From NCBI RefSeq assembly GCF_000697965.2, contig NZ_CP015880.1, forward strand, positions 2,800,001 to 2,864,000: 64,000 bases of DNA, given 5' to 3'. The position numbers and the translations under genes are program-made. This document shows, piece after piece, positions 1 through 64,000 of this stretch (its first letter is position 1; every line of letters begins with the position of its first letter). Below the pieces are notes generated by a model. It was given only the letters and a program-made list of their open reading frames with translations. It made no database searches and was not told the origin of the DNA. The DNA comes from Ensifer adhaerens (GTDB lineage: Bacteria; Pseudomonadota; Alphaproteobacteria; Rhizobiales; Rhizobiaceae).

Positions 1-588
1 GTTACCGCCTTCTACCGGTTCCAGGATCCGAGCGACAACACGATCGACTATTTCGACCAGGACGGCAAAAGCATCCGCCAGTTCCTGCTGCGCAATCCCG
101 TGCCGAATGGCCATTTCCGTTCGGGCTTCGGCATGCGCCGGCACCCGATCCTCGGTTTCTCGCGCATGCACACCGGCGTCGACTGGGCAGCCCCGCGCGG
201 CACACCGATCATCGCCGCCGGCGGCGGTGTCGTCGAAAAGGCCGGCTGGGATTCCGGCGGCTATGGCAATCAGACGCTGATCCGCCATGCCAACGGCTAC
301 GTGTCCTCCTACAACCACCAGAGCGCGATCGCCAAAAACGTCAAGGTGGGCAACAAGGTCGTCCAGGGCCAGGTGATCGGCTGGGTCGGAACGACCGGCC
401 TTTCGACCGGACCGCACCTGCACTACGAGCTGATCGTCAACGGCAACAAGGTCGACCCCTTGCGCATCCGACTGCCCGGCGGCAAGTCGCTTTCGGGCGA
501 CGCGCTGGCGAAGTTCGAGAAGGAACGCGACCGCATCGACGAATTGCTGAACAAGGACGGCACGGGCGCAGAGGTCGCGAGCAACTAA
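1..588 (+). CDS. M23-family zinc metallopeptidase, C-terminal part (5' end outside window)
   Basis: The reading frame is open from base 1, so this is the C-terminal 195 residues of a longer protein. It contains the LytM/M23 fold: the first metal motif HTGVD, the GGG turn, and the HLHYE motif that carries the catalytic and zinc-binding histidines. M23 enzymes cut peptidoglycan cross-bridges, usually in the periplasm. An internal ATG at 100 is not the start, because the sequence before it (VTAFYRFQDPSDNTIDYF) already reads as M23 linker. A charged tail of about 35 residues follows the catalytic domain. It converges on clpB across a shared terminator. Whether it is an active hydrolase or a division/septum regulator depends on the missing N-terminus. 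Confidence 0.9.
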   Translation, partial: VTAFYRFQDPSDNTIDYFDQDGKSIRQFLLRNPVPNGHFRSGFGMRRHPILGFSRMHTGVDWAAPRGTPIIAAGGGVVEKAGWDSGGYGNQTLIRHANGYVSSYNHQSAIAKNVKVGNKVVQGQVIGWVGTTGLSTGPHLHYELIVNGNKVDPLRIRLPGGKSLSGDALAKFEKERDRIDELLNKDGTGAEVASN

Positions 589-627
589 CCGCTCCCCTCC
601 CCTGCTCGAAAATCGGCACAAACAGAA

Positions 628-649
628 AGGCCGCCCCGAAGGGCGGCCT
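628..649. terminator. Bidirectional intrinsic terminator, M23 gene / clpB
   Basis: A perfect 9-bp stem (AGGCCGCCC / GGGCGGCCT) with a CGAA loop sits between the convergent M23 gene (ends 588) and clpB (ends 672). The T-rich tails on both sides are short, so termination may be moderate. Confidence 0.75.
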
Positions 650-671
650 CTTGATTTGTGCGCTGCCGGAC

Positions 672-3278
<2,607 letters not shown>

Positions 3279-3406
3279 ACTCTACCTCCATAGCCCGGCA
3301 GGCCCATCATGGCACCCGTCGGTGTTTCAGGATCAGGCTCCCGCATTCGGCAAGCCTGTCAGTGGCGCGATCCCCGCTTTGCGTCGGATCAACGCGTCCG
3401 AAGCGA

Positions 3407-3435
3407 ATATGGGGCAGCGATTTTGGAAATTAAAG
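3407..3435 (-). promoter_or_regulatory. RpoH (sigma-32)-like heat-shock promoter of clpB
   Basis: On the minus strand CTTTAA, 15 nt, then CCCCATAT. This matches the sigma-32 pattern CTTGAA-N13-15-CCCCATNT with one mismatch in the -35. It points toward clpB and predicts a leader of roughly 120 nt. Seen by eye only, but the -10 match is unusually good. Confidence 0.55.
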
Positions 3436-3516
3436 AGCCTCCCGGCGCTCGTGAGACGGAAATCTGCAACCACGAGGCGGCCGCGCACCGAAAGGGTAAC
3501 GCGGCCGCGGGATCGT

Positions 3517-4536
3517 CTATGCCGCGGGGGTCCGCTCGGCGAAGGACGCGCCGAATTCCTTCATCCGCCGCACATAGTAGGCCGGCTCGATCAGGACCTC
3601 CGGCAGATAGAGGCCCGGCGTCGGGGCGGCCCCTCCTTCAAGGCCGAGCATGCGCTCGACCGCAAGGGCGACGCCAAGCGCCGTCAGTGGGGCCTGGCCC
3701 TGAGGGTGCACGATCTCATAGCGACGGTCGACCAGTTCGCCGTGTTTGTCGCGGCCCTTGATATCGATGGCGATCTCCGTCGAGAACGGTTCGCCGCGCC
3801 GCCTGCTCGCGGACACGCTATAGGCAAGATCCAGGCGGATATCGCTGGCGTTGGTACGGGCCGAAAGCGCCATGACGTCGAAGGGCGAATAGGCGGTCGC
3901 TTCGAGTTCGACGCCGTCAACGCTTCTGAAGCGCGCCTTGGAATCCTCGCCGCCGGCCCAGTGGAACTTGCCATCCGCGACGGTCAAAGCGGCGGGCGCA
4001 AGGCCGGTGATGCGGTTGTAATCCGCAAGTGCTGCCGGCCCACCCATGTCCTCTTCGTCGAGCAAGACGCCGATGCGGATCGTGTCGATCGCCTCATAGG
4101 CTTTGGCAAAGTCGAGGATCGGGAAGATCGCGGCGCCGGCGAGCCAGTGGCTGGCGAGCAGGATCGGCGCACTGTCCGGCGCGTGGATATACTGCGCCAT
4201 CTCCGGACCGACCTCGAAGGTGCCGCTCGATAGGCTGATATAGGGAATGCCGTGGCGCTGGGCGTAACGCATCGAACTCAGCTTTTCGTCTTTCAGGAAG
4301 ATGACGACGGCGCTGAAGCGGGGCGCATCGCCAAGGCCGAGATCCGGGCGACTGAGGTCGACGCTGACCCCGACCGCGCCGCCAACCTCACGTGCGACCG
4401 CCTCGGCCCTGCCAAGATCGCGGCCACCGATCGCGATCGGCAGCGTCGGGTGCAGACGACGAATGATCCTTGCGGCCTGCGACCCGACGACACCGGAACC
4501 ACCGACAATCAAAACGGGCAGAAACTTGCTCGACAT
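3517..4536 (-). CDS. Saccharopine-dehydrogenase-like NAD(P)-binding oxidoreductase
   Basis: 339-residue protein with an N-terminal Rossmann fold: VLIVGGSGVVGSQAARII is the dinucleotide loop (GGSGVVG). The C-terminal half is an alpha/beta domain of the saccharopine dehydrogenase/homospermidine synthase superfamily; the substrate is unknown. An in-frame ATG at 4569 exists, but the start at 4536 is preferred because AGGAG lies about 8 nt upstream of it. The gene is divergent from a TetR regulator, and the shared region holds a strong palindrome, so it is the likely regulated target. A detoxifying or catabolic oxidoreductase is the inferred role. Confidence 0.8.
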   Translation of the reverse strand: MSSKFLPVLIVGGSGVVGSQAARIIRRLHPTLPIAIGGRDLGRAEAVAREVGGAVGVSVDLSRPDLGLGDAPRFSAVVIFLKDEKLSSMRYAQRHGIPYISLSSGTFEVGPEMAQYIHAPDSAPILLASHWLAGAAIFPILDFAKAYEAIDTIRIGVLLDEEDMGGPAALADYNRITGLAPAALTVADGKFHWAGGEDSKARFRSVDGVELEATAYSPFDVMALSARTNASDIRLDLAYSVSASRRRGEPFSTEIAIDIKGRDKHGELVDRRYEIVHPQGQAPLTALGVALAVERMLGLEGGAAPTPGLYLPEVLIEPAYYVRRMKEFGASFAERTPAA

Positions 4537-4577
4537 CTTCCTATCTCCTAAACGAGAGGTAAGCGGCACCTACCGAA

Positions 4578-4606
4578 CTTACCATTAGTAACTTACTATT
4601 GGTAAG
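4578..4606. promoter_or_regulatory. TetR-type operator between divergent genes
   Basis: A 29-bp palindrome, CTTACCATTAGTAA-C-TTACTATTGGTAAG, with only one mismatched pair between the 14-nt arms. It lies 41 nt upstream of the oxidoreductase start and 60 nt upstream of the tetR start, where it could control both promoters. Size and symmetry fit a TetR-dimer pair. Confidence 0.75.
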
Positions 4607-4666
4607 TAAGATGCCGAATACCACTTTCAAGAGGCATGGGCCGACGCGAATAGAGGATTGTGATCG

Positions 4667-5251
4667 ATGAGCCGGACGAAAGGCCGAAAGCTTGCGAAGC
4701 CCGAGCGGCGCGCCCAGCTGCTCGAGACCGCCAGGGAGATCCTGCGCGAACGGGGCGCCGACGCCCTGACGCTTGGCCATCTCGCCGAAAGCGCTGGCGT
4801 CAGCAAGCCGATCGCCTATGAACATTTCGGCACGCGCGAGGGGCTCTTGATCGCGCTCTCCCAGGAAATCGAAGACCGGCACACGGAAAAACTGAAGGTC
4901 GCGCTGAAGGGTGCATTAAATCGGCTCGAAGCGGTCGCCGATATCATCAGTTCCGTCTACATCAACTGTGCTGTCGAAAGCGGCGAGGAATGGCAGGCGA
5001 TCTCCGGCGCGCTGCGCGGCAATGCGGACATGATCGCCACGCAGCAACAGCAGGCTGACGATTACGTCGCCATGATCAAGGCAGCCCTCTCTCCTTTCTC
5101 GGAAGTCCCCGAGGACGATCTGAGGCTTCGATGCACGGGTATCGCCGGCGCGGCCGAGGCGATCGGCCGCGAACTGATCCGCGGGCGCACAAACGAGACC
5201 GCTGCGAGCAGCAACCTAACTGCACTCATCATCGACAGTGCCAAAAGCTGA
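4667..5251 (+). CDS. TetR/AcrR-family transcriptional regulator
   Basis: 194 residues. The N-terminal DNA-binding domain (about 10-57) has the TetR helix-turn-helix: LTLGHLAESAGVSKPIAYEHF followed by GTREGLLIAL. The variable C-terminal half is the ligand-binding and dimer domain; the ligand cannot be read from sequence. It is transcribed away from the saccharopine-dehydrogenase-like gene, with the 29-bp operator between them, so it probably represses that gene and itself. It ends in a strong terminator shared with the facing DUF4167 gene. Confidence 0.93.
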   Translation: MSRTKGRKLAKPERRAQLLETAREILRERGADALTLGHLAESAGVSKPIAYEHFGTREGLLIALSQEIEDRHTEKLKVALKGALNRLEAVADIISSVYINCAVESGEEWQAISGALRGNADMIATQQQQADDYVAMIKAALSPFSEVPEDDLRLRCTGIAGAAEAIGRELIRGRTNETAASSNLTALIIDSAKS

Positions 5252-5288
5252 CCAGTGCAACTGGCTGATCAGCGTTTGCCGTGCAAAG

Positions 5289-5318
5289 AAAAACCCGGCC
5301 GCGATGGGCCGGGTTTTT
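5289..5318. terminator. Bidirectional intrinsic terminator
   Basis: Perfect 12-bp stem AAAAACCCGGCC / GGCCGGGTTTTT with a GCGATG loop. The A/T ends give a U tract in both directions, serving tetR (plus) and the DUF4167 gene (minus). Confidence 0.9.
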
Positions 5319-5356
5319 GATGCCTGCACCGGGCAGGCTGACTAAAGCGACTTCGC

Positions 5357-6019
5357 TTACTCGGAAGCAGCCAGAGCCGGCGCTTCCGGAGCGTCATCGC
5401 CTGACGGCTGAGCCTCGTCGGCAGCACCTTCCTGGGCGCTGCGGCGGGGACGGCGCGGACGCGGCGCGTTGCGGCGGCGCGTTGCGGCACGGCCGGAAGC
5501 GGCAGGAGCTTCTTCTTCCATCGCAACTTCGGCCGGCGTGCCTTCGATCACCGGCTGCGGGCCGGTACCGTCGATGACAACGGGCTGCGGCTCGGCAACA
5601 GGCGTTACGGCTGCGGCACCCGAAGCCGGCATGTCGTCGGCGTAGCCCTGATCCAGATCGTCCTGGTCCTGGTCGGCTGCGTCGTGGCCGCGGAAGTCCT
5701 GACGGTCGTCACGCTGGAAACGATCCTGCATCTGCGCCTGCGCGGCAGCAATGATGCGGTTGTAGTGTTCGGCGTGCTGCAGGTAATTTTCCGCCATGAC
5801 CCGGTCGCCGGAGCTCTGGGCGTCGCGCGCAAGTGCAGAGTACTTCTCGGCGATGTGCTGGGCCGTACCGCGAATCTTCACATCCGGACCGGAGCTGTCG
5901 TAGGTCCGCGTCAGCGGATTCGAGCCCTTGCGGTTGTGATTGTTGTTGCTTCCATTGTTGTTGTTATTGTTGTTGTTATTTCGCCCGCGGCCGCGCTTGT
6001 TTTGCTGTCCTGGCCTCAT
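5357..6019 (-). CDS. DUF4167 domain-containing protein, low-complexity RNA-binding-like
   Basis: 220-residue conserved alphaproteobacterial protein. The start at 6019 (MRPGQQNKRGRGRN) is the family's characteristic N-terminus; an upstream in-frame ATG at 6100 would add unlike sequence. An R/G/K-rich head leads into an asparagine run with G/S/H interruptions, then the DUF4167 helical core (about 35-90, containing IRGTAQHIAEKYSALARDA). The tail is acidic with an arginine/proline-rich block. The composition suggests RNA or ribosome contact, but function is not established. The Asn run is coded by a (GTT)n-like microsatellite on the plus strand (about 5936-5985), so its length may vary between strains. 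Confidence 0.85.
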   Translation of the reverse strand: MRPGQQNKRGRGRNNNNNNNNNGSNNNHNRKGSNPLTRTYDSSGPDVKIRGTAQHIAEKYSALARDAQSSGDRVMAENYLQHAEHYNRIIAAAQAQMQDRFQRDDRQDFRGHDAADQDQDDLDQGYADDMPASGAAAVTPVAEPQPVVIDGTGPQPVIEGTPAEVAMEEEAPAASGRAATRRRNAPRPRRPRRSAQEGAADEAQPSGDDAPEAPALAASE

Positions 6020-6346
6020 AGTACATTCACCCGAATTCTCTTGATAATGATGATCATGTGGTTTCGTCTTCCGGCCGGATCCGCCCGACAGAGCACGCAC
6101 CGTTGCGCTCGCACAATGGCGGCTTCGGCGCCGACTGACGTCAAATTAACAGGTACCCGCACAAGGCACGTGTTGAACCCTAGCAACTCTTTCTTGAGAG
6201 CAATCCCCGTGGCCAGGTCATACCGGAACGAATCTTAGGTCCATGACCTTCTGCCCAGTGCGCGGGCAAACTAGCCCGCTTCCTCTGGGATTCCAAGCCC
6301 TTTCTTTGCCTCTGCAAGAAAGAAGATGCGCCAGTGCAGCATTTTT
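6020..6346. other. Intergenic region, no gene seen
   Basis: 327 bp between the DUF4167 start and the prmC stop. No convincing ORF with a ribosome-binding site. An AT-rich imperfect inverted repeat (about 6300-6322) follows prmC and could be a weak terminator. The DUF4167 promoter should lie in 6030-6200, but I cannot place it. Confidence 0.5.
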
Positions 6347-7216
6347 TCAACGGTTTGTGTCGCGTTCGAAGATCAGGACGCGGTCATTGCCGCCGAGATC
6401 CTTCGCCTCTTCACGCAGACGGAATTTTTCGGCGTAAAACAACGCCGTTACCGCCTCTTTCTGGTCGAAACCGATTTCCAAGCCTATCACGCCGTTTGTC
6501 TCAAGATGATGACCAGCTTGAGAAGCGATGGCGCGATAGGCATCTAGCCCATCTTCTCCGCCATCAAGCGCTGCGGCCGGGTCGTGAAGTCTCACCTCCG
6601 GCTCAAGCTCTTCAACCACACTGGACCGGATATACGGCGGATTTGAGACGATAACGTCGTAACGACCGTCCACCTTTTCGTACCAGTTGCTGAGCAACGG
6701 CCGAAAGCGATCCGCAAGTCCGAGAGCGACGGCATTTGCCGTCGCCGTTGCCAGCGCGTCTCCGGATATATCGGTAGCCGTGCCCCTGGCTTCAAGAACC
6801 TCAGACAGAAGCGCGAGACAAATCGCGCCCGTGCCGGTCCCGAGATCCATGATCTCGCAACCTCCCTTTCGCGCGACCACCGCGCGCAGATAGGGGATCA
6901 TGCGGTCGACCAAGGTCTCGGTGTCCGGGCGCGGCTCCAGGGTTTCCTTCGACAGCCTCAGCGGCAGACCGAAAAACTCGCGTTCACCGAGGATGCGATA
7001 GACCGGCTCGCGCGCCAGCCGGCGCGCAACCGCCGCCCGGATCCGCTGGGCATCCTCATCCGAAACCGGGTCCCTGCCCCGCGACACGACCGCGCTCAGC
7101 GACAGGTCGAGCAGGCCCGAGATCAGGTGCCGGACGTCGAGCGCCGCATGCTCGATGCCACCCGCCTGCAGGCGATCGCGACTTTCGGCAACCAGACTCG
7201 CGAGCGTCTCGGCCAT
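6347..7216 (-). CDS. prmC: Release factor glutamine methyltransferase PrmC (HemK)
   Basis: SAM-dependent enzyme that N5-methylates the glutamine of the GGQ motif in release factors. 289 residues, normal for the family. An N-terminal helical domain (1-about 85) precedes the Rossmann methyltransferase domain with motif I DLGTGTGAI (about 124-132) and the glutamine-binding SNPPY (191-195). It starts 3 nt after prfA, its substrate gene, in the classic prfA-prmC operon, so translation is probably coupled. Confidence 0.97.
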   Translation of the reverse strand: MAETLASLVAESRDRLQAGGIEHAALDVRHLISGLLDLSLSAVVSRGRDPVSDEDAQRIRAAVARRLAREPVYRILGEREFFGLPLRLSKETLEPRPDTETLVDRMIPYLRAVVARKGGCEIMDLGTGTGAICLALLSEVLEARGTATDISGDALATATANAVALGLADRFRPLLSNWYEKVDGRYDVIVSNPPYIRSSVVEELEPEVRLHDPAAALDGGEDGLDAYRAIASQAGHHLETNGVIGLEIGFDQKEAVTALFYAEKFRLREEAKDLGGNDRVLIFERDTNR

Positions 7217-7219
7217 CTC

Positions 7220-8302
7220 TTAGCCCCGCTGCTCGCCGAGCTGCGCCAGCTGGCTCGCCTGGTAGTCGGCAAGCAGCGCATCGACGACTTCGTCGATCTC
7301 GCCCATCATCATCCGGTCGAGCTTGTAGAGCGTCAGGTTGATGCGGTGGTCGGTAAGGCGTCCCTGCGGGAAATTGTAGGTGCGGATGCGTTCGGAGCGA
7401 TCGCCCGATCCCACCTGGCTCTTGCGGTCGGCCGAGCGTTCGCTGTCGGCGCGCTGGCGCTCCATGTCGTAGAGGCGCGAGCGCAGCACCTGCATCGCTT
7501 TCGCACGGTTCTGGTGCTGCGACTTTTCCGAGCTGGTGACGACGAGCCCGGTCGGCAGGTGGGTGATGCGCACGGCCGAGTCCGTCGTGTTGACGTGCTG
7601 TCCGCCGGCGCCCGACGAGCGCATCGTGTCGATGCGGATATCCTCGGGCCGGATCTCGATATCGATGTCTTCGGCCTCGGGCAGCACTGCGACGGTTGCC
7701 GCCGAGGTGTGAATGCGACCGCTCGCCTCCGTCTCCGGCACGCGCTGTACGCGGTGCACACCAGACTCGAACTTCAGCCGCGCGAACACGCCGCGCCCGG
7801 AAACTGTAGCGATGATTTCCTTGAAACCGCCGGCTTCGCCTTCGCTCGACGACAGCACTTCGACCTTCCACCCCTTGCCCGCCGCATAACGCTCGTACAT
7901 CCGGAACAGGTCGCCGGCAAACAGCGCCGCCTCGGAACCACCGGTTCCGGCGCGGATTTCAAGGATCGCGCTCTTTTCGTCGGCCGCATCCTTCGGCAGG
8001 AGCAGGATCTGGATCTCCTGTTCCAGCTGTTCGATCGCCTCGACGACCTCGGGCTTTTCCATTTCGGCGAGATCACGCATCTCGCGGTCGGTCGATTTGT
8101 CGGCGAGCATGGCGATGATGTCGGCAAGCTCCGCCGTCGCCTTTTCGTAGGCGCGGATCTTCGTCACCACCGGCTGCAGTTCGGAATACTCCGAGGCGAG
8201 CTTGACGTAGACGTCCGCGGCCGGGCCGGCGGACATGCGCGCCTCGATTTCACCGAACCGCCGTTCCAGTTCGCGCATCTTTTCAACGGGAAGCTTTGCC
8301 AA
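7220..8302 (-). CDS. prfA: Peptide chain release factor 1
   Basis: Recognises UAA and UAG in the ribosomal A site and triggers peptide release. 360 residues. The codon-recognition motif is P189-E-T191 (PxT type, as in RF1), and the catalytic loop is GAGGQH with GGQ at 233-235. The first gene of a two-gene operon with prmC, which methylates Gln235. ptsP ends 69 nt upstream on the same strand, so all three could be co-transcribed. Confidence 0.98.
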
Positions 8303-8371
8303 GTCTCACTCCAATGCGTCTCGCCCCGGCCGGATCAGCTCCGGACGAGGGTTGCGACGCGTCACTTCAAT

Positions 8372-10639
8372 CTAAACCGGAATGCCGTTTTCCGCGGCGA
8401 AATCCACCAGCATCTGGCGAACGGGCGTCTGATCTCGCGTGTCGTCCAGTGCAGCGTTGAGCAGTGCGCCGAGCTTGGACGCGTCAAGCGCCAGAAGCAT
8501 CGCCTTGATCGGTCCGACGGCCGTCGGCGACATCGACACCGAACGGAAGCCAAGACCCAGCAGCGCCATGGCCGAGAGCGGCTTGCTCGCCATCTCGCCG
8601 CAGAGCGTCACCGGCGTATCGTGCCGGTCGCCGGCGCGCACGATATCACGCAGGATCCTGAGGAACGGGCGCCCGAGCACGTCGAAACGATCGGACACGC
8701 GGGCATTGCCGCGGTCGACGGCCATCGCGAACTGGAAGAGGTCGTTGGAGCCGACCGAGACGAAGTCCACCTCGGTCATCAGCTCGTCGAGCTGCCAGAG
8801 CAGCGCCGGCACTTCCAGCATGGCGCCGAATTGCAGCTTGCGCGGCAACTGTTCGCCGAGCTTCGACTGCCGCTCGATTTCCTTCTGCAGGAGGTCGCGC
8901 GCGATCCTGAGTTCGGAGACCTCGGTGACCATCGGCAGCATCAGCTTGAGCTCGGCACCGGCCGCCGCCCGCAGCATCGCGCGGAGCTGGGTGCGCAGCA
9001 GACCCGGCCGGTCGAGCGAAAGCCGGATGGCGCGCCAGCCGAGCGCCGGGTTTTCCTCTTCCGCAGCGCGGAAATAGGGAACCACCTTGTCGCCGCCAAT
9101 ATCGAGTGTGCGGAAGGTTACGGGCTTGCCGCCCGTCTGCTTCAGCACGCTGCGGTAGAAGGCTTCCTGTTCCTCCGCCTTCGGCATGGTCGAGGCGATC
9201 ATGAACTGGAGTTCGGTGCGGAAGAGGCCGATGCCTTCGGCACCCGCCTCGTTCAGATGCGGAAGGTCGACCAATAGGCCGGCATTCATCTGCAACGTGA
9301 TACGCGTGCCGTCCCGGGTCAGCGGTTCGACGTCCTTCAGCGCGCGGAACTGTGCCTGACGCCGCGCCCGGAAGCGAACCTTTTCCTCATAGGCGCGCTG
9401 CAGGTCGGCGAGCGGCCGCAGATGCACCTTGGCGTCATCGCCATCGATGATGATCGCGTCGCGGTTTTCCGCAAGCGCCACGGCACCGGTCGCCTGGCCG
9501 ATCACAGGAATGCCCATGGCGCGGGCAACGATCACCACGTGGCTGGTGACGGCACCCTCTTCGAGCACCAGGCCGCGCACATTTTCGCGCGGATAGTCGA
9601 GCAGCTCGGCAGCGCCCATGGCGCGCGCGACGATCACCGCATCGTTCGGGAAGTCGCTCGCCGAAAGCTTGGCGCCGTAGCCCGAGAGCTGGCGCAGCAA
9701 GCGGTTGGCGAGATCGTCAAAATCATGCATGCGCTCGCGCAGATAAGGGTCCGTCAGGCGGATCATGCGCGCTTTGGTTTCGCTCTGCACACGCTCGACG
9801 GCGGCTTCCGCCGTCAGGCCGTTGCGGATCGCTTCTTCGAGCTTGCGCACCCAGCCGCGGTCATGCGCGAACATGCGGTAGGTCTCGAGCACTGCCCGAT
9901 GCTCGCCCTCCATCGACACCTCGCGGCGCGACAGCATGTCGTCGATCGAGATCCGCAGCGACCCGAGCGCCTCTGCAAGCCGCTGCAACTCCTGGTCGGT
10001 ATCCTCGTTGAGAAGATTGGTGACGACGATCCTTGGTTCGTGCAGGACGACATAGCCAAGGCCGATGCCTTCGCCGTAGCTGTTGCCGTCGATCGAGACG
10101 GGACGCGAGAGATCGAGTTCGAGCCCTGGCTTGGTGATCTTCTTGAGCTCGCCGGTTGCCACCATCTCGGCGAGAACCATGGCGGTCGTTTCGAGCGCCT
10201 CGACCTCGTCCTCGCGATAGTTGCGCATCGCCTTGTTCTGGACGACGAGAACGCCGAGCGCGCGCCCTGTGCGCAGGATCGGCACGCCGAGGAAGGAATG
10301 ATAGATCTCTTCGCCGGTCTCCGGCAGGTAGGTAAAGGCCGGGTGAGACTGGGCGTCGGACAGATTGAGCGGCCGGGCCGAAGCGGCGATGGTACCGACG
10401 AGGCCCTGCCCCATCTTCAACTGCGCCAGGTGAACGGCGGCCTTGTTCAGACCTTCGGTCGCATAGAGTTCGAGCACGCCGTCGGAGCGCAGCACGTAGA
10501 CCGAACACACTTCCGCGACCATATTCTGCGCGATCTGGCGCACGATACGGTCAAGGCGCTCCTGCGGCTCCAGCGGTTCCGCCATCAACTCGCGCAACCG
10601 CTTGAGGAGAACGCGCGGACCTGCGGAAAGGTCTCTCAT
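8372..10639 (-). CDS. ptsP: Phosphoenolpyruvate-protein phosphotransferase PtsP (EI-Ntr)
   Basis: Enzyme I of the nitrogen PTS: takes phosphate from PEP and passes it to NPr, a regulatory relay with no sugar transport. 755 residues. An N-terminal GAF sensor domain (about 1-160) is followed by the swivelling phosphohistidine domain (VTSHVVIVARAMGIP, His is the phosphorylated residue) and the PEP-binding barrel with GIGLFRTELQFM and CGEMASKPL. The start at 10639 is chosen because GGGAG precedes it; the frame extends 18 codons further without a convincing site. lysC lies upstream on the same strand. No NPr gene is adjacent. Confidence 0.95.
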   Translation of the reverse strand: MRDLSAGPRVLLKRLRELMAEPLEPQERLDRIVRQIAQNMVAEVCSVYVLRSDGVLELYATEGLNKAAVHLAQLKMGQGLVGTIAASARPLNLSDAQSHPAFTYLPETGEEIYHSFLGVPILRTGRALGVLVVQNKAMRNYREDEVEALETTAMVLAEMVATGELKKITKPGLELDLSRPVSIDGNSYGEGIGLGYVVLHEPRIVVTNLLNEDTDQELQRLAEALGSLRISIDDMLSRREVSMEGEHRAVLETYRMFAHDRGWVRKLEEAIRNGLTAEAAVERVQSETKARMIRLTDPYLRERMHDFDDLANRLLRQLSGYGAKLSASDFPNDAVIVARAMGAAELLDYPRENVRGLVLEEGAVTSHVVIVARAMGIPVIGQATGAVALAENRDAIIIDGDDAKVHLRPLADLQRAYEEKVRFRARRQAQFRALKDVEPLTRDGTRITLQMNAGLLVDLPHLNEAGAEGIGLFRTELQFMIASTMPKAEEQEAFYRSVLKQTGGKPVTFRTLDIGGDKVVPYFRAAEEENPALGWRAIRLSLDRPGLLRTQLRAMLRAAAGAELKLMLPMVTEVSELRIARDLLQKEIERQSKLGEQLPRKLQFGAMLEVPALLWQLDELMTEVDFVSVGSNDLFQFAMAVDRGNARVSDRFDVLGRPFLRILRDIVRAGDRHDTPVTLCGEMASKPLSAMALLGLGFRSVSMSPTAVGPIKAMLLALDASKLGALLNAALDDTRDQTPVRQMLVDFAAENGIPV

Positions 10640-10726
10640 CGCGTGGGGTCTCCCGAAATAGAGGGGACGGCAGCAAAGGGGATGCGCGGCCAAGTCGCCG
10701 CGAATCCCAAATCGGTCGTCTGTCGA

Positions 10727-12001
10727 TTAACTCTTATCGAGACCGTAAGCGGAATGCAAAGTGCGAACCGCCAATTCCGCATAGGGTCCATCGATCAGGA
10801 TCGAAATCTTGATCTCGGAAGTGGTGATCGCCTTGATGTTGATGCCCTTGTCGGCAAGCGCACGGAAGGCCGACGCTGCAACACCGGCGTGGCTGCGCAT
10901 GCCGATACCGATGACCGACACCTTGACGAGGCCGGCTTCGGACTGGACAACGTCGTAACCGATCTTGTCCTTGTTGTCGCCGAGCACCTTCAGTGCCTTG
11001 TCGACATCGCCGGAGGGAACCGTGAAGGTCATGTCGGTTTTCGAACCGTCCTCGGAGATGTTCTGGACAATCATATCGACGTTGATATGGGCTTCAGCCA
11101 GCGGGCCGAAAATCGCGGCGGAGACGCCCGGCCGGTCGGCGAGACGGCGCAGCGAAATCTGGGCTTCATCCTTGGCATAGGCAATGCCGGTTACGACTTC
11201 CTGTTCCACGATCTCATCCTCATCACAAATCAGCGTACCGGGCGGATTGAGAAGGTCACCCATGCCCGGCGCATCGGGATCTTCGAAAGACGAACGCACG
11301 AAGGTGCGGACCTTGTGCACCATGGCAAGCTCCACCGAGCGCACCTGCAGCACCTTGGCGCCGAGCGATGCCATTTCCAGCATTTCCTCGAACGCGATCT
11401 TCTTCAGACGCCGCGCCTTCGGCTCGATGCGCGGGTCGGTGGTGTAGACGCCATCGACGTCGGTGTAGATGTCGCAACGGTCGGCCTTGACGCCGGCGGC
11501 GATCGCAACCGCCGAGGTGTCGGAGCCGCCGCGGCCGAGCGTGGCGACGCGGTTGTCGGGCCCAAGCCCCTGGAAGCCGGCGATGACGGCGACCTGGCCC
11601 TCGCCCATGCGGCGGATGAGCTCGGCACCGTCGATGTCAAGAATGCGGGCAGCGCCGTGGGCGTTGTCGGTGCGGATCGGGACCTGCCAGCCCTGCCACG
11701 AGCGGGCGTTGATGCCCATCGACTGCAGCGCGATGGCGAGAAGACCGGAGGTCACCTGTTCGCCGGACGCGACGATCGCGTCGTATTCGCGCGCATCGTA
11801 GAAGGGCGAGTTGGCGCCGGTTGCCTTCGGCATGTTCTGCACCCAGCCGACCAGCTCATTGGTCTTGCCGGACATCGCGGAAACGACGACGGCAACTTCG
11901 TGGCCGGCATCGACCTCGCGTTTCACATGGCGGGCAACATTGTGGATGCGTTCCAAATCAGCGACGGACGTCCCGCCGAATTTCATCACGATGCGTGCCA
12001 T
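10727..12001 (-). CDS. lysC: Aspartate kinase
   Basis: Phosphorylates aspartate, the first step to lysine, threonine, methionine and diaminopimelate. 424 residues. The amino-acid kinase domain begins MARIVMKFGGTSV (KFGGTS binds aspartate/ATP), with GRGGSDTSAVAIAAGVKADRCDIYTDVDG at 155-185 in its usual form. Two C-terminal ACT domains (about 265-420) include ISLRRLADRPGVSAAIF and VSVIGIGMRSHAGVAA, the allosteric sites. It lies just upstream of ptsP, a common arrangement in Rhizobiales. The 290-bp region to the divergent outer-membrane gene holds its promoter. Confidence 0.97.
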   Translation of the reverse strand: MARIVMKFGGTSVADLERIHNVARHVKREVDAGHEVAVVVSAMSGKTNELVGWVQNMPKATGANSPFYDAREYDAIVASGEQVTSGLLAIALQSMGINARSWQGWQVPIRTDNAHGAARILDIDGAELIRRMGEGQVAVIAGFQGLGPDNRVATLGRGGSDTSAVAIAAGVKADRCDIYTDVDGVYTTDPRIEPKARRLKKIAFEEMLEMASLGAKVLQVRSVELAMVHKVRTFVRSSFEDPDAPGMGDLLNPPGTLICDEDEIVEQEVVTGIAYAKDEAQISLRRLADRPGVSAAIFGPLAEAHINVDMIVQNISEDGSKTDMTFTVPSGDVDKALKVLGDNKDKIGYDVVQSEAGLVKVSVIGIGMRSHAGVAASAFRALADKGINIKAITTSEIKISILIDGPYAELAVRTLHSAYGLDKS

Positions 12002-12291
12002 GTGCCTCTACCGGTACCCAAATTGCGCGCGCTTGCGCGCGTGACAGGAAAGCCCCCGCCGGCGCCCGACGGTCAAAAAGCTTGGGAGACTTCTCGCACA
12101 TCGGCAGTCACCGCTACGGGGAGCGGAAAGTCGCGGCGTCTCTTAGCGGATCAGGGGCCTGCGCGCAATGGCAGGGCGGCAGGAATAAGGCTCCATACGC
12201 ACGGTGGGGAAACGTGCGCGGTCGCGGTTTGCGCCACTTGAAATTGCGGCAGCGCCGGCTAGGCTGCCAACGGACGCTTGAGGGGGCAGAC

Positions 12292-13128
12292 ATGCAAGCA
12301 CATCGCATACCCGCAACCGCACGAATGATGGCCCGCTGTGCCGTCGCGCTTTCCGTGACGCTCTTGTGTTCGACACCGTCGAACGCCGCCGATTTCGACC
12401 AGGCACGCATGGCGCCGCAAGGCGACTGGACGGTGATCGTCAGCCCCTATGTCTGGGCGGCGAGCCTCAAGGGGGACGCATCGCTTGCGGGCTTCGACAC
12501 CGATGTCGACGTGCCCTTCAAAGACACGCTCGACCATCTCGACCTGGCGCTGATGGGCAACATCGAGCTGACCAACGGCCAATGGGGTGTCTATTTCGAC
12601 GGCCAATACGTCCGTACCAGCCAGGATGAGGAGCTGCTCAGCCATGAGATCGGCCTCGACATCAAGATGACGACGCTGGCCTTCGGCGCGTTCTATCAGG
12701 TCTATGAGCAGGAACTCGGCGGCAACACCGTCTTCGGCAAGCCCCGGACGCTGTCGATCGAGCCGACGATCGGTCTGCGCTGGACGAAGCTCGAGGCGGA
12801 CGTGTCCGTGGCCGGCTTCAACACGAGCAAGAGCGCCGACTGGACCGACCCCTTCGTCGGCCTGCGGCTCAACGCCGATCTCAGCGAGCGCTGGAACCTC
12901 GTCGCCGAGGCCGATGTCGGCGGCTTCGATGTCGGCTCAAAGCTCAGCGTCAACGCCCAGGCCTATCTCGGATACCGAACCGAAATGCTTGGCCAGCCGA
13001 CAATTTTGCGCGCCGGGTACCGGTTGCTCTATCAGGATTACGAAAGCGACGACTTCACGGGCGCGAACAAGTTCCGCTGGGACGTGAGCCAGCACGGCCC
13101 GGTGATCGGGTTTTCCATGTTGTTTTAG
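12292..13128 (+). CDS. Putative outer-membrane beta-barrel protein
   Basis: 278 residues. The N-terminus is a signal peptide (hydrophobic about 12-28, likely cut after PSNA before ADFDQARM). The mature part is rich in alternating, aromatic-ended strands (WTVIVSPYVWAASLKGD, WGVYFDGQYVRTSQ, AYLGYRTEML) and ends GPVIGFSMLF, a C-terminal phenylalanine strand as expected for BAM-folded barrels. The start at 12292 has GAGGGGGC about 5 nt upstream; the open frame extends further left without such a site. Ligand and role are unknown. It precedes a secreted amide hydrolase on the same strand, so both may act in the envelope. Confidence 0.75.
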   Translation: MQAHRIPATARMMARCAVALSVTLLCSTPSNAADFDQARMAPQGDWTVIVSPYVWAASLKGDASLAGFDTDVDVPFKDTLDHLDLALMGNIELTNGQWGVYFDGQYVRTSQDEELLSHEIGLDIKMTTLAFGAFYQVYEQELGGNTVFGKPRTLSIEPTIGLRWTKLEADVSVAGFNTSKSADWTDPFVGLRLNADLSERWNLVAEADVGGFDVGSKLSVNAQAYLGYRTEMLGQPTILRAGYRLLYQDYESDDFTGANKFRWDVSQHGPVIGFSMLF

Positions 13129-13204
13129 AACCTGGGCCTGCTTCAACGCTCAAGGACCGACTGGCGGATACCCAGCATACGCTTTGCCCGCGAAGGAGAA
13201 TGGT

Positions 13205-14281
13205 ATGACGTTCATCGTAAAGCCGGCCGTCCGATCGGTCACATCCGCGCTTGCCGCCCTTCTCATGCTCGGTCAGACGACGGCGGAAGCCTGCACCCGC
13301 CTCGTCTATCTCGGCCCCGATGACAATATCATCACTGCCCGATCGATGGACTGGAAGAGCGACGTCGCGACCAACCTCTGGGTCCTGCCGCGCGGCATCG
13401 AGCGCAACGGTCAGGCAGGGCCGAACTCGTTCAAATGGACGGCGAAGTATGGAAGCGTCGTGGCCACCGGCTATGATGTCTCGACCACCGACGGCGTCAA
13501 CGAGGCCGGCCTCAATGCCAATCTCCTGTGGCTGGTCGAATCCGAGTACCCTGACTTCAACGATAAATCGAAGCCGGGCCTGACGATCGCCGCCTGGGCG
13601 CAATATGTGCTCGACAGCTTCGCCACTGTCGAGGACGCGGTGAAGGCGCTTGAGAAAGAACCGTTCACGATCGTCACCGACAACGTACCGGGTGAGAACC
13701 GGCTGACGACGCTGCACCTTTCGATCTCGGACAAGACCGGCGACAGCGCAATCGTCGAGTATATCGGCGGCAAGCAGGTGATCCATCACGGTCGCCCGTA
13801 TCAGGTGATGACCAATTCGCCTGTCTTCGACCAGCAACTGGCCCTGAACGCCTACTGGAAGCAGATCGGCGGCACCGTGATGCTGCCGGGCACGAACCGC
13901 GCGGCCGATCGTTTCGCGCGCGCCTCGTTCTACGTCAACGCCATTCCGAAGGACGAGAACCCCGACCGTGCGCTGGCCAGCGTCTTCAGCGTCATTCGCA
14001 ATGTCTCGGTTCCCTATGGGCTCAACACGCCGGAGGAACCGAACATTTCCTCGACCCGCTGGCGCACCGTGGTCGATCACAAGCGCAAGCTCTATTTCTT
14101 CGAGTCGGCGCTGACCCCGAACACCTTCTGGGTCGACCTGAAGAAGATCGATTTTACCAAGGAGACCGGCAAGGTGATGAAGCTCGATCTCGGCGAAAAC
14201 CAGGATCACACCTATTCGGGCGACGCGACCGGCGACTTCAAGCAGGCCGAACCGTTCAAGTTCCTCGGGTTGCAGATGTGA
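13205..14281 (+). CDS. Choloylglycine hydrolase / linear amide C-N hydrolase family protein
   Basis: 358-residue Ntn-hydrolase. A signal peptide ends AEA, so the mature protein would begin at Cys30 (CTRLVYLGPDDNIITARSMDW); a free N-terminal cysteine is the family's nucleophile. The R and D of ARSMDW and the N of NEAGLNANLLW match the substrate pocket. Family members cut bile-salt or penicillin-V amides or N-acyl homoserine lactones; the substrate here cannot be told. The start at 13205 has AGGAG 6 nt upstream; the frame allows an ATG at 13184 with no such site. Export makes it a periplasmic or secreted amidase. Confidence 0.88.
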   Translation: MTFIVKPAVRSVTSALAALLMLGQTTAEACTRLVYLGPDDNIITARSMDWKSDVATNLWVLPRGIERNGQAGPNSFKWTAKYGSVVATGYDVSTTDGVNEAGLNANLLWLVESEYPDFNDKSKPGLTIAAWAQYVLDSFATVEDAVKALEKEPFTIVTDNVPGENRLTTLHLSISDKTGDSAIVEYIGGKQVIHHGRPYQVMTNSPVFDQQLALNAYWKQIGGTVMLPGTNRAADRFARASFYVNAIPKDENPDRALASVFSVIRNVSVPYGLNTPEEPNISSTRWRTVVDHKRKLYFFESALTPNTFWVDLKKIDFTKETGKVMKLDLGENQDHTYSGDATGDFKQAEPFKFLGLQM

Positions 14282-14311
14282 GCACACCGGCTCGGGGCCG
14301 GCGCGAAGCCA

Positions 14312-14340
14312 TTGAAAATTGCGCGCGACGGTGTTATTGA
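14312..14340 (+). promoter_or_regulatory. Candidate promoter of the ABC-F leader transcript
   Basis: TTGAAA, 17 nt, TATTGA. The predicted start near 14347 would give a 5' leader of about 320 nt that includes the leader peptide and nested hairpins. Seen by eye only. Confidence 0.45.
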
Positions 14341-14382
14341 CGCTGCCGTAAGTTCAAATTCGAGAAAGGGGGGCTGCACGTG

Positions 14383-14451
14383 ATGACATTTTTCCGGCAC
14401 CACCGCCAGCGTGGCCCCGTCCAAGCCCTGCAGATGCGTTTGCAGGGCTGA
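14383..14451 (+). CDS. Leader peptide of the ABC-F gene (22 residues)
   Basis: A short frame beginning MTFFRHHRQRGPV and ending LQG-stop. A very strong Shine-Dalgarno (GAAAGGGGGG) lies just upstream, which argues for real translation. The peptide is basic and has no domain. Its last codons and the first base of its stop are the two arms of a 9-bp hairpin (14424-14449), so a ribosome finishing or stalling on it decides which RNA structure forms. It lies 220 nt ahead of an ABC-F gene, a class known to be induced through leader-peptide attenuation in other bacteria. Confidence 0.55.
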   Translation: MTFFRHHRQRGPVQALQMRLQG

Positions 14452-14497
14452 CCAGACATCCTTTCGCGAAGATCGCGAGCCTATCCCTGGTCTGCCC
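14424..14497 (+). promoter_or_regulatory. Mutually exclusive hairpins in the ABC-F leader (attenuator-like)
   Basis: Hairpin A: AGCCCTGCA (14424-14432) pairs perfectly with TGCAGGGCT (14441-14449). Hairpin B: GGGCTGACCAG (14445-14455) pairs 10/11 with CTGGTCTGCCC (14487-14497) and encloses TCGCGA-AGA-TCGCGA. The arms share 14445-14449, so A and B cannot coexist. Further stems follow: GATGCAG/CTGCATC (14503-14541) enclosing AACCG/CGGTT, AGCACAG/CTGTGCT (14571-14589), and CATCCG/CGGATG just upstream of the ABC-F start. No U tract follows B, so the switch may act through Rho or at translation. Confidence 0.55.
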
Positions 14498-14670
14498 AGA
14501 GTGATGCAGTGCGGAACCGTTTCGGTTTGAACGCCTGCATCGTCTTCCAATACCGAGTAGATGCGGCCCGAGCACAGCATGTCTGTGCTGCGGGCTCGAC
14601 CATCCGAAACCCCGGCCTGAAGTGCCGCCCCGGATGATCCGCCGTCGCTCGTGCAGTCCAGAGAACGACC

Positions 14671-16203
14671 ATGGCCTTGATCAATATCCGCAACCTCGGC
14701 GTCAGCCTGAGCGCACCGCTTTTCTCCAGTCTTAGCCTGTCCGTCGCATCCGGTGATCGTATCGGCATCGTCGCTGCCAACGGCCGCGGCAAGTCGACCC
14801 TGCTGAGATCAATCGCCGGCAGCTTTGATCCGACCGCCGGCGAAATCACCCGCTCGCGCGGGCTGACGGTCGGTCACGTCGAGCAGAACGTGCCTGCGTC
14901 GCTTTTACCTCTCTCCTTCCACGACGCCGTTCTTTCGGCCCTCCCGGCCGACCAGGCGGAAAACGAAAGCTGGCGCGTCGATATCGTGCTCGATTCCCTC
15001 GATGTGCCGGAGGTTCTGCGGACTCGCGCCGTCTCGGAGTTGAGCGGCGGCTGGCAGCGGCTGATGCTGCTTGCCCGCGTCTGGGTCAGCGAGCCAGACG
15101 CGCTGCTGCTGGACGAGCCGACCAACCATCTCGATCTCGCCAAGATCGCCCGGCTGGAGGCCTGGCTGAATGCGCTGCCACGCGACGTGCCGGTGCTGGT
15201 TGCCAGCCACGACCGCGCCTTCCTGGACGCAACCACCAACCGCACGCTGTTCCTGAGGCCAGAGCAATCGCCGATCTTCGCGCTCCCCTATTCGCGGGCG
15301 CGCGCCGCTCTCGATGAGGTGGACGCATCGGAGGAGCGGCGTTACCAGCGCGACATGAAGGTGGCGCAGCAACTGCGTCGCCAGGCCGCCAAGCTCAACA
15401 ATATCGGCATCAACTCCGGCAGCGACCTGCTCACGATAAAGACGAAGCAACTGAAGCAGCGCGCAGAACGGCTGGAGGATGCGGCAAAGCCCGCGCATCA
15501 GGAACGTTCCGCCGGCGCGATCCGGCTCGCCAATCGAGGCACCCATGCCAAGATCCTGGTGACGCTCGACGACGTCCAGGTCGAAACGCCCGACGGCACC
15601 CCGCTTTTCCGCACCGGCAAGCGCTGGATCTGCCAGGGCGACCGCATCGTGCTGCTCGGCGAAAACGGCGCCGGCAAGACCCGGCTCGTCAACCTGATCC
15701 GCACGGCGATCGAGGAGCCCTCCCGCGCGCCGGAGACGCTGAAGGCAACACCCTCGCTGGTGCTCGGCTACAGCGACCAGGCGCTTGCCGGCCTGTCGGA
15801 CGAGGAGACGCCGCTTGCCGCGCTGTCCCGCCGCTTCTCGCTCGGCGACCAGCGCGCCCGTAGCCTGCTCGTCGGTGTCGGCGTCGGCATCGACATGCAG
15901 GAAAAGGCGATCGGCCGGCTGTCGGGCGGCCAGAAGGCGCGTCTTGCCATGCTGGTGCTGCGCTTGAAAGAGCCCAATTTCTACCTGCTCGACGAACCGA
16001 CCAACCACCTGGACATCGAGGGCCAGGAAGCGCTCGAAACGGAGCTGTTGAGAAACGAGACGAGCTGCCTGCTCGTCTCCCACGACCGCAGCTTCGTGCG
16101 CAATGTCGGCGACCGCTTCTGGCTGATCGAGAAGCGCCGCCTCGTCGAGGTCGAGGACCCGGAGGACTTCTTCGCCTCGGCGGCGGCAGGCGACGTCGGC
16201 TGA
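14671..16203 (+). CDS. ABC-F family ATP-binding protein
   Basis: 510-residue soluble tandem ABC ATPase without membrane segments. First cassette: Walker A AANGRGKST, signature LSGGW, Walker B LLLDEPTNHLD. A charged linker (about 215-270, the P-site tRNA interaction region) is followed by the second cassette: GENGAGKT, LSGGQ, LLDEPTNHLD. ABC-F proteins bind the ribosomal E site; some protect it from antibiotics and others act as translation factors. First-cassette Walker A has R for the usual A (GRGKS). Its structured leader with a leader peptide supports drug- or stall-inducible expression, hence possible ribosome protection. That role is inferred. Confidence 0.9.
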   Translation: MALINIRNLGVSLSAPLFSSLSLSVASGDRIGIVAANGRGKSTLLRSIAGSFDPTAGEITRSRGLTVGHVEQNVPASLLPLSFHDAVLSALPADQAENESWRVDIVLDSLDVPEVLRTRAVSELSGGWQRLMLLARVWVSEPDALLLDEPTNHLDLAKIARLEAWLNALPRDVPVLVASHDRAFLDATTNRTLFLRPEQSPIFALPYSRARAALDEVDASEERRYQRDMKVAQQLRRQAAKLNNIGINSGSDLLTIKTKQLKQRAERLEDAAKPAHQERSAGAIRLANRGTHAKILVTLDDVQVETPDGTPLFRTGKRWICQGDRIVLLGENGAGKTRLVNLIRTAIEEPSRAPETLKATPSLVLGYSDQALAGLSDEETPLAALSRRFSLGDQRARSLLVGVGVGIDMQEKAIGRLSGGQKARLAMLVLRLKEPNFYLLDEPTNHLDIEGQEALETELLRNETSCLLVSHDRSFVRNVGDRFWLIEKRRLVEVEDPEDFFASAAAGDVG

Positions 16204-16225
16204 CATAAAGCGCAATCATCGCAAG

Positions 16226-16254
16226 TGTGACGCCCGCAACAAGCGGGCGTCACA
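16226..16254. terminator. Bidirectional terminator, ABC-F / methyltransferase
   Basis: Perfect 12-bp stem TGTGACGCCCGC / GCGGGCGTCACA with a 5-nt loop, between the convergent genes. It lies only 14 nt past the stop of the restored methyltransferase frame (16268), which supports that stop as the ancestral one. Confidence 0.8.
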
Positions 16255-16267
16255 AATGCCAACATCA

Positions 16268-16781
16268 TCAGGCGGGCGGCCGCGCAATCAGGCATGCGAC
16301 CTCGCTGCTGTCAAAAATCTGCGCCGACAGTGCCTCGACCTGCCAGCTCTGGCGAAGGGCCGCCGCCGCGAGCCGCGCCAACGTCGTCCGCCCCCGTGGA
16401 CGGCTCGTCATGGAAAAGAAAAAGACGTCCCTCAGGCTTCAACAGCTGCGCCAGCGCCGCAAACTCTCGAGCGGGATCGCCCCGCGTGAACACGCCGACG
16501 CGCATGGCGAACGCCTTGTCGAAGCGACGGCCACCGAGATCGAACGAGCGAAGCTCCGCAACCCGCAAGGTCGCCCGGCCTGCAGCAACATGTTCAGCAT
16601 TTCTGCGTGCTGCCGCCGCGATCATCACAGCCGAGCGGTCGATGGCGACAATCTCCCCTTCGCCGAGCCGATCGCAAACCTTCGTCACGGCAATGCCATG
16701 GCCGCAACCGACTTCGAGCAGATGATCGGACGGCTGCGGCGCGATGACGCCGACCGCCCAGTCGATCCTGTTCAAGCCCAT
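16268..16781 (-). pseudogene. Class I SAM-dependent methyltransferase, frameshifted near its C-terminus
   Basis: The N-terminal 130 or so residues read as a Rossmann methyltransferase (LLEVGCGHGIAVTKVCDRLG is motif I; GEIVAIDRSAVMI motif II). Start 16781 has GGGGAGGAA upstream. After RLFLFHDEPSTGADDVGA the open frame becomes low-complexity and stops at 16311, while the +1 frame continues sensibly (RLAAAALRQSWQVEALSAQI) to TGA at 16268. The break is at about 16374-16382 in a GCGCGG run, consistent with a 2-nt deletion or 1-nt insertion. It may be a real inactivation or a sequencing error; the truncated form may still fold. Substrate unknown. Confidence 0.75.
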
Positions 16782-16928
16782 GTGGATTCCTCCCCTCGCC
16801 AGCGCAGAAACTAGCACGCGGAAGAGCCGCAGCACCAACCAATCCGATGCAAAAATAAAACCACTTGCAAAACCATATCAGATTTGCCACCCTTTCCGTG
16901 ACAGGCATGCCGCAACGGGAGAGATACA

Positions 16929-17477
16929 ATGCGCAAGGTCATCATGTGGGACATGGTTAGCGTCGACGGCTTCTTCGAAGCACCGGGGCACGACATCGAG
17001 TGGTTCGTCTTCGAGGACGAGCTCGCCGCCTATATCGGCGAAACGCAGCTCGAGGCCGACACCCTGCTTTTCGGCCGCGTGACCTATGAAATGATGGCGG
17101 GCTACTGGCCATCCGCTGAAGGCGACATCGCGACCTTCATGAACGGCGTCGAGAAATTCGTCTTCTCGCGCACGCTGACCTCCGCCGATTGGGCGGGGAC
17201 GACGCTCGTGACCGGCGACGCCGCAAGCGAAGTCGAACGACTGAAGGCGCTGGATGGCGGCACGATCTTCGTTTTCGGCAGCGCCGACTTCGCGAGCGAA
17301 CTGATCGAGAAGGGCCTCGTCGACGAATACCGCCTCGGCATCAATCCGGTGCTGCTCGGCGAGGGTATGCCGCTGTTCAAACCAGGGCTGAAGCGGACGA
17401 AACTCAAACTGACCCACACACGCCCTCTGACGTCCGGCGTGGTTATCCTGCACTACCAGCCAGAAGCGGACGCCTAG
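16929..17477 (+). CDS. RibD C-terminal/dihydrofolate-reductase-fold family protein
   Basis: 182 residues, a single DHFR-like domain: starts MRKVIMWDMVSVDGFFEAPG, then LLFGRVTYEMMAGYWP (NADPH-binding helix region) and IFVFGSADFASELIEKGLVDEYRLGINPVLLGEG, the conserved second half. These stand-alone RibD_C proteins are common and rarely characterised; an NADPH-dependent reductase is expected, but the substrate is unknown. GGGAGA precedes the start. Divergent from the broken methyltransferase. Confidence 0.88.
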   Translation: MRKVIMWDMVSVDGFFEAPGHDIEWFVFEDELAAYIGETQLEADTLLFGRVTYEMMAGYWPSAEGDIATFMNGVEKFVFSRTLTSADWAGTTLVTGDAASEVERLKALDGGTIFVFGSADFASELIEKGLVDEYRLGINPVLLGEGMPLFKPGLKRTKLKLTHTRPLTSGVVILHYQPEADA

Positions 17478-17574
17478 CAGGGCGGGCGCCACGCACGCGT
17501 GTGCGCCGATCTGGCCCAGCGCCGCCTCTTGACTTCCTTGTCCGATCGTCCGACTTCACTGCTGCACAAGTCCC

Positions 17575-17663
17575 TAAATCGGGATCGATTTAAGGATAGA
17601 ATTTTGCAGCACTTTAAAGTGCTACAGCGTCCTTAGCGCGCCTTGAAAGACGCGCGGCGCTGT
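17575..17663. repeat. RIME-like palindromic intergenic element
   Basis: Three adjacent palindromes: TAAATCG-GGAT-CGATTTA (17575-17592), the perfect AGCACTTTAAAGTGCT (17608-17623), and ACAGCG/CGCTGT (17624-17663) enclosing GCGCG/CGCGC. The size and paired-palindrome layout resemble Rhizobium-specific intergenic mosaic elements. It lies between the DHFR-like gene and ubiG and may act as a terminator or processing site in RNA. The family assignment is from memory. Confidence 0.6.
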
Positions 17664-17688
17664 CGGGACGATGCAAGGAGACGGCGAC

Positions 17689-18435
17689 ATGAGCGAGACC
17701 GCACGCACGACGATCGACCAGAGCGAGGTTGACCGCTTTTCCGCCATGGCCGCGGAGTGGTGGGATCCGACCGGCAAGTTCCGGCCGCTGCACAAGTTCA
17801 ATCCCGTTCGCCTCGCCTATATCCGGGACAAGGTGGCCGGGCATTTCGGCCGTGATCCCAGGAGCCCGCAGCCGCTCAAAGGTCTGCGCCTGCTCGATAT
17901 CGGTTGCGGTGGCGGCCTCCTGTCGGAGCCGATGGCACGCATGGGCGCCGATGTTCTCGGCGCCGACGCCTCCGAAAAGAACATCGGCATCGCCAAGACG
18001 CACGCGGCCGGAAGCGGTGTGGCGGTCGACTATCGCGCCGTGACCGCCGAAGCCCTTGCCGAAGCCGGCGAGAGCTTCGACATCGTGCTCAACATGGAAG
18101 TGGTCGAGCATGTCGCCGATGTCGATTTCTTCATGACCACCTGCGCCCATATGGTTCGCCCCGGCGGTCTGATGTTCGTCGCCACGATCAACCGCACCAT
18201 GAAGGCAGCGGCGCTTGCCATCTTCGCAGCCGAGAACGTGTTGCGCTGGCTGCCGCGCGGTACGCACCAGTATGAAAAACTGGTGCGCCCGGAGGAACTG
18301 GAAAAGCCGCTCGTGGCCAACGGCCTCGAAGTGACCGAGCGGACCGGCGTCTTCTTCAATCCGCTTTCCAATCAGTGGAACCTGTCCAAGGACATGGACG
18401 TCAACTACATGATCGTCGCCAAGCGGCCGCTATGA
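17689..18435 (+). CDS. ubiG: Ubiquinone biosynthesis O-methyltransferase UbiG
   Basis: Catalyses both O-methylations in ubiquinone synthesis (2-polyprenyl-6-hydroxyphenol and demethylubiquinol). 248 residues. Motif I is [40 protein letters not shown] before it is characteristic of UbiG/Coq3, and [13 protein letters not shown] and LFVATINRT follow. The start at 17689 has GGAGACG upstream, whereas the ATG 18 nt earlier does not. Convergent with a GNAT gene, 16 nt apart, with no clear terminator. Confidence 0.96.
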
Positions 18436-18451
18436 GCAACTGTCGGCGGTC

Positions 18452-19018
18452 TCAGCCAGCCTGCCGACGCTCCTGCCACTCGCGCTTCAACAGCGCATAG
18501 ACGTATTCGTCGCCCCAGACATCGTTGAACCGGTCGTTCTCGATCAGATGCGCTTCGCGGCGCATGCCGAGACGCTCGACGACGCCGACGGATCCCTTGT
18601 TGAGGGCATCGAGCCGGGCAAAGATCCGGTGAAACTTCAGCGTCGAAAAGCCGAGATCAAGCAACGCCCGCATCGCTTCCGTAGCGTAGCCCTTGCCGGC
18701 AAAGTCGGGATTGAAGATGTAGCCGGTCTCCGCCTGTTCCGCCGCACTGCTTGCGAGCTTCAGCAGGACCTCGCCGATCAGTACACCATCCTCGCGGCGC
18801 TCGACGGCAAACACCGCGACGTCCCCATCGTCAACGAGCTTTGGCGCCGAAGCCTTGGCGAATTTTGTCCGCGCTGCCGTTTCGTCGAGCGGGTCCTGAT
18901 AGAGATAATGGTAGACCTCCGGCAGGCGGTGATAGGCAAAGAATGCCGGAAAATCGCCAGGCGCGAAGGGCCGGATAACGAGGCGATCAGTGGAAATGTG
19001 AACATCGGACAATGCCAT
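18452..19018 (-). CDS. GNAT family N-acetyltransferase (RimJ/RimL-like)
   Basis: 188 residues of the Acetyltransf_3 type: STDRLVIRPFAPGDFPAFFAYH opens the fold. GYIFNPDFAGKGYATEAMRALLDLGF (about 100-125) holds the acetyl-CoA loop (Q/RxxGxG/A seen as FAGKGYA), and RIFARLDALNKGSVGVVERLGM is the typical RimL C-terminus. Substrate not predictable (protein N-termini or small amines). Several in-frame ATGs exist; 19018 is chosen because GGGAG lies 11 nt upstream and the domain begins at once. Confidence 0.88.
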   Translation of the reverse strand: MALSDVHISTDRLVIRPFAPGDFPAFFAYHRLPEVYHYLYQDPLDETAARTKFAKASAPKLVDDGDVAVFAVERREDGVLIGEVLLKLASSAAEQAETGYIFNPDFAGKGYATEAMRALLDLGFSTLKFHRIFARLDALNKGSVGVVERLGMRREAHLIENDRFNDVWGDEYVYALLKREWQERRQAG

Positions 19019-19122
19019 TGGCTGGAAAACTCCCATTGCAAAGCTGCGAGATGGGAGCCAAGGCATTGTATTTAAAGGGTGAGAACCAAAGTTTAGACGC
19101 GCAGATGCGAAAGTGCCCCGCG

Positions 19123-19551
19123 TCAGTTGACCTCGTCGGGCAAGATCGGCAGCGGCGCGACCGCGATCCCTTCTTCGAGCAACGCCACGGCCTCTTCCGC
19201 CGTCGCCTTGCCGATCAGCCCGCGCTCTTCCGCCTCGCCGTAGTGGATCTTGCGGGCTTCCTCGGGAAAGCGCTCGCCGACATCCTCGGCGTTCTCGCGT
19301 ACGGACTTCACCAGCTCGCGGATCTTGGCGACCGTTTCCTTCTGCGCCTGGTCCATGATCACCGCCCGCGTCGCCTCCTTCTTGCGCGCGGTCGCGACCG
19401 AGGGCGCCATCAGTTGCTTGGCAACGGATGTCGAGTTGCAGCTCGGACAGGAGACCAGTTTGCGCTCGACCTGGCGGTCGAAATCGTCACTCGACGAGAA
19501 CCAACCCTCGAAATCGTGGCCGTTGTCGCAGGAAAGGGTGTAGCGGATCAA
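19123..19551 (-). CDS. DUF1178 family protein
   Basis: 142 residues. An N-terminal zinc-ribbon-like part (MIRYTLSCDNGHDFEGWF then CPSC at 35-38) is followed by a helical segment with a conserved basic/acidic middle (AEDVGERFPEEARKIHYGEAEERGLIG). Its start overlaps the stop of the upstream nitrilase gene by ATGA, so it is translationally coupled. The comF-grxC-nitrilase-DUF1178 order recurs in Rhizobiales. Molecular function unknown; the cysteines suggest metal binding. Confidence 0.9.
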   Translation of the reverse strand: MIRYTLSCDNGHDFEGWFSSSDDFDRQVERKLVSCPSCNSTSVAKQLMAPSVATARKKEATRAVIMDQAQKETVAKIRELVKSVRENAEDVGERFPEEARKIHYGEAEERGLIGKATAEEAVALLEEGIAVAPLPILPDEVN

Positions 19552-20405
19552 GCGGCAACGCCTCCCTTCCCGGTCGGCGCCACTTCATCGAGCACGAAGC
19601 TACGGGCATTCTTCAAGTTCGGTATCTTGGCACGCGCCGCATGCACGGCGGCGACATCGATGTCGGCAAGCACAACCGCCTCGCCCGTAGGGCCAGCCGA
19701 AGCGAGCACGCGCCCCCAGGGATCAACGATCATAGAATGGCCGAACGTCTCACGCCCATCCTCATGCGTGCCCCCTTGCGCGGCGGCAATGACGAAGAGG
19801 CCGTTCTCGATCGCGCGGGCGCGAAGCAGGATTTCCCAGTGCGCCTCGCCCGTCTGCCGTGTGAAGGCGGCGGGCACCGACATGATCTCGGCGCCGGCAA
19901 CGGCCTGCTGCCGGAAAAGCTCCGGGAAGCGCACGTCGTAGCAAATGGAAAAGCCAAGTTTGCCGAAATCGAGTTCGGCCAGGCGTGCAATGCTGCCCGG
20001 CTGATAGGCGGCACTTTCCCGCCAGCTCTCGCCGTTGTCGAGATCGACGTCGAACATATGGATCTTGTCATAGTCACAGATCTTTTGGCCATTCGGGCCA
20101 AACAGCAGGCCGCGATTGGCGATCTTACCGTCGGCAAGCGCGATCGGCGTCGAGCCGACATGGAGGTAGACGCCAAGTTCGCCGGCAAGCTGAGCCGCCG
20201 CCGCGGCAATAAGATCGTTGGCCTCGTCCTTCAGGATCGCGCGCAGCGCCGCCCGGTCCCGCTGCAGCGCCCCGGTCATTTCCGGAGTCTGGATATAGGT
20301 CGCACCCTGGGCTGCCGCTTCACGCGCGAGCCGCACCATCGTCTCCGCATTCTTGCGCGGATCGACGCCGGAACACATCTGAATGGCTGCGGCCTTGAAA
20401 GTCAT
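19548..20405 (-). CDS. Carbon-nitrogen hydrolase (nitrilase superfamily, Nit/omega-amidase-like)
   Basis: 285 residues. The Glu-Lys-Cys triad is visible: Glu in YIQTPEMTG, Lys in CDYDKIHMFDVDL, Cys in GFSICYDVRFPELFR. The set fits the Nit1/Nit2 branch, which removes damaged deaminated glutathione or has omega-amidase activity; that assignment is inferred. The ATG at 20405 has AGGAG 9 nt upstream; a TTG three codons earlier is too close to that site. It overlaps the DUF1178 gene by 4 nt and follows grxC, so a link to glutathione metabolism is plausible. Confidence 0.92.
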   Translation of the reverse strand: MTFKAAAIQMCSGVDPRKNAETMVRLAREAAAQGATYIQTPEMTGALQRDRAALRAILKDEANDLIAAAAAQLAGELGVYLHVGSTPIALADGKIANRGLLFGPNGQKICDYDKIHMFDVDLDNGESWRESAAYQPGSIARLAELDFGKLGFSICYDVRFPELFRQQAVAGAEIMSVPAAFTRQTGEAHWEILLRARAIENGLFVIAAAQGGTHEDGRETFGHSMIVDPWGRVLASAGPTGEAVVLADIDVAAVHAARAKIPNLKNARSFVLDEVAPTGKGGVAA

Positions 20406-20471
20406 CACGTCCAACTCCTAAGCGCTCACCGCTGATAAACGGGACGTCGCCTCATGCAAGGGTACGGTGCC

Positions 20472-20729
20472 TCAGGCAGCCAGCATCGCGTCGAGTTTGC
20501 CGGCGCGTTCCAGCGCGTGCAGGTCGTCGCAGCCACCGACATGAATGTCGTTGATGAAGATCTGCGGGAACGTCGTCCCACCGTGCGACTTGTCGATCAT
20601 CACCTGCCGAACGTTCGGATCATAGGTGGCATCGTGCTCGAGGAAGGAAACGCCCTTGGTTTCCAGGAGTTTCTTTGCGGCCGAGCAATAGCCGCAGAAC
20701 TGACGCGTATAAATGACCACCGAAGCCAT
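20472..20729 (-). CDS. grxC: Glutaredoxin 3
   Basis: 85-residue thioredoxin-fold oxidoreductase that uses glutathione to reduce disulfides and mixed disulfides. Active site C-G-Y-C at 12-15 (TRQFCGYCSAAKKLL), cis-proline in GGTTFPQIFIN, and the glutathione-binding GGCDDLHALE. The open frame extends far upstream, but the domain begins at MASVVIYTRQ, with AGGAG upstream. Second gene of the comF-grxC-nitrilase-DUF1178 cluster. Confidence 0.96.
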   Translation of the reverse strand: MASVVIYTRQFCGYCSAAKKLLETKGVSFLEHDATYDPNVRQVMIDKSHGGTTFPQIFINDIHVGGCDDLHALERAGKLDAMLAA

Positions 20730-20776
20730 GATCCTGAACCGCTCCTTTGCCGGCGACCGTGCCGGACATCTGATTG

Positions 20777-21553
20777 TCATATAAGACCGGATACGGCTCT
20801 TGCAAAGGTCAAAACCGTGACCGACCCGGCTCCCGCCCGCTTCAGCGCACGGGTCGCTGCGGCAACGGTTGCGCCGGTCGTATATACATCGTCGACGAGA
20901 ACCACGCTTTTCCCACTGAGACCCGCCCTGCCGCTTTCCGAGACGGCGAAGGCGCCGCGGACGTTCTCCTCGCGGGCGCGCAATCCCAAGCGTACCTGCG
21001 GGCTCGTGCGCCGGATGCGCCTCAAGATGTCGGGCTGATACGGACGACCGGAGAGCTGCGCAATGGCTCGCGCCAATTCCGCCGACTGGTTGAACCGCCG
21101 CTTCCACAGCCGGAAGGCATGCAGCGGCACGGGGATGATCGCGTCGGCGGAAGCGACGGCACCGTCGCTCGCCCGGATCATCCATGTCGCCATCATCGGC
21201 GCGAGATCCGTGCGGTCGCGATATTTCAGCCCGTGGACCAGATCGCGGGCAACGCCTTCATGGATCGCCACCGACCTTAACCGATCGAATGCAGGCGGGT
21301 TGGCGATCGCCTCCGGTGACACCGCTCCGGCGCCGTGATCGACCGAAAACGGCATGCCGAGAATATCGCAATAGGGCCGCTCGATCAGCGGCAGCGTCGC
21401 CCAGCAGGAGGCGCAGACCGCGCGATGATCGCCGACCAGCCGGCCGCAACCGCAACAGACAGGCGGAAAGACGAGATCGACGAGCCCCAGTCCGAATCGT
21501 CTCAGCATGCCCGCGCGCCACGCCTGCGGAATACGCAACCTCTCCCATGCCAT
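20777..21553 (-). CDS. ComF family protein (phosphoribosyltransferase-like)
   Basis: 258 residues. An N-terminal four-cysteine zinc finger (CCGCGRL ... CASCW, about 33-52) precedes a type I phosphoribosyltransferase domain with the PRPP motif VVLVDDVYTTGAT (about 217-229). ComF supports DNA uptake in naturally competent bacteria; in rhizobia its role is unclear. RRFNQSAELARAIA is the family's RxNQ motif. It heads the cluster with grxC and is divergent from a methyltransferase gene. Confidence 0.93.
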   Translation of the reverse strand: MAWERLRIPQAWRAGMLRRFGLGLVDLVFPPVCCGCGRLVGDHRAVCASCWATLPLIERPYCDILGMPFSVDHGAGAVSPEAIANPPAFDRLRSVAIHEGVARDLVHGLKYRDRTDLAPMMATWMIRASDGAVASADAIIPVPLHAFRLWKRRFNQSAELARAIAQLSGRPYQPDILRRIRRTSPQVRLGLRAREENVRGAFAVSESGRAGLSGKSVVLVDDVYTTGATVAAATRALKRAGAGSVTVLTFARAVSGLI

Positions 21554-21609
21554 GCGGTTGACTTTGTGCCTCCGAAGGTCTCTTTGCTGCCCATCGCGGA
21601 GAGACTATC

Positions 21610-22488
21610 GTGGAAAAAATCTTTGACCAGAGCCTCGTCGAGGCGCACCGGGCAAGGGCGCTCAGAAACGCCGATCCGAAGGCCGGTTTCCTTCTCGACA
21701 TCGTTGCCGAAGAGCTCGCCGAGCGTGTCGGCGTGGTCGAGCGTCATTTTGATCGCGCACTCGAACTTCACGGCTATACCGGTGAAACGGCCCGCCAACT
21801 GATGGCGACCGGCAAGATCGACGCCATCGAGCGCATCGAGACCGACGCCCGCTTCAGCTCGACCGAGGCGCCGGTGACGATCGCCTCGCTCGAGGAAGTT
21901 CCGGCCGAACCGGAAAGCGTCAACCTGATCGTCTCGCCGCTGTCCCTGCATCTGACCAACGATACACCGGGCGCCTTCATCCAGGTGCGGCGGGCGCTGA
22001 AGCCCGATGGGTTGTTCCTCGCCGCCATCCCGGGCAGCGGCACGCTGCAGGAGCTGCGCGAAGCGCTGCTGGCTGCAGAGGCCGAATTGACCGGCGGCGC
22101 CAGCCCGCGCGTCATTCCCTTCGCCGATGTCCGTGACGTCGGCGCTCTGCTCCAACGCGCCGGCTTCGCTCTGCCGGTCACCGACACGGAAACCTACACG
22201 GTGCGCTATGATTCGCTGTTCGCGCTGATCCGCGACCTGCGCGCCATGGGCATGACCAGCCCGCTTTCGGCGCGCAGCCGCACGCCCGTTTCCAGGCGGT
22301 TCTTCCTCAGGGCTGCGGAAATTTACGCGGAGCGCTTCTCCGATCCGGACGGCCGCGTTCGCGCTACCTTCTCCATCATCTATCTGTCCGGCTGGGCGCC
22401 GCACGAAAGCCAGCAGAAGCCGCTGAAGCCGGGTTCAGCAAAGCAACGGCTTTCGGCAGCGCTTGGCACGAAGGAGCAGCCGCTGTAG
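21610..22488 (+). CDS. SAM-dependent methyltransferase-fold protein (BioC/NDUFAF5-like)
   Basis: 292 residues starting at GTG with GGAGA upstream. The class I methyltransferase fold is recognisable (VNLIVSPLSLHLTNDTPGAFIQVRRALKPDGLFLAAIPG is the motif IV to post-motif region), but the glycine-rich motif I is poorly preserved. The layout, including the C-terminal RFSDPDGRVRATFSIIYLSGWAPHESQQKPLKPG, matches alphaproteobacterial relatives of NDUFAF5, the mitochondrial complex I factor that hydroxylates an arginine in a NADH dehydrogenase subunit. That functional link is inference. Divergent from comF. Confidence 0.88.
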   Translation: MEKIFDQSLVEAHRARALRNADPKAGFLLDIVAEELAERVGVVERHFDRALELHGYTGETARQLMATGKIDAIERIETDARFSSTEAPVTIASLEEVPAEPESVNLIVSPLSLHLTNDTPGAFIQVRRALKPDGLFLAAIPGSGTLQELREALLAAEAELTGGASPRVIPFADVRDVGALLQRAGFALPVTDTETYTVRYDSLFALIRDLRAMGMTSPLSARSRTPVSRRFFLRAAEIYAERFSDPDGRVRATFSIIYLSGWAPHESQQKPLKPGSAKQRLSAALGTKEQPL

Positions 22489-22520
22489 GGCGGCATCCAC
22501 CCCAGATCCGGTCTTAGTGC

Positions 22521-22688
22521 TTATGCGCTCGGGAACGCTGCGGCGAGCGAGTCGTAGACGTAGGTCAGGGCGTTGCCGATCTGGTTGGCCCCGAAGATTA
22601 AGCTGAGGGAGACGAGGGCGGCGATCAGCGCATACTCGATGGCGATGCCGCCGTCCGTGCCACCAAACAAGCGTCTAAGCGTTTCCAT
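22521..22688 (-). CDS. Flp family type IVb pilin
   Basis: 55-residue pilin subunit: METLRRLFGGTDGGIAIEYA, then a hydrophobic stretch LIAALVSLSLIFGA. The G-I-A-I-E-Y core with Glu five residues after the processing glycine is the hallmark of Flp/Fap pilins cleaved by a TadV-type prepilin peptidase. GGGGA precedes the start. No tad export genes are nearby, so it would depend on a Tad system elsewhere. Confidence 0.88.
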   Translation of the reverse strand: METLRRLFGGTDGGIAIEYALIAALVSLSLIFGANQIGNALTYVYDSLAAAFPSA

Positions 22689-22757
22689 GCGTCCCCAGCC
22701 AGATTTGTGTTCAATCCGAATCGGACGCCAGCGCCAAACGGGCCGATGGCGTTCGCC

Positions 22758-23033
22758 TCAGCAGCCGCTCTTGCGGCCGTCGGCATCGATAATGCAAACC
22801 GCTCCGGGCATTTCCTGAAGGACGCTGCGCCGAACCGTGTAGCGCTTGGTGGTCCCCTTCGAAGGGATGGAGCCGGTGGAAATGTTGTCGTAATCGACGG
22901 GCGTGTTCGCCATGATGCGCTTGTCGGTCTTGGATGACAGCATGGGCGTCAGGATCAGTGTCAGCGCGATCACCGCCGTTCCGAACAACAGCGACAGATT
23001 GAGCACACCTGTCCGGCGGGACTGATTATTCAT
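22758..23033 (-). CDS. Hypothetical single-pass membrane protein
   Basis: 91 residues: short N-terminus, one transmembrane segment (about 10-30, LNLSLLFGTAVIALTLILTPML), then a soluble tail with GSIPSKGTTKRYTVRRSVLQEMPG and two cysteines near the end (CIIDADGRKSGC). The start at 23033 has AAGGATCTG upstream; an ATG at 23078 is an alternative. It lies directly upstream of the Flp pilin on the same strand, which makes a pilus-linked role possible but unproven. No family recognised. Confidence 0.65.
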   Translation of the reverse strand: MNNQSRRTGVLNLSLLFGTAVIALTLILTPMLSSKTDKRIMANTPVDYDNISTGSIPSKGTTKRYTVRRSVLQEMPGAVCIIDADGRKSGC

Positions 23034-23257
23034 CAGATCCTTTTCCTGAACCGTGTTCCAGAAATCGTCGTCCACCATCCCAGCCTCACAAACGCGCAAA
23101 ATACGGCGAACGCAAGCGCCCTTCCCAAGCTTGGTTCCACCGCACTGCCTGAAATCGATACGCCGTTGCCAACGATACGTACCAAAACTGAATTGGAGCT
23201 ATCTTTGCGCCAGGGAGATAAACGATCGATTAATAATCAATCAGATTTCGGGTAGGT

Positions 23258-23671
23258 TCAGAGCAAATCCATAATAAACGGGATAAGCGGTTCGTCTGCC
23301 GGCGGCATCGGAAAATCGCGCAGGGCCTTTGGCCGGACCCACTTGATCGCCTGGCCTTCCCGCCCGATCGCAACCCCTTCATAGCGGCGGCAGACATAGA
23401 GCGGCATCAGCAGATGGAAGTCGTCATAGGTGTGGCTGGCGAAGGTGAGCGGCGCCAGGCATGCGACCTTGGTGCGGATGCCGAGTTCTTCCTCAAGCTC
23501 GCGGATCAGGGTTTCCTCCGGCGTCTCGCCGGCTTCAACCTTGCCGCCCGGAAACTCCCATAGGCCGGCAAGCGATTTCCCCTCCGGTCGCTGCGCGAGC
23601 AGGATACGACCATCGGAATCGACAAGCGCGCAGGCCGCGACAAGCACGATCTTCTTTCCGTTGGCATCCAT
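23258..23671 (-). CDS. mutT: 8-oxo-dGTP diphosphatase MutT (Nudix hydrolase)
   Basis: 137 residues. The complete Nudix box GX5EX7REUXEEXGU is seen as GGKVEAGETPEETLIRELEEELGI. GLWEFPGG before it and the MutT-like length support sanitising 8-oxo-dGTP, which would otherwise cause transversions. The start at 23671 follows the stop of the upstream GNAT gene by 4 nt, with GGGAG ahead. Third gene of an argJ-GNAT-mutT run. Confidence 0.93.
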   Translation of the reverse strand: MDANGKKIVLVAACALVDSDGRILLAQRPEGKSLAGLWEFPGGKVEAGETPEETLIRELEEELGIRTKVACLAPLTFASHTYDDFHLLMPLYVCRRYEGVAIGREGQAIKWVRPKALRDFPMPPADEPLIPFIMDLL

Positions 23672-23675
23672 GGCC

Positions 23676-24494
23676 TCAAGCTCCCGGCGTTCGATAGATG
23701 TAGCTGTAAACCTCGGAGAAACCGGCGCCGCGATAAAGCGCCATAGCCGAGCTGTTATCCGCTTCCACCTGCAGCCAGGCCTTCTTGGCTCCGCGCAGAC
23801 GCGCCCAGCGCAGGCAGACGTCGAGCATCGCCTTGCCGACGCCCCGGCCACGGACCCGCTCGTCCACGGCAAACTGCATGATGCCGGCAAGATCGTTGTC
23901 CTGGACGACGAGCGCCACGGCCGTCGGCCCCATCTCGGCATCCTCGAACAGGAAGAGGCCACTCTCCGGCTTGATCGCGTTGATGATTTCGGCCAGCGCC
24001 GCCTTGCGCTTCGGATCGCTCTTCGCAATCCCGATGCACGCATCGACGAACCGGCCGACATCCTTGATCGGCAGATGATCGATGCCGTCACCGAACTCGC
24101 GCTCGACCAGGTCGACGCTCATGACCAGGCTGCGGCTGAACGCATTCCAGCCCTCGGCATCCATATGGGCGACAAGCTGCGGCGGCGTCAGCGGCGTCTG
24201 GCGCACAGTCAGCGGCCGGCCGTAGTCGGCAAAGCGCCGGGCAGCCTTTTCGAGACGGACCGGGATGTCGCGATAGTCGGACGGATCAAGCGGATTGACG
24301 GAATTCAGCCGCTTGGAATCATGGCCTGCATTGAGCCGGATCAGCCAGCTGCCATCATATTGTACGGACGCTGCCGGCCAGGCGCGGAAACCCACGGCCT
24401 CGAGACGGCGCACGTTCGGAAGATCCACCATTGCCACTTCCCCAGCTTCGGCCTGTGCCTTGCCCGCCACGTGCCGAATATCATTCGATGTCAT
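23676..24494 (-). CDS. GNAT family N-acetyltransferase
   Basis: 272 residues. The C-terminal half is a clear GNAT domain: GIMQFAVDERVRGRGVGKAMLDVCLRWAR contains the acetyl-CoA-binding R-G-R-G-V-G-K loop, followed by AWLQVEADNSSAMALYRGAGFSEVYSYIYR. The N-terminal half (WLIRLNAGHDSKRLNSVNPLDP) is of a type seen in proteins placed beside argJ and mutT in Rhizobiales. Substrate unknown. Downstream of argJ by 58 nt, so probably in one operon. Confidence 0.9.
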   Translation of the reverse strand: MTSNDIRHVAGKAQAEAGEVAMVDLPNVRRLEAVGFRAWPAASVQYDGSWLIRLNAGHDSKRLNSVNPLDPSDYRDIPVRLEKAARRFADYGRPLTVRQTPLTPPQLVAHMDAEGWNAFSRSLVMSVDLVEREFGDGIDHLPIKDVGRFVDACIGIAKSDPKRKAALAEIINAIKPESGLFLFEDAEMGPTAVALVVQDNDLAGIMQFAVDERVRGRGVGKAMLDVCLRWARLRGAKKAWLQVEADNSSAMALYRGAGFSEVYSYIYRTPGA

Positions 24495-24552
24495 CTTGCT
24501 ACCTCTGCACGGTCTGGCGCGCCAGGCCGCTCACCATCACATAACCGGCGCC

Positions 24553-25794
24553 TCAGCTCCGGTAGTCGCCGTTGATCTCGACATATTCCTTCGTCAGGTC
24601 GCAGGTATAGACAGTGGCCCGACCGGAACCGAGGCCGATTTCGACGCGGATCGTGATGTCCTCTTCCTTCATCACGGCCGTGGCCGCAGCTTCAGAATAG
24701 GTGGGATCGCGCTCCCCCTCGACGGCGACGCGCACGTCGCCGAACCAGATCGCCAGCCGGTCGCGCTCGGCCATTTCTCCGGACTTGCCGACGGCCATGA
24801 CCACGCGGCCCCAGTTGGCGTCTTCACCGGCGACCGCCGTCTTGACGAGCGGCGAATTGGCGATCGAAAGCGCGATGCGCTTGGCGGCCGCATCATTCTC
24901 GGCGCCTTCGACAGTCACCTCGACCATCTTGCGAGCGCCTTCGCCGTCGCGCACGACCTGGAGCGCGAGATCGCGCAAAAGGTCGTTCAGTGCGGCGCGG
25001 AAGGCATTAAGACGCGGGTCGGCCGCATCGGAGATTGCCGGCTGGCCGTCGGCCGATGCCGCGCCCGTAGCGAACAGCATCAGCGTATCGGACGTCGAAG
25101 TGTCGCTGTCGACCGTGACCGAGTTGAAGGTCGGGCCGACGCCGGCCGAAAGCAGGGCCTGCAGCGCCGAAGGCGCAATGTCGGCATCTGTGACCACGAA
25201 GGAGAGCATCGTCGCCATGTCGGGCGCGATCATGCCGGCGCCCTTGGAGATGCCGTTGATCGTCACCTTGACGCCGTCGATTTCGGCGCTGCGTGTCGCT
25301 ACCTTCGGATAGGTATCCGTCGTCATGATCGCCTTGGCGGCTTCGAACCAGAAGTCCTCCTTGCCGGCAACAGCCAGATCGTCGAGCACGCCGGCAAACT
25401 TGGTCGCGTCCAAAGGCTCGCCGATGACGCCGGTCGACGCCAGGAAGACTTCGCTCTCCGCGCAGCCGACAGCCTTTGCCGCCGACTTTGCCGTCAGTTC
25501 CGTCGCCTCGCGGCCCTTCTTGCCGGTGAAGGCATTGGCGTTGCCGGAGTTGACGACGACAGCGCGCGCGACACCGCCGGCAAGGTTCTTGCGGCAGAAA
25601 TCGACAGGGGCCGAAGGGCACTTGGAACGGGTGAAGACACCGGCCACGACGGCCGGCCGGTCGAACACCATCATCAGCACGTCGGTGCGGTTCTTGTACT
25701 TGATGCCGGCGGCTGCGGTCGCCATGCGGACGCCACGCACGGAGGGCATTTCGGCAAAGGTTTTCGGAGCGAGCGGAGAAACGGAGCCGGACAT
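24553..25794 (-). CDS. argJ: Bifunctional glutamate N-acetyltransferase / amino-acid acetyltransferase ArgJ
   Basis: Moves acetyl from N-acetylornithine to glutamate, recycling acetyl in arginine synthesis. 413 residues. The autocleavage site is visible in [20 protein letters not shown]: the A-T-M-L junction yields the beta chain with Thr as nucleophile. The start at 25794 ([17 protein letters not shown]) fits the family; the frame extends 10 codons further. The 211-bp region upstream, before the parvulin stop, holds its promoter and an imperfect hairpin (25873-25911). Confidence 0.96.
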
Positions 25795-26005
25795 GGGAAA
25801 CCTGCTGTGACGTGTTGGAGCCAAAGCACTTCCAAAAGAGCCTGGCGGCCTTCAGGAAATGCCTAAGAACAAGGATCCGGAGCGGTCTACAACCGAAACG
25901 GCTCCAGATCCATCTTGCGACAAATGCCCGAACGGTTTTCACCGCCGGGCATCGACAAAAAGCGGTGACGACAGGCCCCGCCAGTGGCAGGGCCCGCCGA
26001 TCGAA

Positions 26006-26872
26006 TTACTTGGCTTGTTGCGCTTCCTGCGCCTTGTTGGCCTCGTCATAGGCCTGCTTCAGCGCCGGGTCGGAAATTTCGACGCCTGCATCCTTCTTGG
26101 CGGCGGCAAGCAGCTCGACATACTTGTCACGCATGACAAGCTGACGAACCTGCTGCTCGACCTGCTCGAGCGGCGGCGGGGCCTGCGGGCGCTTGTCTTC
26201 GACCAGGATTACGTGGAAGCCGAACTGCGTCTTGACCGGGGTCTTGGTGTAGGCGCCCTTCTCGAGAGCGAAGGCAGCCGTTTCGAATTCCGGCACCATG
26301 CGGCCCTTGGTGAAGTAACCGAGGTCGCCGCCGTCGTTCTTGTTCGGATCGGTGGACTTCGCCTTGGCAAGCTCGACGAAGCTCTTGCCAGCGTCGAGTT
26401 CCTTGATGATTTCCTTGGCTTCGTCTTCCGTCTTGACCAGGATATGGCGGGCCTTCACTTCGTCCTGAACCGGAATGGCCGCGACTTCCTTGTCGTAGCG
26501 TGCCTTCACCTCTTCCTTGGTGATGGCGTCGACGACATGCTTCTTGAAGTAGGCGTTGTGAAGTTCGCGCTCGGTGAGGTACGCGACGCGCTGCTTGAAA
26601 GTGGCGTCGTCCTGCAGGCCTTCCTTCTCGGCCGTGGCGGAAAGAAGCTTAACGTCGATGATCGCCGACAGTGCTGCGGCGCGCTTCTGTTCTTCCGGCA
26701 TCTGCTGCAGCTGCGGGTCGAGGCCACCCAGAGCAAGATTGAGTTCGGACTGACGCACGTCCTCGCCGCCAACCTTGGCGACCACCGGATCGGCGTCTTC
26801 CGCCCGCGCGCCACCATGTACGGCCATCGCCGCAACCAGTGCCACGGCGGCCAGGGTTTTCAACTTGGTCAT
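26006..26872 (-). CDS. Parvulin-type peptidyl-prolyl cis-trans isomerase, exported
   Basis: 288 residues: signal peptide (MTKLKTLAAVALVAAMAVHGGARA), an N-terminal SurA/PrsA-like helical chaperone part, and the parvulin domain (about 135-235) with VKARHILVKTEDEAKEII, GGDLGYFTKGRMVPEFETAAF and TQFGFHVILVEDKR, all diagnostic. Assists folding of exported proteins in the periplasm. AAAGG precedes the start at 26872; the open frame upstream has no support. Divergent from secA, so export and periplasmic folding share a control region. Confidence 0.94.
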   Translation of the reverse strand: MTKLKTLAAVALVAAMAVHGGARAEDADPVVAKVGGEDVRQSELNLALGGLDPQLQQMPEEQKRAAALSAIIDVKLLSATAEKEGLQDDATFKQRVAYLTERELHNAYFKKHVVDAITKEEVKARYDKEVAAIPVQDEVKARHILVKTEDEAKEIIKELDAGKSFVELAKAKSTDPNKNDGGDLGYFTKGRMVPEFETAAFALEKGAYTKTPVKTQFGFHVILVEDKRPQAPPPLEQVEQQVRQLVMRDKYVELLAAAKKDAGVEISDPALKQAYDEANKAQEAQQAK

Positions 26873-27115
26873 GCTCACTAACCTTTCACATTGGCCTTCG
26901 GCGCAATTGCCTGCAGCTTGTAGCGGCTGCACAACACCAGAATGTGGCGGTTCTGTAGCCGTCCGGCAGTGCAATTGCGTTGACATAATTCGACCCCCCT
27001 CTTATCTGTCACGCAACCTCGCGTCCAGAACAGTTTCCGGGCGTTTCACGGCATTGCGCGGTTTTCGCGGCGTGGCCATGAGACCCAAGGCAACAAAAAT
27101 GAAAGGACCATTCGT

Positions 27116-29824
<2,709 letters not shown>

Positions 29825-29865
29825 GCCAGCCGCGGAATGCAGGTACTGTCTGCGCCCCCTGCCCT

Positions 29866-30143
29866 TCAGAAATGCCGCCCCCCGGGCGGCATTTTCGTTT
29901 CCTGGAGCCAGTTTGCTAGCGATGGCACGCCCTGGGCGATCAGGTTTTCGAGCGCGCGAATGCCGGTGCTGTTGATATGGCGGCGGCCGAGCGTGGCGTT
30001 GATACGGAGTGCGAGGTCTTCCGCGTTGGCGACCGTCAGGTCCTCCAGCCGCTCGATGCCGATCTTCTGGAGATCGCCGACCATGTGCGGCCAATCGATT
30101 TCGCCTGCATAATCCGCTGCCGCTCGCTGTCCACAATCGGCAT
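29866..30143 (-). pseudogene. Small helix-hairpin-helix-like (DUF4332-like) protein, apparently frameshifted
   Basis: On the minus strand an ATG at 30143 with AAGGAATGGGGGC upstream starts MPIVDSERQRIMQ, then meets a stop. One frame over, the sequence continues EIDWPHMVGDLQKIGIERLE and later INSTGIRALENLIAQG, a pattern like DUF4332/HhH proteins. Adding one base at about 30103-30106 would join the two into one protein of about 92 residues. An internal ATG at 30084 could make 72 residues but has no ribosome site. Its 3' end overlaps the secA terminator. Either a decayed small gene or a sequencing indel. Confidence 0.4.
29870..29894 (+). terminator. secA intrinsic terminator
   Basis: Perfect 11-bp stem AAATGCCGCCC / GGGCGGCATTT with a CCC loop and a following T run, 46 nt after the secA stop. 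Confidence 0.9.
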
Positions 30144-30237
30144 GGTTGCCCCCATTCCTTACAACCGCGCTGCACCCTTTGTTAACGCTGTTCTGGCAGT
30201 ACTGAACCCCTGTATTGCGTAATCTCAGGGTGTTCTC

Positions 30238-31662
30238 GTGTTCATGGCGGTATGTCAAACGGCCGGACGAATGCTGCCGTCGGCACTGAGACACCGCCTG
30301 TCCGCAATTATCGCCCGGCTTCTCCCCATCCTGACAAGTTCCGACGCCACGAACGCTGCGCGCCGCATGGCGCTCGTCGCCTTCACGGTTCGCATCGTCA
30401 GCGCCGCCATCGCCTTCCTGTCGCAGATCATCCTCGCGCGGCTGATGGGCGAGTTCGAATACGGCATCTTCGTCTTCGTCTGGGTGCTGGTCATCCTGTT
30501 CGGCAGCCTCTCCTGCGTCGGCTTTCACTCCGTCGTCATCCGCTTCCTGCCGGAATACCAGGCGTCGGCCGCCATGGACGAAATCCGCGGCGTGACGACG
30601 ACGGTGCGCATCTTCGCGCTTTCCTCCGCCACCACGGTCGCCGTCCTCGGCCTTGCCGGCCTCTGGTTCTTTTCCGGGCACATCGAGGCCTATTACCTTG
30701 TGCCCCTCTATCTCGGCCTCTTCACCCTGCCGATGATCTCGCTGGGCGACGTCATGGACGGAACGGCGCGTGCCCATGGCTGGCCGATTGCCGCGATGAG
30801 CCCCACCTTCATCATCCGGCCGCTGCTCGTGCTCGTTTTCATGGTGCTCGCCGTCACCGCCGGCGCGCCCCACACCGCGCAAACCGCCATGATGGCAGCC
30901 ATGGCCGCGGCCTATGTCACCAGTGTCTCGCAGTTTCTCGCGCTCACCTACCGTCTGCGCTCGCGCTATGTTCCGGGACCGCGACGCATCGAGCTTCGCC
31001 GTTGGCTCAAGGTCTCGATCCCCGTCTTCCTGGTCGATGGCTTCGGCTTCCTGCTGACCAATTCCGATGTGGTGATCGTCGGCCTCTACCTGGAGCCGGA
31101 CGACGTCGCGATCTATTTCGCTGCCGCCAAGACCATGGCGCTTGTGCATTTCGTCATGTTCGCGGTCAAGGCAGCCGCGGGCCCGCGCGTCTCCAACGCG
31201 ATGGCCCGCGATCCCGGCCAGATCCCCGGCATCGCGGTCGAAAGCGCCCGCTGGGCCTTCTGGCCGTCGCTTCTGGTCGGCGCGCTGGTGCTACTGGCAG
31301 GGCCGTTCCTGCTTTCGCTCTTCGGCCCGGCCTTCGTCACCGGGCTGCCGCTGATGATGGTGCTTTTCGCGGGTATCCTCGCCAAGGCTTTCATCGGCCC
31401 GGCCGAAACGCTGCTGACGATGGCCGGCCAGCAGACGCTGTGCGTGATCCTCTACGCCGGCGCGCTGGTGGTCAACATCGCACTCAACCTCAGCCTCATC
31501 CCTCTTTTCGGACTGAACGGTGCTGCTTTTGCAACCGCTGGTGCTATGTTCGTCGAGGCGATGCTGCTGCACCTCGCCGTCCGGCGTACCTTCGGCTTTG
31601 CGCTCTTTGCCTTCGCAAGAGCGCGGGCCGGCAATGAAAACAACGGGGCTGTCCATCCATGA
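30238..31662 (+). CDS. Polysaccharide flippase (Wzx/MATE-like, MOP superfamily)
   Basis: 474 residues with about 12 hydrophobic segments from about 45 to the end and short polar loops, the layout of oligosaccharide flippases that move lipid-linked glycan units across the inner membrane. ILARLMGEFEYGIFVFVWVLVILFG near the N-terminus is typical of the fold. Start uncertain: GTG at 30238 with CAGGG 8 nt upstream is chosen; ATG at 30244 or 30271 is possible. It overlaps the next gene by ATGA, so they are coupled. Lipid-linked substrate unknown. Confidence 0.85.
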   Translation: MFMAVCQTAGRMLPSALRHRLSAIIARLLPILTSSDATNAARRMALVAFTVRIVSAAIAFLSQIILARLMGEFEYGIFVFVWVLVILFGSLSCVGFHSVVIRFLPEYQASAAMDEIRGVTTTVRIFALSSATTVAVLGLAGLWFFSGHIEAYYLVPLYLGLFTLPMISLGDVMDGTARAHGWPIAAMSPTFIIRPLLVLVFMVLAVTAGAPHTAQTAMMAAMAAAYVTSVSQFLALTYRLRSRYVPGPRRIELRRWLKVSIPVFLVDGFGFLLTNSDVVIVGLYLEPDDVAIYFAAAKTMALVHFVMFAVKAAAGPRVSNAMARDPGQIPGIAVESARWAFWPSLLVGALVLLAGPFLLSLFGPAFVTGLPLMMVLFAGILAKAFIGPAETLLTMAGQQTLCVILYAGALVVNIALNLSLIPLFGLNGAAFATAGAMFVEAMLLHLAVRRTFGFALFAFARARAGNENNGAVHP

Positions 31663-32933
31663 TCGGCAATACCAATCTTCCGAGCGATGCAAACAGCCGG
31701 GCCGCACGGGTTCTCGGCGGTCTGGCGCAGGACGGCGAAAGCGGACCGACCGCAGAGCATCTGATCGAGGTCGGACGTCCCGGACGGCATCTTGCCATCT
31801 ATCCGGCAAGGGCCGGCTACGAGTTGCAGCGCGAACTCGACTTTCTGTCGAACCGGGCGCTGGAGCCGAACGTCTTCTTCACCGGACGCTTCCTGGCGCC
31901 GGCCATGCCACGCCTGGAAGAGCGAGTCATCCGGCTCGCGATCATGCGCGACAACGACGAGCGCCGCAGCCGGCTGCGTTTCCTGATGCCGTTCTCGATC
32001 GAAAAGCCCGGCTTCTCGATCGGCGCGCCGATCATTCGCGCCTGGTCGAACCCGTTCGGACCACTGGGCGTGCCACTGCTCGACGCCGAGGATGCGGCCG
32101 AGACCATCGACAACCTGTTCGAAGCCTTTGCCGCGCCGGCAACCGGGCTGCCCTCGATCCTGGTGCTGCCCGACATGCGGCTCAACGGCAAGGTCGCCCG
32201 CCTCACCCGCGCCGTCGCCATCGGCCGCAACCTGCCTCTGACGGTGACCGACACCTTCAGCCGGCCGATGCTCGAAAGCCTGCTCGACGGCCCGACCTAT
32301 CTGCGCAAGGCAATCAGCCCGGCGCATTTCCGCGAGCTGCGGCGGCAGTGGAACAATCTCGAAAAAGAGGGCGAGCTCGTCTATTCGGTCGCCCGTCAGC
32401 CCGCCGACGTCCGCCTGCGCATGGAGGAATTCCTAGCGCTGGAAGCATCCGGCTGGAAGGGCAAGGCGCGCAGCGCCATGGTGCTCGACCGCTTCCGGGC
32501 CGCCTTTGCCCGCGAGGCGATCACCAATCTGGCCGACGGCGACAGCGTGCGCATCCACACGCTCGATCTCGACGGCAAGGCGATCGCCTCGATGGTCGTC
32601 TTCCTGATGTCGGGCGAGGCCTATACCTGGAAGACGGCCTATGACGAGCGCTATGCCAGGTTTTCGCCGGGCAAACTGCTTCTCGCCGAACTGACGGAAT
32701 GGCATCTCGACGACGCCAACATCGCCCGCTCCGATTCCTGCGCGGTGCCGGACCACCCGATCATGAGCCGTTTCTGGCAGGAGCGCGAAGACATGGGCAC
32801 GATGGTGATCGGCCTGCAGCAGACCCGAGACCGCGAAGTGCGCCAGGTGGCAGCCCAGCTCCACCTCTATCGCAACACCCGCAACATGGCGCGGATCCTG
32901 CGCGACAAGATCAAGGCGCTTGCCGGACGCTAG
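31659..32933 (+). CDS. GNAT/FemAB-like acyltransferase (BioF2-like domain)
   Basis: 424 residues. The C-terminal half carries the Acetyltransf_6 (BioF2-like) fold: SPAHFRELRRQWNNLEKEG, FLALEASGWKGKARSAM, then DGKAIASMVVFLMSGEAYTWKTAYDERYARFSPGKLLLAELTEWH, which is strongly diagnostic. Such enzymes decorate exported polysaccharides or cell-wall precursors. The 4-nt overlap with the flippase suggests a shared surface-glycan pathway. The stop codon is the edge of a large palindromic element. Confidence 0.85.
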   Translation: MIGNTNLPSDANSRAARVLGGLAQDGESGPTAEHLIEVGRPGRHLAIYPARAGYELQRELDFLSNRALEPNVFFTGRFLAPAMPRLEERVIRLAIMRDNDERRSRLRFLMPFSIEKPGFSIGAPIIRAWSNPFGPLGVPLLDAEDAAETIDNLFEAFAAPATGLPSILVLPDMRLNGKVARLTRAVAIGRNLPLTVTDTFSRPMLESLLDGPTYLRKAISPAHFRELRRQWNNLEKEGELVYSVARQPADVRLRMEEFLALEASGWKGKARSAMVLDRFRAAFAREAITNLADGDSVRIHTLDLDGKAIASMVVFLMSGEAYTWKTAYDERYARFSPGKLLLAELTEWHLDDANIARSDSCAVPDHPIMSRFWQEREDMGTMVIGLQQTRDREVRQVAAQLHLYRNTRNMARILRDKIKALAGR

Positions 32934-32981
32934 AGCGGGATGAGGAAAAAGCGGGCGCGGTTTTCCGCCCGCATCCCGCTC
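32933..32981. repeat. Rhizobial-type palindromic element serving as terminator
   Basis: Outer 9-bp stem GAGCGGGAT / ATCCCGCTC (32933-32941, 32973-32981) and inner stem GCGGGCG / CGCCCGC (32951-32957, 32966-32972). It begins at the stop codon of the acyltransferase and lies between convergent genes. Sequences of this GAGCGGGAT...ATCCCGCTC form recur in rhizobial intergenic spaces (recollection, not a search). Confidence 0.65.
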
Positions 32982-33017
32982 CAGCCAATTCAAATCAATC
33001 GCGCGGCGGCCGAGGGA

Positions 33018-34679
33018 CTACGACGCTTCGGAAACCTCGATCGCCTCGCGCGCTTCCGCCGCCGCCTGCTCGCGCAGGAATCGTCTGATCACCTTGCCCG
33101 AGGTCGTCAACGGCAGGCTGTCGACGAAGGCGATTTCGCGCGGATACTCGTGCATCGAGAGCCGGGTCTTCACCCACTCGCGGATGGAGGTTGCCACACG
33201 CGCGTCGCCAACGACGCCCGGCCGTAGCACGACATAGGCCTTGACGATCTCGGTGCGCACCGGATCGGGCTTGCCGACAGCGGCGGCCAATTGCACGTCC
33301 GGATGGCCGGCGAGGCAATCCTCGATCTCGCCCGGGCCGATGCGATAGCCCGACGAGGTGATGACGTCGTCGTCACGCCCGAAGAAGGTGAAATAGCCCT
33401 CCTCGTCCATCACGCCCTGATCGCCTGTCGTCATCCAGTCGCCGATGAACTTCTTCTCCGTCGCCGCCGCGTTGCCCCAGTAGCCGAGGAACATCACCGG
33501 GTCCGGCCGCTTCACCGCCACCTGCCCGACGCTGCCGGCCGGCAGTTCGCGGCCTTCGCCGTCGATGATCGCCACCCGGTGGCCGGGTGCGGCCTTGCCC
33601 ATCGACCCCGGCTTGACGACGCCGAGATCGGCGGCTGACGAAATGACGATGTTGCACTCGGTCTGGCCGTAGAACTCGCTGACCTCGAGACCGAGCGCCG
33701 CCTTTGCCCATTCATAGGTCTCGCGGCCGAGGGACTCGCCAGCCGAGCCGATGGTTCGGAGATTAAGCCGATAGCGCTCGCGCGGATTCTCGACCGCCTT
33801 CATCAGCCTGAGCGCCGTCGGCGGAATGAACGCATTGCGCACGTCCATTTCTTCCAGGATGCGAAAGGCAGTATGCGGGTCGAACTTCTGCGCCGGCGAC
33901 GACACGACGGGTACGCCGTGCAGCAGCGACGGTAACAGCGCGTTGAGCAGCCCGCCCGCCCAGGCCCAGTCGGCCGGCGTCCACATGCGGTCACCCGGCT
34001 GCGGCAGGAAGTGATGGTGAAACTCGAAGCCCGGCAGATGGCCGAGCAGCACCCGGTGCCCGTGCAGTGCCCCCTTCGGCGGCCCTGTCGTGCCTGACGT
34101 ATAGATCATCAAGGCCGGATCGTCGGGGCCGGTATCGGCCGCAACAAAGTCAGAGGGATCACCCGACGCCAAGTCAGAGAAGACAATCGTGCCCGGACGC
34201 GGCTGATCATCCGCCAGCACCACCAGCCGCAAGTCAGGCAGCCGCTCACGGATCGCCGCGATGCGTTCATAGCCAAAGCCGTTGGTGATGACAGCCGCCA
34301 CGCCGGCGTCGCGCAGCCGGTATTCGAGCGCCTCGACGCCGAAGAGCAGCGCCAGCGGCAGCGCGATGGCACCGTGCTTATAGATCGCTGCATGGGCAAT
34401 CGCCGTCTCGAACCCCTGCGGCAACAGGATCGCCACCCGTTCTCCGGGCATGATACCCTCCCCCGCCAGCCCCCTGGCAAAGGCCGAGGATTGCCGGGCG
34501 AATTGACGATAGGTCAGCGATTGATGCGCACCGCCAGGATCGAAATGCTGGAGACAGACACGCTCCGGCGCCCGCTCAGCCCAGGCGTCGCTGACGGCAA
34601 CGCCGATGTTGAACTTTTCCGGAATCTGCCAGCGGAAGGCGCGGTAGAGTTCGTCGTAGGTCTCTATTCTCGGTAACAT
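33018..34679 (-). CDS. AMP-binding acyl-CoA synthetase
   Basis: 553 residues of the ANL superfamily: activates a carboxylic acid with ATP and ligates it to CoA. The P-loop-like motif is MIYTSGTTGPPKGALHGH, later EFYGQTECN, TGDQGVMDEEGYFTFFGRDDDVI and the C-terminal lysine in LPLTTSGKVIRRFLR. The closest layout is acetyl/propionyl- or medium-chain synthetases; substrate not determinable. The start at 34679 (MLPRIETYDELYRAF) fits the fold; the longer frame to 34808 is histidine-rich nonsense. No strong ribosome site is visible. Confidence 0.9.
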   Translation of the reverse strand: MLPRIETYDELYRAFRWQIPEKFNIGVAVSDAWAERAPERVCLQHFDPGGAHQSLTYRQFARQSSAFARGLAGEGIMPGERVAILLPQGFETAIAHAAIYKHGAIALPLALLFGVEALEYRLRDAGVAAVITNGFGYERIAAIRERLPDLRLVVLADDQPRPGTIVFSDLASGDPSDFVAADTGPDDPALMIYTSGTTGPPKGALHGHRVLLGHLPGFEFHHHFLPQPGDRMWTPADWAWAGGLLNALLPSLLHGVPVVSSPAQKFDPHTAFRILEEMDVRNAFIPPTALRLMKAVENPRERYRLNLRTIGSAGESLGRETYEWAKAALGLEVSEFYGQTECNIVISSAADLGVVKPGSMGKAAPGHRVAIIDGEGRELPAGSVGQVAVKRPDPVMFLGYWGNAAATEKKFIGDWMTTGDQGVMDEEGYFTFFGRDDDVITSSGYRIGPGEIEDCLAGHPDVQLAAAVGKPDPVRTEIVKAYVVLRPGVVGDARVATSIREWVKTRLSMHEYPREIAFVDSLPLTTSGKVIRRFLREQAAAEAREAIEVSEAS

Positions 34680-35057
34680 GACGCTGCCATGACAGTTTTC
34701 TTGCTGCAGCGCACCTAACACCTTCGCAAGCGACAGTTCAATGACTGCGGCGGCGTTCAGGCATGTCGGACGATGGATGTGAAGAAAGTGTATGTGGTGG
34801 TGCCCCATGCCGGAGCAAGCTAACGATCGAAAAACAATAACTTGGCGAAATGTGAGACAGGCAGACTATGCGTCATTTTGTTATGTTTTTTTCTGCCCTT
34901 GTCTCACTAAGCACGCGCCATTTCGGCCCTGTGGCCGCTCAACCTCCCAAGCCCTGAGGGCCTGCGAAGATCGAAGCGGGTTCGAGGCGGGCGAGATGTT
35001 TCGATTTGCTCATCAACAATCTACGCCGAGAATGCAATAACAAGGCATCCAACCCTG
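34680..35057. other. AT-richer intergenic region, no gene seen
   Basis: 378 bp between the acyl-CoA synthetase start and the sulfatase stop. It is visibly lower in GC than its surroundings around 34820-34900. No ORF has both a start site and protein-like composition. The only structure noted is the inverted repeat at 34852-34907. Confidence 0.5.
34852..34907. repeat. Inverted repeat in intergenic region
   Basis: GTGAGACAGGCAG (34852-34864) faces CTGCCCTTGTCTCAC (34893-34907); the arms pair along 13 bp with a 2-nt bulge and 28 nt of AT-rich loop. It could be a regulatory site of the divergent acyl-CoA synthetase or the end of a transferred segment. Confidence 0.4.
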
Positions 35058-36671
35058 TTATTTCGACGGGGAAGAGGACAACTGTTCCACGACTTTATCG
35101 AGATTGAAGCTCGCGGGTTTCTGCCGTGGCGGAAACTCCTTGAAGCTGCTGAGCCAATTCGCCGCCAATGTCTGCAAGGGAACCTGAACAAAGGCGTGAT
35201 CCGCAAGCCACTTGTCATACAGGATAGACTGATCTCCCCGCTCGAAGGGATCAGAACGAAGGTTGAACAGCTTGGGAATGCGCAGCTCTTCAAAACCGCG
35301 CTGCCAGACGCCGATCCCTTCATGGTTCTGTTCCAGGAACACGGCTTTCCAGTCGTTATAGCGAATGGCAACAAGCTGGCCGTCATCATTCCAGTAGACG
35401 AACTCCCGCCTCGGTGCGTCCTTCACCTCTCCCTTGAAGAAAGGCATGAGGTTATAGCCGTCGAGATGGACCTTGAAAGTCCTGGTGCCGAACTGTGCGC
35501 CCTTGAGGCATTTCTCAACGACATCGGGGTCACCGCCCGCAGCGGCAAAAGTCGGAACAAGGTCATAGTGGGAGAAGGATTCGTTGAAGACGGAACCTGG
35601 CTTGATGGTGCCGGGCCAGCGCATCAGCATGGGAACGCGGTAGCCGCCTTCCCAATTTGTCGCCTTCTCGCCGCGGAACGGCGTGTTGCCGCCGTCCGGC
35701 CATGACATTACCTCCGCTCCGTTATCCGTCGTGAATACGACTATAGTGTTATCGGCGACACCGAGGTCTTCGAGCTTCTGGAGCAATTGTCCAACATACC
35801 CGTCCAGCTCGACCATGCCGTCCGCATAGAGGCCCAGTCCAGTCTTGCCCTTGGATTCGGGTTTGAGGTGGGTCCAGACGTGCATTCGCGTTGGGTTGAA
35901 GTAGCAGAACCAAGGTTTATCGGCCTTCTGCTGGCGATCGATGAAATCGAGCGCAGCGCCGAGAAACTCCTGATCCACTGTCTCCATTCTCTTGGTAGTA
36001 AGCGCTCCCGTATCCTCAATCCGCCCATCAGCCGACGCTTTGATGACCCCACGTGGCCCGAAACGCTTGGCGAATTCAGGGTTCTTTGGATAATCGTCGT
36101 TCTCCGGCTCTTCCTCGGCGTTGAGGTGATAGAGGTTGCCGAAGAACTCATCGAAACCGTGATTGGTGGGAAGGAACTCGTCTTTGTCGCCCAGGTGATT
36201 CTTACCGAATTGCCCGGTGGCATATCCCAGGGGCTTGAGGAATTCGGCGACGCTTGGGTCCTCGGCCCGCAGCCCGATGTCCGCGCCAGGAAGCCCCACT
36301 TTCGTTAGTCCTGTCCGAATAGGCGATTGTCCGGTGATGAACGCAGCACGTCCAGCAGTGCAACTCTGCTCGCCATACCAATCGGTGAACTTTGCACCTT
36401 CCGTTCCTATTCGATCGATGTTGGGTGTGCGGTAGCCCATTATGCCGTGATTGTAGATGCTTGCATTGAACCAGCCTATGTCATCCGCCATGATCATGAG
36501 AATGTTCGGCTTGCGCCCAACTCCTGACCCAGCGGCCTGCTGTGCTATCGCAAGGCCTGGCGCCGACAATGACACGGCGCTGGCTGCCAGGGCAGTGCTC
36601 GCCACCAGCAAAGCGCGTCGACTAAGGCCTTGTGGAACTTCGTTAGCTGCGGGCTTCGATTCGTCTACCAT
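35058..36671 (-). CDS. Arylsulfatase (formylglycine-dependent, Tat-exported)
   Basis: 537 residues. A Tat-type leader (LSRRALLVAST, RR at 18-19, cut near AIAQ) precedes the sulfatase fold: NILMIMADDIGW supplies two metal aspartates, and S-C-T-A-G-R (Cys104) is the C-x-[AS]-x-R site whose cysteine becomes formylglycine. TTDNGAEVMSWPDGG and GGYRVPMLMRWPG complete the metal and sulfate pocket. Hydrolyses sulfate esters in the periplasm; substrate unknown. GGAG precedes the start at 36671; the frame extends 11 codons further. It looks less GC-rich than the core genes and sits beside a tRNA fragment, which suggests horizontal acquisition. Confidence 0.92.
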   Translation of the reverse strand: MVDESKPAANEVPQGLSRRALLVASTALAASAVSLSAPGLAIAQQAAGSGVGRKPNILMIMADDIGWFNASIYNHGIMGYRTPNIDRIGTEGAKFTDWYGEQSCTAGRAAFITGQSPIRTGLTKVGLPGADIGLRAEDPSVAEFLKPLGYATGQFGKNHLGDKDEFLPTNHGFDEFFGNLYHLNAEEEPENDDYPKNPEFAKRFGPRGVIKASADGRIEDTGALTTKRMETVDQEFLGAALDFIDRQQKADKPWFCYFNPTRMHVWTHLKPESKGKTGLGLYADGMVELDGYVGQLLQKLEDLGVADNTIVVFTTDNGAEVMSWPDGGNTPFRGEKATNWEGGYRVPMLMRWPGTIKPGSVFNESFSHYDLVPTFAAAGGDPDVVEKCLKGAQFGTRTFKVHLDGYNLMPFFKGEVKDAPRREFVYWNDDGQLVAIRYNDWKAVFLEQNHEGIGVWQRGFEELRIPKLFNLRSDPFERGDQSILYDKWLADHAFVQVPLQTLAANWLSSFKEFPPRQKPASFNLDKVVEQLSSSPSK

Positions 36672-36828
36672 TCGCGTATCTCCAAGCAGAAGGGCAAGTC
36701 CCATCTCCGTAGGCTAGCGGTGAATTAAAATGAGGGGAAGTATATTTCTGTACACGCAACTTTGATTAGAAGCGTCGAATTGAACGCTAGCTGAGTTGGA
36801 AGCCAAATCATCAGAGCATGACGACCAT

Positions 36829-36874
36829 ATTCCTAATCTGGGGGTCCCGCGTTCGAATCGCGGCGGGATCACCA
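36829..36874 (+). other. tRNA-Arg(CCT) 3' fragment, probable attachment site
   Basis: 46 nt read as the anticodon loop TTCCTAA (anticodon CCT), variable region, T-arm CCGCG-TTCGAAT-CGCGG, acceptor 3' strand and ACCA. A proper 5' half is missing: the anticodon stem has a mismatch (CCATA facing TCTGG), and upstream only degenerate D-arm-like pieces occur (TAGCTGAGTTGGA at 36788-36800, AGAGC at 36813-36817) with spacing about 17 nt too long. tRNA 3' ends are the usual core of phage attachment sites. Confidence 0.65.
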
Positions 36875-37042
36875 ATAATTTCAAATACATAGGTTTGGTT
36901 TTGCGCGCTCCAGCGTGCGCCACACCTTTACCGGAATTACCCACGTTTTCCGGCATTTCCTGAGGTTAGCGGGAATTCGTTGGCGCACGGTTGGCGCATG
37001 GCGGCGCACAAATCGGAGGATCTTGACTCTTTCCCGCATTGG

Positions 37043-37057
37043 GAACATTTAGAGAAC
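37043..37057 (+). promoter_or_regulatory. LexA (SOS) box upstream of the S24-like gene
   Basis: GAAC-ATTTAGA-GAAC, an exact match to the alphaproteobacterial SOS box GAAC-N7-GAAC (GTTC-N7-GTTC on the other strand). It overlaps the -10 (CATTTA, 37046-37051) of a candidate promoter whose -35 is TTGACT (37023-37028) with 17-nt spacing, an ideal position for LexA repression. The first gene starts 22 nt after the box. Confidence 0.75.
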
Positions 37058-37079
37058 AAAAGACGATGGAGCCAAGGCT

Positions 37080-37463
37080 ATGATGCATTCGACCCCTTCC
37101 CCGTCGGTCCTGCCGGCGGCGTTCACGGCAAAGCGCGCGGCAGCGTACTCGGTGCGCGGCTACACCATGGGCGCTATCAAGGATGGCTGGTGGGCGTTTG
37201 TGCCCGGTCAACAGGCCAAACCAAACGACGACCTGGTTGACGAGCTTTGCATCGCGCATACGAAATCCGGCCGCACTCTGCTTCGATTTCTTCGGAAGGG
37301 CCGCGTGCCCGGTACATGGGATCTTCTCTCCGTAACTGGCGACCCACTCCTCGATCAGGAACTGTTATGGGCGGAAAGGGTGATCTGGCTTGAACCTCAC
37401 AAGATCACACACACCGAAATTGCAGAATGCCTCGCGATTGAAGCAGCGAAGGTCGCGGAGTGA
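37080..37463 (+). CDS. UmuD/S24-peptidase-like protein, catalytic residues replaced
   Basis: 127 residues, no DNA-binding domain. It aligns by eye to the S24 (LexA/UmuD/CI C-terminal) fold: AYSVRGYTMGAIKDGWWAFV matches the strand around the catalytic Ser-Met, with Thr29 where Ser is expected. ELCIAHTKSGRTLLRFLRKG matches the strand of the catalytic Lys, with Arg69 in its place. TWDLLSVTGDPL and WAERVIWLEP match the closing strands. A stand-alone S24 domain under an SOS box resembles UmuD, but self-cleavage looks lost. It overlaps the next gene by 4 nt. Possible roles are a decoy partner of LexA or repressor, or a polymerase accessory factor; this is inference. Confidence 0.6.
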   Translation: MMHSTPSPSVLPAAFTAKRAAAYSVRGYTMGAIKDGWWAFVPGQQAKPNDDLVDELCIAHTKSGRTLLRFLRKGRVPGTWDLLSVTGDPLLDQELLWAERVIWLEPHKITHTEIAECLAIEAAKVAE

Positions 37464-37852
37464 TGTCGGCAGAAATCAAACTTAAATACAATTGGCGCCG
37501 CCTGCCAAACGACCCGGAAACGCTGTTTCACGGGGACGACGGCGATCGTCGAATGGGCCGTGTTCAGAAGGCGGTCACGGGCGAATACTGGCTTTGGTTC
37601 ATGAACTTTCAGCACGGCATCAACGATCCGAAGGTGGCGGTGACACTGAACGGCGGGGCGGAAACAGGCAGGCAAGCGGCCGCCGCCTGCGAGCGGTGCT
37701 ACGAAGCGGTTCTTGATGCAACGTGGCCGGGGATGACGCCTGCGCTTCGTGATCGCTTGTTGGCGCATGAAAAGGAAATGAAAGATCGCAAAGAGCAATG
37801 GGCTCGCGAGGACGCTATGCGCCGGCGCCAATCACTGAGGGTTGTCAGCTAG
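37460..37852 (+). CDS. Hypothetical protein, SOS-box operon second gene
   Basis: 130 residues, starting GTG-ATG with GGAG next to it. No family recognised. Visible: WRRLPNDPETLFHGDDGDRRMGRVQKAVTGEYWLWFMN, an alpha/beta-looking first half, then a helical, highly charged C-terminus (LLAHEKEMKDRKEQWAREDAMRRRQ). Coupled to the S24-like gene by an ATGA-type overlap, so it shares the SOS control. Its 3' end overlaps the end of the convergent ligase gene by 21 nt. Confidence 0.7.
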   Translation: MMSAEIKLKYNWRRLPNDPETLFHGDDGDRRMGRVQKAVTGEYWLWFMNFQHGINDPKVAVTLNGGAETGRQAAAACERCYEAVLDATWPGMTPALRDRLLAHEKEMKDRKEQWAREDAMRRRQSLRVVS

Positions 37853-38827
37853 ATCGTCGATCGAGAAAACTCTCGTATCATCGTTTCGCACTTTCACGCC
37901 TTTGAACGACGGATGGCGCAACTTGCCGTCCTGGGTCCAAGCCCGATACTCGACCTCGGCAACAAGGAGCGGCTCGGCGAAAACCGCCCCCTTTCGCTTC
38001 AGGGACACCGGCGGGTGCGCCGCTGGTATCGCGTCGAGCAGTTCGCGCAGTTGCACAGATTCCTTGTTGCTCCATCCAGTACCGCACCCGCCGACGTAGA
38101 CGAGCCCGTCGCCCTTCTTGGCCGCCAGCAGTAGCCGGCCAATCGCGCCTGGCACGGTCGAGCGCTCATAGCCTACGATCACAAAGGTATCCCGCCGCGC
38201 GCATTTGATCTTGAGCCATTCCGGCCGGCGACCGGATCGATACGGCGCGTCCTGGCGCTTGGCGATGATGCCTTCTAGCCCCATCTCGCAAGCGATCTTG
38301 AAGAACTCGGCGCCGTCAGCGTGCACCTCCTCCGAGAAGCGGATTGCACCAGTCCTGCCGACGACGATAGGCTCGAGCAGGCGTCGACGCTCTGACAGAG
38401 GATGCATTCGAAGGTCTTGGCCGTCGAGATAGAGGAGATCGAAGGCATAGAAGATGATCTCGCCGACATCGTGCAGGCTTGGCTTTTTCCCGACGGCGCG
38501 CTGCAGCAGCCCGAAGTCTGAGCGGCCTTGGTCGTCGAGAACGACGACCTCCCCATCAATGATCATGGAGGCGTGCCCGAGCTCGCGCGCCTCGGCGACG
38601 ATCAAGCCGAACTTCTTTGTCCAGTCGTACCCGCCGCGGGTGATCGCCCTCACCCCGCCTGGCTCGACGTGGACCGCGAGGCGGTATCCGTCCCACTTCA
38701 CCTCAAAGGCCCATTCCGGACCTTTCGGTGGCTTATCGACGAGGGTCGCAACGCAGGGATCGACGCGGCGAGGCATCGGCTCGGGCAACGTCGCGGGAAC
38801 AGATTTCTTTCTGAGTGTTTTAGCCAT
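37832..38827 (-). CDS. ATP-dependent DNA ligase (LigD ligase-domain type)
   Basis: 331 residues. Nucleotidyltransferase motif I is EVKWDGYRLAV, with lysine as the AMP attachment site; MIIDGEVVVLDDQG is motif III, GLEGIIAKR motif IV, and EWLKIKCARRD motif V. An OB-fold follows (FVIVGYERSTVPGAIGRLLLAAKKGDGLVYVGGCGTGW). This is the stand-alone ligase domain of the NHEJ enzyme LigD, without polymerase or phosphoesterase domains, and no Ku gene is nearby. Tail-to-tail overlap of 21 nt with the SOS operon links it to a DNA-damage theme. ATG preceded by an in-frame GTG; ribosome site weak. Confidence 0.9.
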   Translation of the reverse strand: MAKTLRKKSVPATLPEPMPRRVDPCVATLVDKPPKGPEWAFEVKWDGYRLAVHVEPGGVRAITRGGYDWTKKFGLIVAEARELGHASMIIDGEVVVLDDQGRSDFGLLQRAVGKKPSLHDVGEIIFYAFDLLYLDGQDLRMHPLSERRRLLEPIVVGRTGAIRFSEEVHADGAEFFKIACEMGLEGIIAKRQDAPYRSGRRPEWLKIKCARRDTFVIVGYERSTVPGAIGRLLLAAKKGDGLVYVGGCGTGWSNKESVQLRELLDAIPAAHPPVSLKRKGAVFAEPLLVAEVEYRAWTQDGKLRHPSFKGVKVRNDDTRVFSIDDLADNPQ

Positions 38828-39151
38828 CACGCATTAACGCCTGAGAGCGCGAAACGGCTCAAGCTATTTTCATGGAACCTTTAACGCATATGGCTGTTTT
38901 AGCCGTCCCGATGGTCCACATCCCCTGCGGATCGACGGAGGGGGCCAGCCCCCCCGCGTTGGGTCCCGGTGATGACGCGCTGACCCCGTCGGAAACGGCG
39001 GGGTCTTTTTTTCGAATGGACGGAACATGTGCCCGCCGAAAGCGGTTCTATGCCGCCTGTCGATTAACGGGTGGGTTCTGTCTCCTAACTTGAACTCGAT
39101 CTGGTATTACACGCGCGCTCTGGGCTCGTCGCGAATGACGGGCCCTTTTGA
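38828..39151. other. Intergenic region with orphan terminator
   Basis: 324 bp between the ligase start and the end of the facing 97-residue gene. A plus-strand frame at 38872-39093 has no ribosome site and poor composition. A G/C-rich hairpin (GGGGGCC-A-GCCCCCC, near 38940) and a strong terminator (38982-39012) suggest a short plus-strand transcript, possibly a small RNA, but I cannot place its start. Confidence 0.35.
38982..39012 (+). terminator. Strong plus-strand intrinsic terminator with no assigned gene
   Basis: GACCCCG (38982-38988) pairs with CGGGGTC (38999-39005), followed by TCTTTTTTT. No plus-strand gene ends just upstream, so it may end a non-coding transcript arising near 38850-38950. 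Confidence 0.7.
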
Positions 39152-39445
39152 CTAAGAGTTACCCATGCGCGCCAGACACCAATCCCAATAGGTCTCGACC
39201 ATCTCCGTCGCCTCGCGAGCGGTGTCGCAATAGCCTTGGTTCGGCGTCGGCGGCGATCCTTTGAAGGTGCGAGGGACAGATCCAGCCCATTGCCAGCGGC
39301 CAGTCGTCGGGCCTGCCAACTCTTTCCGGATGCGGCCGATATAGCCGACGCCGTCAAACCCGAGCCAATCGAAGTCGGTCGGCGGGTCGTTGGCGTCAAG
39401 CTCGGTGCGTCGCCATTGGTATCTCGGCTGGTAGAGCTCGGTCAT
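39152..39445 (-). CDS. Conserved-looking hypothetical protein
   Basis: 97 residues, rich in W, Y and D: MTELYQPRYQWRRTELDAND, DWLGFDGVGYIGRIRKE, GRWQWAGSVPR, then a helical end AREATEMVETYWDWCLARM. Composition is protein-like in this frame only. No family recognised; such short tryptophan-rich proteins are common as phage or plasmid orphan genes. The ribosome site is weak. Confidence 0.6.
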   Translation of the reverse strand: MTELYQPRYQWRRTELDANDPPTDFDWLGFDGVGYIGRIRKELAGPTTGRWQWAGSVPRTFKGSPPTPNQGYCDTAREATEMVETYWDWCLARMGNS

Positions 39446-39628
39446 GGCGTAGGATGTGATTGGCCCGAGGAGAAAATCAAGCCTGCGAGAGGGTGCGACA
39501 GAAAGCCTCGCTCAAGGCGAGCGCGCTAACCAAATCTTATTGAACATTCAACAACCTAAAGACGTTGAGTTCACATTGACATCCGAAGAGTCTCCCGTTG
39601 CGTGCCTGACGGTAATCCATAAGATCGA

Positions 39629-39671
39629 TTGACTATAACACCTTGGGCAACTATCTTTGTCACAAAGACAA
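39629..39671 (+). promoter_or_regulatory. Promoter and overlapping operator of the Fic operon
   Basis: TTGACT (39629-39634), 17 nt, TATCTT (39652-39657), directly followed by TTGTC-ACAAA-GACAA (39657-39671), a palindrome over the expected transcription start. This layout is typical of self-repressed toxin-antitoxin operons. The first start codon is 64 nt further on. Confidence 0.6.
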
Positions 39672-39734
39672 GAAAAAGATGGCGGAAATCAACGGGTTAG
39701 CCCAACGCACCGTACATCCTTGAGGAGCAAAGCC

Positions 39735-39929
39735 ATGACGAGCAACCTTAAGACCAAAGACACGCTGTTGCGCACGCTGCGCCGCGCCGGATCTAAAAAG
39801 CTATCGTTCGAAGAACTACAGCAGCAGCGCGTATCGTTCGTGATCGGGTCACTTTCGGCCGAGAGCAACGTCACGCGCGCGCAAGTGAAGGAAGTTCTTG
39901 CCAACTTCCAAGGCCGCAAGAGCGCATAA
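39735..39929 (+). CDS. Small protein preceding Fic, candidate antitoxin or regulator
   Basis: 64 residues with a strong GAGGAG 7 nt upstream. Two predicted helical halves: MTSNLKTKDTLLRTLRRAG and RAQVKEVLANFQG, joined by FVIGSLSAESNVT. Class I Fic antitoxins of similar size (VbhA type) carry an inhibitory helix with [S/T]xxxE[G/N]; here S-L-S-A-E-S is close, with Ser in the last position. Basic residues could also bind the palindrome at 39657. The stop TAA touches the Fic start, so expression is coupled. The antitoxin role is an inference from position and size. Confidence 0.65.
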   Translation: MTSNLKTKDTLLRTLRRAGSKKLSFEELQQQRVSFVIGSLSAESNVTRAQVKEVLANFQGRKSA

Positions 39930-40649
39930 GTGATCCTGTTCGAGATTACGCGAAACGAGCAGCATCCCGCCTATCAGCGGCTGGAAATCGAAAACGGCAT
40001 TCGACATTACGATTTTCTGAGATCGATGGTGGTGGCCTCCCTAGAAATGGGGAGGCCTTTCCTATCTCAGCAGATTATGAAGGCGCTGAATTTCCACGCG
40101 ATAGCCTGTCTGCACACACATGCCGGAGAGTACCGGCCTTGCCCGGTTCAGGTGGGCGACTATCGTCCGCCAGAACATTACCAGGTCGTGCCGCTGATGG
40201 ACGACTTCGTAAACATGGTGAACCGCGGATGGCAGACAAGCGATCCCGTAGTTATGGCCGCTTTTGTCCTTTGGCGCCTCAATCATATTCACCCATTCAT
40301 CAACGGTAACGGCAGAACTGCGCGCGCAGCAGCGTACTTCGTCCTATGCGTATCGGCCGAAAGTTGGCTCCCAGGAGAGACCATCCTCCCTGAACTTTTG
40401 CGTCAGAACCGCAAAGAGTATGTCGAGGCCCTCCGTTTGGCTGATGCGGCGTATGAGGCGAAGGGCGAACCTGACCTAGGCCCTCTCCACGAAATGCTGT
40501 CCAGACTTTTGGACCAGCAACTCCAAAGCGCCGGACTGTCGCCAGAGGAGGCCGATGGCGAAGACAAGGCTGAAACGCCCACGAATGGCGATATTCAGGA
40601 ATTAGTCGCCGCAGACGGTCCTCAGCCCGAAGGCGACCCGTTGACTTAG
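39930..40649 (+). CDS. Fic domain protein with Asn in the metal-binding position
   Basis: 239 residues starting GTG immediately after the upstream stop. The Fic core is clear: H-P-F-I-N-G-N-G-R-T-A-R (about 119-130) is the active-site loop, preceded by VVMAAFVLWRLNHI. In most AMP-transferring Fic enzymes the fifth position is Asp/Glu and binds Mg; here it is Asn (codon AAC), which may alter activity or substrate. The acidic, proline-containing C-terminus (about 185-239) looks disordered. It lies in an operon with the 64-residue protein and an SDH-type proteinase. Probably a cytoplasmic nucleotidyltransferase toxin or host-modifying enzyme. Confidence 0.9.
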   Translation: MILFEITRNEQHPAYQRLEIENGIRHYDFLRSMVVASLEMGRPFLSQQIMKALNFHAIACLHTHAGEYRPCPVQVGDYRPPEHYQVVPLMDDFVNMVNRGWQTSDPVVMAAFVLWRLNHIHPFINGNGRTARAAAYFVLCVSAESWLPGETILPELLRQNRKEYVEALRLADAAYEAKGEPDLGPLHEMLSRLLDQQLQSAGLSPEEADGEDKAETPTNGDIQELVAADGPQPEGDPLT

Positions 40650-40660
40650 GCGTGTATTGT

Positions 40661-40701
40661 GATCAATCTGCAGCCCTCAATGGTTGGGGGCCAGATTGAT
40701 C
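40661..40701 (+). promoter_or_regulatory. Intercistronic hairpin covering the proteinase start
   Basis: GATCAATCTG (40661-40670) pairs perfectly with CAGATTGATC (40692-40701). Inside, CCCTCAA (40674-40680) pairs with TTGGGGG (40684-40690) across a TGG loop. The G run (Shine-Dalgarno) and both candidate TTG starts (40684, 40696) lie within the stem. No U tract follows, so translational control rather than termination is likely. Confidence 0.6.
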
Positions 40702-41646
40702 GATACAGTTGAAGACGGTTTTGAGCAGGCTATCAGGGACGTTGCCGACGCTTATGACGCCGACATTTATGTTTACTCCGGAAACATTGATCACGCGGGG
40801 TTTGGGAAGGTAGTTGAAGCGTTTTCACGCGACGGCCGTCCTAACGCACTTGTAATTTTGACTACAAACGGCGGTCTGGCAAATTCGGCTTACAAAATTT
40901 CGCGCTTCTTCCAATCTCAGTATGACCGGTTCATAATATTTATTCCAAGTGTGTGTAAGAGCGCAGGGACGCTCCTCGCTATTGGTGCGCACGAACTGAT
41001 CATGAGCACTTTTTCTGAACTGGGCCCATTGGATGTCCAACTCTACGAGCGCGACGAAATTGGCGCCCGCAAGTCGGGGTTGTTGAGCCACTCTGCCTTT
41101 GACGCGCTAAAGGCGGAAACCTTCGCGCTTTATGAGCATTTCATGCTCTCTATCAAACAGCGGAGCGCGGACAACATCAGCTTTCCGATTGCCTCGGAGG
41201 TCGCAGGAGACATGGCGTCAAGGGTGATGTCTCCAATCTTCGAGCAGATATCGCCTTCCATTTTAGGCAGCGACTACCGGGATTTGCAGGTAGCCATCGA
41301 ATACGGCAACCGCCTCGCTCTTCAAAGCGAGAACATTACATTCGAAGCAGTGAAGTTCCTTACGGAACAATATCCTTCTCATGACTTTATTATTGACAAG
41401 AATGAAGCAGAAAAACTTTTCCATGATGTGGAGGCACCAAAACCGGAGCTTTGGGCGTTGATAAAATACCTCAAAGATTTCGTCTTTGTCCCCCATGAGC
41501 CGACCACCGTATTTAACCTCAACTCGTTCCTGGAGGTCGTGGACGATGAGCAGTCAGAACGTGAAGCCAGCGAGCCAGACACCGAAGAAGCCGAGCCCAC
41601 CGGATTGGATAGTGGCCAAGACGGAGATCGCGACGGGACTAATTGA
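40696..41646 (+). CDS. SDH-family serine proteinase (ClpP/SppA-fold)
   Basis: 316 residues. It matches the serine dehydrogenase proteinase (SDH_sah) branch of the ClpP/crotonase superfamily: VILTTNGGLANSAYKISRFF, then FIPSVCKSAGTLLAIGAHELIM with the nucleophile serine in K-S-A-G-T, followed by SELGPLDVQ. Unlike many relatives it has no N-terminal membrane anchor. A C-terminal acidic tail (EPDTEEAEPTGLDSGQDGD) recalls the tail of the Fic protein. The start is TTG (40696, GGGGG 5 nt upstream; TTG at 40684 also possible), buried in a hairpin. Third gene of the Fic operon; its 3' end overlaps the next small gene by 101 nt. Confidence 0.82.
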   Translation: MIDTVEDGFEQAIRDVADAYDADIYVYSGNIDHAGFGKVVEAFSRDGRPNALVILTTNGGLANSAYKISRFFQSQYDRFIIFIPSVCKSAGTLLAIGAHELIMSTFSELGPLDVQLYERDEIGARKSGLLSHSAFDALKAETFALYEHFMLSIKQRSADNISFPIASEVAGDMASRVMSPIFEQISPSILGSDYRDLQVAIEYGNRLALQSENITFEAVKFLTEQYPSHDFIIDKNEAEKLFHDVEAPKPELWALIKYLKDFVFVPHEPTTVFNLNSFLEVVDDEQSEREASEPDTEEAEPTGLDSGQDGDRDGTN

Positions 41647-41749
41647 ACGCGGAAGCAAGCAGCACGACATCGAGAGCCTGATACGCCCGCGGAACAGCCC
41701 TGACCACTTCCGACATCACGGGAAACTGTACAGTCGCGTTGTGCAGTAA
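41546..41749 (+). CDS. Small basic protein overlapping the proteinase gene
   Basis: 67 residues in a different frame from the proteinase, with GGAGG 9 nt upstream of its ATG. The N-terminus is Ser/Pro/Lys-rich and probably disordered (MSSQNVKPASQTPKKPSPPD); the rest (WIVAKTEIATGLIERG, then HDIESLIRPRNSPDHF) looks helical. No family recognised. The 101-nt overlap implies tight coupling to the proteinase; it could be a substrate, adaptor or inhibitor. Followed by a hairpin terminator at 41758. Confidence 0.6.
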   Translation: MSSQNVKPASQTPKKPSPPDWIVAKTEIATGLIERGSKQHDIESLIRPRNSPDHFRHHGKLYSRVVQ

Positions 41750-41757
41750 GGAACCCC

Positions 41758-41777
41758 GCCGGAGCCTTTGCTCCGGC
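41758..41777. terminator. Hairpin between Fic operon and lysis operon
   Basis: Perfect 8-bp stem GCCGGAGC / GCTCCGGC with a CTTT loop between the plus-strand operon (ends 41749) and the minus-strand lysis genes (end 41785). No U tract, so strength is uncertain. Confidence 0.6.
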
Positions 41778-41784
41778 TGGCCCC

Positions 41785-42111
41785 TCACCCCTTTTCCACC
41801 TTCGCGCCGAACCAACGCATGAACAGAACCTCGGACCCTCGTGGCCCGAGGTAGGCGAGCGCGGCGATCATGCCGGTCGCCATCGGTTGCCCGAGAGCCA
41901 GCCAGTTCGCCAACCCCTCGCCGATGAAGGCCATGCCGACCGCGATCGGCATCTCCCACAGCAGTTCCTTCCCGAAAAACTTCCGTCGCATCTTTCGCAC
42001 CTCGTTTGTGTGCCACATGAGGCGACCGGCGAAGACTGCGATAAGGGTGGTCGCCGCGCCGCCGAACCAGGCATTGAGCAGCTCGATAAGAGACGTGTAC
42101 TTTTCCTGCAT
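41785..42111 (-). CDS. Putative phage holin
   Basis: 108 residues with three hydrophobic segments (about 17-33, 52-73, 77-92) and charged ends (KMRRKFFGKE between the first two; FGAKVEKG at the end). Size, topology and position beside endolysin and spanins fit an inner-membrane holin that times lysis. It starts 1 nt past the stop of the o-spanin gene. The family name (LydA/phage holin type) is a recollection. Confidence 0.75.
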   Translation of the reverse strand: MQEKYTSLIELLNAWFGGAATTLIAVFAGRLMWHTNEVRKMRRKFFGKELLWEMPIAVGMAFIGEGLANWLALGQPMATGMIAALAYLGPRGSEVLFMRWFGAKVEKG

Positions 42112-42112
42112 A

Positions 42113-42358
42113 TCAGCGATTTTCCCCGTGTCGCTTGCATTCCGCCTTCGTCCAGATCGCCGCGGCGCAGATGCCGACGGCGGTCCGGTCTATCTTTTTC
42201 TGATCTTCGGGCGTCGCCCCTCGCGCGCCGATCAGGTCTGTCCCGACGATGCTTCTAAGGGCCGTTACACTCGCCGGCGCCGAAGTTCCACAGCCCGCCA
42301 GCATCAAGGCAGGAATCGTAATCAATGCGCTTGGAATGAGCGCTGCTCGCCGCTTCAT
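42113..42358 (-). CDS. Outer-membrane spanin subunit (Rz1-like lipoprotein)
   Basis: 81 residues with a lipoprotein signal: MKRRAALIPSALITIPALMLAGC, lipobox L-A-G-C with Cys23. The gene starts inside the i-spanin gene in another frame (104-nt overlap), the classic Rz/Rz1 arrangement. The mature part is not proline-rich as in lambda and has two more cysteines (GICAAAIW, AECKRH). With the i-spanin it would fuse inner and outer membranes in the last step of lysis. Confidence 0.75.
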   Translation of the reverse strand: MKRRAALIPSALITIPALMLAGCGTSAPASVTALRSIVGTDLIGARGATPEDQKKIDRTAVGICAAAIWTKAECKRHGENR

Positions 42359-42473
42359 TGTTCTGCCTTTCAATCTTGGTGGTGACCGACCGGGCGCCGT
42401 CCTCGCGGATCTCGACAACGAGCCAGATGAGACCGGCGAGTGCGAGCCCGCCGGCGATGACGCGCGCCCACAT
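42255..42473 (-). CDS. Inner-membrane spanin subunit (Rz-like)
   Basis: 72 residues: N-terminal transmembrane helix (MWARVIAGGLALAGLIWLVV), then a charged helical stretch (EIREDGARSVTTKIERQNNE) and a short end with two cysteines (DYDSCLDAGGLWNFGAGECNGP). It is short for an i-spanin. The support is the overlap with a lipoprotein gene and the position immediately after the endolysin (1-nt gap). Confidence 0.7.
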   Translation of the reverse strand: MWARVIAGGLALAGLIWLVVEIREDGARSVTTKIERQNNEAASSAHSKRIDYDSCLDAGGLWNFGAGECNGP

Positions 42474-42474
42474 G

Positions 42475-43362
42475 TCAGCGGGCCGCGGCGCGGTTCACCG
42501 ACCATCGACCGGTGAAGAACATGAAAGCCGCGATCGAGCCGATAACGATCAGGAGCGCAGCGATACCGAAGGCATAGGGATTATTGACGCCGAGCACCGC
42601 CGAAAGGCCAGCGCCGCCGAAGAGGCCGCCAACAGTCGTCACCACCGTGCCACTCCTCTCGGCCGGCATGTCATCGGCCTTCGCCGCTTCCGGCTTCACG
42701 TCCGGCAGCTCGGCCGGCATTCGCGACGCCTCGATCGCGTCGAGGAAATTGCCGAAATAGCCGGCGATCAGCTTCGCCTTGTCGGTTCCGTTGACGATCT
42801 TGCGGGCGCCGACCGGATCGTTGTCGGCCTGGTTGAAATAGTCCGCGAGCTTTCTGCCGGTGAACATGCCGCCGATCATGCCGTCAAAGAGGATGCGGAT
42901 GGCGGTTGCCGTCTCGGCCGCCTTCTCCGGCGTTTTGGCGAGGCCGAACTTGTCATAGTTCTCCTTGCCGGTGATCTGCGGCAAGCCCCGGCCACGATAG
43001 AGCCAGCCGTCGTCGGGCGCCGTGTTGCCCATCCGGCCGCCATAGACCTTGTTTGCCAGCTTGCGCGGGTTACGGGCGAAAGGCTTGGCACTGGCGAGGG
43101 TCGGGAACCGGGTCGGCCAGACCTGCGTAAGACGCTCGGCCGAGTAATTGAGGTTCTCGGTCACCGGCTGCATCGTGCCGCCGGTCTCGTGGAAGACGGT
43201 CGCCAGCATGTAGGCGAGATGGCGATTGTCGATCACCTTGCCGGTCGACTGGCGCCGATCCCACTCGTCGAGGATCGCATTCATGCCGTCGATCTGAGAT
43301 TGCATAAGGCGGCCGCCAAAAGGCGCGCGCCTCGCATACGCGAGGAACGTCGTTCTGTTCAT
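42475..43362 (-). CDS. Endolysin, GH19-like muramidase with C-terminal membrane segment
   Basis: 295 residues. The catalytic part (about 20-205) is of the GH19/chitinase-like lysozyme type used by many phages: LAYMLATVFHETGGTMQPVTEN gives the catalytic Glu, and GWLYRGRGLPQITGKENYDKFG is strongly diagnostic. It carries a linker and a C-terminal hydrophobic region (TVGGLFGGAGLSAVLGV and YAFGIAALLIVIGSIAAFMFF), so it may be membrane-tethered and released or activated by the holin. AAGGA precedes the start. First gene of the lysis operon. Confidence 0.88.
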   Translation of the reverse strand: MNRTTFLAYARRAPFGGRLMQSQIDGMNAILDEWDRRQSTGKVIDNRHLAYMLATVFHETGGTMQPVTENLNYSAERLTQVWPTRFPTLASAKPFARNPRKLANKVYGGRMGNTAPDDGWLYRGRGLPQITGKENYDKFGLAKTPEKAAETATAIRILFDGMIGGMFTGRKLADYFNQADNDPVGARKIVNGTDKAKLIAGYFGNFLDAIEASRMPAELPDVKPEAAKADDMPAERSGTVVTTVGGLFGGAGLSAVLGVNNPYAFGIAALLIVIGSIAAFMFFTGRWSVNRAAAR

Positions 43363-43531
43363 CGGATTTTCCTTCTAGTGAGATAAAAACGCCGGCCGAA
43401 GCCGACAGCGGCGCTTTGAAAGGGCTAGTCAAAGGCCGTTCCGCGGAGCATATTTGCCTGTTCGCTGGACCATGAAACGGGCTCCAGCAACTGATGGATC
43501 ATCAGCACTTTCGCCCTAAATGGAGGAGGTT

Positions 43532-43963
43532 ATGTTTGATCGACTGCATTCCGGATACATTCTTCCCGAAGGCTTCATCGTTATTTCCGCGGTCTTTGAG
43601 AGGGTCGTGAACGCGCGAGACTTCCAACGGCAAAGCGACGAAGGCGAGTGGCTGGCCCGCGAGGCGATTCGTCTGTTCATGAGTGGCATACGAGACGCCT
43701 GGGAACTGGAACGCCGACTTAAGGATGCTCGCCGCCCGCCCGACCATTCACCGCCATCGGGAGGCGTTGGCACGGTCGTGGATCTGCTGCCAGAGCTGAC
43801 GGCATGGGCGCGGAGCTTGACCGCCTCACAGCGTGCGGCAACCGCGCTCACCGAAAAAACACTCGAATACGCCATCGAACATACGGATGAATTCGGGGCG
43901 ACATCAGATGTCAGAGGATGGCTGGTCCGTGTGATGTTGGACCTCCGGCTTGGCCGGAAATGA
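43532..43963 (+). CDS. Hypothetical plus-strand gene in the late region (moron)
   Basis: 143 residues; GGAGGAGGTT lies immediately before the ATG at 43532, stronger than for an ATG 12 nt earlier. Visible: MFDRLHSGYILPEGFIVISAVF, a charged helical middle (SDEGEWLAREAIRLFMSGIRDAWELERRL), a proline hinge (PPDHSPPSGG) and a helical end. No family recognised. Transcribed against the late operon, between endolysin and tail-fibre genes. Confidence 0.7.
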   Translation: MFDRLHSGYILPEGFIVISAVFERVVNARDFQRQSDEGEWLAREAIRLFMSGIRDAWELERRLKDARRPPDHSPPSGGVGTVVDLLPELTAWARSLTASQRAATALTEKTLEYAIEHTDEFGATSDVRGWLVRVMLDLRLGRK

Positions 43964-44023
43964 GGCGAGCATCGAACGTAGATCCACGCACGGCATGATG
44001 CCGGCTGGGGAACATGATGGGCT

Positions 44024-44137
44024 ATGATTGGAATGGCGCGCGAGCGCCGCATGAAGTTTGCGCGATTTGGTACGGCCGTCGCACTGGCGGCCTTGCTGGT
44101 ATCGGTCGCGGCCCAGATGGTGACGCGAGCGATCTAA
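44024..44137 (+). CDS. Possible 37-residue membrane peptide
   Basis: A short frame with a basic N-terminus (MIGMARERRMKFARFG) and one hydrophobic helix (TAVALAALLVSVAAQMV). A G-rich run (GGGG) lies 12 nt upstream, not ideal. The composition is that of a small transmembrane protein, but it could be chance. It ends 5 nt from the convergent fibre-assembly gene. Confidence 0.35.
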   Translation: MIGMARERRMKFARFGTAVALAALLVSVAAQMVTRAI

Positions 44138-44141
44138 CGCT

Positions 44142-44729
44142 TCATTCGGGCGGCAATTGCCCACCGAGCATCGCCGGCCGCTGCATCGGCCACTCGAACG
44201 AGCATGCCGCTTCCAGCTCCGCCATGAACTCCGCCACGGTCGGCTGCACGCGTTCGCCTGACATGACCTTCGCCAGCTCGGCCGAAGAGAAGGTCCAAAC
44301 GGTCGACCGCCAGGCAAACAGCGCATCCGCCTCGGCTGCGAAGTCCAGGTTGGGGTCGTCGCGGTAACCGATGGCCGAATGGATACCGTCGTACTGCCGC
44401 TCCCGCGCCTTGGCGTCGAGGTGTGCTTGAATAGCAGCGGAGTAATCTGCTTGGGTCACTGGCGGCGCCGGCGGTTCGTACGGAACGACAGCACCGCCCT
44501 CCCACTTACGTCGACCGGGATTGGACAGGAACTCCATCCAATGCTCGTCCGAGATTGCGACAGCCTCAGGCGGGATCACGCAATCCGGGTTCGGCTCTTC
44601 GCCAATGATCTCGACTTCGGCTGTATCGGCGTCCGGCTCGCCGTAGACTGGCCGCACCTTGGTGCCGTGCACATCCTCGCTATAGAACCCGACGGGAAAA
44701 CCAACTTCAAAAACTGCGAACTTCGTCAT
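44142..44729 (-). CDS. Probable tail fibre assembly protein
   Basis: 195 residues. The N-terminal part (MTKFAVFEVGFPVGFYSEDVHG) and the middle HLDAKARERQYDGIHSAIGYRDDPNLDFAAEADALFAWRSTVW resemble the DUF4376-type chaperones encoded beside tail fibres. It follows the fibre gene by 3 nt, the usual place for a fibre chaperone. Function inferred from position and composition. Confidence 0.7.
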   Translation of the reverse strand: MTKFAVFEVGFPVGFYSEDVHGTKVRPVYGEPDADTAEVEIIGEEPNPDCVIPPEAVAISDEHWMEFLSNPGRRKWEGGAVVPYEPPAPPVTQADYSAAIQAHLDAKARERQYDGIHSAIGYRDDPNLDFAAEADALFAWRSTVWTFSSAELAKVMSGERVQPTVAEFMAELEAACSFEWPMQRPAMLGGQLPPE

Positions 44730-44732
44730 CGT

Positions 44733-45638
44733 TTAGTACCCCACTGCAAGCCAAAGTGCGCCCTGGCCGGCGCCGCCGACCGCTCCGCCGTTATTTACTG
44801 CTCGCGCCCTGATATCGAAGCCGAACTTGTCGACGTTGCTCGTTGATACCGTCACGGCCGTTGTTGCCGGCAGATCAGAGGAGGCCATAGTCGCGACGGC
44901 AGTGAAGCAAGTAGCCGGAAATGCGACGGGGAAGATCTTTCGGAAGTCGCCGGAACCGGTGGGATCGTAGCCCCATTGCAACATGAAACCATTCGGGAAC
45001 TTGTGGTAGCCCGAGGTCGCCGCATTCCAAAGGACAGCGCTGTCAGTCCAAACCTTGCCGAGGTCGGTGCTGTCGACCGTCGCCTTCAAGGCGCTGTTGG
45101 TCCAGCCAAGAAAGACCTTGTTGCTCCCCTGTCCGTAGCCCCCTCCCTGCTGCACCGGTGTGAAACCCAGCGCCGCCTGCGCACCCAATGTTGTGCGTGC
45201 CGTCGCCGCATCAGGGTCATTCAACAGAAACTTGATGAAGTCGCTTACTAAGAACCACTCCATCGTGTTTCCGCTAAGCCCGCGCGGCACCATGCCGGCG
45301 GAGAGTGTCGGAGCGATCGACGCCAGCGCCGCCAGCGAGGCATTATCGAGACGCTGCAGATAGGTCGACAGCGCATTGGCATTGGCGACCGTCTGCTGGC
45401 CGTAGGCCGTGTCGCGCATGATCGCGTAGGGATAGGTGCCGCTGGCGCCCTTCCACTTGATCGCCGCCGTAATCTGCGTGTTGCTGTCGATCGTGAGGAT
45501 TGGCAGTGGGTTGCCGGCCACTTCGGCGTAAATCGTGCCGCCGGCGATCAGCGCCGTTTGCCAGGCTGTGCCGGCGCCAGTAACCACGGCGCTGCCGTTC
45601 GCCAGGGTGATCGACCCTGTCGTGTAAGGAGTGGTCAT
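44733..45638 (-). CDS. Tail fibre protein
   Basis: 301 residues. A small beta domain at the N-terminus (GSITLANGSAVVTGAGTAW, then IYAEVAGNPLPILTIDSNTQI) serves as a tail attachment. A helical, Ala/Asn-rich shaft (TVANANALSTYLQRLDNASLAALA) follows. The C-terminal receptor-binding knob (FPNGFMLQWGYDPTGSGDFRKIFPVAFP ... SSDLPATTAVTVS) resembles the gp53-like fibre tip. It probably sets host range with the 520-residue protein upstream. Confidence 0.8.
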   Translation of the reverse strand: MTTPYTTGSITLANGSAVVTGAGTAWQTALIAGGTIYAEVAGNPLPILTIDSNTQITAAIKWKGASGTYPYAIMRDTAYGQQTVANANALSTYLQRLDNASLAALASIAPTLSAGMVPRGLSGNTMEWFLVSDFIKFLLNDPDAATARTTLGAQAALGFTPVQQGGGYGQGSNKVFLGWTNSALKATVDSTDLGKVWTDSAVLWNAATSGYHKFPNGFMLQWGYDPTGSGDFRKIFPVAFPATCFTAVATMASSDLPATTAVTVSTSNVDKFGFDIRARAVNNGGAVGGAGQGALWLAVGY

Positions 45639-45651
45639 GTTGGGGAACTTC

Positions 45652-47214
45652 CTAAGCTGGAATGCCGAAGATGTAGTAGCGGATGCCGAGGGGCGGCGTG
45701 GCGCCGCTGGTGCGCCAGCTTCCGGGGCTGTCTCGGCGATTGTAGTAATCGCCGACGTTGCCGGCGAAGGTCCAGAAGCGGGCGTTGTTCTGCGTCAGCT
45801 CGCAATAGGTGCTCTCGCCGGCATGCGACTGGTTGCCAGGCGCGGTGTATTTCAGCCGCTTTACGAACGGCAGCCGATACACATTGGTCCACGACGTGAG
45901 CAACTGGTTGAGCCCGTCAGGTGCAGCGTTGCCGCCTCGGCCCGCCCCATGGGTCGTGATGTACTTGACCATGGGAAACATGCCAGTTCCGTCGAATGGA
46001 ACGTCGTAAAACACCCCATTGCCCCCGACCGTGTCGATCCAGCCCTGCGCGAGGATCTGCACCTGCGGCCATCGGCTATCGACGACGATATCCGCCCAAC
46101 CGGGCGGGTCGGCAGCACCTGGTCGCAGGATCTGCGTGACCTCCTGCGCGCCGTCGTGGAACTTCCGAAGCACCTTGTTGCTGCCGCTGGTGGGCGGACT
46201 ATTGTCTTCGAGGTAGAGCATGAAGCGGGCGCGCATGCCCGTCGAAGCGTCGAAGCCGATCCGCGTCCCCTCAAACCAGTACTCGGCGCCGAAGTTGTTG
46301 AGCTGAGGATTGCACGGATACATGATGGTGGCGCTGTTGTAGAAATGCACATCGAGCGCGACCATCTCAGGGATCTGAAAGCCAACGTCGAAGTAGCTCA
46401 CCCCGGCCGGAAGCGCGATATCGCCCGACCGAATGACCTTCACCGGCAGCTTGGCCCCGATATCGAAGGCAATCTGTGCTGGCGTCGCCGTGTCGACCGG
46501 GTATCCCGGCCTCGCCGCCTTGAACTCGGTCGACGAGATCTTGATCGTCTTGCTACCGTTCGGTGCCAACGCCGGCGCCTCGTCGACAGGCACGTTGTTT
46601 CCCGGCAAGTTCCAGACGACGAGCGTCCGGTCTCGCGACAGGAAGCGATTGAAGCCGTCGATCGTATCGAACCGGGTAATCTGGATAATGATACCGGACG
46701 CCCATGCTCCAAAGATATTGTTGAAGAACGAGCTGTTAGTGCCGGTTACCCAGCCGAGCTGCTGATAGTTGCCAGCAACGTAAAAGCCGCCTTGACCGTT
46801 GTAATAGTCGTAACTGTCGAACCAAAAGACCATCTGCTGGTTATAGCGGTTGCTGCCTTCCCCCTTTTTCGCCTTGATGTCGAACAACGGCACGTCATAG
46901 CGGAGCGTCGGAAAGTGCTCTTTCTTGTAGCACCAATGACTTGAGCCACCACCCGATGACTCCGCGTAGACGAAGTTCCCACTGTTTGAGCCGGCCGGAT
47001 AGTAATAGGTCACCCCCGAGTCATTGAGGCCCGGTCTCGAAATCTGGTTGACCCGCTGCATGTCGGCCAGATTCATCGTGATCGAGAACTTGCTGTTGTA
47101 GAGGAACTTCCAACGCTCACTATCCGGCGTGGTGCGCGGATCGTCGGCGTCGCTCTTCATCATCTTGATGCAGCCGGCGCCGCTGCTGTCGACGCCAATC
47201 ATTGTGCGAACCAT
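45652..47214 (-). CDS. Large tail-associated protein, possible receptor-binding or tip protein
   Basis: 520 residues, rich in aromatic residues, Gly and Asn, and beta-strand-like throughout (YYYPAGSNSGNFVYAES, WTFAGNVGDYYNRRDSPGSW), with no membrane segment. It ends PPLGIRYYIFGIP, a pattern seen in phage tail proteins. No family recognised with confidence. Its ATG overlaps the stop of the short Tat-signal protein (TGATG), and it lies between tail tip and fibre genes, so it is a virion tail component. Confidence 0.7.
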   Translation of the reverse strand: MVRTMIGVDSSGAGCIKMMKSDADDPRTTPDSERWKFLYNSKFSITMNLADMQRVNQISRPGLNDSGVTYYYPAGSNSGNFVYAESSGGGSSHWCYKKEHFPTLRYDVPLFDIKAKKGEGSNRYNQQMVFWFDSYDYYNGQGGFYVAGNYQQLGWVTGTNSSFFNNIFGAWASGIIIQITRFDTIDGFNRFLSRDRTLVVWNLPGNNVPVDEAPALAPNGSKTIKISSTEFKAARPGYPVDTATPAQIAFDIGAKLPVKVIRSGDIALPAGVSYFDVGFQIPEMVALDVHFYNSATIMYPCNPQLNNFGAEYWFEGTRIGFDASTGMRARFMLYLEDNSPPTSGSNKVLRKFHDGAQEVTQILRPGAADPPGWADIVVDSRWPQVQILAQGWIDTVGGNGVFYDVPFDGTGMFPMVKYITTHGAGRGGNAAPDGLNQLLTSWTNVYRLPFVKRLKYTAPGNQSHAGESTYCELTQNNARFWTFAGNVGDYYNRRDSPGSWRTSGATPPLGIRYYIFGIPA

Positions 47215-47432
47215 CAGCTGTAGATCTCGATCGTGCCGTTGTTGAGGTTGATCGCGAGCCTCTGATCCCTAGAGCGCAGAATTCCTGCCTGAACCAGACC
47301 GACATCGGCATTGCTTAGGGCCAAAGTACCGCTATTTTCGAGCGCGACTGGAACGGCCATGCGCCGGTCGGTGGCCGCTGCGGGAAGGACGGGCGCAACA
47401 AAAAGCGCCGCGAGGAATGACCTGCGCTTCAT
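47214..47432 (-). CDS. Short protein with twin-arginine-like signal and tail-tip C-terminal motif
   Basis: 72 residues. N-terminus MKRRSFLAALFVAPVLPAAA is a signal peptide with RRSFL (Tat-like). The rest is homologous to the last 45 or so residues of the 843-residue tail-tip protein: ADVGLVQAGILRS versus ANIGLIRSGRLLS, and both end INLNNGTIEIYS. The 3' ends are nearly identical in DNA (37 nt, one mismatch). Exported free copies of a tail-tip end are unusual; it could mask a receptor or be a recombination remnant. Confidence 0.65.
   Translation of the reverse strand: MKRRSFLAALFVAPVLPAAATDRRMAVPVALENSGTLALSNADVGLVQAGILRSRDQRLAINLNNGTIEIYS
47216..47252 (-). repeat. 37-nt direct repeat, copy 1 (coding)
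   Basis: Codes the shared NLNNGTIEIYS end of the 72-residue protein. It differs at one position from the copy at 47902-47938. Confidence 0.85.
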
Positions 47433-47450
47433 ATCAGAATTCCTTTTGGT

Positions 47451-47475
47451 GACTCGACTCTCGGTTGTTCGGCTG
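47451..47475 (+). promoter_or_regulatory. Shared element upstream of a plus-strand moron, copy 1
   Basis: GACTCGACTCTCGGTTGTTC plus GGCTG; 20 of 25 positions match the element at 50853-50877. Each copy lies in a divergent gap between a late minus-strand gene and a small plus-strand gene, suggesting a moron promoter or regulator site. Confidence 0.5.
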
Positions 47476-47509
47476 GTTTTATCCGCCCACAGCACAACCG
47501 GAGAAAACT

Positions 47510-47743
47510 ATGAGAAAGAAACTGAAACTCACCCCGACGACCGACAACACGCTCCATATCGATGCGTCCGCTATATCGCTCCCCACAGCGCCAGGGGGCT
47601 ACGATATCCAGTGCGGAGCGTGCGAGGAGATCATGCTTAAGGGTTACGACGTGCGGGCCAGTAGCTTCATGGTGATTGACGCGCTGGTCTGCCAGCACTG
47701 CGGCCAAAACAATCTATTCGCGTCGGTACTCCCGCAGGGCTAA
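47510..47743 (+). CDS. Small zinc-ribbon-like protein (moron)
   Basis: 77 residues; CGGAGAAAACT precedes the ATG at 47510. Two CxxC pairs, C-G-A-C (about 35-38) and C-Q-H-C (about 61-64), indicate a zinc ribbon. The N-terminus is basic (MRKKLKLTPTTDN). No family recognised. Plus strand, opposite to the tail operon, with the shared upstream element at 47451; its end overlaps the facing 56-residue gene by 30 nt. Confidence 0.65.
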   Translation: MRKKLKLTPTTDNTLHIDASAISLPTAPGGYDIQCGACEEIMLKGYDVRASSFMVIDALVCQHCGQNNLFASVLPQG

Positions 47744-47884
47744 CGCTCCATCATCAAGAATCGTCACCTCAAGATCGAGGTGATCGTCCCCACGCGAGAA
47801 AATGATCTTCGGGCGGCCTTCTCGCGTGTGCGCCGCCTTGAGATAGAGCGGCTGCCCTTTCGTGTTGCTTTCGAGGCATATCAT
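47714..47884 (-). CDS. Small hypothetical protein in the tail operon
   Basis: 56 residues, begins MICLESNTKGQPLYLKAAHT and ends ALREYRRE. AAGGAAG lies 6 nt upstream of the ATG, 16 nt after the stop of the tail-tip gene. Beta-rich and charged (IIFSRGDDHLDLEVTILDDG). No family recognised; probably co-expressed with the tail-tip protein. Confidence 0.6.
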   Translation of the reverse strand: MICLESNTKGQPLYLKAAHTREGRPKIIFSRGDDHLDLEVTILDDGALALREYRRE

Positions 47885-47899
47885 CTGGATCTTCCTTCT

Positions 47900-50431
47900 T
47901 TAGCTGTAGATTTCGATCGTGCCGTTGTTGAGGTTGATGTCCATCTTGCCGTTCTGCGAGAGGAGCCGGCCCGATCGGATCAAGCCGATGTTTGCGATGT
48001 TGAGCTTCAGCTCGCCGTTCTCGATGACGATGGGCAGGAAGGCATTGCTGCCCCCGTTCCAGACAACGAACTGATCGGCCTTCACAGCGAAGCGGGATTT
48101 GAGCACCCCACCTTCCGTGTAGATCTCGATGTAGAAGCCGCTGTCTTTGAAGGTTTCGTTGAGGGTTGCGCGCAGCATAACCGAGAAGCGAGAGGTGACG
48201 CCTGACTGATCAGCGGCCGCCTCAAACTTCACCAGCCCGCCGGCGAAGCGATTGTTCACGTCGGCGCTGACGCCTGTGATGCTGGAGGCTAAGGCGCTGT
48301 CTTGTGTGGCACGTGCCGTCTCCTCAGCGATGAGCCTCGCAAGGTTGCTGCCCACCGTCGCCGTCAAGGCCGTAATCAGCTGTGCGAGCGCTTCGTCCTG
48401 CGACACACGCACGCGCGCCTCCGTGACGATCTGAGCAAAGGCATCGCCGACCGCTGCCTTCAACTCCTGCCGCTTGACTTCGCCGACGGCACCATCGAGC
48501 GAAAAGGCCGTCGTCAATTCCTCGAGGCGCTGCCAGACGCCGTTGAACTCGCCTTGAAGCTCTTCGAAGCGGTCCTTTAGGTCGTCGCGGACCTGGCCGA
48601 GGCCGATTTGAACGTTCAGCGATCCGGTGATCGTCGACGTGGTGCGCCAGGGCGTGAAGGTACGCAGCCGGTCCGGGTTAGTCTTGATGGTCGCCCGCGC
48701 GACATACGCCTTCTCCGAGATGACGTTCTTCGTGGTTCGGTACCGACCGACCTCGGGTTCGCCGCACTGGTCAGCGAACTCTTCTGCAGCGCCGTCGATG
48801 CGATAGACAAAGAGCACGTCCGTGATGGTCGGATCGTCCGGAGGGTCCCAGACGAATTCGAGCGCCGGCACGTCGAAGCCGTTTCCGCCCTGGATCATGC
48901 CGGCGTGAACGTCGAAGTTCTGCACCGTGAACAGCTGCGATGGGTTGATCGGCGGCGTGGGCGGTACGACGATCGGGCCGGGCTCGATGTCGCCGTCATC
49001 ATAGATGTCGGCGCCGGCCTCGGTCAGCACGAAGGTGAAGCGCAGATCTTCGTCGCAGCGCCATTCGGAGATCATCCAGACATTGCCGAGATAGCTGACC
49101 CACTCGCCTTCCTTCACCTTCAGCCCGACGCGCCGGCTGACGGGTACCGTTGCCGTGCCGCCTTTGCGGTTCTGGCGGTAGCGGACGTTCAGCAGGTACT
49201 GCGCGATATCCGCATCGGAGACCTGCAGAAAGTCGATCGAGGTCTGACGCGGCCGCTTGTCGGCGGCGACGTCGGCATTGACGACGATCGGCTTCAGGCT
49301 CTCCGGGTTCCACATCGCCTCCGGCGAGGTGAACTGGCCGGACAGATGGTTGAAGAGATCGAAGGCCGATTTGCGCGGCTGGCGGGGCTTCGGTCGGTCG
49401 GCCGGGATATCCTTATCGGTGATATCAAGCACCGGGATCTGCGGCGCGCCGACGACGACGCCCGAAAGGCCGCGGCGGTTCAGCCCGTAGCCGGCCATGG
49501 CATCGTCAAAGGCCGACAGCGCCTCAGTGTGATCGGTCTCGGAGTTGACCCAGAGCGAGCACTGATAGATCGGCTTTCCCTTGCGGAGCGTCCGGCAATA
49601 GTTGATCGCGACAAAATAGGACGACAGGTCCAACTGGCCGAGCGACTTGCCTTCGCCGATCAGCGTGCGGCCCGAGCGCAAGCCCCTGAGACCGAGCTGA
49701 TAGTTGAGCCGATGGATCGCAGGGTTCAGCGTGTGCGTCCAGGTCGAGGGATCGTTGAGCCGCTGCGGGCCATTGCCGCCGGCCACCGTCGAGTCCTTCG
49801 TCGGGTCGTACTCACGCAGACCGCGCAGCACCCACTCGAACTCCGGACGCCCCTTGTCGAACTTCGAGCTATCGAACTTGCGCTCGACAACGACATAGGC
49901 CAGCCCGCTGAGGCGGCTGGTCGCCTTCCAGATCTTGCCGAGGCCGGCCGTGTCGTTGACGAGCTTCTGATCGACAGGCTGGCCCGGCCGACCGTCATAG
50001 AAGCGGATCGAGATGAGATCACCGAAGCCGTCGACACCGAAGTGGGAGACCTCGCCGCCGATCAACGGCCGCACCACCAGGTTCTTTTTCTCGCCGTAGA
50101 AATAGACGTAGTTTTCGAGGCCGTCGCACCAACCGTTCGCCAAGATGAAAACGTCGAAGTTGACCTTATTGCCCTTGCCCGCCTTCCCGTAGTAAGCGCG
50201 CTGGCCTTTCGTCTTGCCGGTACCGAGCAGCGCGTCGACGGGCACATCGCCGCCCATCTGCACTTCGCCCTGGACGGCGGTGAACTTCTGCTTCTTCTGC
50301 TTGTTGGTGAGCTTGCCCAGCCCGATCTGTGCACCGAACGCCAGCGCACCCCCGATGAGCTTGGCAGCGAGCAACGAGCCGCCGAAGAGCGCGCCGGAGA
50401 TCAGCGCGCCCAGACCGGAAAAAATAGCCAT
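47900..50431 (-). CDS. Phage tail tip/host-specificity protein (J-like)
   Basis: 843 residues. A hydrophobic, glycine-rich N-terminus (MAIFSGLGALISGALFGGSL, then AKLIGGALAFGAQIGLG) is typical of central tail-tip proteins that cross the host membrane. The body has hub domains (about 60-470), a fibronectin-like segment (about 480-580), a coiled-coil-rich stretch (about 600-720) and a DUF1983-like C-terminus (NRFAGGLVKFEAAADQSGVTSRFSVML) ending NLNNGTIEIYS. It is the lambda gpJ counterpart; it follows the DUF6950 gene by 9 nt. Confidence 0.88.
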   Translation of the reverse strand: MAIFSGLGALISGALFGGSLLAAKLIGGALAFGAQIGLGKLTNKQKKQKFTAVQGEVQMGGDVPVDALLGTGKTKGQRAYYGKAGKGNKVNFDVFILANGWCDGLENYVYFYGEKKNLVVRPLIGGEVSHFGVDGFGDLISIRFYDGRPGQPVDQKLVNDTAGLGKIWKATSRLSGLAYVVVERKFDSSKFDKGRPEFEWVLRGLREYDPTKDSTVAGGNGPQRLNDPSTWTHTLNPAIHRLNYQLGLRGLRSGRTLIGEGKSLGQLDLSSYFVAINYCRTLRKGKPIYQCSLWVNSETDHTEALSAFDDAMAGYGLNRRGLSGVVVGAPQIPVLDITDKDIPADRPKPRQPRKSAFDLFNHLSGQFTSPEAMWNPESLKPIVVNADVAADKRPRQTSIDFLQVSDADIAQYLLNVRYRQNRKGGTATVPVSRRVGLKVKEGEWVSYLGNVWMISEWRCDEDLRFTFVLTEAGADIYDDGDIEPGPIVVPPTPPINPSQLFTVQNFDVHAGMIQGGNGFDVPALEFVWDPPDDPTITDVLFVYRIDGAAEEFADQCGEPEVGRYRTTKNVISEKAYVARATIKTNPDRLRTFTPWRTTSTITGSLNVQIGLGQVRDDLKDRFEELQGEFNGVWQRLEELTTAFSLDGAVGEVKRQELKAAVGDAFAQIVTEARVRVSQDEALAQLITALTATVGSNLARLIAEETARATQDSALASSITGVSADVNNRFAGGLVKFEAAADQSGVTSRFSVMLRATLNETFKDSGFYIEIYTEGGVLKSRFAVKADQFVVWNGGSNAFLPIVIENGELKLNIANIGLIRSGRLLSQNGKMDINLNNGTIEIYS
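47902..47938 (-). repeat. 37-nt direct repeat, copy 2 (coding)
   Basis: Codes the NLNNGTIEIYS end of the tail-tip protein; one mismatch from the copy at 47216-47252. Confidence 0.85.
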
Positions 50432-50440
50432 GGTGGAGAA

Positions 50441-50845
50441 TTACCCGAGATGGAAGGTCGCAATGACATCGGAAAGGCCGTGGTCGCTACGGCCCCTCTC
50501 GGTTTTGGTGGTGAAGCGGTTGCCAAGGCAGACCCCGACATGCTCGGCGCCGTCGGCGAGACGAAGGATGACCAGGTCGAAATAGCGTGCCGAGGCGGCT
50601 CCGTCCGGCTCCTGTCCCAGCTCGGCCGACCAGAAATCAACCAGGTTCGAAAAGCCGCGCCGGCGGAGCGCGATGTGCGCTCCCTTCAAGGTGCGATAGG
50701 CGCCGCGGTACTTCTCGACGAGCGAGGTGCCATGCAGGGCATCCGCCATGGCGCAGCCGAGGTGAAAGCAATCGGCCGGGCCATAGGCATAGGGGGTCGA
50801 CAGCTCACGCTCCAGCGTGGCTGATCCGATACGGAAGCGATCCAT
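50441..50845 (-). CDS. DUF6950/NlpC-P60-like tail assembly protein (K-like position)
   Basis: 134 residues. YAYGPADCFHLGCAMADALHG shows a cysteine at the start of a helix, and EHVGVCLGN a later conserved strand, as in papain-like NlpC/P60 peptidases; a clear catalytic His-His pair is not evident. Its place directly before the J-like gene corresponds to lambda K. The start at 50845 is the family-like MDRFRIGSATLERELSTPYAYG. Confidence 0.75.
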   Translation of the reverse strand: MDRFRIGSATLERELSTPYAYGPADCFHLGCAMADALHGTSLVEKYRGAYRTLKGAHIALRRRGFSNLVDFWSAELGQEPDGAASARYFDLVILRLADGAEHVGVCLGNRFTTKTERGRSDHGLSDVIATFHLG

Positions 50846-50852
50846 TGTGAAA

Positions 50853-50877
50853 GACTCGACTTTTGGTTGTCTGTCTG
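50853..50877 (+). promoter_or_regulatory. Shared element upstream of a plus-strand moron, copy 2
   Basis: GACTCGACTTTTGGTTGTCT plus GTCTG, 20/25 identical to 47451-47475. It lies in the 114-bp gap between the DUF6950 gene start and the 42-residue plus-strand gene. Confidence 0.5.
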
Positions 50878-50959
50878 ATCCATTGCCTCGGCCAGCAACA
50901 AAGAGGTCAACGGCTGTGTTGCCAGGCGAATGGTTTGTGAAACTGCCAGGAGATGGGCA

Positions 50960-51088
50960 ATGACCGACAAGCGTTACGAAGAGAAAAGCTACACCCCTCG
51001 AACGACCGACATTAAGAATCCTGACGTCGGCGGCAACTACACTCCGACGACGAACGAAACTCCGGCACCTAAGCCGCCGGGGAAGTAA
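50960..51088 (+). CDS. 42-residue hydrophilic protein (moron)
   Basis: Starts MTDKRYEEKSYTPRTTDIKN with AGGAG a few nt upstream; Thr/Pro/Lys-rich and likely disordered. No family recognised. Plus strand inside the tail operon, with the shared element at 50853 upstream. Overlaps the end of the facing membrane protein gene by 20 nt. Confidence 0.55.
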   Translation: MTDKRYEEKSYTPRTTDIKNPDVGGNYTPTTNETPAPKPPGK

Positions 51089-51704
51089 TTTTTCTTCGCC
51101 GAAAATCAATTCGTGCGATTTCCGAGCTGGGGATGAAGGTTATTTCATCACCCCATGCACCAAACTGGACGGCCGCGTTCTCGCGTCTGTCTTCACCAAC
51201 TGGCCGGAAGTGGGTTACATACATCAGGACGTCGCCGTTTGTACCCAAAACGCAGGGGCCGTTCGGGGCACGAGTAAATCGATGAAGATCATCGCACTCA
51301 AGCCACGTCCCGTTCTTGAGCTGAACGGCCAATTGCGTCCCGTCGAACCCGGTCACATTGAACATCGAGACCCAGGCACTCGGTAACTCGTCTGCGTAGC
51401 TTACATGCATTCCCCTGAGCAGAAGCTTGAGCAAACTCCGGCCGATCAGCCTCCAGAGGATGCCGATGACGCACGTCGCCACATAAGGCAAAAGCGTTGA
51501 CACCGCGATGTTCGTGCCGCGCGCGACCAACCATTGGTGAAAGAACAAGCCAAAGAAACCGAAAACCGCACTCGAAAACGCGACATCGACACTTTTGTGA
51601 TGGTCGCGAATGCCGGTGTTCGCGATGAAATACGCACTGTATCCCGCCGCCAGAAACAGGACTGTGGCGAGCGGCAAGTTTGCAATCTCAGGCTGGAAGG
51701 GCAT
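51069..51704 (-). CDS. Membrane protein inserted in the tail operon, unknown function
   Basis: 211 residues. AGGAG lies 6 nt before the ATG at 51704. Three hydrophobic segments in the first half (about 14-27, 42-58, 68-90), then a soluble domain with WLECDDLHRFTRAPNGPCVLGTNGDVLMY and a strand-rich end. No family recognised. It separates genes that are adjacent in related phages, so it is cargo; superinfection exclusion is one idea for a phage membrane protein, with no direct evidence. Confidence 0.65.
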   Translation of the reverse strand: MPFQPEIANLPLATVLFLAAGYSAYFIANTGIRDHHKSVDVAFSSAVFGFFGLFFHQWLVARGTNIAVSTLLPYVATCVIGILWRLIGRSLLKLLLRGMHVSYADELPSAWVSMFNVTGFDGTQLAVQLKNGTWLECDDLHRFTRAPNGPCVLGTNGDVLMYVTHFRPVGEDRRENAAVQFGAWGDEITFIPSSEIARIDFRRRKITSPAA

Positions 51705-51764
51705 GCAACTCTCCTGACGGCTGACAAATCTATCGACGACGCTCGCACTGATTGCAAGCATGGC

Positions 51765-52358
51765 CTACCTCGAAACCTGTCCCCATTCCTCGGGAACCGT
51801 GCCGATCGTCGCGACGTATTCGAGGCCGGTATCGGTCTCGTCGTTATCGAACTGCTGCTCGGCGGTGCTGCGTTTGATCAGCGTTTGCCCCCGGGCGGAG
51901 CGGCCGGGCGGCTGAAGCTCGATCGTCAGGGTCAGCATGCCGGAGCCATTGGCATCGAGCGCGTCATCATTAAAGCTGACGCGGTCGATCTCGTAGATGT
52001 TCGAAACGAGGATGCCAACGACCTCGTTGGTGTCAGGCACGCCGGCAAGATGGGTGATGATGACCGGCGAGTTCGGGTAATCGTACTGCTCGATCTTGGC
52101 GACCGCGTCATCAGGGTCGTCGACCGGGATATTCGAAAACACGATCGTCCGCGTCGTCACCGCTACGCCGACGGCGCTATTGATGTCGCCGCCCTGCAGG
52201 AATCGGTTCGGCAGGTACTTCAGGCCGTTATAGGTGAAGGGCCGCCCGCCGCGATGATAGCCGACAGTCTTGCCCGGCAGATCGAACCGGATGAGATCAA
52301 GCCCCGCGAACTCTCCGCTTTCGACGATCGCCTCGACTTCAGGAGAAAGCACGCTCAT
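51765..52358 (-). CDS. Phage tail assembly protein (DUF2163-like)
   Basis: 197 residues, soluble and strand-rich: LDLIRFDLPGKTVGYHRGGRPFTYNG, then FLQGGDINSAVGVAVTTRTIVFSN, a layout like the DUF2163/minor tail proteins (lambda L-like position). It overlaps the upstream tail gene by ATGA and precedes the K-like gene apart from the inserted membrane protein. Confidence 0.72.
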   Translation of the reverse strand: MSVLSPEVEAIVESGEFAGLDLIRFDLPGKTVGYHRGGRPFTYNGLKYLPNRFLQGGDINSAVGVAVTTRTIVFSNIPVDDPDDAVAKIEQYDYPNSPVIITHLAGVPDTNEVVGILVSNIYEIDRVSFNDDALDANGSGMLTLTIELQPPGRSARGQTLIKRSTAEQQFDNDETDTGLEYVATIGTVPEEWGQVSR

Positions 52359-53005
52359 GAGAAGAACAGCTCCGTTGCTGTAAACTGGACATTGGAAACC
52401 GGCCAGGACTTCGGCAAGCTGAAGCTGCCCTCGTCCATCTCCATGATGCAGGCCGACTTCTCGAAATGGACCGTATTGCCCGCGGCAAAGGTCTGGGTGT
52501 CGAGCGCGAACCGTATCGACAGGCTGACCACGCCCGCGCCGTTCGCCGTCGCGGGTGCGGTGATGCGATGCAGCGAGCGTACCAAGGCCGACTTACGGAT
52601 CTCGACATAGTCGCCAGACGACAGCTTGAAGCCAGCAGGCAAACCGTTGACGACGATCGTCTTGGCGTTCGTGATCGACTGAAGCACCGCGTCGCCGTTA
52701 AAGGCACCGCCGCCCGCCTTCACCCCGGCGAGCGGTGCGCCCGCGTAAGCGATCGGCCGAGGCCTGTGCGGGTCGTAACCGGCGAATACCCCGCCATCGC
52801 TGGCGAGCATATTGAAGGCATCGAAGAGCGACACCTCATCCGTCGTCAGCTTCGACGCTGCATAGGTCGCTACCCAATAGGGCGTTCCGCGAAAGAGCGT
52901 CTCAGTTTTCCGGCCGAGCATGCGCGAGGTGCTACGGGTGCGGATCGGGTCGAATGAGATCGACGGGCCGTAGATGACGGCAGGTAGCGAGATCAGATCC
53001 GGCAT
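52355..53005 (-). CDS. Phage minor tail protein, tape-measure-adjacent
   Basis: 216 residues, begins MPDLISLPAVIYGPSISFDP; contains RTRSTSRMLGRKTETLFRGTPYWVATYAA and a beta-rich C-terminus ending QFTATELFFS. Overlaps the tape-measure gene by 1 nt and the next by 4 nt. Position equals lambda M or a distal tail protein. No precise family assigned. Confidence 0.72.
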   Translation of the reverse strand: MPDLISLPAVIYGPSISFDPIRTRSTSRMLGRKTETLFRGTPYWVATYAASKLTTDEVSLFDAFNMLASDGGVFAGYDPHRPRPIAYAGAPLAGVKAGGGAFNGDAVLQSITNAKTIVVNGLPAGFKLSSGDYVEIRKSALVRSLHRITAPATANGAGVVSLSIRFALDTQTFAAGNTVHFEKSACIMEMDEGSFSLPKSWPVSNVQFTATELFFS

Positions 53006-54855
53006 CAGTATTCCCCGCCGTTCTGGCGGATGTTTGCCCGCGCCGCCTCGTTGCGCCTGATCAACTGAACCGACTGGCCGCTTGCCTGTTCGAGGATCTT
53101 GGCAACCAGGTCCTCGCCCAGTTCTAGCTGGATAACCGTGCGATTATCGCCGCCCTGCCCATTTCCATTGTCGCGGATTTTCGAAGGCGCGATGATGCGG
53201 CCATGCTGGGTCGGCGCAAAAAATTCGTCTTCATATTCGTTGATCTCGTAGATGCGCCCCGGCGACACATCACCGCCACCTGCTCGCGCTCCGCCCTTTA
53301 GAAAATCGCCGAGGGTCGTGTTCGGCACGAAGCTTGAGGAGAAAAGCCCCTTGCTACCACCGCCAAAGCCACCGGACAACGCTTCGAACAGCGAGCCGAA
53401 GAGCCCCTTTCCATTCGTTTTCACGTTGACCACTTCCGTGAGCACGGCTGCGAGTGCCTCTTTAAGATCGAAGGTGCCGTCGATGGCCCGCATCAACTGA
53501 TCGTCGAGCGTGTCACCCATGCGCTGCGCCGCGTCGCGCATCCGCTCCTGGCTGTCGATCAGCTGTTCCTCGGCCGCCATCTGCTGATACTTCTTGTCGA
53601 TCAGCTTGGAGATTTCCTGCCCCTCTTTCGAGGCGTAGGTAACGCCGGCTTCGCGCAGCGCGATTGTGCGCTCGCGCTCGATGTCCGTCAGCCCCATCAC
53701 CGCGAGCTCGTCGCGCAATGACTGGATGACGTCGTCGATCGCCTTCTTTTCCTTTTCGGCGGCGCGCTCCGCCTTGGAGCGTCCGCCGCTGCCACGCCCC
53801 TTTTTGTCATCATCTGGTGTGATAACGGGTGGCGTCCATTTCACGCTCGGCGCGGGTTTTGGAGAATTTCGGTCGCTGAGGATCGCGATCACGCGATCTT
53901 CTTCTTCCCCGATCTGATCGAGGTAGGCTTCCAACTGGGTAATTTGCTCATCGAGCATACCCTTGGCACCGTAGGCTCCCATCGCTTCCCGCGTTTCTTT
54001 CGCCTCGCGAATCTGTTGGGCAATATCGTTGCGTCGTCCCAGCAGCTCGGTCTGGCGGGCAGCAAGCGTATTCGTCTGCTGGTTCTGGATATCATTGAAG
54101 CTGTCGATGAACTGACCCATGCTGCTAACGACTGACACGATGGCAGCTTTCAAGTTGGTGCCCACAGTCGTCGCTATAGCGTTGAGCTTGCGGTCGATCT
54201 CAGCCGCCTGCTGGACCATCTTTTCGTCCAACACGATACCGAGGTCATTGGCCGCCTTGATCGTATCGCGAATGCCAGCTTCACCCGCTTCAATAAGCTG
54301 AACGAACTGCTCGCCGCCGGTACCACCGAATACTTCATCGAGAATGCGGATCTGCGCCGCCTTATCGAACTGCTGCAGCTTCCCGATAATCTCGGTAAAC
54401 AGGGCCGATGGGTCCTTGAGCTTTTTCTTAAGATCGTCGGCATTTAGCCCCAGACGCTTAAACGCTTCAGCCGCCGAACCGCTGCCCGTGAGGATGAATT
54501 CATCGGCGCGAAGGTTGAGTTCCTTGATGCCGTCGGTCAGAGCATCGACGCCGATGCGGTTCTGCTCGGCGACATACTTCAGTTCCTGAAACGACTTCAC
54601 GTCGAGGCCTGCACGCCGCGCCTCGTCGCCGATGGAAGCTATTGCACTGGCCGCATCCCGAATGACGGCAACCGTCGAGGCAGAGATAACCCCTGCCGCG
54701 ATGCCCGCGACGCCACCTGCCAGGCTTCTGATACGGCCGATCGAAGCTACGACATCGAGCGCCGTAGATTTTGTCATAGCTCTAATGCGTGCTAGCGAAG
54801 CCTCAAAACCCTTGGAGTCACCCGAAATTGTAACCGGGATGTCTGGACGACTCAT
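53005..54855 (-). CDS. Tail tape measure protein
   Basis: 616 residues. Helical, with coiled-coil stretches (about 40-330), including LTDGIKELNLRADEFILTGSGSAAEAFKRLGLNADDL and IRILDEVFGGTGGEQFVQLIEAGEAG, which are typical of TP901-type tape measures. A charged linker (about 330-410) and a C-terminal region LFGSLFEALSGGFGGGSKG follow. Tape length sets tail length; 616 residues predicts a short siphoviral tail of about 90 nm at 1.5 A per residue (estimate). GAGGTCTACT precedes the start. Confidence 0.88.
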   Translation of the reverse strand: MSRPDIPVTISGDSKGFEASLARIRAMTKSTALDVVASIGRIRSLAGGVAGIAAGVISASTVAVIRDAASAIASIGDEARRAGLDVKSFQELKYVAEQNRIGVDALTDGIKELNLRADEFILTGSGSAAEAFKRLGLNADDLKKKLKDPSALFTEIIGKLQQFDKAAQIRILDEVFGGTGGEQFVQLIEAGEAGIRDTIKAANDLGIVLDEKMVQQAAEIDRKLNAIATTVGTNLKAAIVSVVSSMGQFIDSFNDIQNQQTNTLAARQTELLGRRNDIAQQIREAKETREAMGAYGAKGMLDEQITQLEAYLDQIGEEEDRVIAILSDRNSPKPAPSVKWTPPVITPDDDKKGRGSGGRSKAERAAEKEKKAIDDVIQSLRDELAVMGLTDIERERTIALREAGVTYASKEGQEISKLIDKKYQQMAAEEQLIDSQERMRDAAQRMGDTLDDQLMRAIDGTFDLKEALAAVLTEVVNVKTNGKGLFGSLFEALSGGFGGGSKGLFSSSFVPNTTLGDFLKGGARAGGGDVSPGRIYEINEYEDEFFAPTQHGRIIAPSKIRDNGNGQGGDNRTVIQLELGEDLVAKILEQASGQSVQLIRRNEAARANIRQNGGEY

Positions 54856-54900
54856 AGTAGACCTCACAAAGGATAGGGTTTGCTAACTGGAGGATGTTCG

Positions 54901-55227
54901 ATGGCGAGAGCGGGTGACCAAAACATAAGGTGGTTGGCGGCACTCGCCGTCGCGCTTGCAGTTATTTTGACGGTCTGGGTCGGCGGCGTTCGAATCTTTG
55001 TCATTCAGCCGATCGGGGCGATACCCGAGGGTGTGACCGCCATCGTCGTTAACATTCGGGGACTGAATCTCATCGACAGTCCGGACGCATTCTGCGCCCG
55101 GCAAGGTCAACCAAACCTGCTATGCCGCGGCATGACCGCAGCGAAGGTGGCTAACGAAGGCAAGATCATACTGAGGCTTCCCTACAGTCAGACCCTTTAT
55201 TCTTTAACCGGCGCTCCTGAATACTGA
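54901..55227 (+). CDS. Hypothetical membrane protein (moron)
   Basis: 108 residues with GGAGG 7 nt before the ATG. One N-terminal transmembrane helix (about 12-34, WLAALAVALAVILTVWVGGV), then a periplasm-size soluble domain with two cysteines (AFCARQGQPNLLCRG) that could form a disulfide. No family recognised. Plus strand, between tape measure and tail chaperones. An envelope-acting phage cargo protein is plausible. Confidence 0.7.
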   Translation: MARAGDQNIRWLAALAVALAVILTVWVGGVRIFVIQPIGAIPEGVTAIVVNIRGLNLIDSPDAFCARQGQPNLLCRGMTAAKVANEGKIILRLPYSQTLYSLTGAPEY

Positions 55228-55242
55228 CGCAGCTCGCAGAGG

Positions 55243-55509
55243 CTAGCTCCCGCCTAGTGTCTTTGCCTTCGGATTGGTTTTGAGCGAGGGCCGCACCCCG
55301 TAAGCCGCGGCGGCGCGGCGTACTTCCTCGCGAGAAACAAATGGCGCGCCGCTGAGCTTTCCGGAAAGCCCCTCCAATGCCATCTCGAATTCGACGGCCG
55401 TCGCCTTCCAGAAGACTTCCGGCGACCAGCCGAGAAGCTTCGGAGAGGTGGCGACACGAAACGCCGTCTTGAGATGGTCAGAAATCAGGAGGGGCTGACG
55501 GGCTTTCCC
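55243..55509 (-). CDS. Tail assembly chaperone T-domain, expressed by -1 frameshift
   Basis: An 88-codon extension in the -1 frame after the slippery site, ending TAG at 55243. It reads TSPKLLGWSPEVFWKATAVE ... SGAPFVSREEVRRAAAAYGVRPSLK, matching the short Phage_TAC/rcc01693-like chaperones. No ATG, GTG or TTG occurs in this frame before the middle of the domain, so it cannot be made on its own. With the upstream frame it would form a 220-residue G-T fusion that loads the tape measure. Confidence 0.75.
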   Translation of the reverse strand, partial: GKARQPLLISDHLKTAFRVATSPKLLGWSPEVFWKATAVEFEMALEGLSGKLSGAPFVSREEVRRAAAAYGVRPSLKTNPKAKTLGGS

Positions 55510-55904
55510 AGCAGAGCATCCGCCGCGATGTCGTTGGCCGTCCGCTCGTCGCGCCGGATTTTGCCCGACGCAACATGGCCAGCGAGTGCCGTTTCCGCCG
55601 CCTCGCGCCAGTTCGCCTGGTCGGCGAGCGAGATGTTGTCATCGGCGAGGATTTTGGCGACCAGCGTGTCGAGCTGGTCCGCGTCGTCGACGACAATCAA
55701 CGCGCGGACAGCGCAGGCAACGGCCTTCGGCTCGAAACCCAGCAGCCGCGCGTAGACCTCATCAATCGTCCTGGCGCCGATCGCCTGCGAGAGCCGGGCA
55801 AGACCGGAGAAGGTGACGGCGATGCGGAAATCGATGGCGCCGATCTTGACCGGCGCCTCTCCGCGGATGGGGTTGGCTTCTGTTTCCACTGTCGCCTCCG
55901 TCAC
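55485..55904 (-). CDS. Tail assembly chaperone (G-like, gene-transfer-agent gp10 type)
   Basis: 139 residues: IGAIDFRIAVTFSGLARLSQAIGARTIDEVYARLLG is the Phage_TAC_11-like core, and the rest is helical. Ends ALLGKPVSPS. Its stop overlaps the -1-frame extension, the arrangement of lambda G/GT. Overlaps the tail tube gene by ATGA. The short product and the fusion product would be made at a ratio set by slippage. Confidence 0.82.
   Translation of the reverse strand: MTEATVETEANPIRGEAPVKIGAIDFRIAVTFSGLARLSQAIGARTIDEVYARLLGFEPKAVACAVRALIVVDDADQLDTLVAKILADDNISLADQANWREAAETALAGHVASGKIRRDERTANDIAADALLGKPVSPS
55503..55509 (-). promoter_or_regulatory. Slippery heptamer G-GGA-AAG for -1 frameshifting
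   Basis: On the minus strand CTG-GGA-AAG-CCC in the zero frame contains GGGAAAG, the same heptamer and phase as the lambda G-T site. Slippage gives GGG-AAA-GCC-CGT and enters the T-domain frame. Confidence 0.8.
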
Positions 55905-56311
55905 ACGGCCGCTACGAAGGTGATGACGCCGGTCATCGCGCAGCGAATGTCCATCTGCAGCTCATTCGTCTTGTCACCGGAGAAGGTGATCGAAATGAGC
56001 ATGTCGCCCTCGAAGGTGCCAACGCCCGGCACGGTCACCTGGTATTCCCTGATGACCTGGTTGATGGCATCCGCCGCAACTTCCTTCATGACGGCGCTGC
56101 TGACGAAAGCGCCCTGTCCGCTGAATCGGATGGACTGGATGCCGTACATCAGCGCGAGGGTGAGTTTTTCCCCCGGATCCGTGCAGTTTGGCTTGGTGAT
56201 ATCGATCTCCTCGTTGTTGATTTCGAGGGATCGCTGTTCGGTGATGCAGGCGAGAGTGAACGCGCCCGCAAGCGCAGAGCGAGCAAGGGTAAGCTGACGG
56301 CCGAGAGCCAT
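55901..56311 (-). CDS. Major tail tube protein
   Basis: 136 residues. A single beta-rich domain (RSLEINNEEIDITKPNCTDPGEKLTLALMYGIQSIRFSGQGAFVS) typical of TP901-1/gpV tube proteins, which polymerise in rings of six around the tape measure. It lies immediately before the tail chaperones, as in most siphophages; 4-nt overlap. Confidence 0.82.
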   Translation of the reverse strand: MALGRQLTLARSALAGAFTLACITEQRSLEINNEEIDITKPNCTDPGEKLTLALMYGIQSIRFSGQGAFVSSAVMKEVAADAINQVIREYQVTVPGVGTFEGDMLISITFSGDKTNELQMDIRCAMTGVITFVAAV

Positions 56312-56343
56312 GGCAAGATCCTCTATTGTTGGGATTGGGAGCG

Positions 56344-56808
56344 CTAGAGCGCGACTTGCTGCGGATCGGCCGCAAGGGTTTTGTAGGCGACCCGGTAATT
56401 GATTGAACCGGCGCCGATAGACAGACCGGTCTGAGAATTCACGTAGTGGCGCTCGGACTCGAGTGTGACCTCAACCACGAGGCCATCGAGTTCGATGGCA
56501 GCGCCCATGACGCTTTCCACTTCGACACAGATCTCGTCGAACTCAAGCTCCGGATCATCGTCACGAAGGTGAACCACGATCGACAGCGGCAAGTGGCGAT
56601 CATAGCCATCCTCGCCGTTCGGCCCGGAGAACGGCCGCATGGTGGCGATTTCGTTGCTATCGGACCATGTCGGCGTCAAAGCCGGCAAACTTTCCTGACG
56701 GATCGCGCCCTTGCGTCCTCGGGTTACTTTGTCGGGACCGGAGAAGCGCGCGATGGTGACCAGCCGCGCCTTCACCGCGTCGAAGATCTGGGTGCGCAAG
56801 TGTGCCAT
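56344..56808 (-). CDS. Tail completion / minor tail protein (U/Z-like)
   Basis: 154 residues: MAHLRTQIFDAVKARLVTIARF opens a helix, followed by a beta sheet with a pattern of tail terminators (HLPLSIVVHLRDDDPELEFDEICVEVES). The start at 56808 follows the preceding gene by 1 nt; the open frame upstream is low-complexity. Position between head-tail joining and tube genes supports a tail-terminator role. Confidence 0.75.
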   Translation of the reverse strand: MAHLRTQIFDAVKARLVTIARFSGPDKVTRGRKGAIRQESLPALTPTWSDSNEIATMRPFSGPNGEDGYDRHLPLSIVVHLRDDDPELEFDEICVEVESVMGAAIELDGLVVEVTLESERHYVNSQTGLSIGAGSINYRVAYKTLAADPQQVAL

Positions 56809-56809
56809 G

Positions 56810-57103
56810 TCAGGCGATCTTCTTGCCAAGATCGCGGAGCGCCTGACCGAGGATCTCGGTAGAGTAACCGAGCGCCACGATCTGCTCGCGCGTCTTCTTC
56901 TGGTCTGCAAGGTGACCGACGTCCGAGCGGATCGCCGAGCGCAGGCGCGACGGCAACTGCTGCCACGGTCGCTGCGTCATGCCGCCGACGGCCTTGCGAG
57001 CCGCTTCCTTCTTCGCGCCTTCCTCGGTGGCGAAGAGCGCCTGGCAGATCTCTTCGACCGGATCGACCTTCGCGGCCGCCGGCGCGTCCTGTTCCTGTTT
57101 CAT
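56810..57103 (-). CDS. Hypothetical head-tail region protein
   Basis: 97 residues, highly charged and helical (EEICQALFATEEGAKKEAARKAVGG; QIVALGYSTEILGQALRDLGKK). No family recognised. Tight packing between the FII-like and tail-completion genes implies a structural or assembly role. Confidence 0.7.
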   Translation of the reverse strand: MKQEQDAPAAAKVDPVEEICQALFATEEGAKKEAARKAVGGMTQRPWQQLPSRLRSAIRSDVGHLADQKKTREQIVALGYSTEILGQALRDLGKKIA

Positions 57104-57104
57104 G

Positions 57105-57434
57105 TCAGATGTCTCCTGAAAGCGAGAGCTTGAGCATGGCCCGGGCGTCGTCGCTCACGTTGATGATGGGATAGGTCACGCCGTCGATCGCGACCGTGTC
57201 GCGCCTGCTTTCGAGTCCGGGCACATCGGTCGCGGCAACGGCGAGCAAATGTGTCGTTCCCTCGACCGCCTGGTCGACCTCTTCCATAAGCTCGACGTCG
57301 CGCCAGACGCGGAGGATGCCCCGAACAGCCTTCGGACTGACGACGCCGGCGATGGTGAACACAGCATCGACGTTGCCGAAGGCCTTTGCGAACTTCGACC
57401 CCATGCGGGCGAAGATTTCGGGGCGCCGGATCAT
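57105..57434 (-). CDS. Head-tail joining protein (FII-like)
   Basis: 109 residues: RRPEIFARMGSKFAKAFGNVDAVFTIAG, then strands with HLLAVAATDVPGLESRRDTVAIDGVTYPI, matching the small beta-barrel of lambda gpFII-like connectors that cap the portal for tail attachment. Overlaps the FI-like gene by ATGA. Confidence 0.78.
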   Translation of the reverse strand: MIRRPEIFARMGSKFAKAFGNVDAVFTIAGVVSPKAVRGILRVWRDVELMEEVDQAVEGTTHLLAVAATDVPGLESRRDTVAIDGVTYPIINVSDDARAMLKLSLSGDI

Positions 57435-57877
57435 CTCACGGTCAGCTTTTCGATGTTGGCCTCAAGGGTCTTGACCTGACCCTGCAGAGCCTTCACCTGA
57501 TCGGCCAGCACCTGGTTATCCTTGCTGAACGCGTCGTTTTCAGCTTCGAGTTCATCGTTCTTCTTCGACAGCGCCTTGCTGTTTTCGAAGGCAGTGTCGC
57601 GCTCGGCCGTGAGGCGGTCGACGTCGCCCTGCAGTTCGTCGCGCTCGCTGGTAAGCTTCGCGAACTCGTCGCGGATCCTCGCCAGATCCGCGCTGCTGGG
57701 GATCGGACCTTCGGATGCATCGGGGCCACCGTTGTAGTCGCCGAAGTTGGTGCGCAGGTTCTTCACCTCGTCGTCGGACAAGCCGCCGCTGGCACCTACG
57801 GGCACCGGCTCACCGGGCTTATAGACCTTCTTGCCGAGGGTGACGGTGACGTTGAACTTCTCTGTCCTTTTGCTCAT
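57431..57877 (-). CDS. FI-like DNA-packaging accessory protein with coiled coil
   Basis: 148 residues. N-terminal beta segment (KFNVTVTLGKKVYKPGEPVP), then a linker and a long coiled coil (about 65-145: ELQGDVDRLTAERD, then NDELEAENDAFSKDNQ). Position after the capsid gene matches lambda FI, which stimulates terminase. GGAGG is 5 nt before the ATG. Confidence 0.7.
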   Translation of the reverse strand: MSKRTEKFNVTVTLGKKVYKPGEPVPVGASGGLSDDEVKNLRTNFGDYNGGPDASEGPIPSSADLARIRDEFAKLTSERDELQGDVDRLTAERDTAFENSKALSKKNDELEAENDAFSKDNQVLADQVKALQGQVKTLEANIEKLTVR

Positions 57878-57957
57878 CGGAGCCTCCAAATTCCGTCATG
57901 CTCCGCCGCCACGACAACGGCGGAGATGATGCGGATGCAGTGGTTTTCAGGGATGGA

Positions 57958-58986
57958 TCAGCGGACCAGCGCGAAGAGGCTGGCGTCGGGCTCCGGCATG
58001 ATCGGCAGCGGGGCCGACTGCGTCTGCACGATCGTGCGCGACGGGTTCTTCTCCTTCCACATGTCCGGGAAGCGTTCGAGGGAGATCAGAGCGTCGTTGT
58101 CCAGAATAGCGCCGTAGGCGAAGTGCCCCAGGAAGCCGAAGGGATCGAAGATACCGACGCCGAACGAAGGCCAGAAGTTCTGCTTCGCCCCGCCAACCGT
58201 GTAGGGCTGCGAATACTGGATGAAGGTCAGTTCGCCGATCGTGCCGAGAACGGTGTAGTACTTGTTCTCCGCGCCGGTCGAGACAGGACCAAGCTGCATG
58301 ATGCCGCCGTCCTGGCGCCGGTTATCCAGCATCTCCTGGAAGCGAGGCGACTTTTTCAGGAGACCTGCGGCGCCCGGGCCAAGCAGGACTTCCCGGGCGT
58401 TAAAGCCGCCGGTGTCACCCAGCAACTGAGCCCACTTTTCAACGTCGTCCATCGGATCCACACCGGCCTCACCCCAGCGGGCCGCTCCCGCGAGCGCGAT
58501 CGTAAGCGCCGCATCGCGACCGTAGGCAATCGTCTGTGTCGGGTAGTCCTCGCCCTGAACGACGACCTGACCGGTGCGCAGTGCCTGCGAGCACATGAAC
58601 TCTTCGCGTCGGGTGATGCGCTGATCCTGGTCGTCGATGATCGTCGCGAGGTTGTATGCATAGCGCGACGCCGGTGTGTCACGGCCGCCGATCGGCTCGC
58701 CCGGGATGCGGATCATGTTGCCGCGCGGACGTAGCGTGTTCTGCGGCTTCACATAGGCGGGCGTAAAGCTGGTCGCCTTGAAGCCGCGGTTGGAGGAGTC
58801 CTTGCCGGGAACGTCCGGATGCACGAACGGAGCGAGTTCGCGATCGGGCAGAATCTTATCAAAAACGATCTCTTCCATGTCGGAAAGAACGGTCGTCGAG
58901 AAGTAACGGTCGCGCAGGAAGGCCTCTGGCCGGTCGCGAGGCGGCAGAACCTGAATGAGTTCTGCAGTGTTGAGAAGCATATCCAT
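57958..58986 (-). CDS. Major capsid protein (lambda gpE family)
   Basis: 342 residues. HK97-fold capsid subunit: MLLNTAELIQVLPPRDRPEAFLRDRYF at the N-terminus, RELAPFVHPDVPGKDSS in the E-loop region, and WKEKNPSRTIVQTQSAPLPIMPEPDASLFA at the end are typical of phage major capsid protein E. Follows the decoration protein by 28 nt. ATG-GAT-ATG leaves the start uncertain by two codons. Confidence 0.92.
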   Translation of the reverse strand: MDMLLNTAELIQVLPPRDRPEAFLRDRYFSTTVLSDMEEIVFDKILPDRELAPFVHPDVPGKDSSNRGFKATSFTPAYVKPQNTLRPRGNMIRIPGEPIGGRDTPASRYAYNLATIIDDQDQRITRREEFMCSQALRTGQVVVQGEDYPTQTIAYGRDAALTIALAGAARWGEAGVDPMDDVEKWAQLLGDTGGFNAREVLLGPGAAGLLKKSPRFQEMLDNRRQDGGIMQLGPVSTGAENKYYTVLGTIGELTFIQYSQPYTVGGAKQNFWPSFGVGIFDPFGFLGHFAYGAILDNDALISLERFPDMWKEKNPSRTIVQTQSAPLPIMPEPDASLFALVR

Positions 58987-59014
58987 GTGTGAGGAACCTT
59001 TCAGGTCTTTGCCG

Positions 59015-59371
59015 TCACTTCAGCGTGCGGACGTAGAGCGGCGCGCTTGCCTTGCGGAAAGCGGCTTCTACGGTCGCGGTTGTGTGACCAGCGCCAAGGA
59101 TGAGTTTCGATGCATCGAGGCCGGCGCCCGCATAGGCGGGTGCTACGACATCACCGGCGGATGCGTCGCAGTCGATCGCGAGCACGAGGCCCGGCGTCTG
59201 CGAGCCGTCGGCTGCGGCCGAGGCGGACAAGATGTACTTGTCCGAAGCGGTGATGTTGCCGATCACGGCGCCGCGCTTCAAGTTCTGGCCGCTGGCGATC
59301 GTGATATTGCGGGTAACGACCGGCACGTCGGAGACGAGCAGATCGTTCGGGGCGAAGGTTGCTTCAGCCAT
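59015..59371 (-). CDS. Head decoration protein (gpD-like)
   Basis: 118 residues: NDLLVSDVPVVTRNITIASGQNLKRGAVIGNITASDKY is the beta-rich trimer domain of lambda gpD-type proteins that clamp the expanded capsid. Sits before the capsid gene, as in lambda. Confidence 0.85.
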   Translation of the reverse strand: MAEATFAPNDLLVSDVPVVTRNITIASGQNLKRGAVIGNITASDKYILSASAAADGSQTPGLVLAIDCDASAGDVVAPAYAGAGLDASKLILGAGHTTATVEAAFRKASAPLYVRTLK

Positions 59372-59375
59372 TGAA

Positions 59376-59930
59376 TCAGGCTCCCTTGCGGTTACGGCCG
59401 TGGATGGCCTTGATGGTGTTGCCGATGCCGGCGATCACGGCCTGGCGCTCGGAGGACTTGCCGCCACCCGGAGTACCCGCGCCGAGTTTCGGGGTCTTGC
59501 CCTTCATGCGGGCGCCGAGGCTGGAACCGCCGCCGCCAGCCGATGCCAGGAGGGCGCCGGCTTCCCTGGCCGTGTAGAACTTCGATCCGAAGGCCAATTC
59601 GTTCGCCAAGCCGGGATTGCTCTCGGCTTTCGGGTGCGTAAGGATCGAGCGAATCCGCCCCTGCTCGGCGCGACGGATGGCACTGGCAGAAGTGGTCTTG
59701 CCTTCGTCCGTCTCGTCCTCGTCGGTTTCGGCAGAGGTGTCTTCTTCCTCGGTCTCAGCCTCGGGGTCCGTCACGTCGTCTTCGGCAGAGGTTTCATCCT
59801 CAGTGCCTTCTGCAGTTTCTTCTTCTTCAAGTTCTTCCGGCCGTTCTTCTTCCAGCCGGGAGCCCTTTTTGCCGCTAATGGCGGCGAGCACGCTCCGCGT
59901 GAGCGCGCTGGTGCGCGTCAAGTTCGACAT
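59376..59930 (-). CDS. Acidic low-complexity protein, probable scaffold
   Basis: 184 residues. A very acidic middle (about 28-75, runs of E/D with T and S) separates a short basic N-terminus and a C-terminal helical part (LANELAFGSKFYTAREAGALLASAGG). Position between the protease and decoration genes is that of lambda Nu3, the internal scaffold. The C-terminal part resembles the region kept in some rhizobial phage head proteins. Function inferred from position. Confidence 0.65.
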   Translation of the reverse strand: MSNLTRTSALTRSVLAAISGKKGSRLEEERPEELEEEETAEGTEDETSAEDDVTDPEAETEEEDTSAETDEDETDEGKTTSASAIRRAEQGRIRSILTHPKAESNPGLANELAFGSKFYTAREAGALLASAGGGGSSLGARMKGKTPKLGAGTPGGGKSSERQAVIAGIGNTIKAIHGRNRKGA

Positions 59931-59954
59931 TCGTCGTCTCCGTGTGATGGTGGG

Positions 59955-60863
59955 TTAGCCGGCTGTCCGGCTCAGTTCCGCTTCGAAGGCCGCAAGGACC
60001 TGCGAAGGACGTACAACCGCGTCGGCGAGGCCGGCCTCAACCGCCTTTTGTCCGCGATAGAACCGCGCCTCTGTGGCGAGAGCGGATTGCTGTGTGAGGC
60101 GGCCGGCGCGGAAGCGCGCAACGGTCGCTGCAAATTCGACGCGAAGCTCTTCGAGCTCGGCGAGTTCCTGTTTCAAGACATCTTCGGGGATAGCCTGATA
60201 GGGATTGAAGTCGGCCTTGTGCGCGCCAGCTGAAAGGATCGTGACGTTCAGACCCTCCTTTGCCAGCCACGCGCTCATGTCGACATGCATGGAAATGACA
60301 CCGATAGAACCGCAGATCCCGGTCTGAGGAATGACGACCTGTCGGGCCGGCGATGCACACAGATAACCGGCAGAGCAAGCATGATCGGTAAGCACTGCGA
60401 TCGTCGGCTTCATCTGCGAAAGCTCGAAGATCTGCTCGGCGCAATCAAAGGCGCCAGTCACCTCGCCGCCAAAGCTGTCAACCTCAAGCACCACTGCCTT
60501 GACGTCGGCGCGCTCAATGCAATCGCGAACCTGAAGCGCAATCGCTTCATAGCTCGTCATACCGCACGACTGGCCGATCCACTTGCCCTTGTTGACCAAA
60601 GAGCCCTCGATCTCGATCAGCGCAATGCCACGTTCGGACAACATCTTGGGGCCTTTGTAGACGTCGTCTCCCCAATAGTCCTTCGCGTCCCGCAGCTTCT
60701 CGCCGATCAGGCCCATCTCTTCGCCACCCGCCACATGCGCGGCAACATCCGGCGCACCGAGGACCCGTGGCCCGAAGGCACGCGCAATGATGTCGCCCTT
60801 TGCAGGGTGCAACATCAGCGGCGTACCGAACATACGGCTGGCGATTTCAGGATAGTTCCTCAT
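59955..60863 (-). CDS. S49-family head maturation protease (gpC-like)
   Basis: 302 residues. ClpP/SppA-fold: VVLEVDSFGGEVTGAFDCAEQI, then AVLTDHACSAGYLCASPARQVVIPQTGICGSIGVI, with serine of S-A-G-Y as nucleophile. Processes scaffold and portal during prohead maturation. ATGA overlap with the portal gene. As in other phages of this type, protease and scaffold are adjacent genes. Confidence 0.9.
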   Translation of the reverse strand: MRNYPEIASRMFGTPLMLHPAKGDIIARAFGPRVLGAPDVAAHVAGGEEMGLIGEKLRDAKDYWGDDVYKGPKMLSERGIALIEIEGSLVNKGKWIGQSCGMTSYEAIALQVRDCIERADVKAVVLEVDSFGGEVTGAFDCAEQIFELSQMKPTIAVLTDHACSAGYLCASPARQVVIPQTGICGSIGVISMHVDMSAWLAKEGLNVTILSAGAHKADFNPYQAIPEDVLKQELAELEELRVEFAATVARFRAGRLTQQSALATEARFYRGQKAVEAGLADAVVRPSQVLAAFEAELSRTAG

Positions 60864-62581
60864 GCCGGTTTCCTTCTGGCAATCGCAGGGATGCCGACCG
60901 GGTGCCGGCGGGCAGACTTGCGGCCGTTGACCTCCTCCTCGGTATCCTCCCCGGGTTCGCGATCATCAGCCGGGTTCACGCGTGGACGCGCCGGGACATC
61001 GGCAGGCCCCATGGGCAAGCCCAGTTTTTCATAGAAGCTGCGCTCGCGTGCCCGCTGCAGCGCGTCCATCTTCCAATCCCTGCCCTGCTCTGCCGATTCC
61101 TGCTGCAGCGTCGTCAGGTTGTTTTCGATGCGCTCGCCGGCAGCCTGCGCTTCGCGCAACGGATCAATCCAGCCACGGCCAGGACCGATCCAGTCCGCGT
61201 GGCACCAGGCCGCCGGGTTCTGGTCGAACGGCACGGCGCCGGCGGGAAGTGCGATCAGGCCCTTGTCGAAGATCTCCTCAAGGAACGCACGATAGATCGG
61301 GGCCATGAACTGGGCTGCAAAACCGCCCTTCTTTGCCGTCAGTCCACGCCAGATTTCGAGCAGGGCGGCACGTGCCGACGAGTAGTTGACGTTGCTCCAG
61401 TCCATGGTCAGCTGCTCGTAGGTGATGCCGATCGCGCTCGCGACCTTGCGCAACGCAGCATTCACGAAGGCCTCGAAGTTCGCATTCGGATGCTCCGGCT
61501 TTGTCAGGGTCGCCTTTTCCCCCGGCTGCAGCATGTTGACGCGAACGCCGGGAAGGTCGATCGGCGCAGCGCTGTAATAGGCCTTCTGCGCGTCCGACAT
61601 CTCGCCGTAGACGCTTGCAACCTTCTGGGCCGACACGTCTTCGCCCATGGCGTCGAGAAACTCTTCCGGATCGAAGGGCGTCTCGATGAAGGCGGCCATG
61701 ACTGCGTTCAATGCCGCCGCCTGGCTTTCGAAGTCCTCATAATCGGTCGACTGTTTGATCGAGCGGATGATGGGCGCCCAGTCCGAAACCCCGCGCGTCA
61801 TGCCGGCGCGCTTCTGTTCGAAGGCATGAACGACGATCGGTCGCCCCCATTCGGTTTCCCGCTCGACATACTCCCATTGCCACAGCCCGGTATTGCCGGC
61901 GAAGATTTCGCCGGGATGCGACTTGCGGAAATGATAGCCCTGCGGTGCGCCGTAACCGTTGATCACGACCCCGTCGCGCAGGAACTCGTCATCCATGCGC
62001 CCATTCGGGTTTGAGCATCGTGCCGGGTCGACGACATGAACAGCGGTCTGGAACAACGGAGCGTTGTCGTGCCAGACGATGACGCCCATCGCCTCGCCCT
62101 CAGGGCCGAACCGTTGACGCGCGGCAAGGCCGAGAATACCGGCCATCGTTTTCGTCCGCTCGGCATCGCACCACTTGTCGACGTCATGCGTGTAGTCGCG
62201 CCACAAGGCCTCGATCCTGTCGGAGATCGCATCGGCTTGTTCGAACGTCATGTTGAGCGAGACGTGGTTCGGCCTGGCGGCAAGCGTCCAGCCCGAACCG
62301 ATGATGTTGTCAACGAGACGCGAGGTACCGGCAGCACCCCAGCCGTCATTGCGGGCGACGTCGTTGAGACGGTCGACCAGGTCGACGCGGTTCCACGACA
62401 ACGCCGACTGGCCCGACCAGGTGCCCGGCCGCCATTTGGCAAGAGACGGATGATCATTGGCGGCACCCTGGTAAGCGGTAGATGCCATCATCCGGTTCTT
62501 CGTCATCTGCATACGCGCAGCTGCGCGCAGGGCATCGGGCAACGGCTTGTCATCCGGGCCGTAAATCGCGACATCGCTCAT
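60860..62581 (-). CDS. Portal protein (lambda gpB family)
   Basis: 573 residues; forms the dodecameric ring through which DNA enters. RNDGWGAAGTSRLVDNIIGSGWTLAARP and the central domain with VEKRETEWGRP-like strands (VERETEWGRPIVVHAFEQKRAGMTRGVSDWAP) are characteristic, as is VASAIGITYEQLTMDWSNVNYSSARAALLEIWRG. A proline-rich, basic C-terminus is probably cut by the S49 protease. Overlaps the gpW-like gene by 4 nt. Confidence 0.92.
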   Translation of the reverse strand: MSDVAIYGPDDKPLPDALRAAARMQMTKNRMMASTAYQGAANDHPSLAKWRPGTWSGQSALSWNRVDLVDRLNDVARNDGWGAAGTSRLVDNIIGSGWTLAARPNHVSLNMTFEQADAISDRIEALWRDYTHDVDKWCDAERTKTMAGILGLAARQRFGPEGEAMGVIVWHDNAPLFQTAVHVVDPARCSNPNGRMDDEFLRDGVVINGYGAPQGYHFRKSHPGEIFAGNTGLWQWEYVERETEWGRPIVVHAFEQKRAGMTRGVSDWAPIIRSIKQSTDYEDFESQAAALNAVMAAFIETPFDPEEFLDAMGEDVSAQKVASVYGEMSDAQKAYYSAAPIDLPGVRVNMLQPGEKATLTKPEHPNANFEAFVNAALRKVASAIGITYEQLTMDWSNVNYSSARAALLEIWRGLTAKKGGFAAQFMAPIYRAFLEEIFDKGLIALPAGAVPFDQNPAAWCHADWIGPGRGWIDPLREAQAAGERIENNLTTLQQESAEQGRDWKMDALQRARERSFYEKLGLPMGPADVPARPRVNPADDREPGEDTEEEVNGRKSARRHPVGIPAIARRKPA

Positions 62582-62814
62582 CCGAAGATCACCCCTCGGC
62601 TACGGGCTCGGCCCATTCGACGCTGGCCAAGCTGCGCCTCAAGACTGCGCACGTACTGGCGCAAGTTCCCGGCATTGGCTGCGACATAGGTGATCGCCTC
62701 GCCGTTGTAGTTAAGGCTGACTTCCGCGCGGCCGATCTCCAGTTGGTGGAGTGCCTCGCGCGCTTCCGTGAGCCGCGCCTGCAGCACGGCACGTTCCTGT
62801 TCGGTCAAAGCCAT
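62578..62814 (-). CDS. gpW-like head-tail joining protein
   Basis: 78 residues: two helices around a short beta hairpin (EQERAVLQARLTEAREALHQLEIG, then EVSLNYNGEAITYVAANAGNLRQYVRSLEAQLG), the gpW fold. Located between terminase and portal genes as in lambda, 8 nt after terminase. Confidence 0.88.
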   Translation of the reverse strand: MALTEQERAVLQARLTEAREALHQLEIGRAEVSLNYNGEAITYVAANAGNLRQYVRSLEAQLGQRRMGRARSRGVIFG

Positions 62815-62822
62815 GTGAGATC

Positions 62823-64000
62823 CTAGCGATTGTTGCGCTGGCGAGCCCGCTCGGCACGCGCAAGCGCGGCGGCGAGCCGCGATGATGCTTCGGTCGCCGT
62901 CGTTTCTGCCGGCGTTTCCGTTTTCACCTCAACCCTGTTGAGTTGGTCTTCGAGGTCGCCCTGTTGCGGAGCTTCTATCCGGCCGAGGCGGTCGGCTATT
63001 GCGTCCCACTCTTCGTCCGTCCAGTACGGCACGCCCCAGCGATAGGCACCGGCAAGGCTCTGATTGAGCATGTCGATGATTTCGTTGCGGCGACCGTCGA
63101 GCAACTTCCAGACATAACGGGTGTGGCCGCTACGGGTCTTTTCCGGCACGCGCGCCTCCGAGGTCGCCTGCTGGTAGAAGTCGTCGCCAAACCCTCTGGC
63201 AAAGCGGATGTAGCCTGCCCGTTCCGGATCGCTTTTCTTGTAGTCACGATAGAGCCGCAGCTTGAAGGCCGAGGCATTGAACGTGAAGAAGCGCGACGAC
63301 CACTTCTGCTTTTTCGGCTTGCCGCGTTTGTCGTACTCTTTCGTTTGCACGATCGGCGGCGCGGCCTCGGTGTTGCCACCGCGAACCATGATGACGCGAG
63401 ATTTCGGGTGCTTGCGAACCCAGTTCCACACGTCGTCCGTGTATGCGTTGCCATCGATCGCGAGGCGATCGGCCAGGCGCTTGCGGCCGAGATCGTCAGT
63501 CCACTCGCGCTGCAGCAACTTGTCGAGCGCCGCCCGAACCTCAGGCTCCGAGATGTGGCCGGAATGCTCCTTGTAGCCTGGGAGGTGGCTGCCGGCGCGA
63601 TTGTCGATGACGCCGTGGTCTATGACGGCGCGATAGCGGTTGCGGCCGTAACCGACAAGGAGCCACTCGACACGGTCGCCCTGAACGTCAAGGCCGAGCA
63701 CCAACACGAGCGCTTCGGCCGGAATGACGCCGCGGCGGAAACCTTGCTCCTCACCGCGGTCGCGCAGAACTTCCCAATCGACCGCCTTGTTGTCCGCCTC
63801 ATAGGCAAGACCGAGCCAGTCGTTGAAGAAGGTTTGCTCGGCTCCGGAGCCATTGTCCCGCTTCTCCGGTCCACCGGCTTGAAGGGAGAGCCATTCGCGC
63901 GCCAGGTTCTCCCAGCGTTCAAATGGCGAATAGGCCATCCAGACCCGAAACGACCGGTGGCGGCGCGCACGCTCCGGGTACTTCGCGACCCACTTCGCAC
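62823..64000 (-). CDS. Terminase large subunit (GpA family), C-terminal part; 5' end outside window
   Basis: 392 residues shown; the frame is open to the window edge (AKWVAKYPERARRHRSFRVW before the first internal Met), so the N-terminal ATPase domain lies to the right. The visible part is the nuclease half: ALVLVLGLDVQGDRVEWLLVGYG contains the first acidic residue of the RNase H-like fold, and AIDGNAYTDDVWNWVRKHPKSRVIMVRGG the next. It cuts concatemers at cos-like sites. GpA-type terminase supports packaging of unit genomes. Confidence 0.9.
   Translation of the reverse strand, partial: AKWVAKYPERARRHRSFRVWMAYSPFERWENLAREWLSLQAGGPEKRDNGSGAEQTFFNDWLGLAYEADNKAVDWEVLRDRGEEQGFRRGVIPAEALVLVLGLDVQGDRVEWLLVGYGRNRYRAVIDHGVIDNRAGSHLPGYKEHSGHISEPEVRAALDKLLQREWTDDLGRKRLADRLAIDGNAYTDDVWNWVRKHPKSRVIMVRGGNTEAAPPIVQTKEYDKRGKPKKQKWSSRFFTFNASAFKLRLYRDYKKSDPERAGYIRFARGFGDDFYQQATSEARVPEKTRSGHTRYVWKLLDGRRNEIIDMLNQSLAGAYRWGVPYWTDEEWDAIADRLGRIEAPQQGDLEDQLNRVEVKTETPAETTATEASSRLAAALARAERARQRNNR

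Follow-up and report, generated by a model that had tools for sequence, protein, structure and literature searches.

Organisation of the locus

The window (the whole 64,000-nucleotide stretch of Ensifer adhaerens DNA analysed, contig NZ_CP015880.1, positions 2,800,001 to 2,864,000) contains four tightly packed plus-strand genes that form two modules (Table 1): module A encodes a protein of 64 residues (sp64) and a Fic protein, whilst module B encodes an SDH-type serine proteinase and the 67-residue protein C67, the gene of which begins within that of the proteinase. All of the ORFs described in the original prediction exist as it had placed them, and the overlap of 101 nt between the last two genes is exact; that this overlap is a deeply conserved feature had been overlooked. 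Both large proteins are acidic (pI 4.9 for Fic and 4.4 for the proteinase) and have the acidic tails originally claimed, and both small proteins are basic (pI 11.0 for sp64 and 10.1 for C67). Of the two possible TTG starts of the proteinase, that at position 40696 fits the 316-residue copy found in the databases. The same provirus is present in IMG/VR, where its first base corresponds to position 35058 of the window, and modules A and B are best explained as adjacent cargo of a temperate Sinorhizobium/Ensifer phage.

Table 1. Position of the genes and sequence features of the locus within the window.
Feature	Position	Strand	Remarks
ATP-dependent ligase gene	37832-38830	-	
Sigma-70-like promoter of the sp64-Fic module, TTGACT-17-TATCTT	39629-39657	+	kept in L094, similar in L153
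Palindrome TCTTTGTcACAAAGA, spanning the expected transcription start	39654-39668	.	broken in L094
sp64, 64 aa	39735-39929	+	ATG start
Fic, 239 aa	39930-40649	+	GTG start immediately 3' of the sp64 TAA
SDH-type serine proteinase, 316 or 320 aa	40696 (or 40684)-41646	+	TTG starts
Shine-Dalgarno-like GGAGG for C67	41532-41536	+	9 nt upstream of the C67 ATG; kept in L094 and L005
C67, 67 aa	41546-41749	+	ATG start, +1 frame of the proteinase
Dual-coding overlap proteinase/C67, 101 nt	41546-41646	+	codon-position shift
Tail genes	47900-50431 and 53005-54867	-	

The promoter and the palindrome that had been predicted ahead of sp64 are both present. Matches to the consensus promoter are not more frequent in the window than expected by chance (2 found against 1.3 expected); counterparts of the site lie at nearly equal distance in L094 (TTGACT-TATCCT), a Sinorhizobium/Ensifer prophage that we take for one of Ensifer adhaerens by protein identity, and in L153 (TTGACT-TACCCT). 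The palindrome was rejected as a conserved operator, since it is broken in L094 and is not rare by chance, palindromes with arms of at least 6 occurring 0.52 times per 240 nt of the window; the case for self-regulation through an operator is weak. No promoter-like site was found on the plus strand between Fic and the proteinase, and modules A and B are likely to be joined in one transcription unit, both here and in a Rhizobium setariae prophage (L046) described below.

Module A resembles class I Fic toxin-antitoxin pairs

The Fic protein matches Pfam PF02661 (2.4e-17), carries an acidic C-terminal tail and exhibits the motif HPFINGNGRTAR, in which Asn occupies the Asp/Glu position, so that the class I FicTA motif HxFx[D/E]GNGRxxR is not matched. 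The original prediction had called this a variant Fic protein. The Asn is indeed real, but it is ordinary amongst close relatives: it is common to all 120 homologues listed of the 2,433 found (own copy included), 116 of these 120 sharing the identical 12-residue motif, and is thus a trait of this near clade. More distant family members have Asp or Glu (for instance L046 and L155), with the motif of L046 being the canonical HPFSDGNGRTSR. Amongst solved structures the nearest is FICD (1.2e-9), and the PADLOC model matched is SoFic (6.7e-18). The best NCBIfam match is mobile mystery protein B (TIGR02613, 6.4e-12), although at 45.7 bits the window protein lies far below the cut-off of 124.4 for this family, the usual partner of which is an HTH protein.

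In case of sp64, the databases hold 10 proteins (own copy included), and no antitoxin model in Pfam or NCBIfam was matched. A small partner with the signature QRxSFxxG, a pattern set after viewing the sequences, precedes Fic in 18 of the 19 family loci having upstream DNA (L122, which lacks such DNA, was not counted, nor were L084 and L142 as weak matches); only L154 departs from this, with a different small gene annotated. Comparison with the class I systems EcFicT/EcFicA and VbhT/VbhA, using the motif definitions of PMC5033356, reveals two shared features, in that a small gene lies directly upstream of Fic and both arginines of the Fic motif are present; residues S39 to E43 of sp64 (within SLSAES) resemble the inhibition motif [S/T]xxxE[G/N]. 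This likeness is at the level of motifs, and the pairs differ in the Asn of the Fic motif and in the Ser, rather than Gly or Asn, that follows the Glu of sp64. Amongst the relatives, the exact inhibition motif occurs in the partners of L120 and L126, Asn replaces its Ser/Thr in L046 and L149-L152, and the Glu is missing in L121, L123, L125, L127-L130, L153 and L155. Given the Ser after the Glu and the loss of this Glu in several relatives, we term module A FicTA-like rather than a proven member of the class; sp64 is probably a class-I-like Fic antitoxin.

The proteinase belongs to a distant branch of the SDH family

The proteinase, for which at least 902 homologues were found, scores barely above the gathering cut-off of the Pfam family SDH_protease (PF01972; 9.7e-8, 31.8 bits against 31.3) and well below that of the NCBIfam equivalog NF047768 (45.4 bits against 250), which indicates a distant branch of SDH_protease. 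The AF2 model (mean pLDDT 82.7, pTM 0.71) displays a confident core, with residues 124-134 unsure. Foldseek ranked SppA, 1510-N and ClpP first with probability 1.00 (top matches SppA 4kwb, 6.2e-6, and 1510-N 3viv, 3.4e-5), whilst superposition on the solved structures was poor overall, the best matches having a TM of 0.25-0.39 and an rmsd of 6-16 Å; a profile search also retrieved 1510-N at 2.6e-4. The modelled structure thus shows a fold of the ClpP/SppA/1510-N-like class. In the profile match, the Ser of CKSAGT aligns with the residue changed in the S97A entry of 1510-N (6m4b), and this Ser, invariant in 32 aligned sequences, is probably the nucleophile; of the candidate general bases in the same alignment, read by eye, His233 is invariant and Lys130 is replaced by Arg in several members. 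With the Clp-fold proteinases of the SDH family (PF01972, NF047768), SppA and 1510-N the window protein shares its fold class and the GG, SAGT and GPLD motifs, but it differs from them in its acidic tail, in the overlapping +1 gene and in the membrane anchor: none is seen in the sequence or the AF2 model, as had been predicted.

Both frames of the overlap are under selection

The model of C67 predicts, at a pTM of 0.33, a disordered basic start followed by helices at residues 20-38, 42-45 and 52-66. In order to count as a counterpart, an ATG-started +1 ORF had to start at least 30 nt before the protease stop and end 9-200 nt after it: such an ORF was found in 69 of 94 non-redundant loci (73 on genome contigs, 20 on viral contigs, and L005), with 25 having no +1 ORF of the set size, whilst no ORF of the same criterion was present in the +2 frame of any of the 94. 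Amongst 11 further protease loci, 7 have a long +1 ORF (that of L134 repeating that of L113, and that of L144 repeating that of L014), the overlap in L156 is just 8 nt, and L132, L136 and L147 have no +1 ORF. The openness of the +1 frame alone is no proof of a gene: a run of acidic codons keeps the +1 frame open and the +2 frame closed, and synonymous shuffles are equally open, so that no openness in excess of what the amino acid sequence dictates was detected (mean p 0.52; p<0.05 in 4 of 94 loci). The +1 ORF could on these grounds be a by-product of the acidic tail, the GAN codons of which leave the +1 frame open and rich in ATG, a view that the 25 loci without such an ORF would also suit.

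The position of substitutions within codons speaks clearly against this view: in the protease core substitutions fall at codon position 3, whereas in the overlap they shift to position 1, which is the wobble position of the +1 frame. The shift is seen in one Cyanobacteria pair (Fisher p 2.5e-5), in one pair from each of two sets of viral contigs (1.4e-6 and 2.7e-5, the first set being close to a Marinobacter locus) and in two pairs from the group of the window (3.8e-5 and 1.9e-6). For the Cyanobacteria, the pooled rates at positions 1, 2 and 3 (from pairs that are not independent within the group) are 0.063, 0.032 and 0.241 in the core and 0.246, 0.065 and 0.056 in the overlap; the shift is weaker in the window's group, where the overlap positions change at 0.46, 0.33 and 0.47. 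In the 40 codons before the overlap no shift was seen in 4 of the 5 pairs, the exception being L108/L109 (p 0.011). Beyond the protease stop, the +1 frame shows more third-position change. The shift in the overlap indicates that both frames are under selection, and this is decisive in four groups; on the strength of this shift and of the coding signature beyond the stop, a chance ORF was rejected for C67. The GGAGG ahead of the C67 start, preserved in L094 and L005, points the same way. Set against the third-position constraint and this signature in four separate groups, the by-product reading is barely credible.

The proteins encoded in the +1 frame are basic (median pI 10.3 for 81 proteins) and the last 60 residues of the proteases acidic (median 4.75), an acid/base mirror that is partly forced by the code. 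Between groups, homology of the +1 proteins is not detectable, with between-group matches at E≥0.1, and searches with these proteins gave good E-values beyond the seeds only for L096, L038 and an ORF at the end of the L029 protease; this last ORF is not flagged as +1 frame. The motif W-x(5-7)-[ILM][GA]x[AG], set after viewing the sequences, occurs in 12 of the 94 +1 frames, whilst a background of 13,335 ORFs (50-140 aa), which includes the same frames as well as duplicates, has 38 matches.

Module B is patchy cargo of mobile elements and chromosomes

With its own genome counted, the protease was matched in 2 of the 16 genomes examined for the genus at E≤0.001 and, at E≤1e-20, in 5 of 385 genomes sampled from the class and 2 of 398 from the phylum; counting its own provirus, 25 IMG/VR loci carry the module B protease. 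Module B is carried patchily, by prophages and phages as well as by chromosomes and an inovirus-like plasmid: the last, from Methylovorus, has it beside Zot and capsid genes, and in Klebsiella phage ST13-OXA48phi12.4 it lies near a divergent XRE gene. Such two-gene cargo, in which a basic partner faces an acidic protease tail, would suit a toxin-antitoxin pair that maintains the element, with C67 as the inhibitor of the proteinase; however, the small gene lies 3' of the enzyme gene, and the overlapping ORF is missing from a distant protease relative carried by a ColRNAI plasmid of 4.15 kb, so that we regard this explanation as somewhat unlikely.

In several loci the protease gene directly follows a repressor-like gene: one for an HTH+S24 protein in L108, L113 and L135 (the last from Proteus), for an S24 protein in L109 and for an HTH_3 protein in L105. 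One to three genes separate the two in L028 and L114. These counts are a lower bound, as Pfam scans of neighbouring repressors covered candidates picked by eye. The lambda rexAB genes, which act in superinfection exclusion, likewise follow the repressor gene. The proteins are unrelated to RexAB, and the window copy differs in having its own promoter elsewhere in the prophage, near tail genes and not behind a repressor gene; nevertheless, the occurrence of module B relatives at the place of rexAB makes expression in the lysogen and superinfection exclusion a natural reading, and by this analogy suggests that module B may serve superinfection exclusion. The position near the tail genes could also point to a late-phage function, either in virion maturation or in host takeover, as the original prediction had envisaged for the latter; we consider this very improbable, because the module is also found on an inovirus-like plasmid, on chromosomal contigs and beside repressor-like genes.

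Searches of PADLOC with the proteinase, C67 and sp64 matched models of 0 families. A scan for defence-island enrichment, run on 131 of the 298 neighbouring proteins (chosen by simple ORF rules, for the most part those closest on either side) and tallied by family, gave just a scatter of defence matches amid transposases and housekeeping genes; Fic neighbours and repressors of the L105/L108/L109/L113/L135 type did not enter the scan. A defence role, as suggested in the original prediction, is possible. No description of module B, a protease with an overlapping gene, was found in searches of open-licence papers; the original statement that the arrangement could not be named as a known system was right.

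Pairing of the two modules is rare but recurrent

The neighbourhood search proposed with the original prediction found the four-gene order in three loci: the window, L094 and L046. The last of these, in which the four genes lie beside a capsid gene, is deeply divergent from the window (33.8% identity for Fic and 34.9% for the protease), and the order thus extends beyond close relatives; the prediction of phage cargo in which a small partner and a variant Fic stand beside an SDH-type proteinase overlapped by a further small gene is supported. As a general rule, the four-gene unit had to be rejected. The protease lies directly downstream in 3 of 17 family Fic loci for which 1.4 kb or more of downstream sequence is available (the three above; L120 and L126 have too little), and Fic directly upstream in 4 of 111 non-redundant SDH loci, 11 of which have less than 600 nt of upstream DNA: the three above and L084, the upstream Fic of which is of another type. 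Pairs of a small protein and Fic stand without a protease within 1.4-6.7 kb downstream in L121, L123, L125, L127-L130 and L149-L153, and in G001, from the same genus, the proteinase and C67 lack Fic and lie beyond the phage ligase gene.

On well-supported branches, the trees of Fic and of the SDH proteases each require the pairing to have changed at least twice. These trees treat seven database rows (P numbers) and L095 as unpaired; a long-branch warning applies to that of the SDH proteases, and that of Fic includes a single very long row (L142). For the Fic of L046, the nearest relatives identified (L149-L152) lack a protease over the 3.5-5 kb downstream, and the nearest relative identified of the L046 protease (L148) is without Fic and instead has upstream an HD phosphohydrolase resembling dNTP triphosphohydrolases. 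On the simplest reading of these trees and neighbourhoods the four-gene order would have arisen by two assemblies; one old assembly with repeated losses is the alternative.

Several explanations of the pairing have to be weighed. The two modules could be unrelated accessory cargo sharing a hotspot in rhizobial prophages, with Fic and protease never acting together: most relatives of either half are unpaired, and the G001 module lies without Fic beyond the ligase gene. Against this, the order of small protein, Fic, SDH proteinase and overlapping gene recurs, most simply by two assemblies; Fic is directly upstream and on the same strand in the window, L094 and L046, the three loci in which it accompanies an SDH gene with an overlapping partner; and the only DNA common to the window and L094 between positions 37462 and 42121 is the four-gene block (39494-41718). 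The hotspot explanation falls just short of an even chance. Its opposite would be one integrated four-gene system in which a protease gated by C67 cleaves sp64 and so releases Fic on infection. The recurrence of the order is in its favour, as is the replacement of the upstream gene by an HD phosphohydrolase (L148) or another Fic (L084), as if effectors were exchangeable; yet two of the only three four-gene loci seen are closely related, L148 and L084 each stand alone, and most proteases have no toxin-like gene upstream (judged by eye), so that full integration appears unlikely. Whilst recurrence favours a functional link between protease and Fic, which the gene order makes plausible, three cases and possible cargo hotspots are no proof of it. 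It is the overlapping gene, and not the pairing with Fic, that is the most conserved and most surprising part of the locus.

Proposed mechanism

As the best explanation, held with a confidence somewhat below even, we propose two adjacent cargo modules, a FicTA-like module A and a C67-regulated protease module B, the latter of which would act in superinfection exclusion. In module A, sp64 would be translated first, sit on Fic as its putative antitoxin and block the nucleotide site, whilst free Fic would modify a host protein, such that growth stops. In module B, a soluble and probably self-assembling ClpP/SppA-like serine protease would be made together with C67, whose most likely binding site is the protease's acidic C-terminal tail or its pore; bound there, C67 may keep the protease off or select its substrates. 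We infer that infection by another phage could relieve the control by C67, after which cleavage of a presumed substrate would abort the infection. Because both modules probably share a transcription unit, here and in Rhizobium setariae, the protease may in addition release Fic by removing sp64.

A broader reading, which we judge decidedly unlikely, is that of a widespread phage-borne protease system: its regulator or adaptor would be encoded out of frame in the 3' end of the protease gene, and exchangeable upstream toxic enzymes (Fic pairs or the dNTP-triphosphohydrolase-like protein) would serve as effectors released by proteolysis on infection.

It is unusual for overlapping genes in bacteria to be demonstrable through selection at the codon level in several distant groups, and annotation easily overlooks them; the hidden gene described here is the mark of a mobile protease module found in phages, on plasmids and on chromosomes. 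The locus thereby offers a testable link between phage-borne proteolysis and Fic proteins, and a route to a possible new mechanism of superinfection exclusion.

Other neighbourhoods of the SDH-type proteinase and Fic families

The position directly upstream of the SDH-type proteinase (protease) gene, held in the window by Fic, is occupied at other loci by different enzymes: at one locus (L148) Fic is replaced by an HD phosphohydrolase similar to dNTP triphosphohydrolases (Pfam domains PF01966 and PF13286), with the protease retaining its overlapping partner, the small protein encoded in the +1 frame across its 3' end, and on a Parabeggiatoa contig (L084) the protease gene, which is truncated by the contig end, is preceded by a 519-aa Fic protein of a different type. 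Five protease loci (L031, L039, L065, L087 and L102) share a small protein whose sequence resembles NPAAVALGRLGG..GG.ARA...RW, and its gene lies immediately 5' of the protease gene or overlaps it slightly; a Pfam scan of the L031 copy returned no match.

One Albidovulum bin holds two different protease loci (L029 and L065), and the genome containing the window encodes a second Fic protein, different from that of the window, with an HTH-like reading frame (read by eye) just 5' of it. Within the window prophage, the stem sequence of the hairpin listed below is not the same in the close prophage relative with the same four genes (L094), and the direct repeat appeared as a secondary match in a sequence comparison.

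Locations of the features and loci described
Feature	Location	Context
Strong hairpin then T-rich sequence, terminator-like	window 40034-40057	inside Fic reading frame
37-bp direct repeat, near-perfect (97.3%)	window 47216-47252 and 47902-47938	inside prophage
HD phosphohydrolase-protease locus	L148:3446-6000	
519-aa Fic-protease locus	L084:6067-8378	Parabeggiatoa contig
SDH-Fic locus	L155:1542-3986	Methylosinus plasmid
Second Fic protein	G000:C3:310408-310683	host genome

On the Methylosinus plasmid, an SDH protein of a more canonical type is followed by a small gene and then, downstream, by a small-partner-Fic pair: this is another neighbourhood of the SDH and Fic families, with a different gene order.
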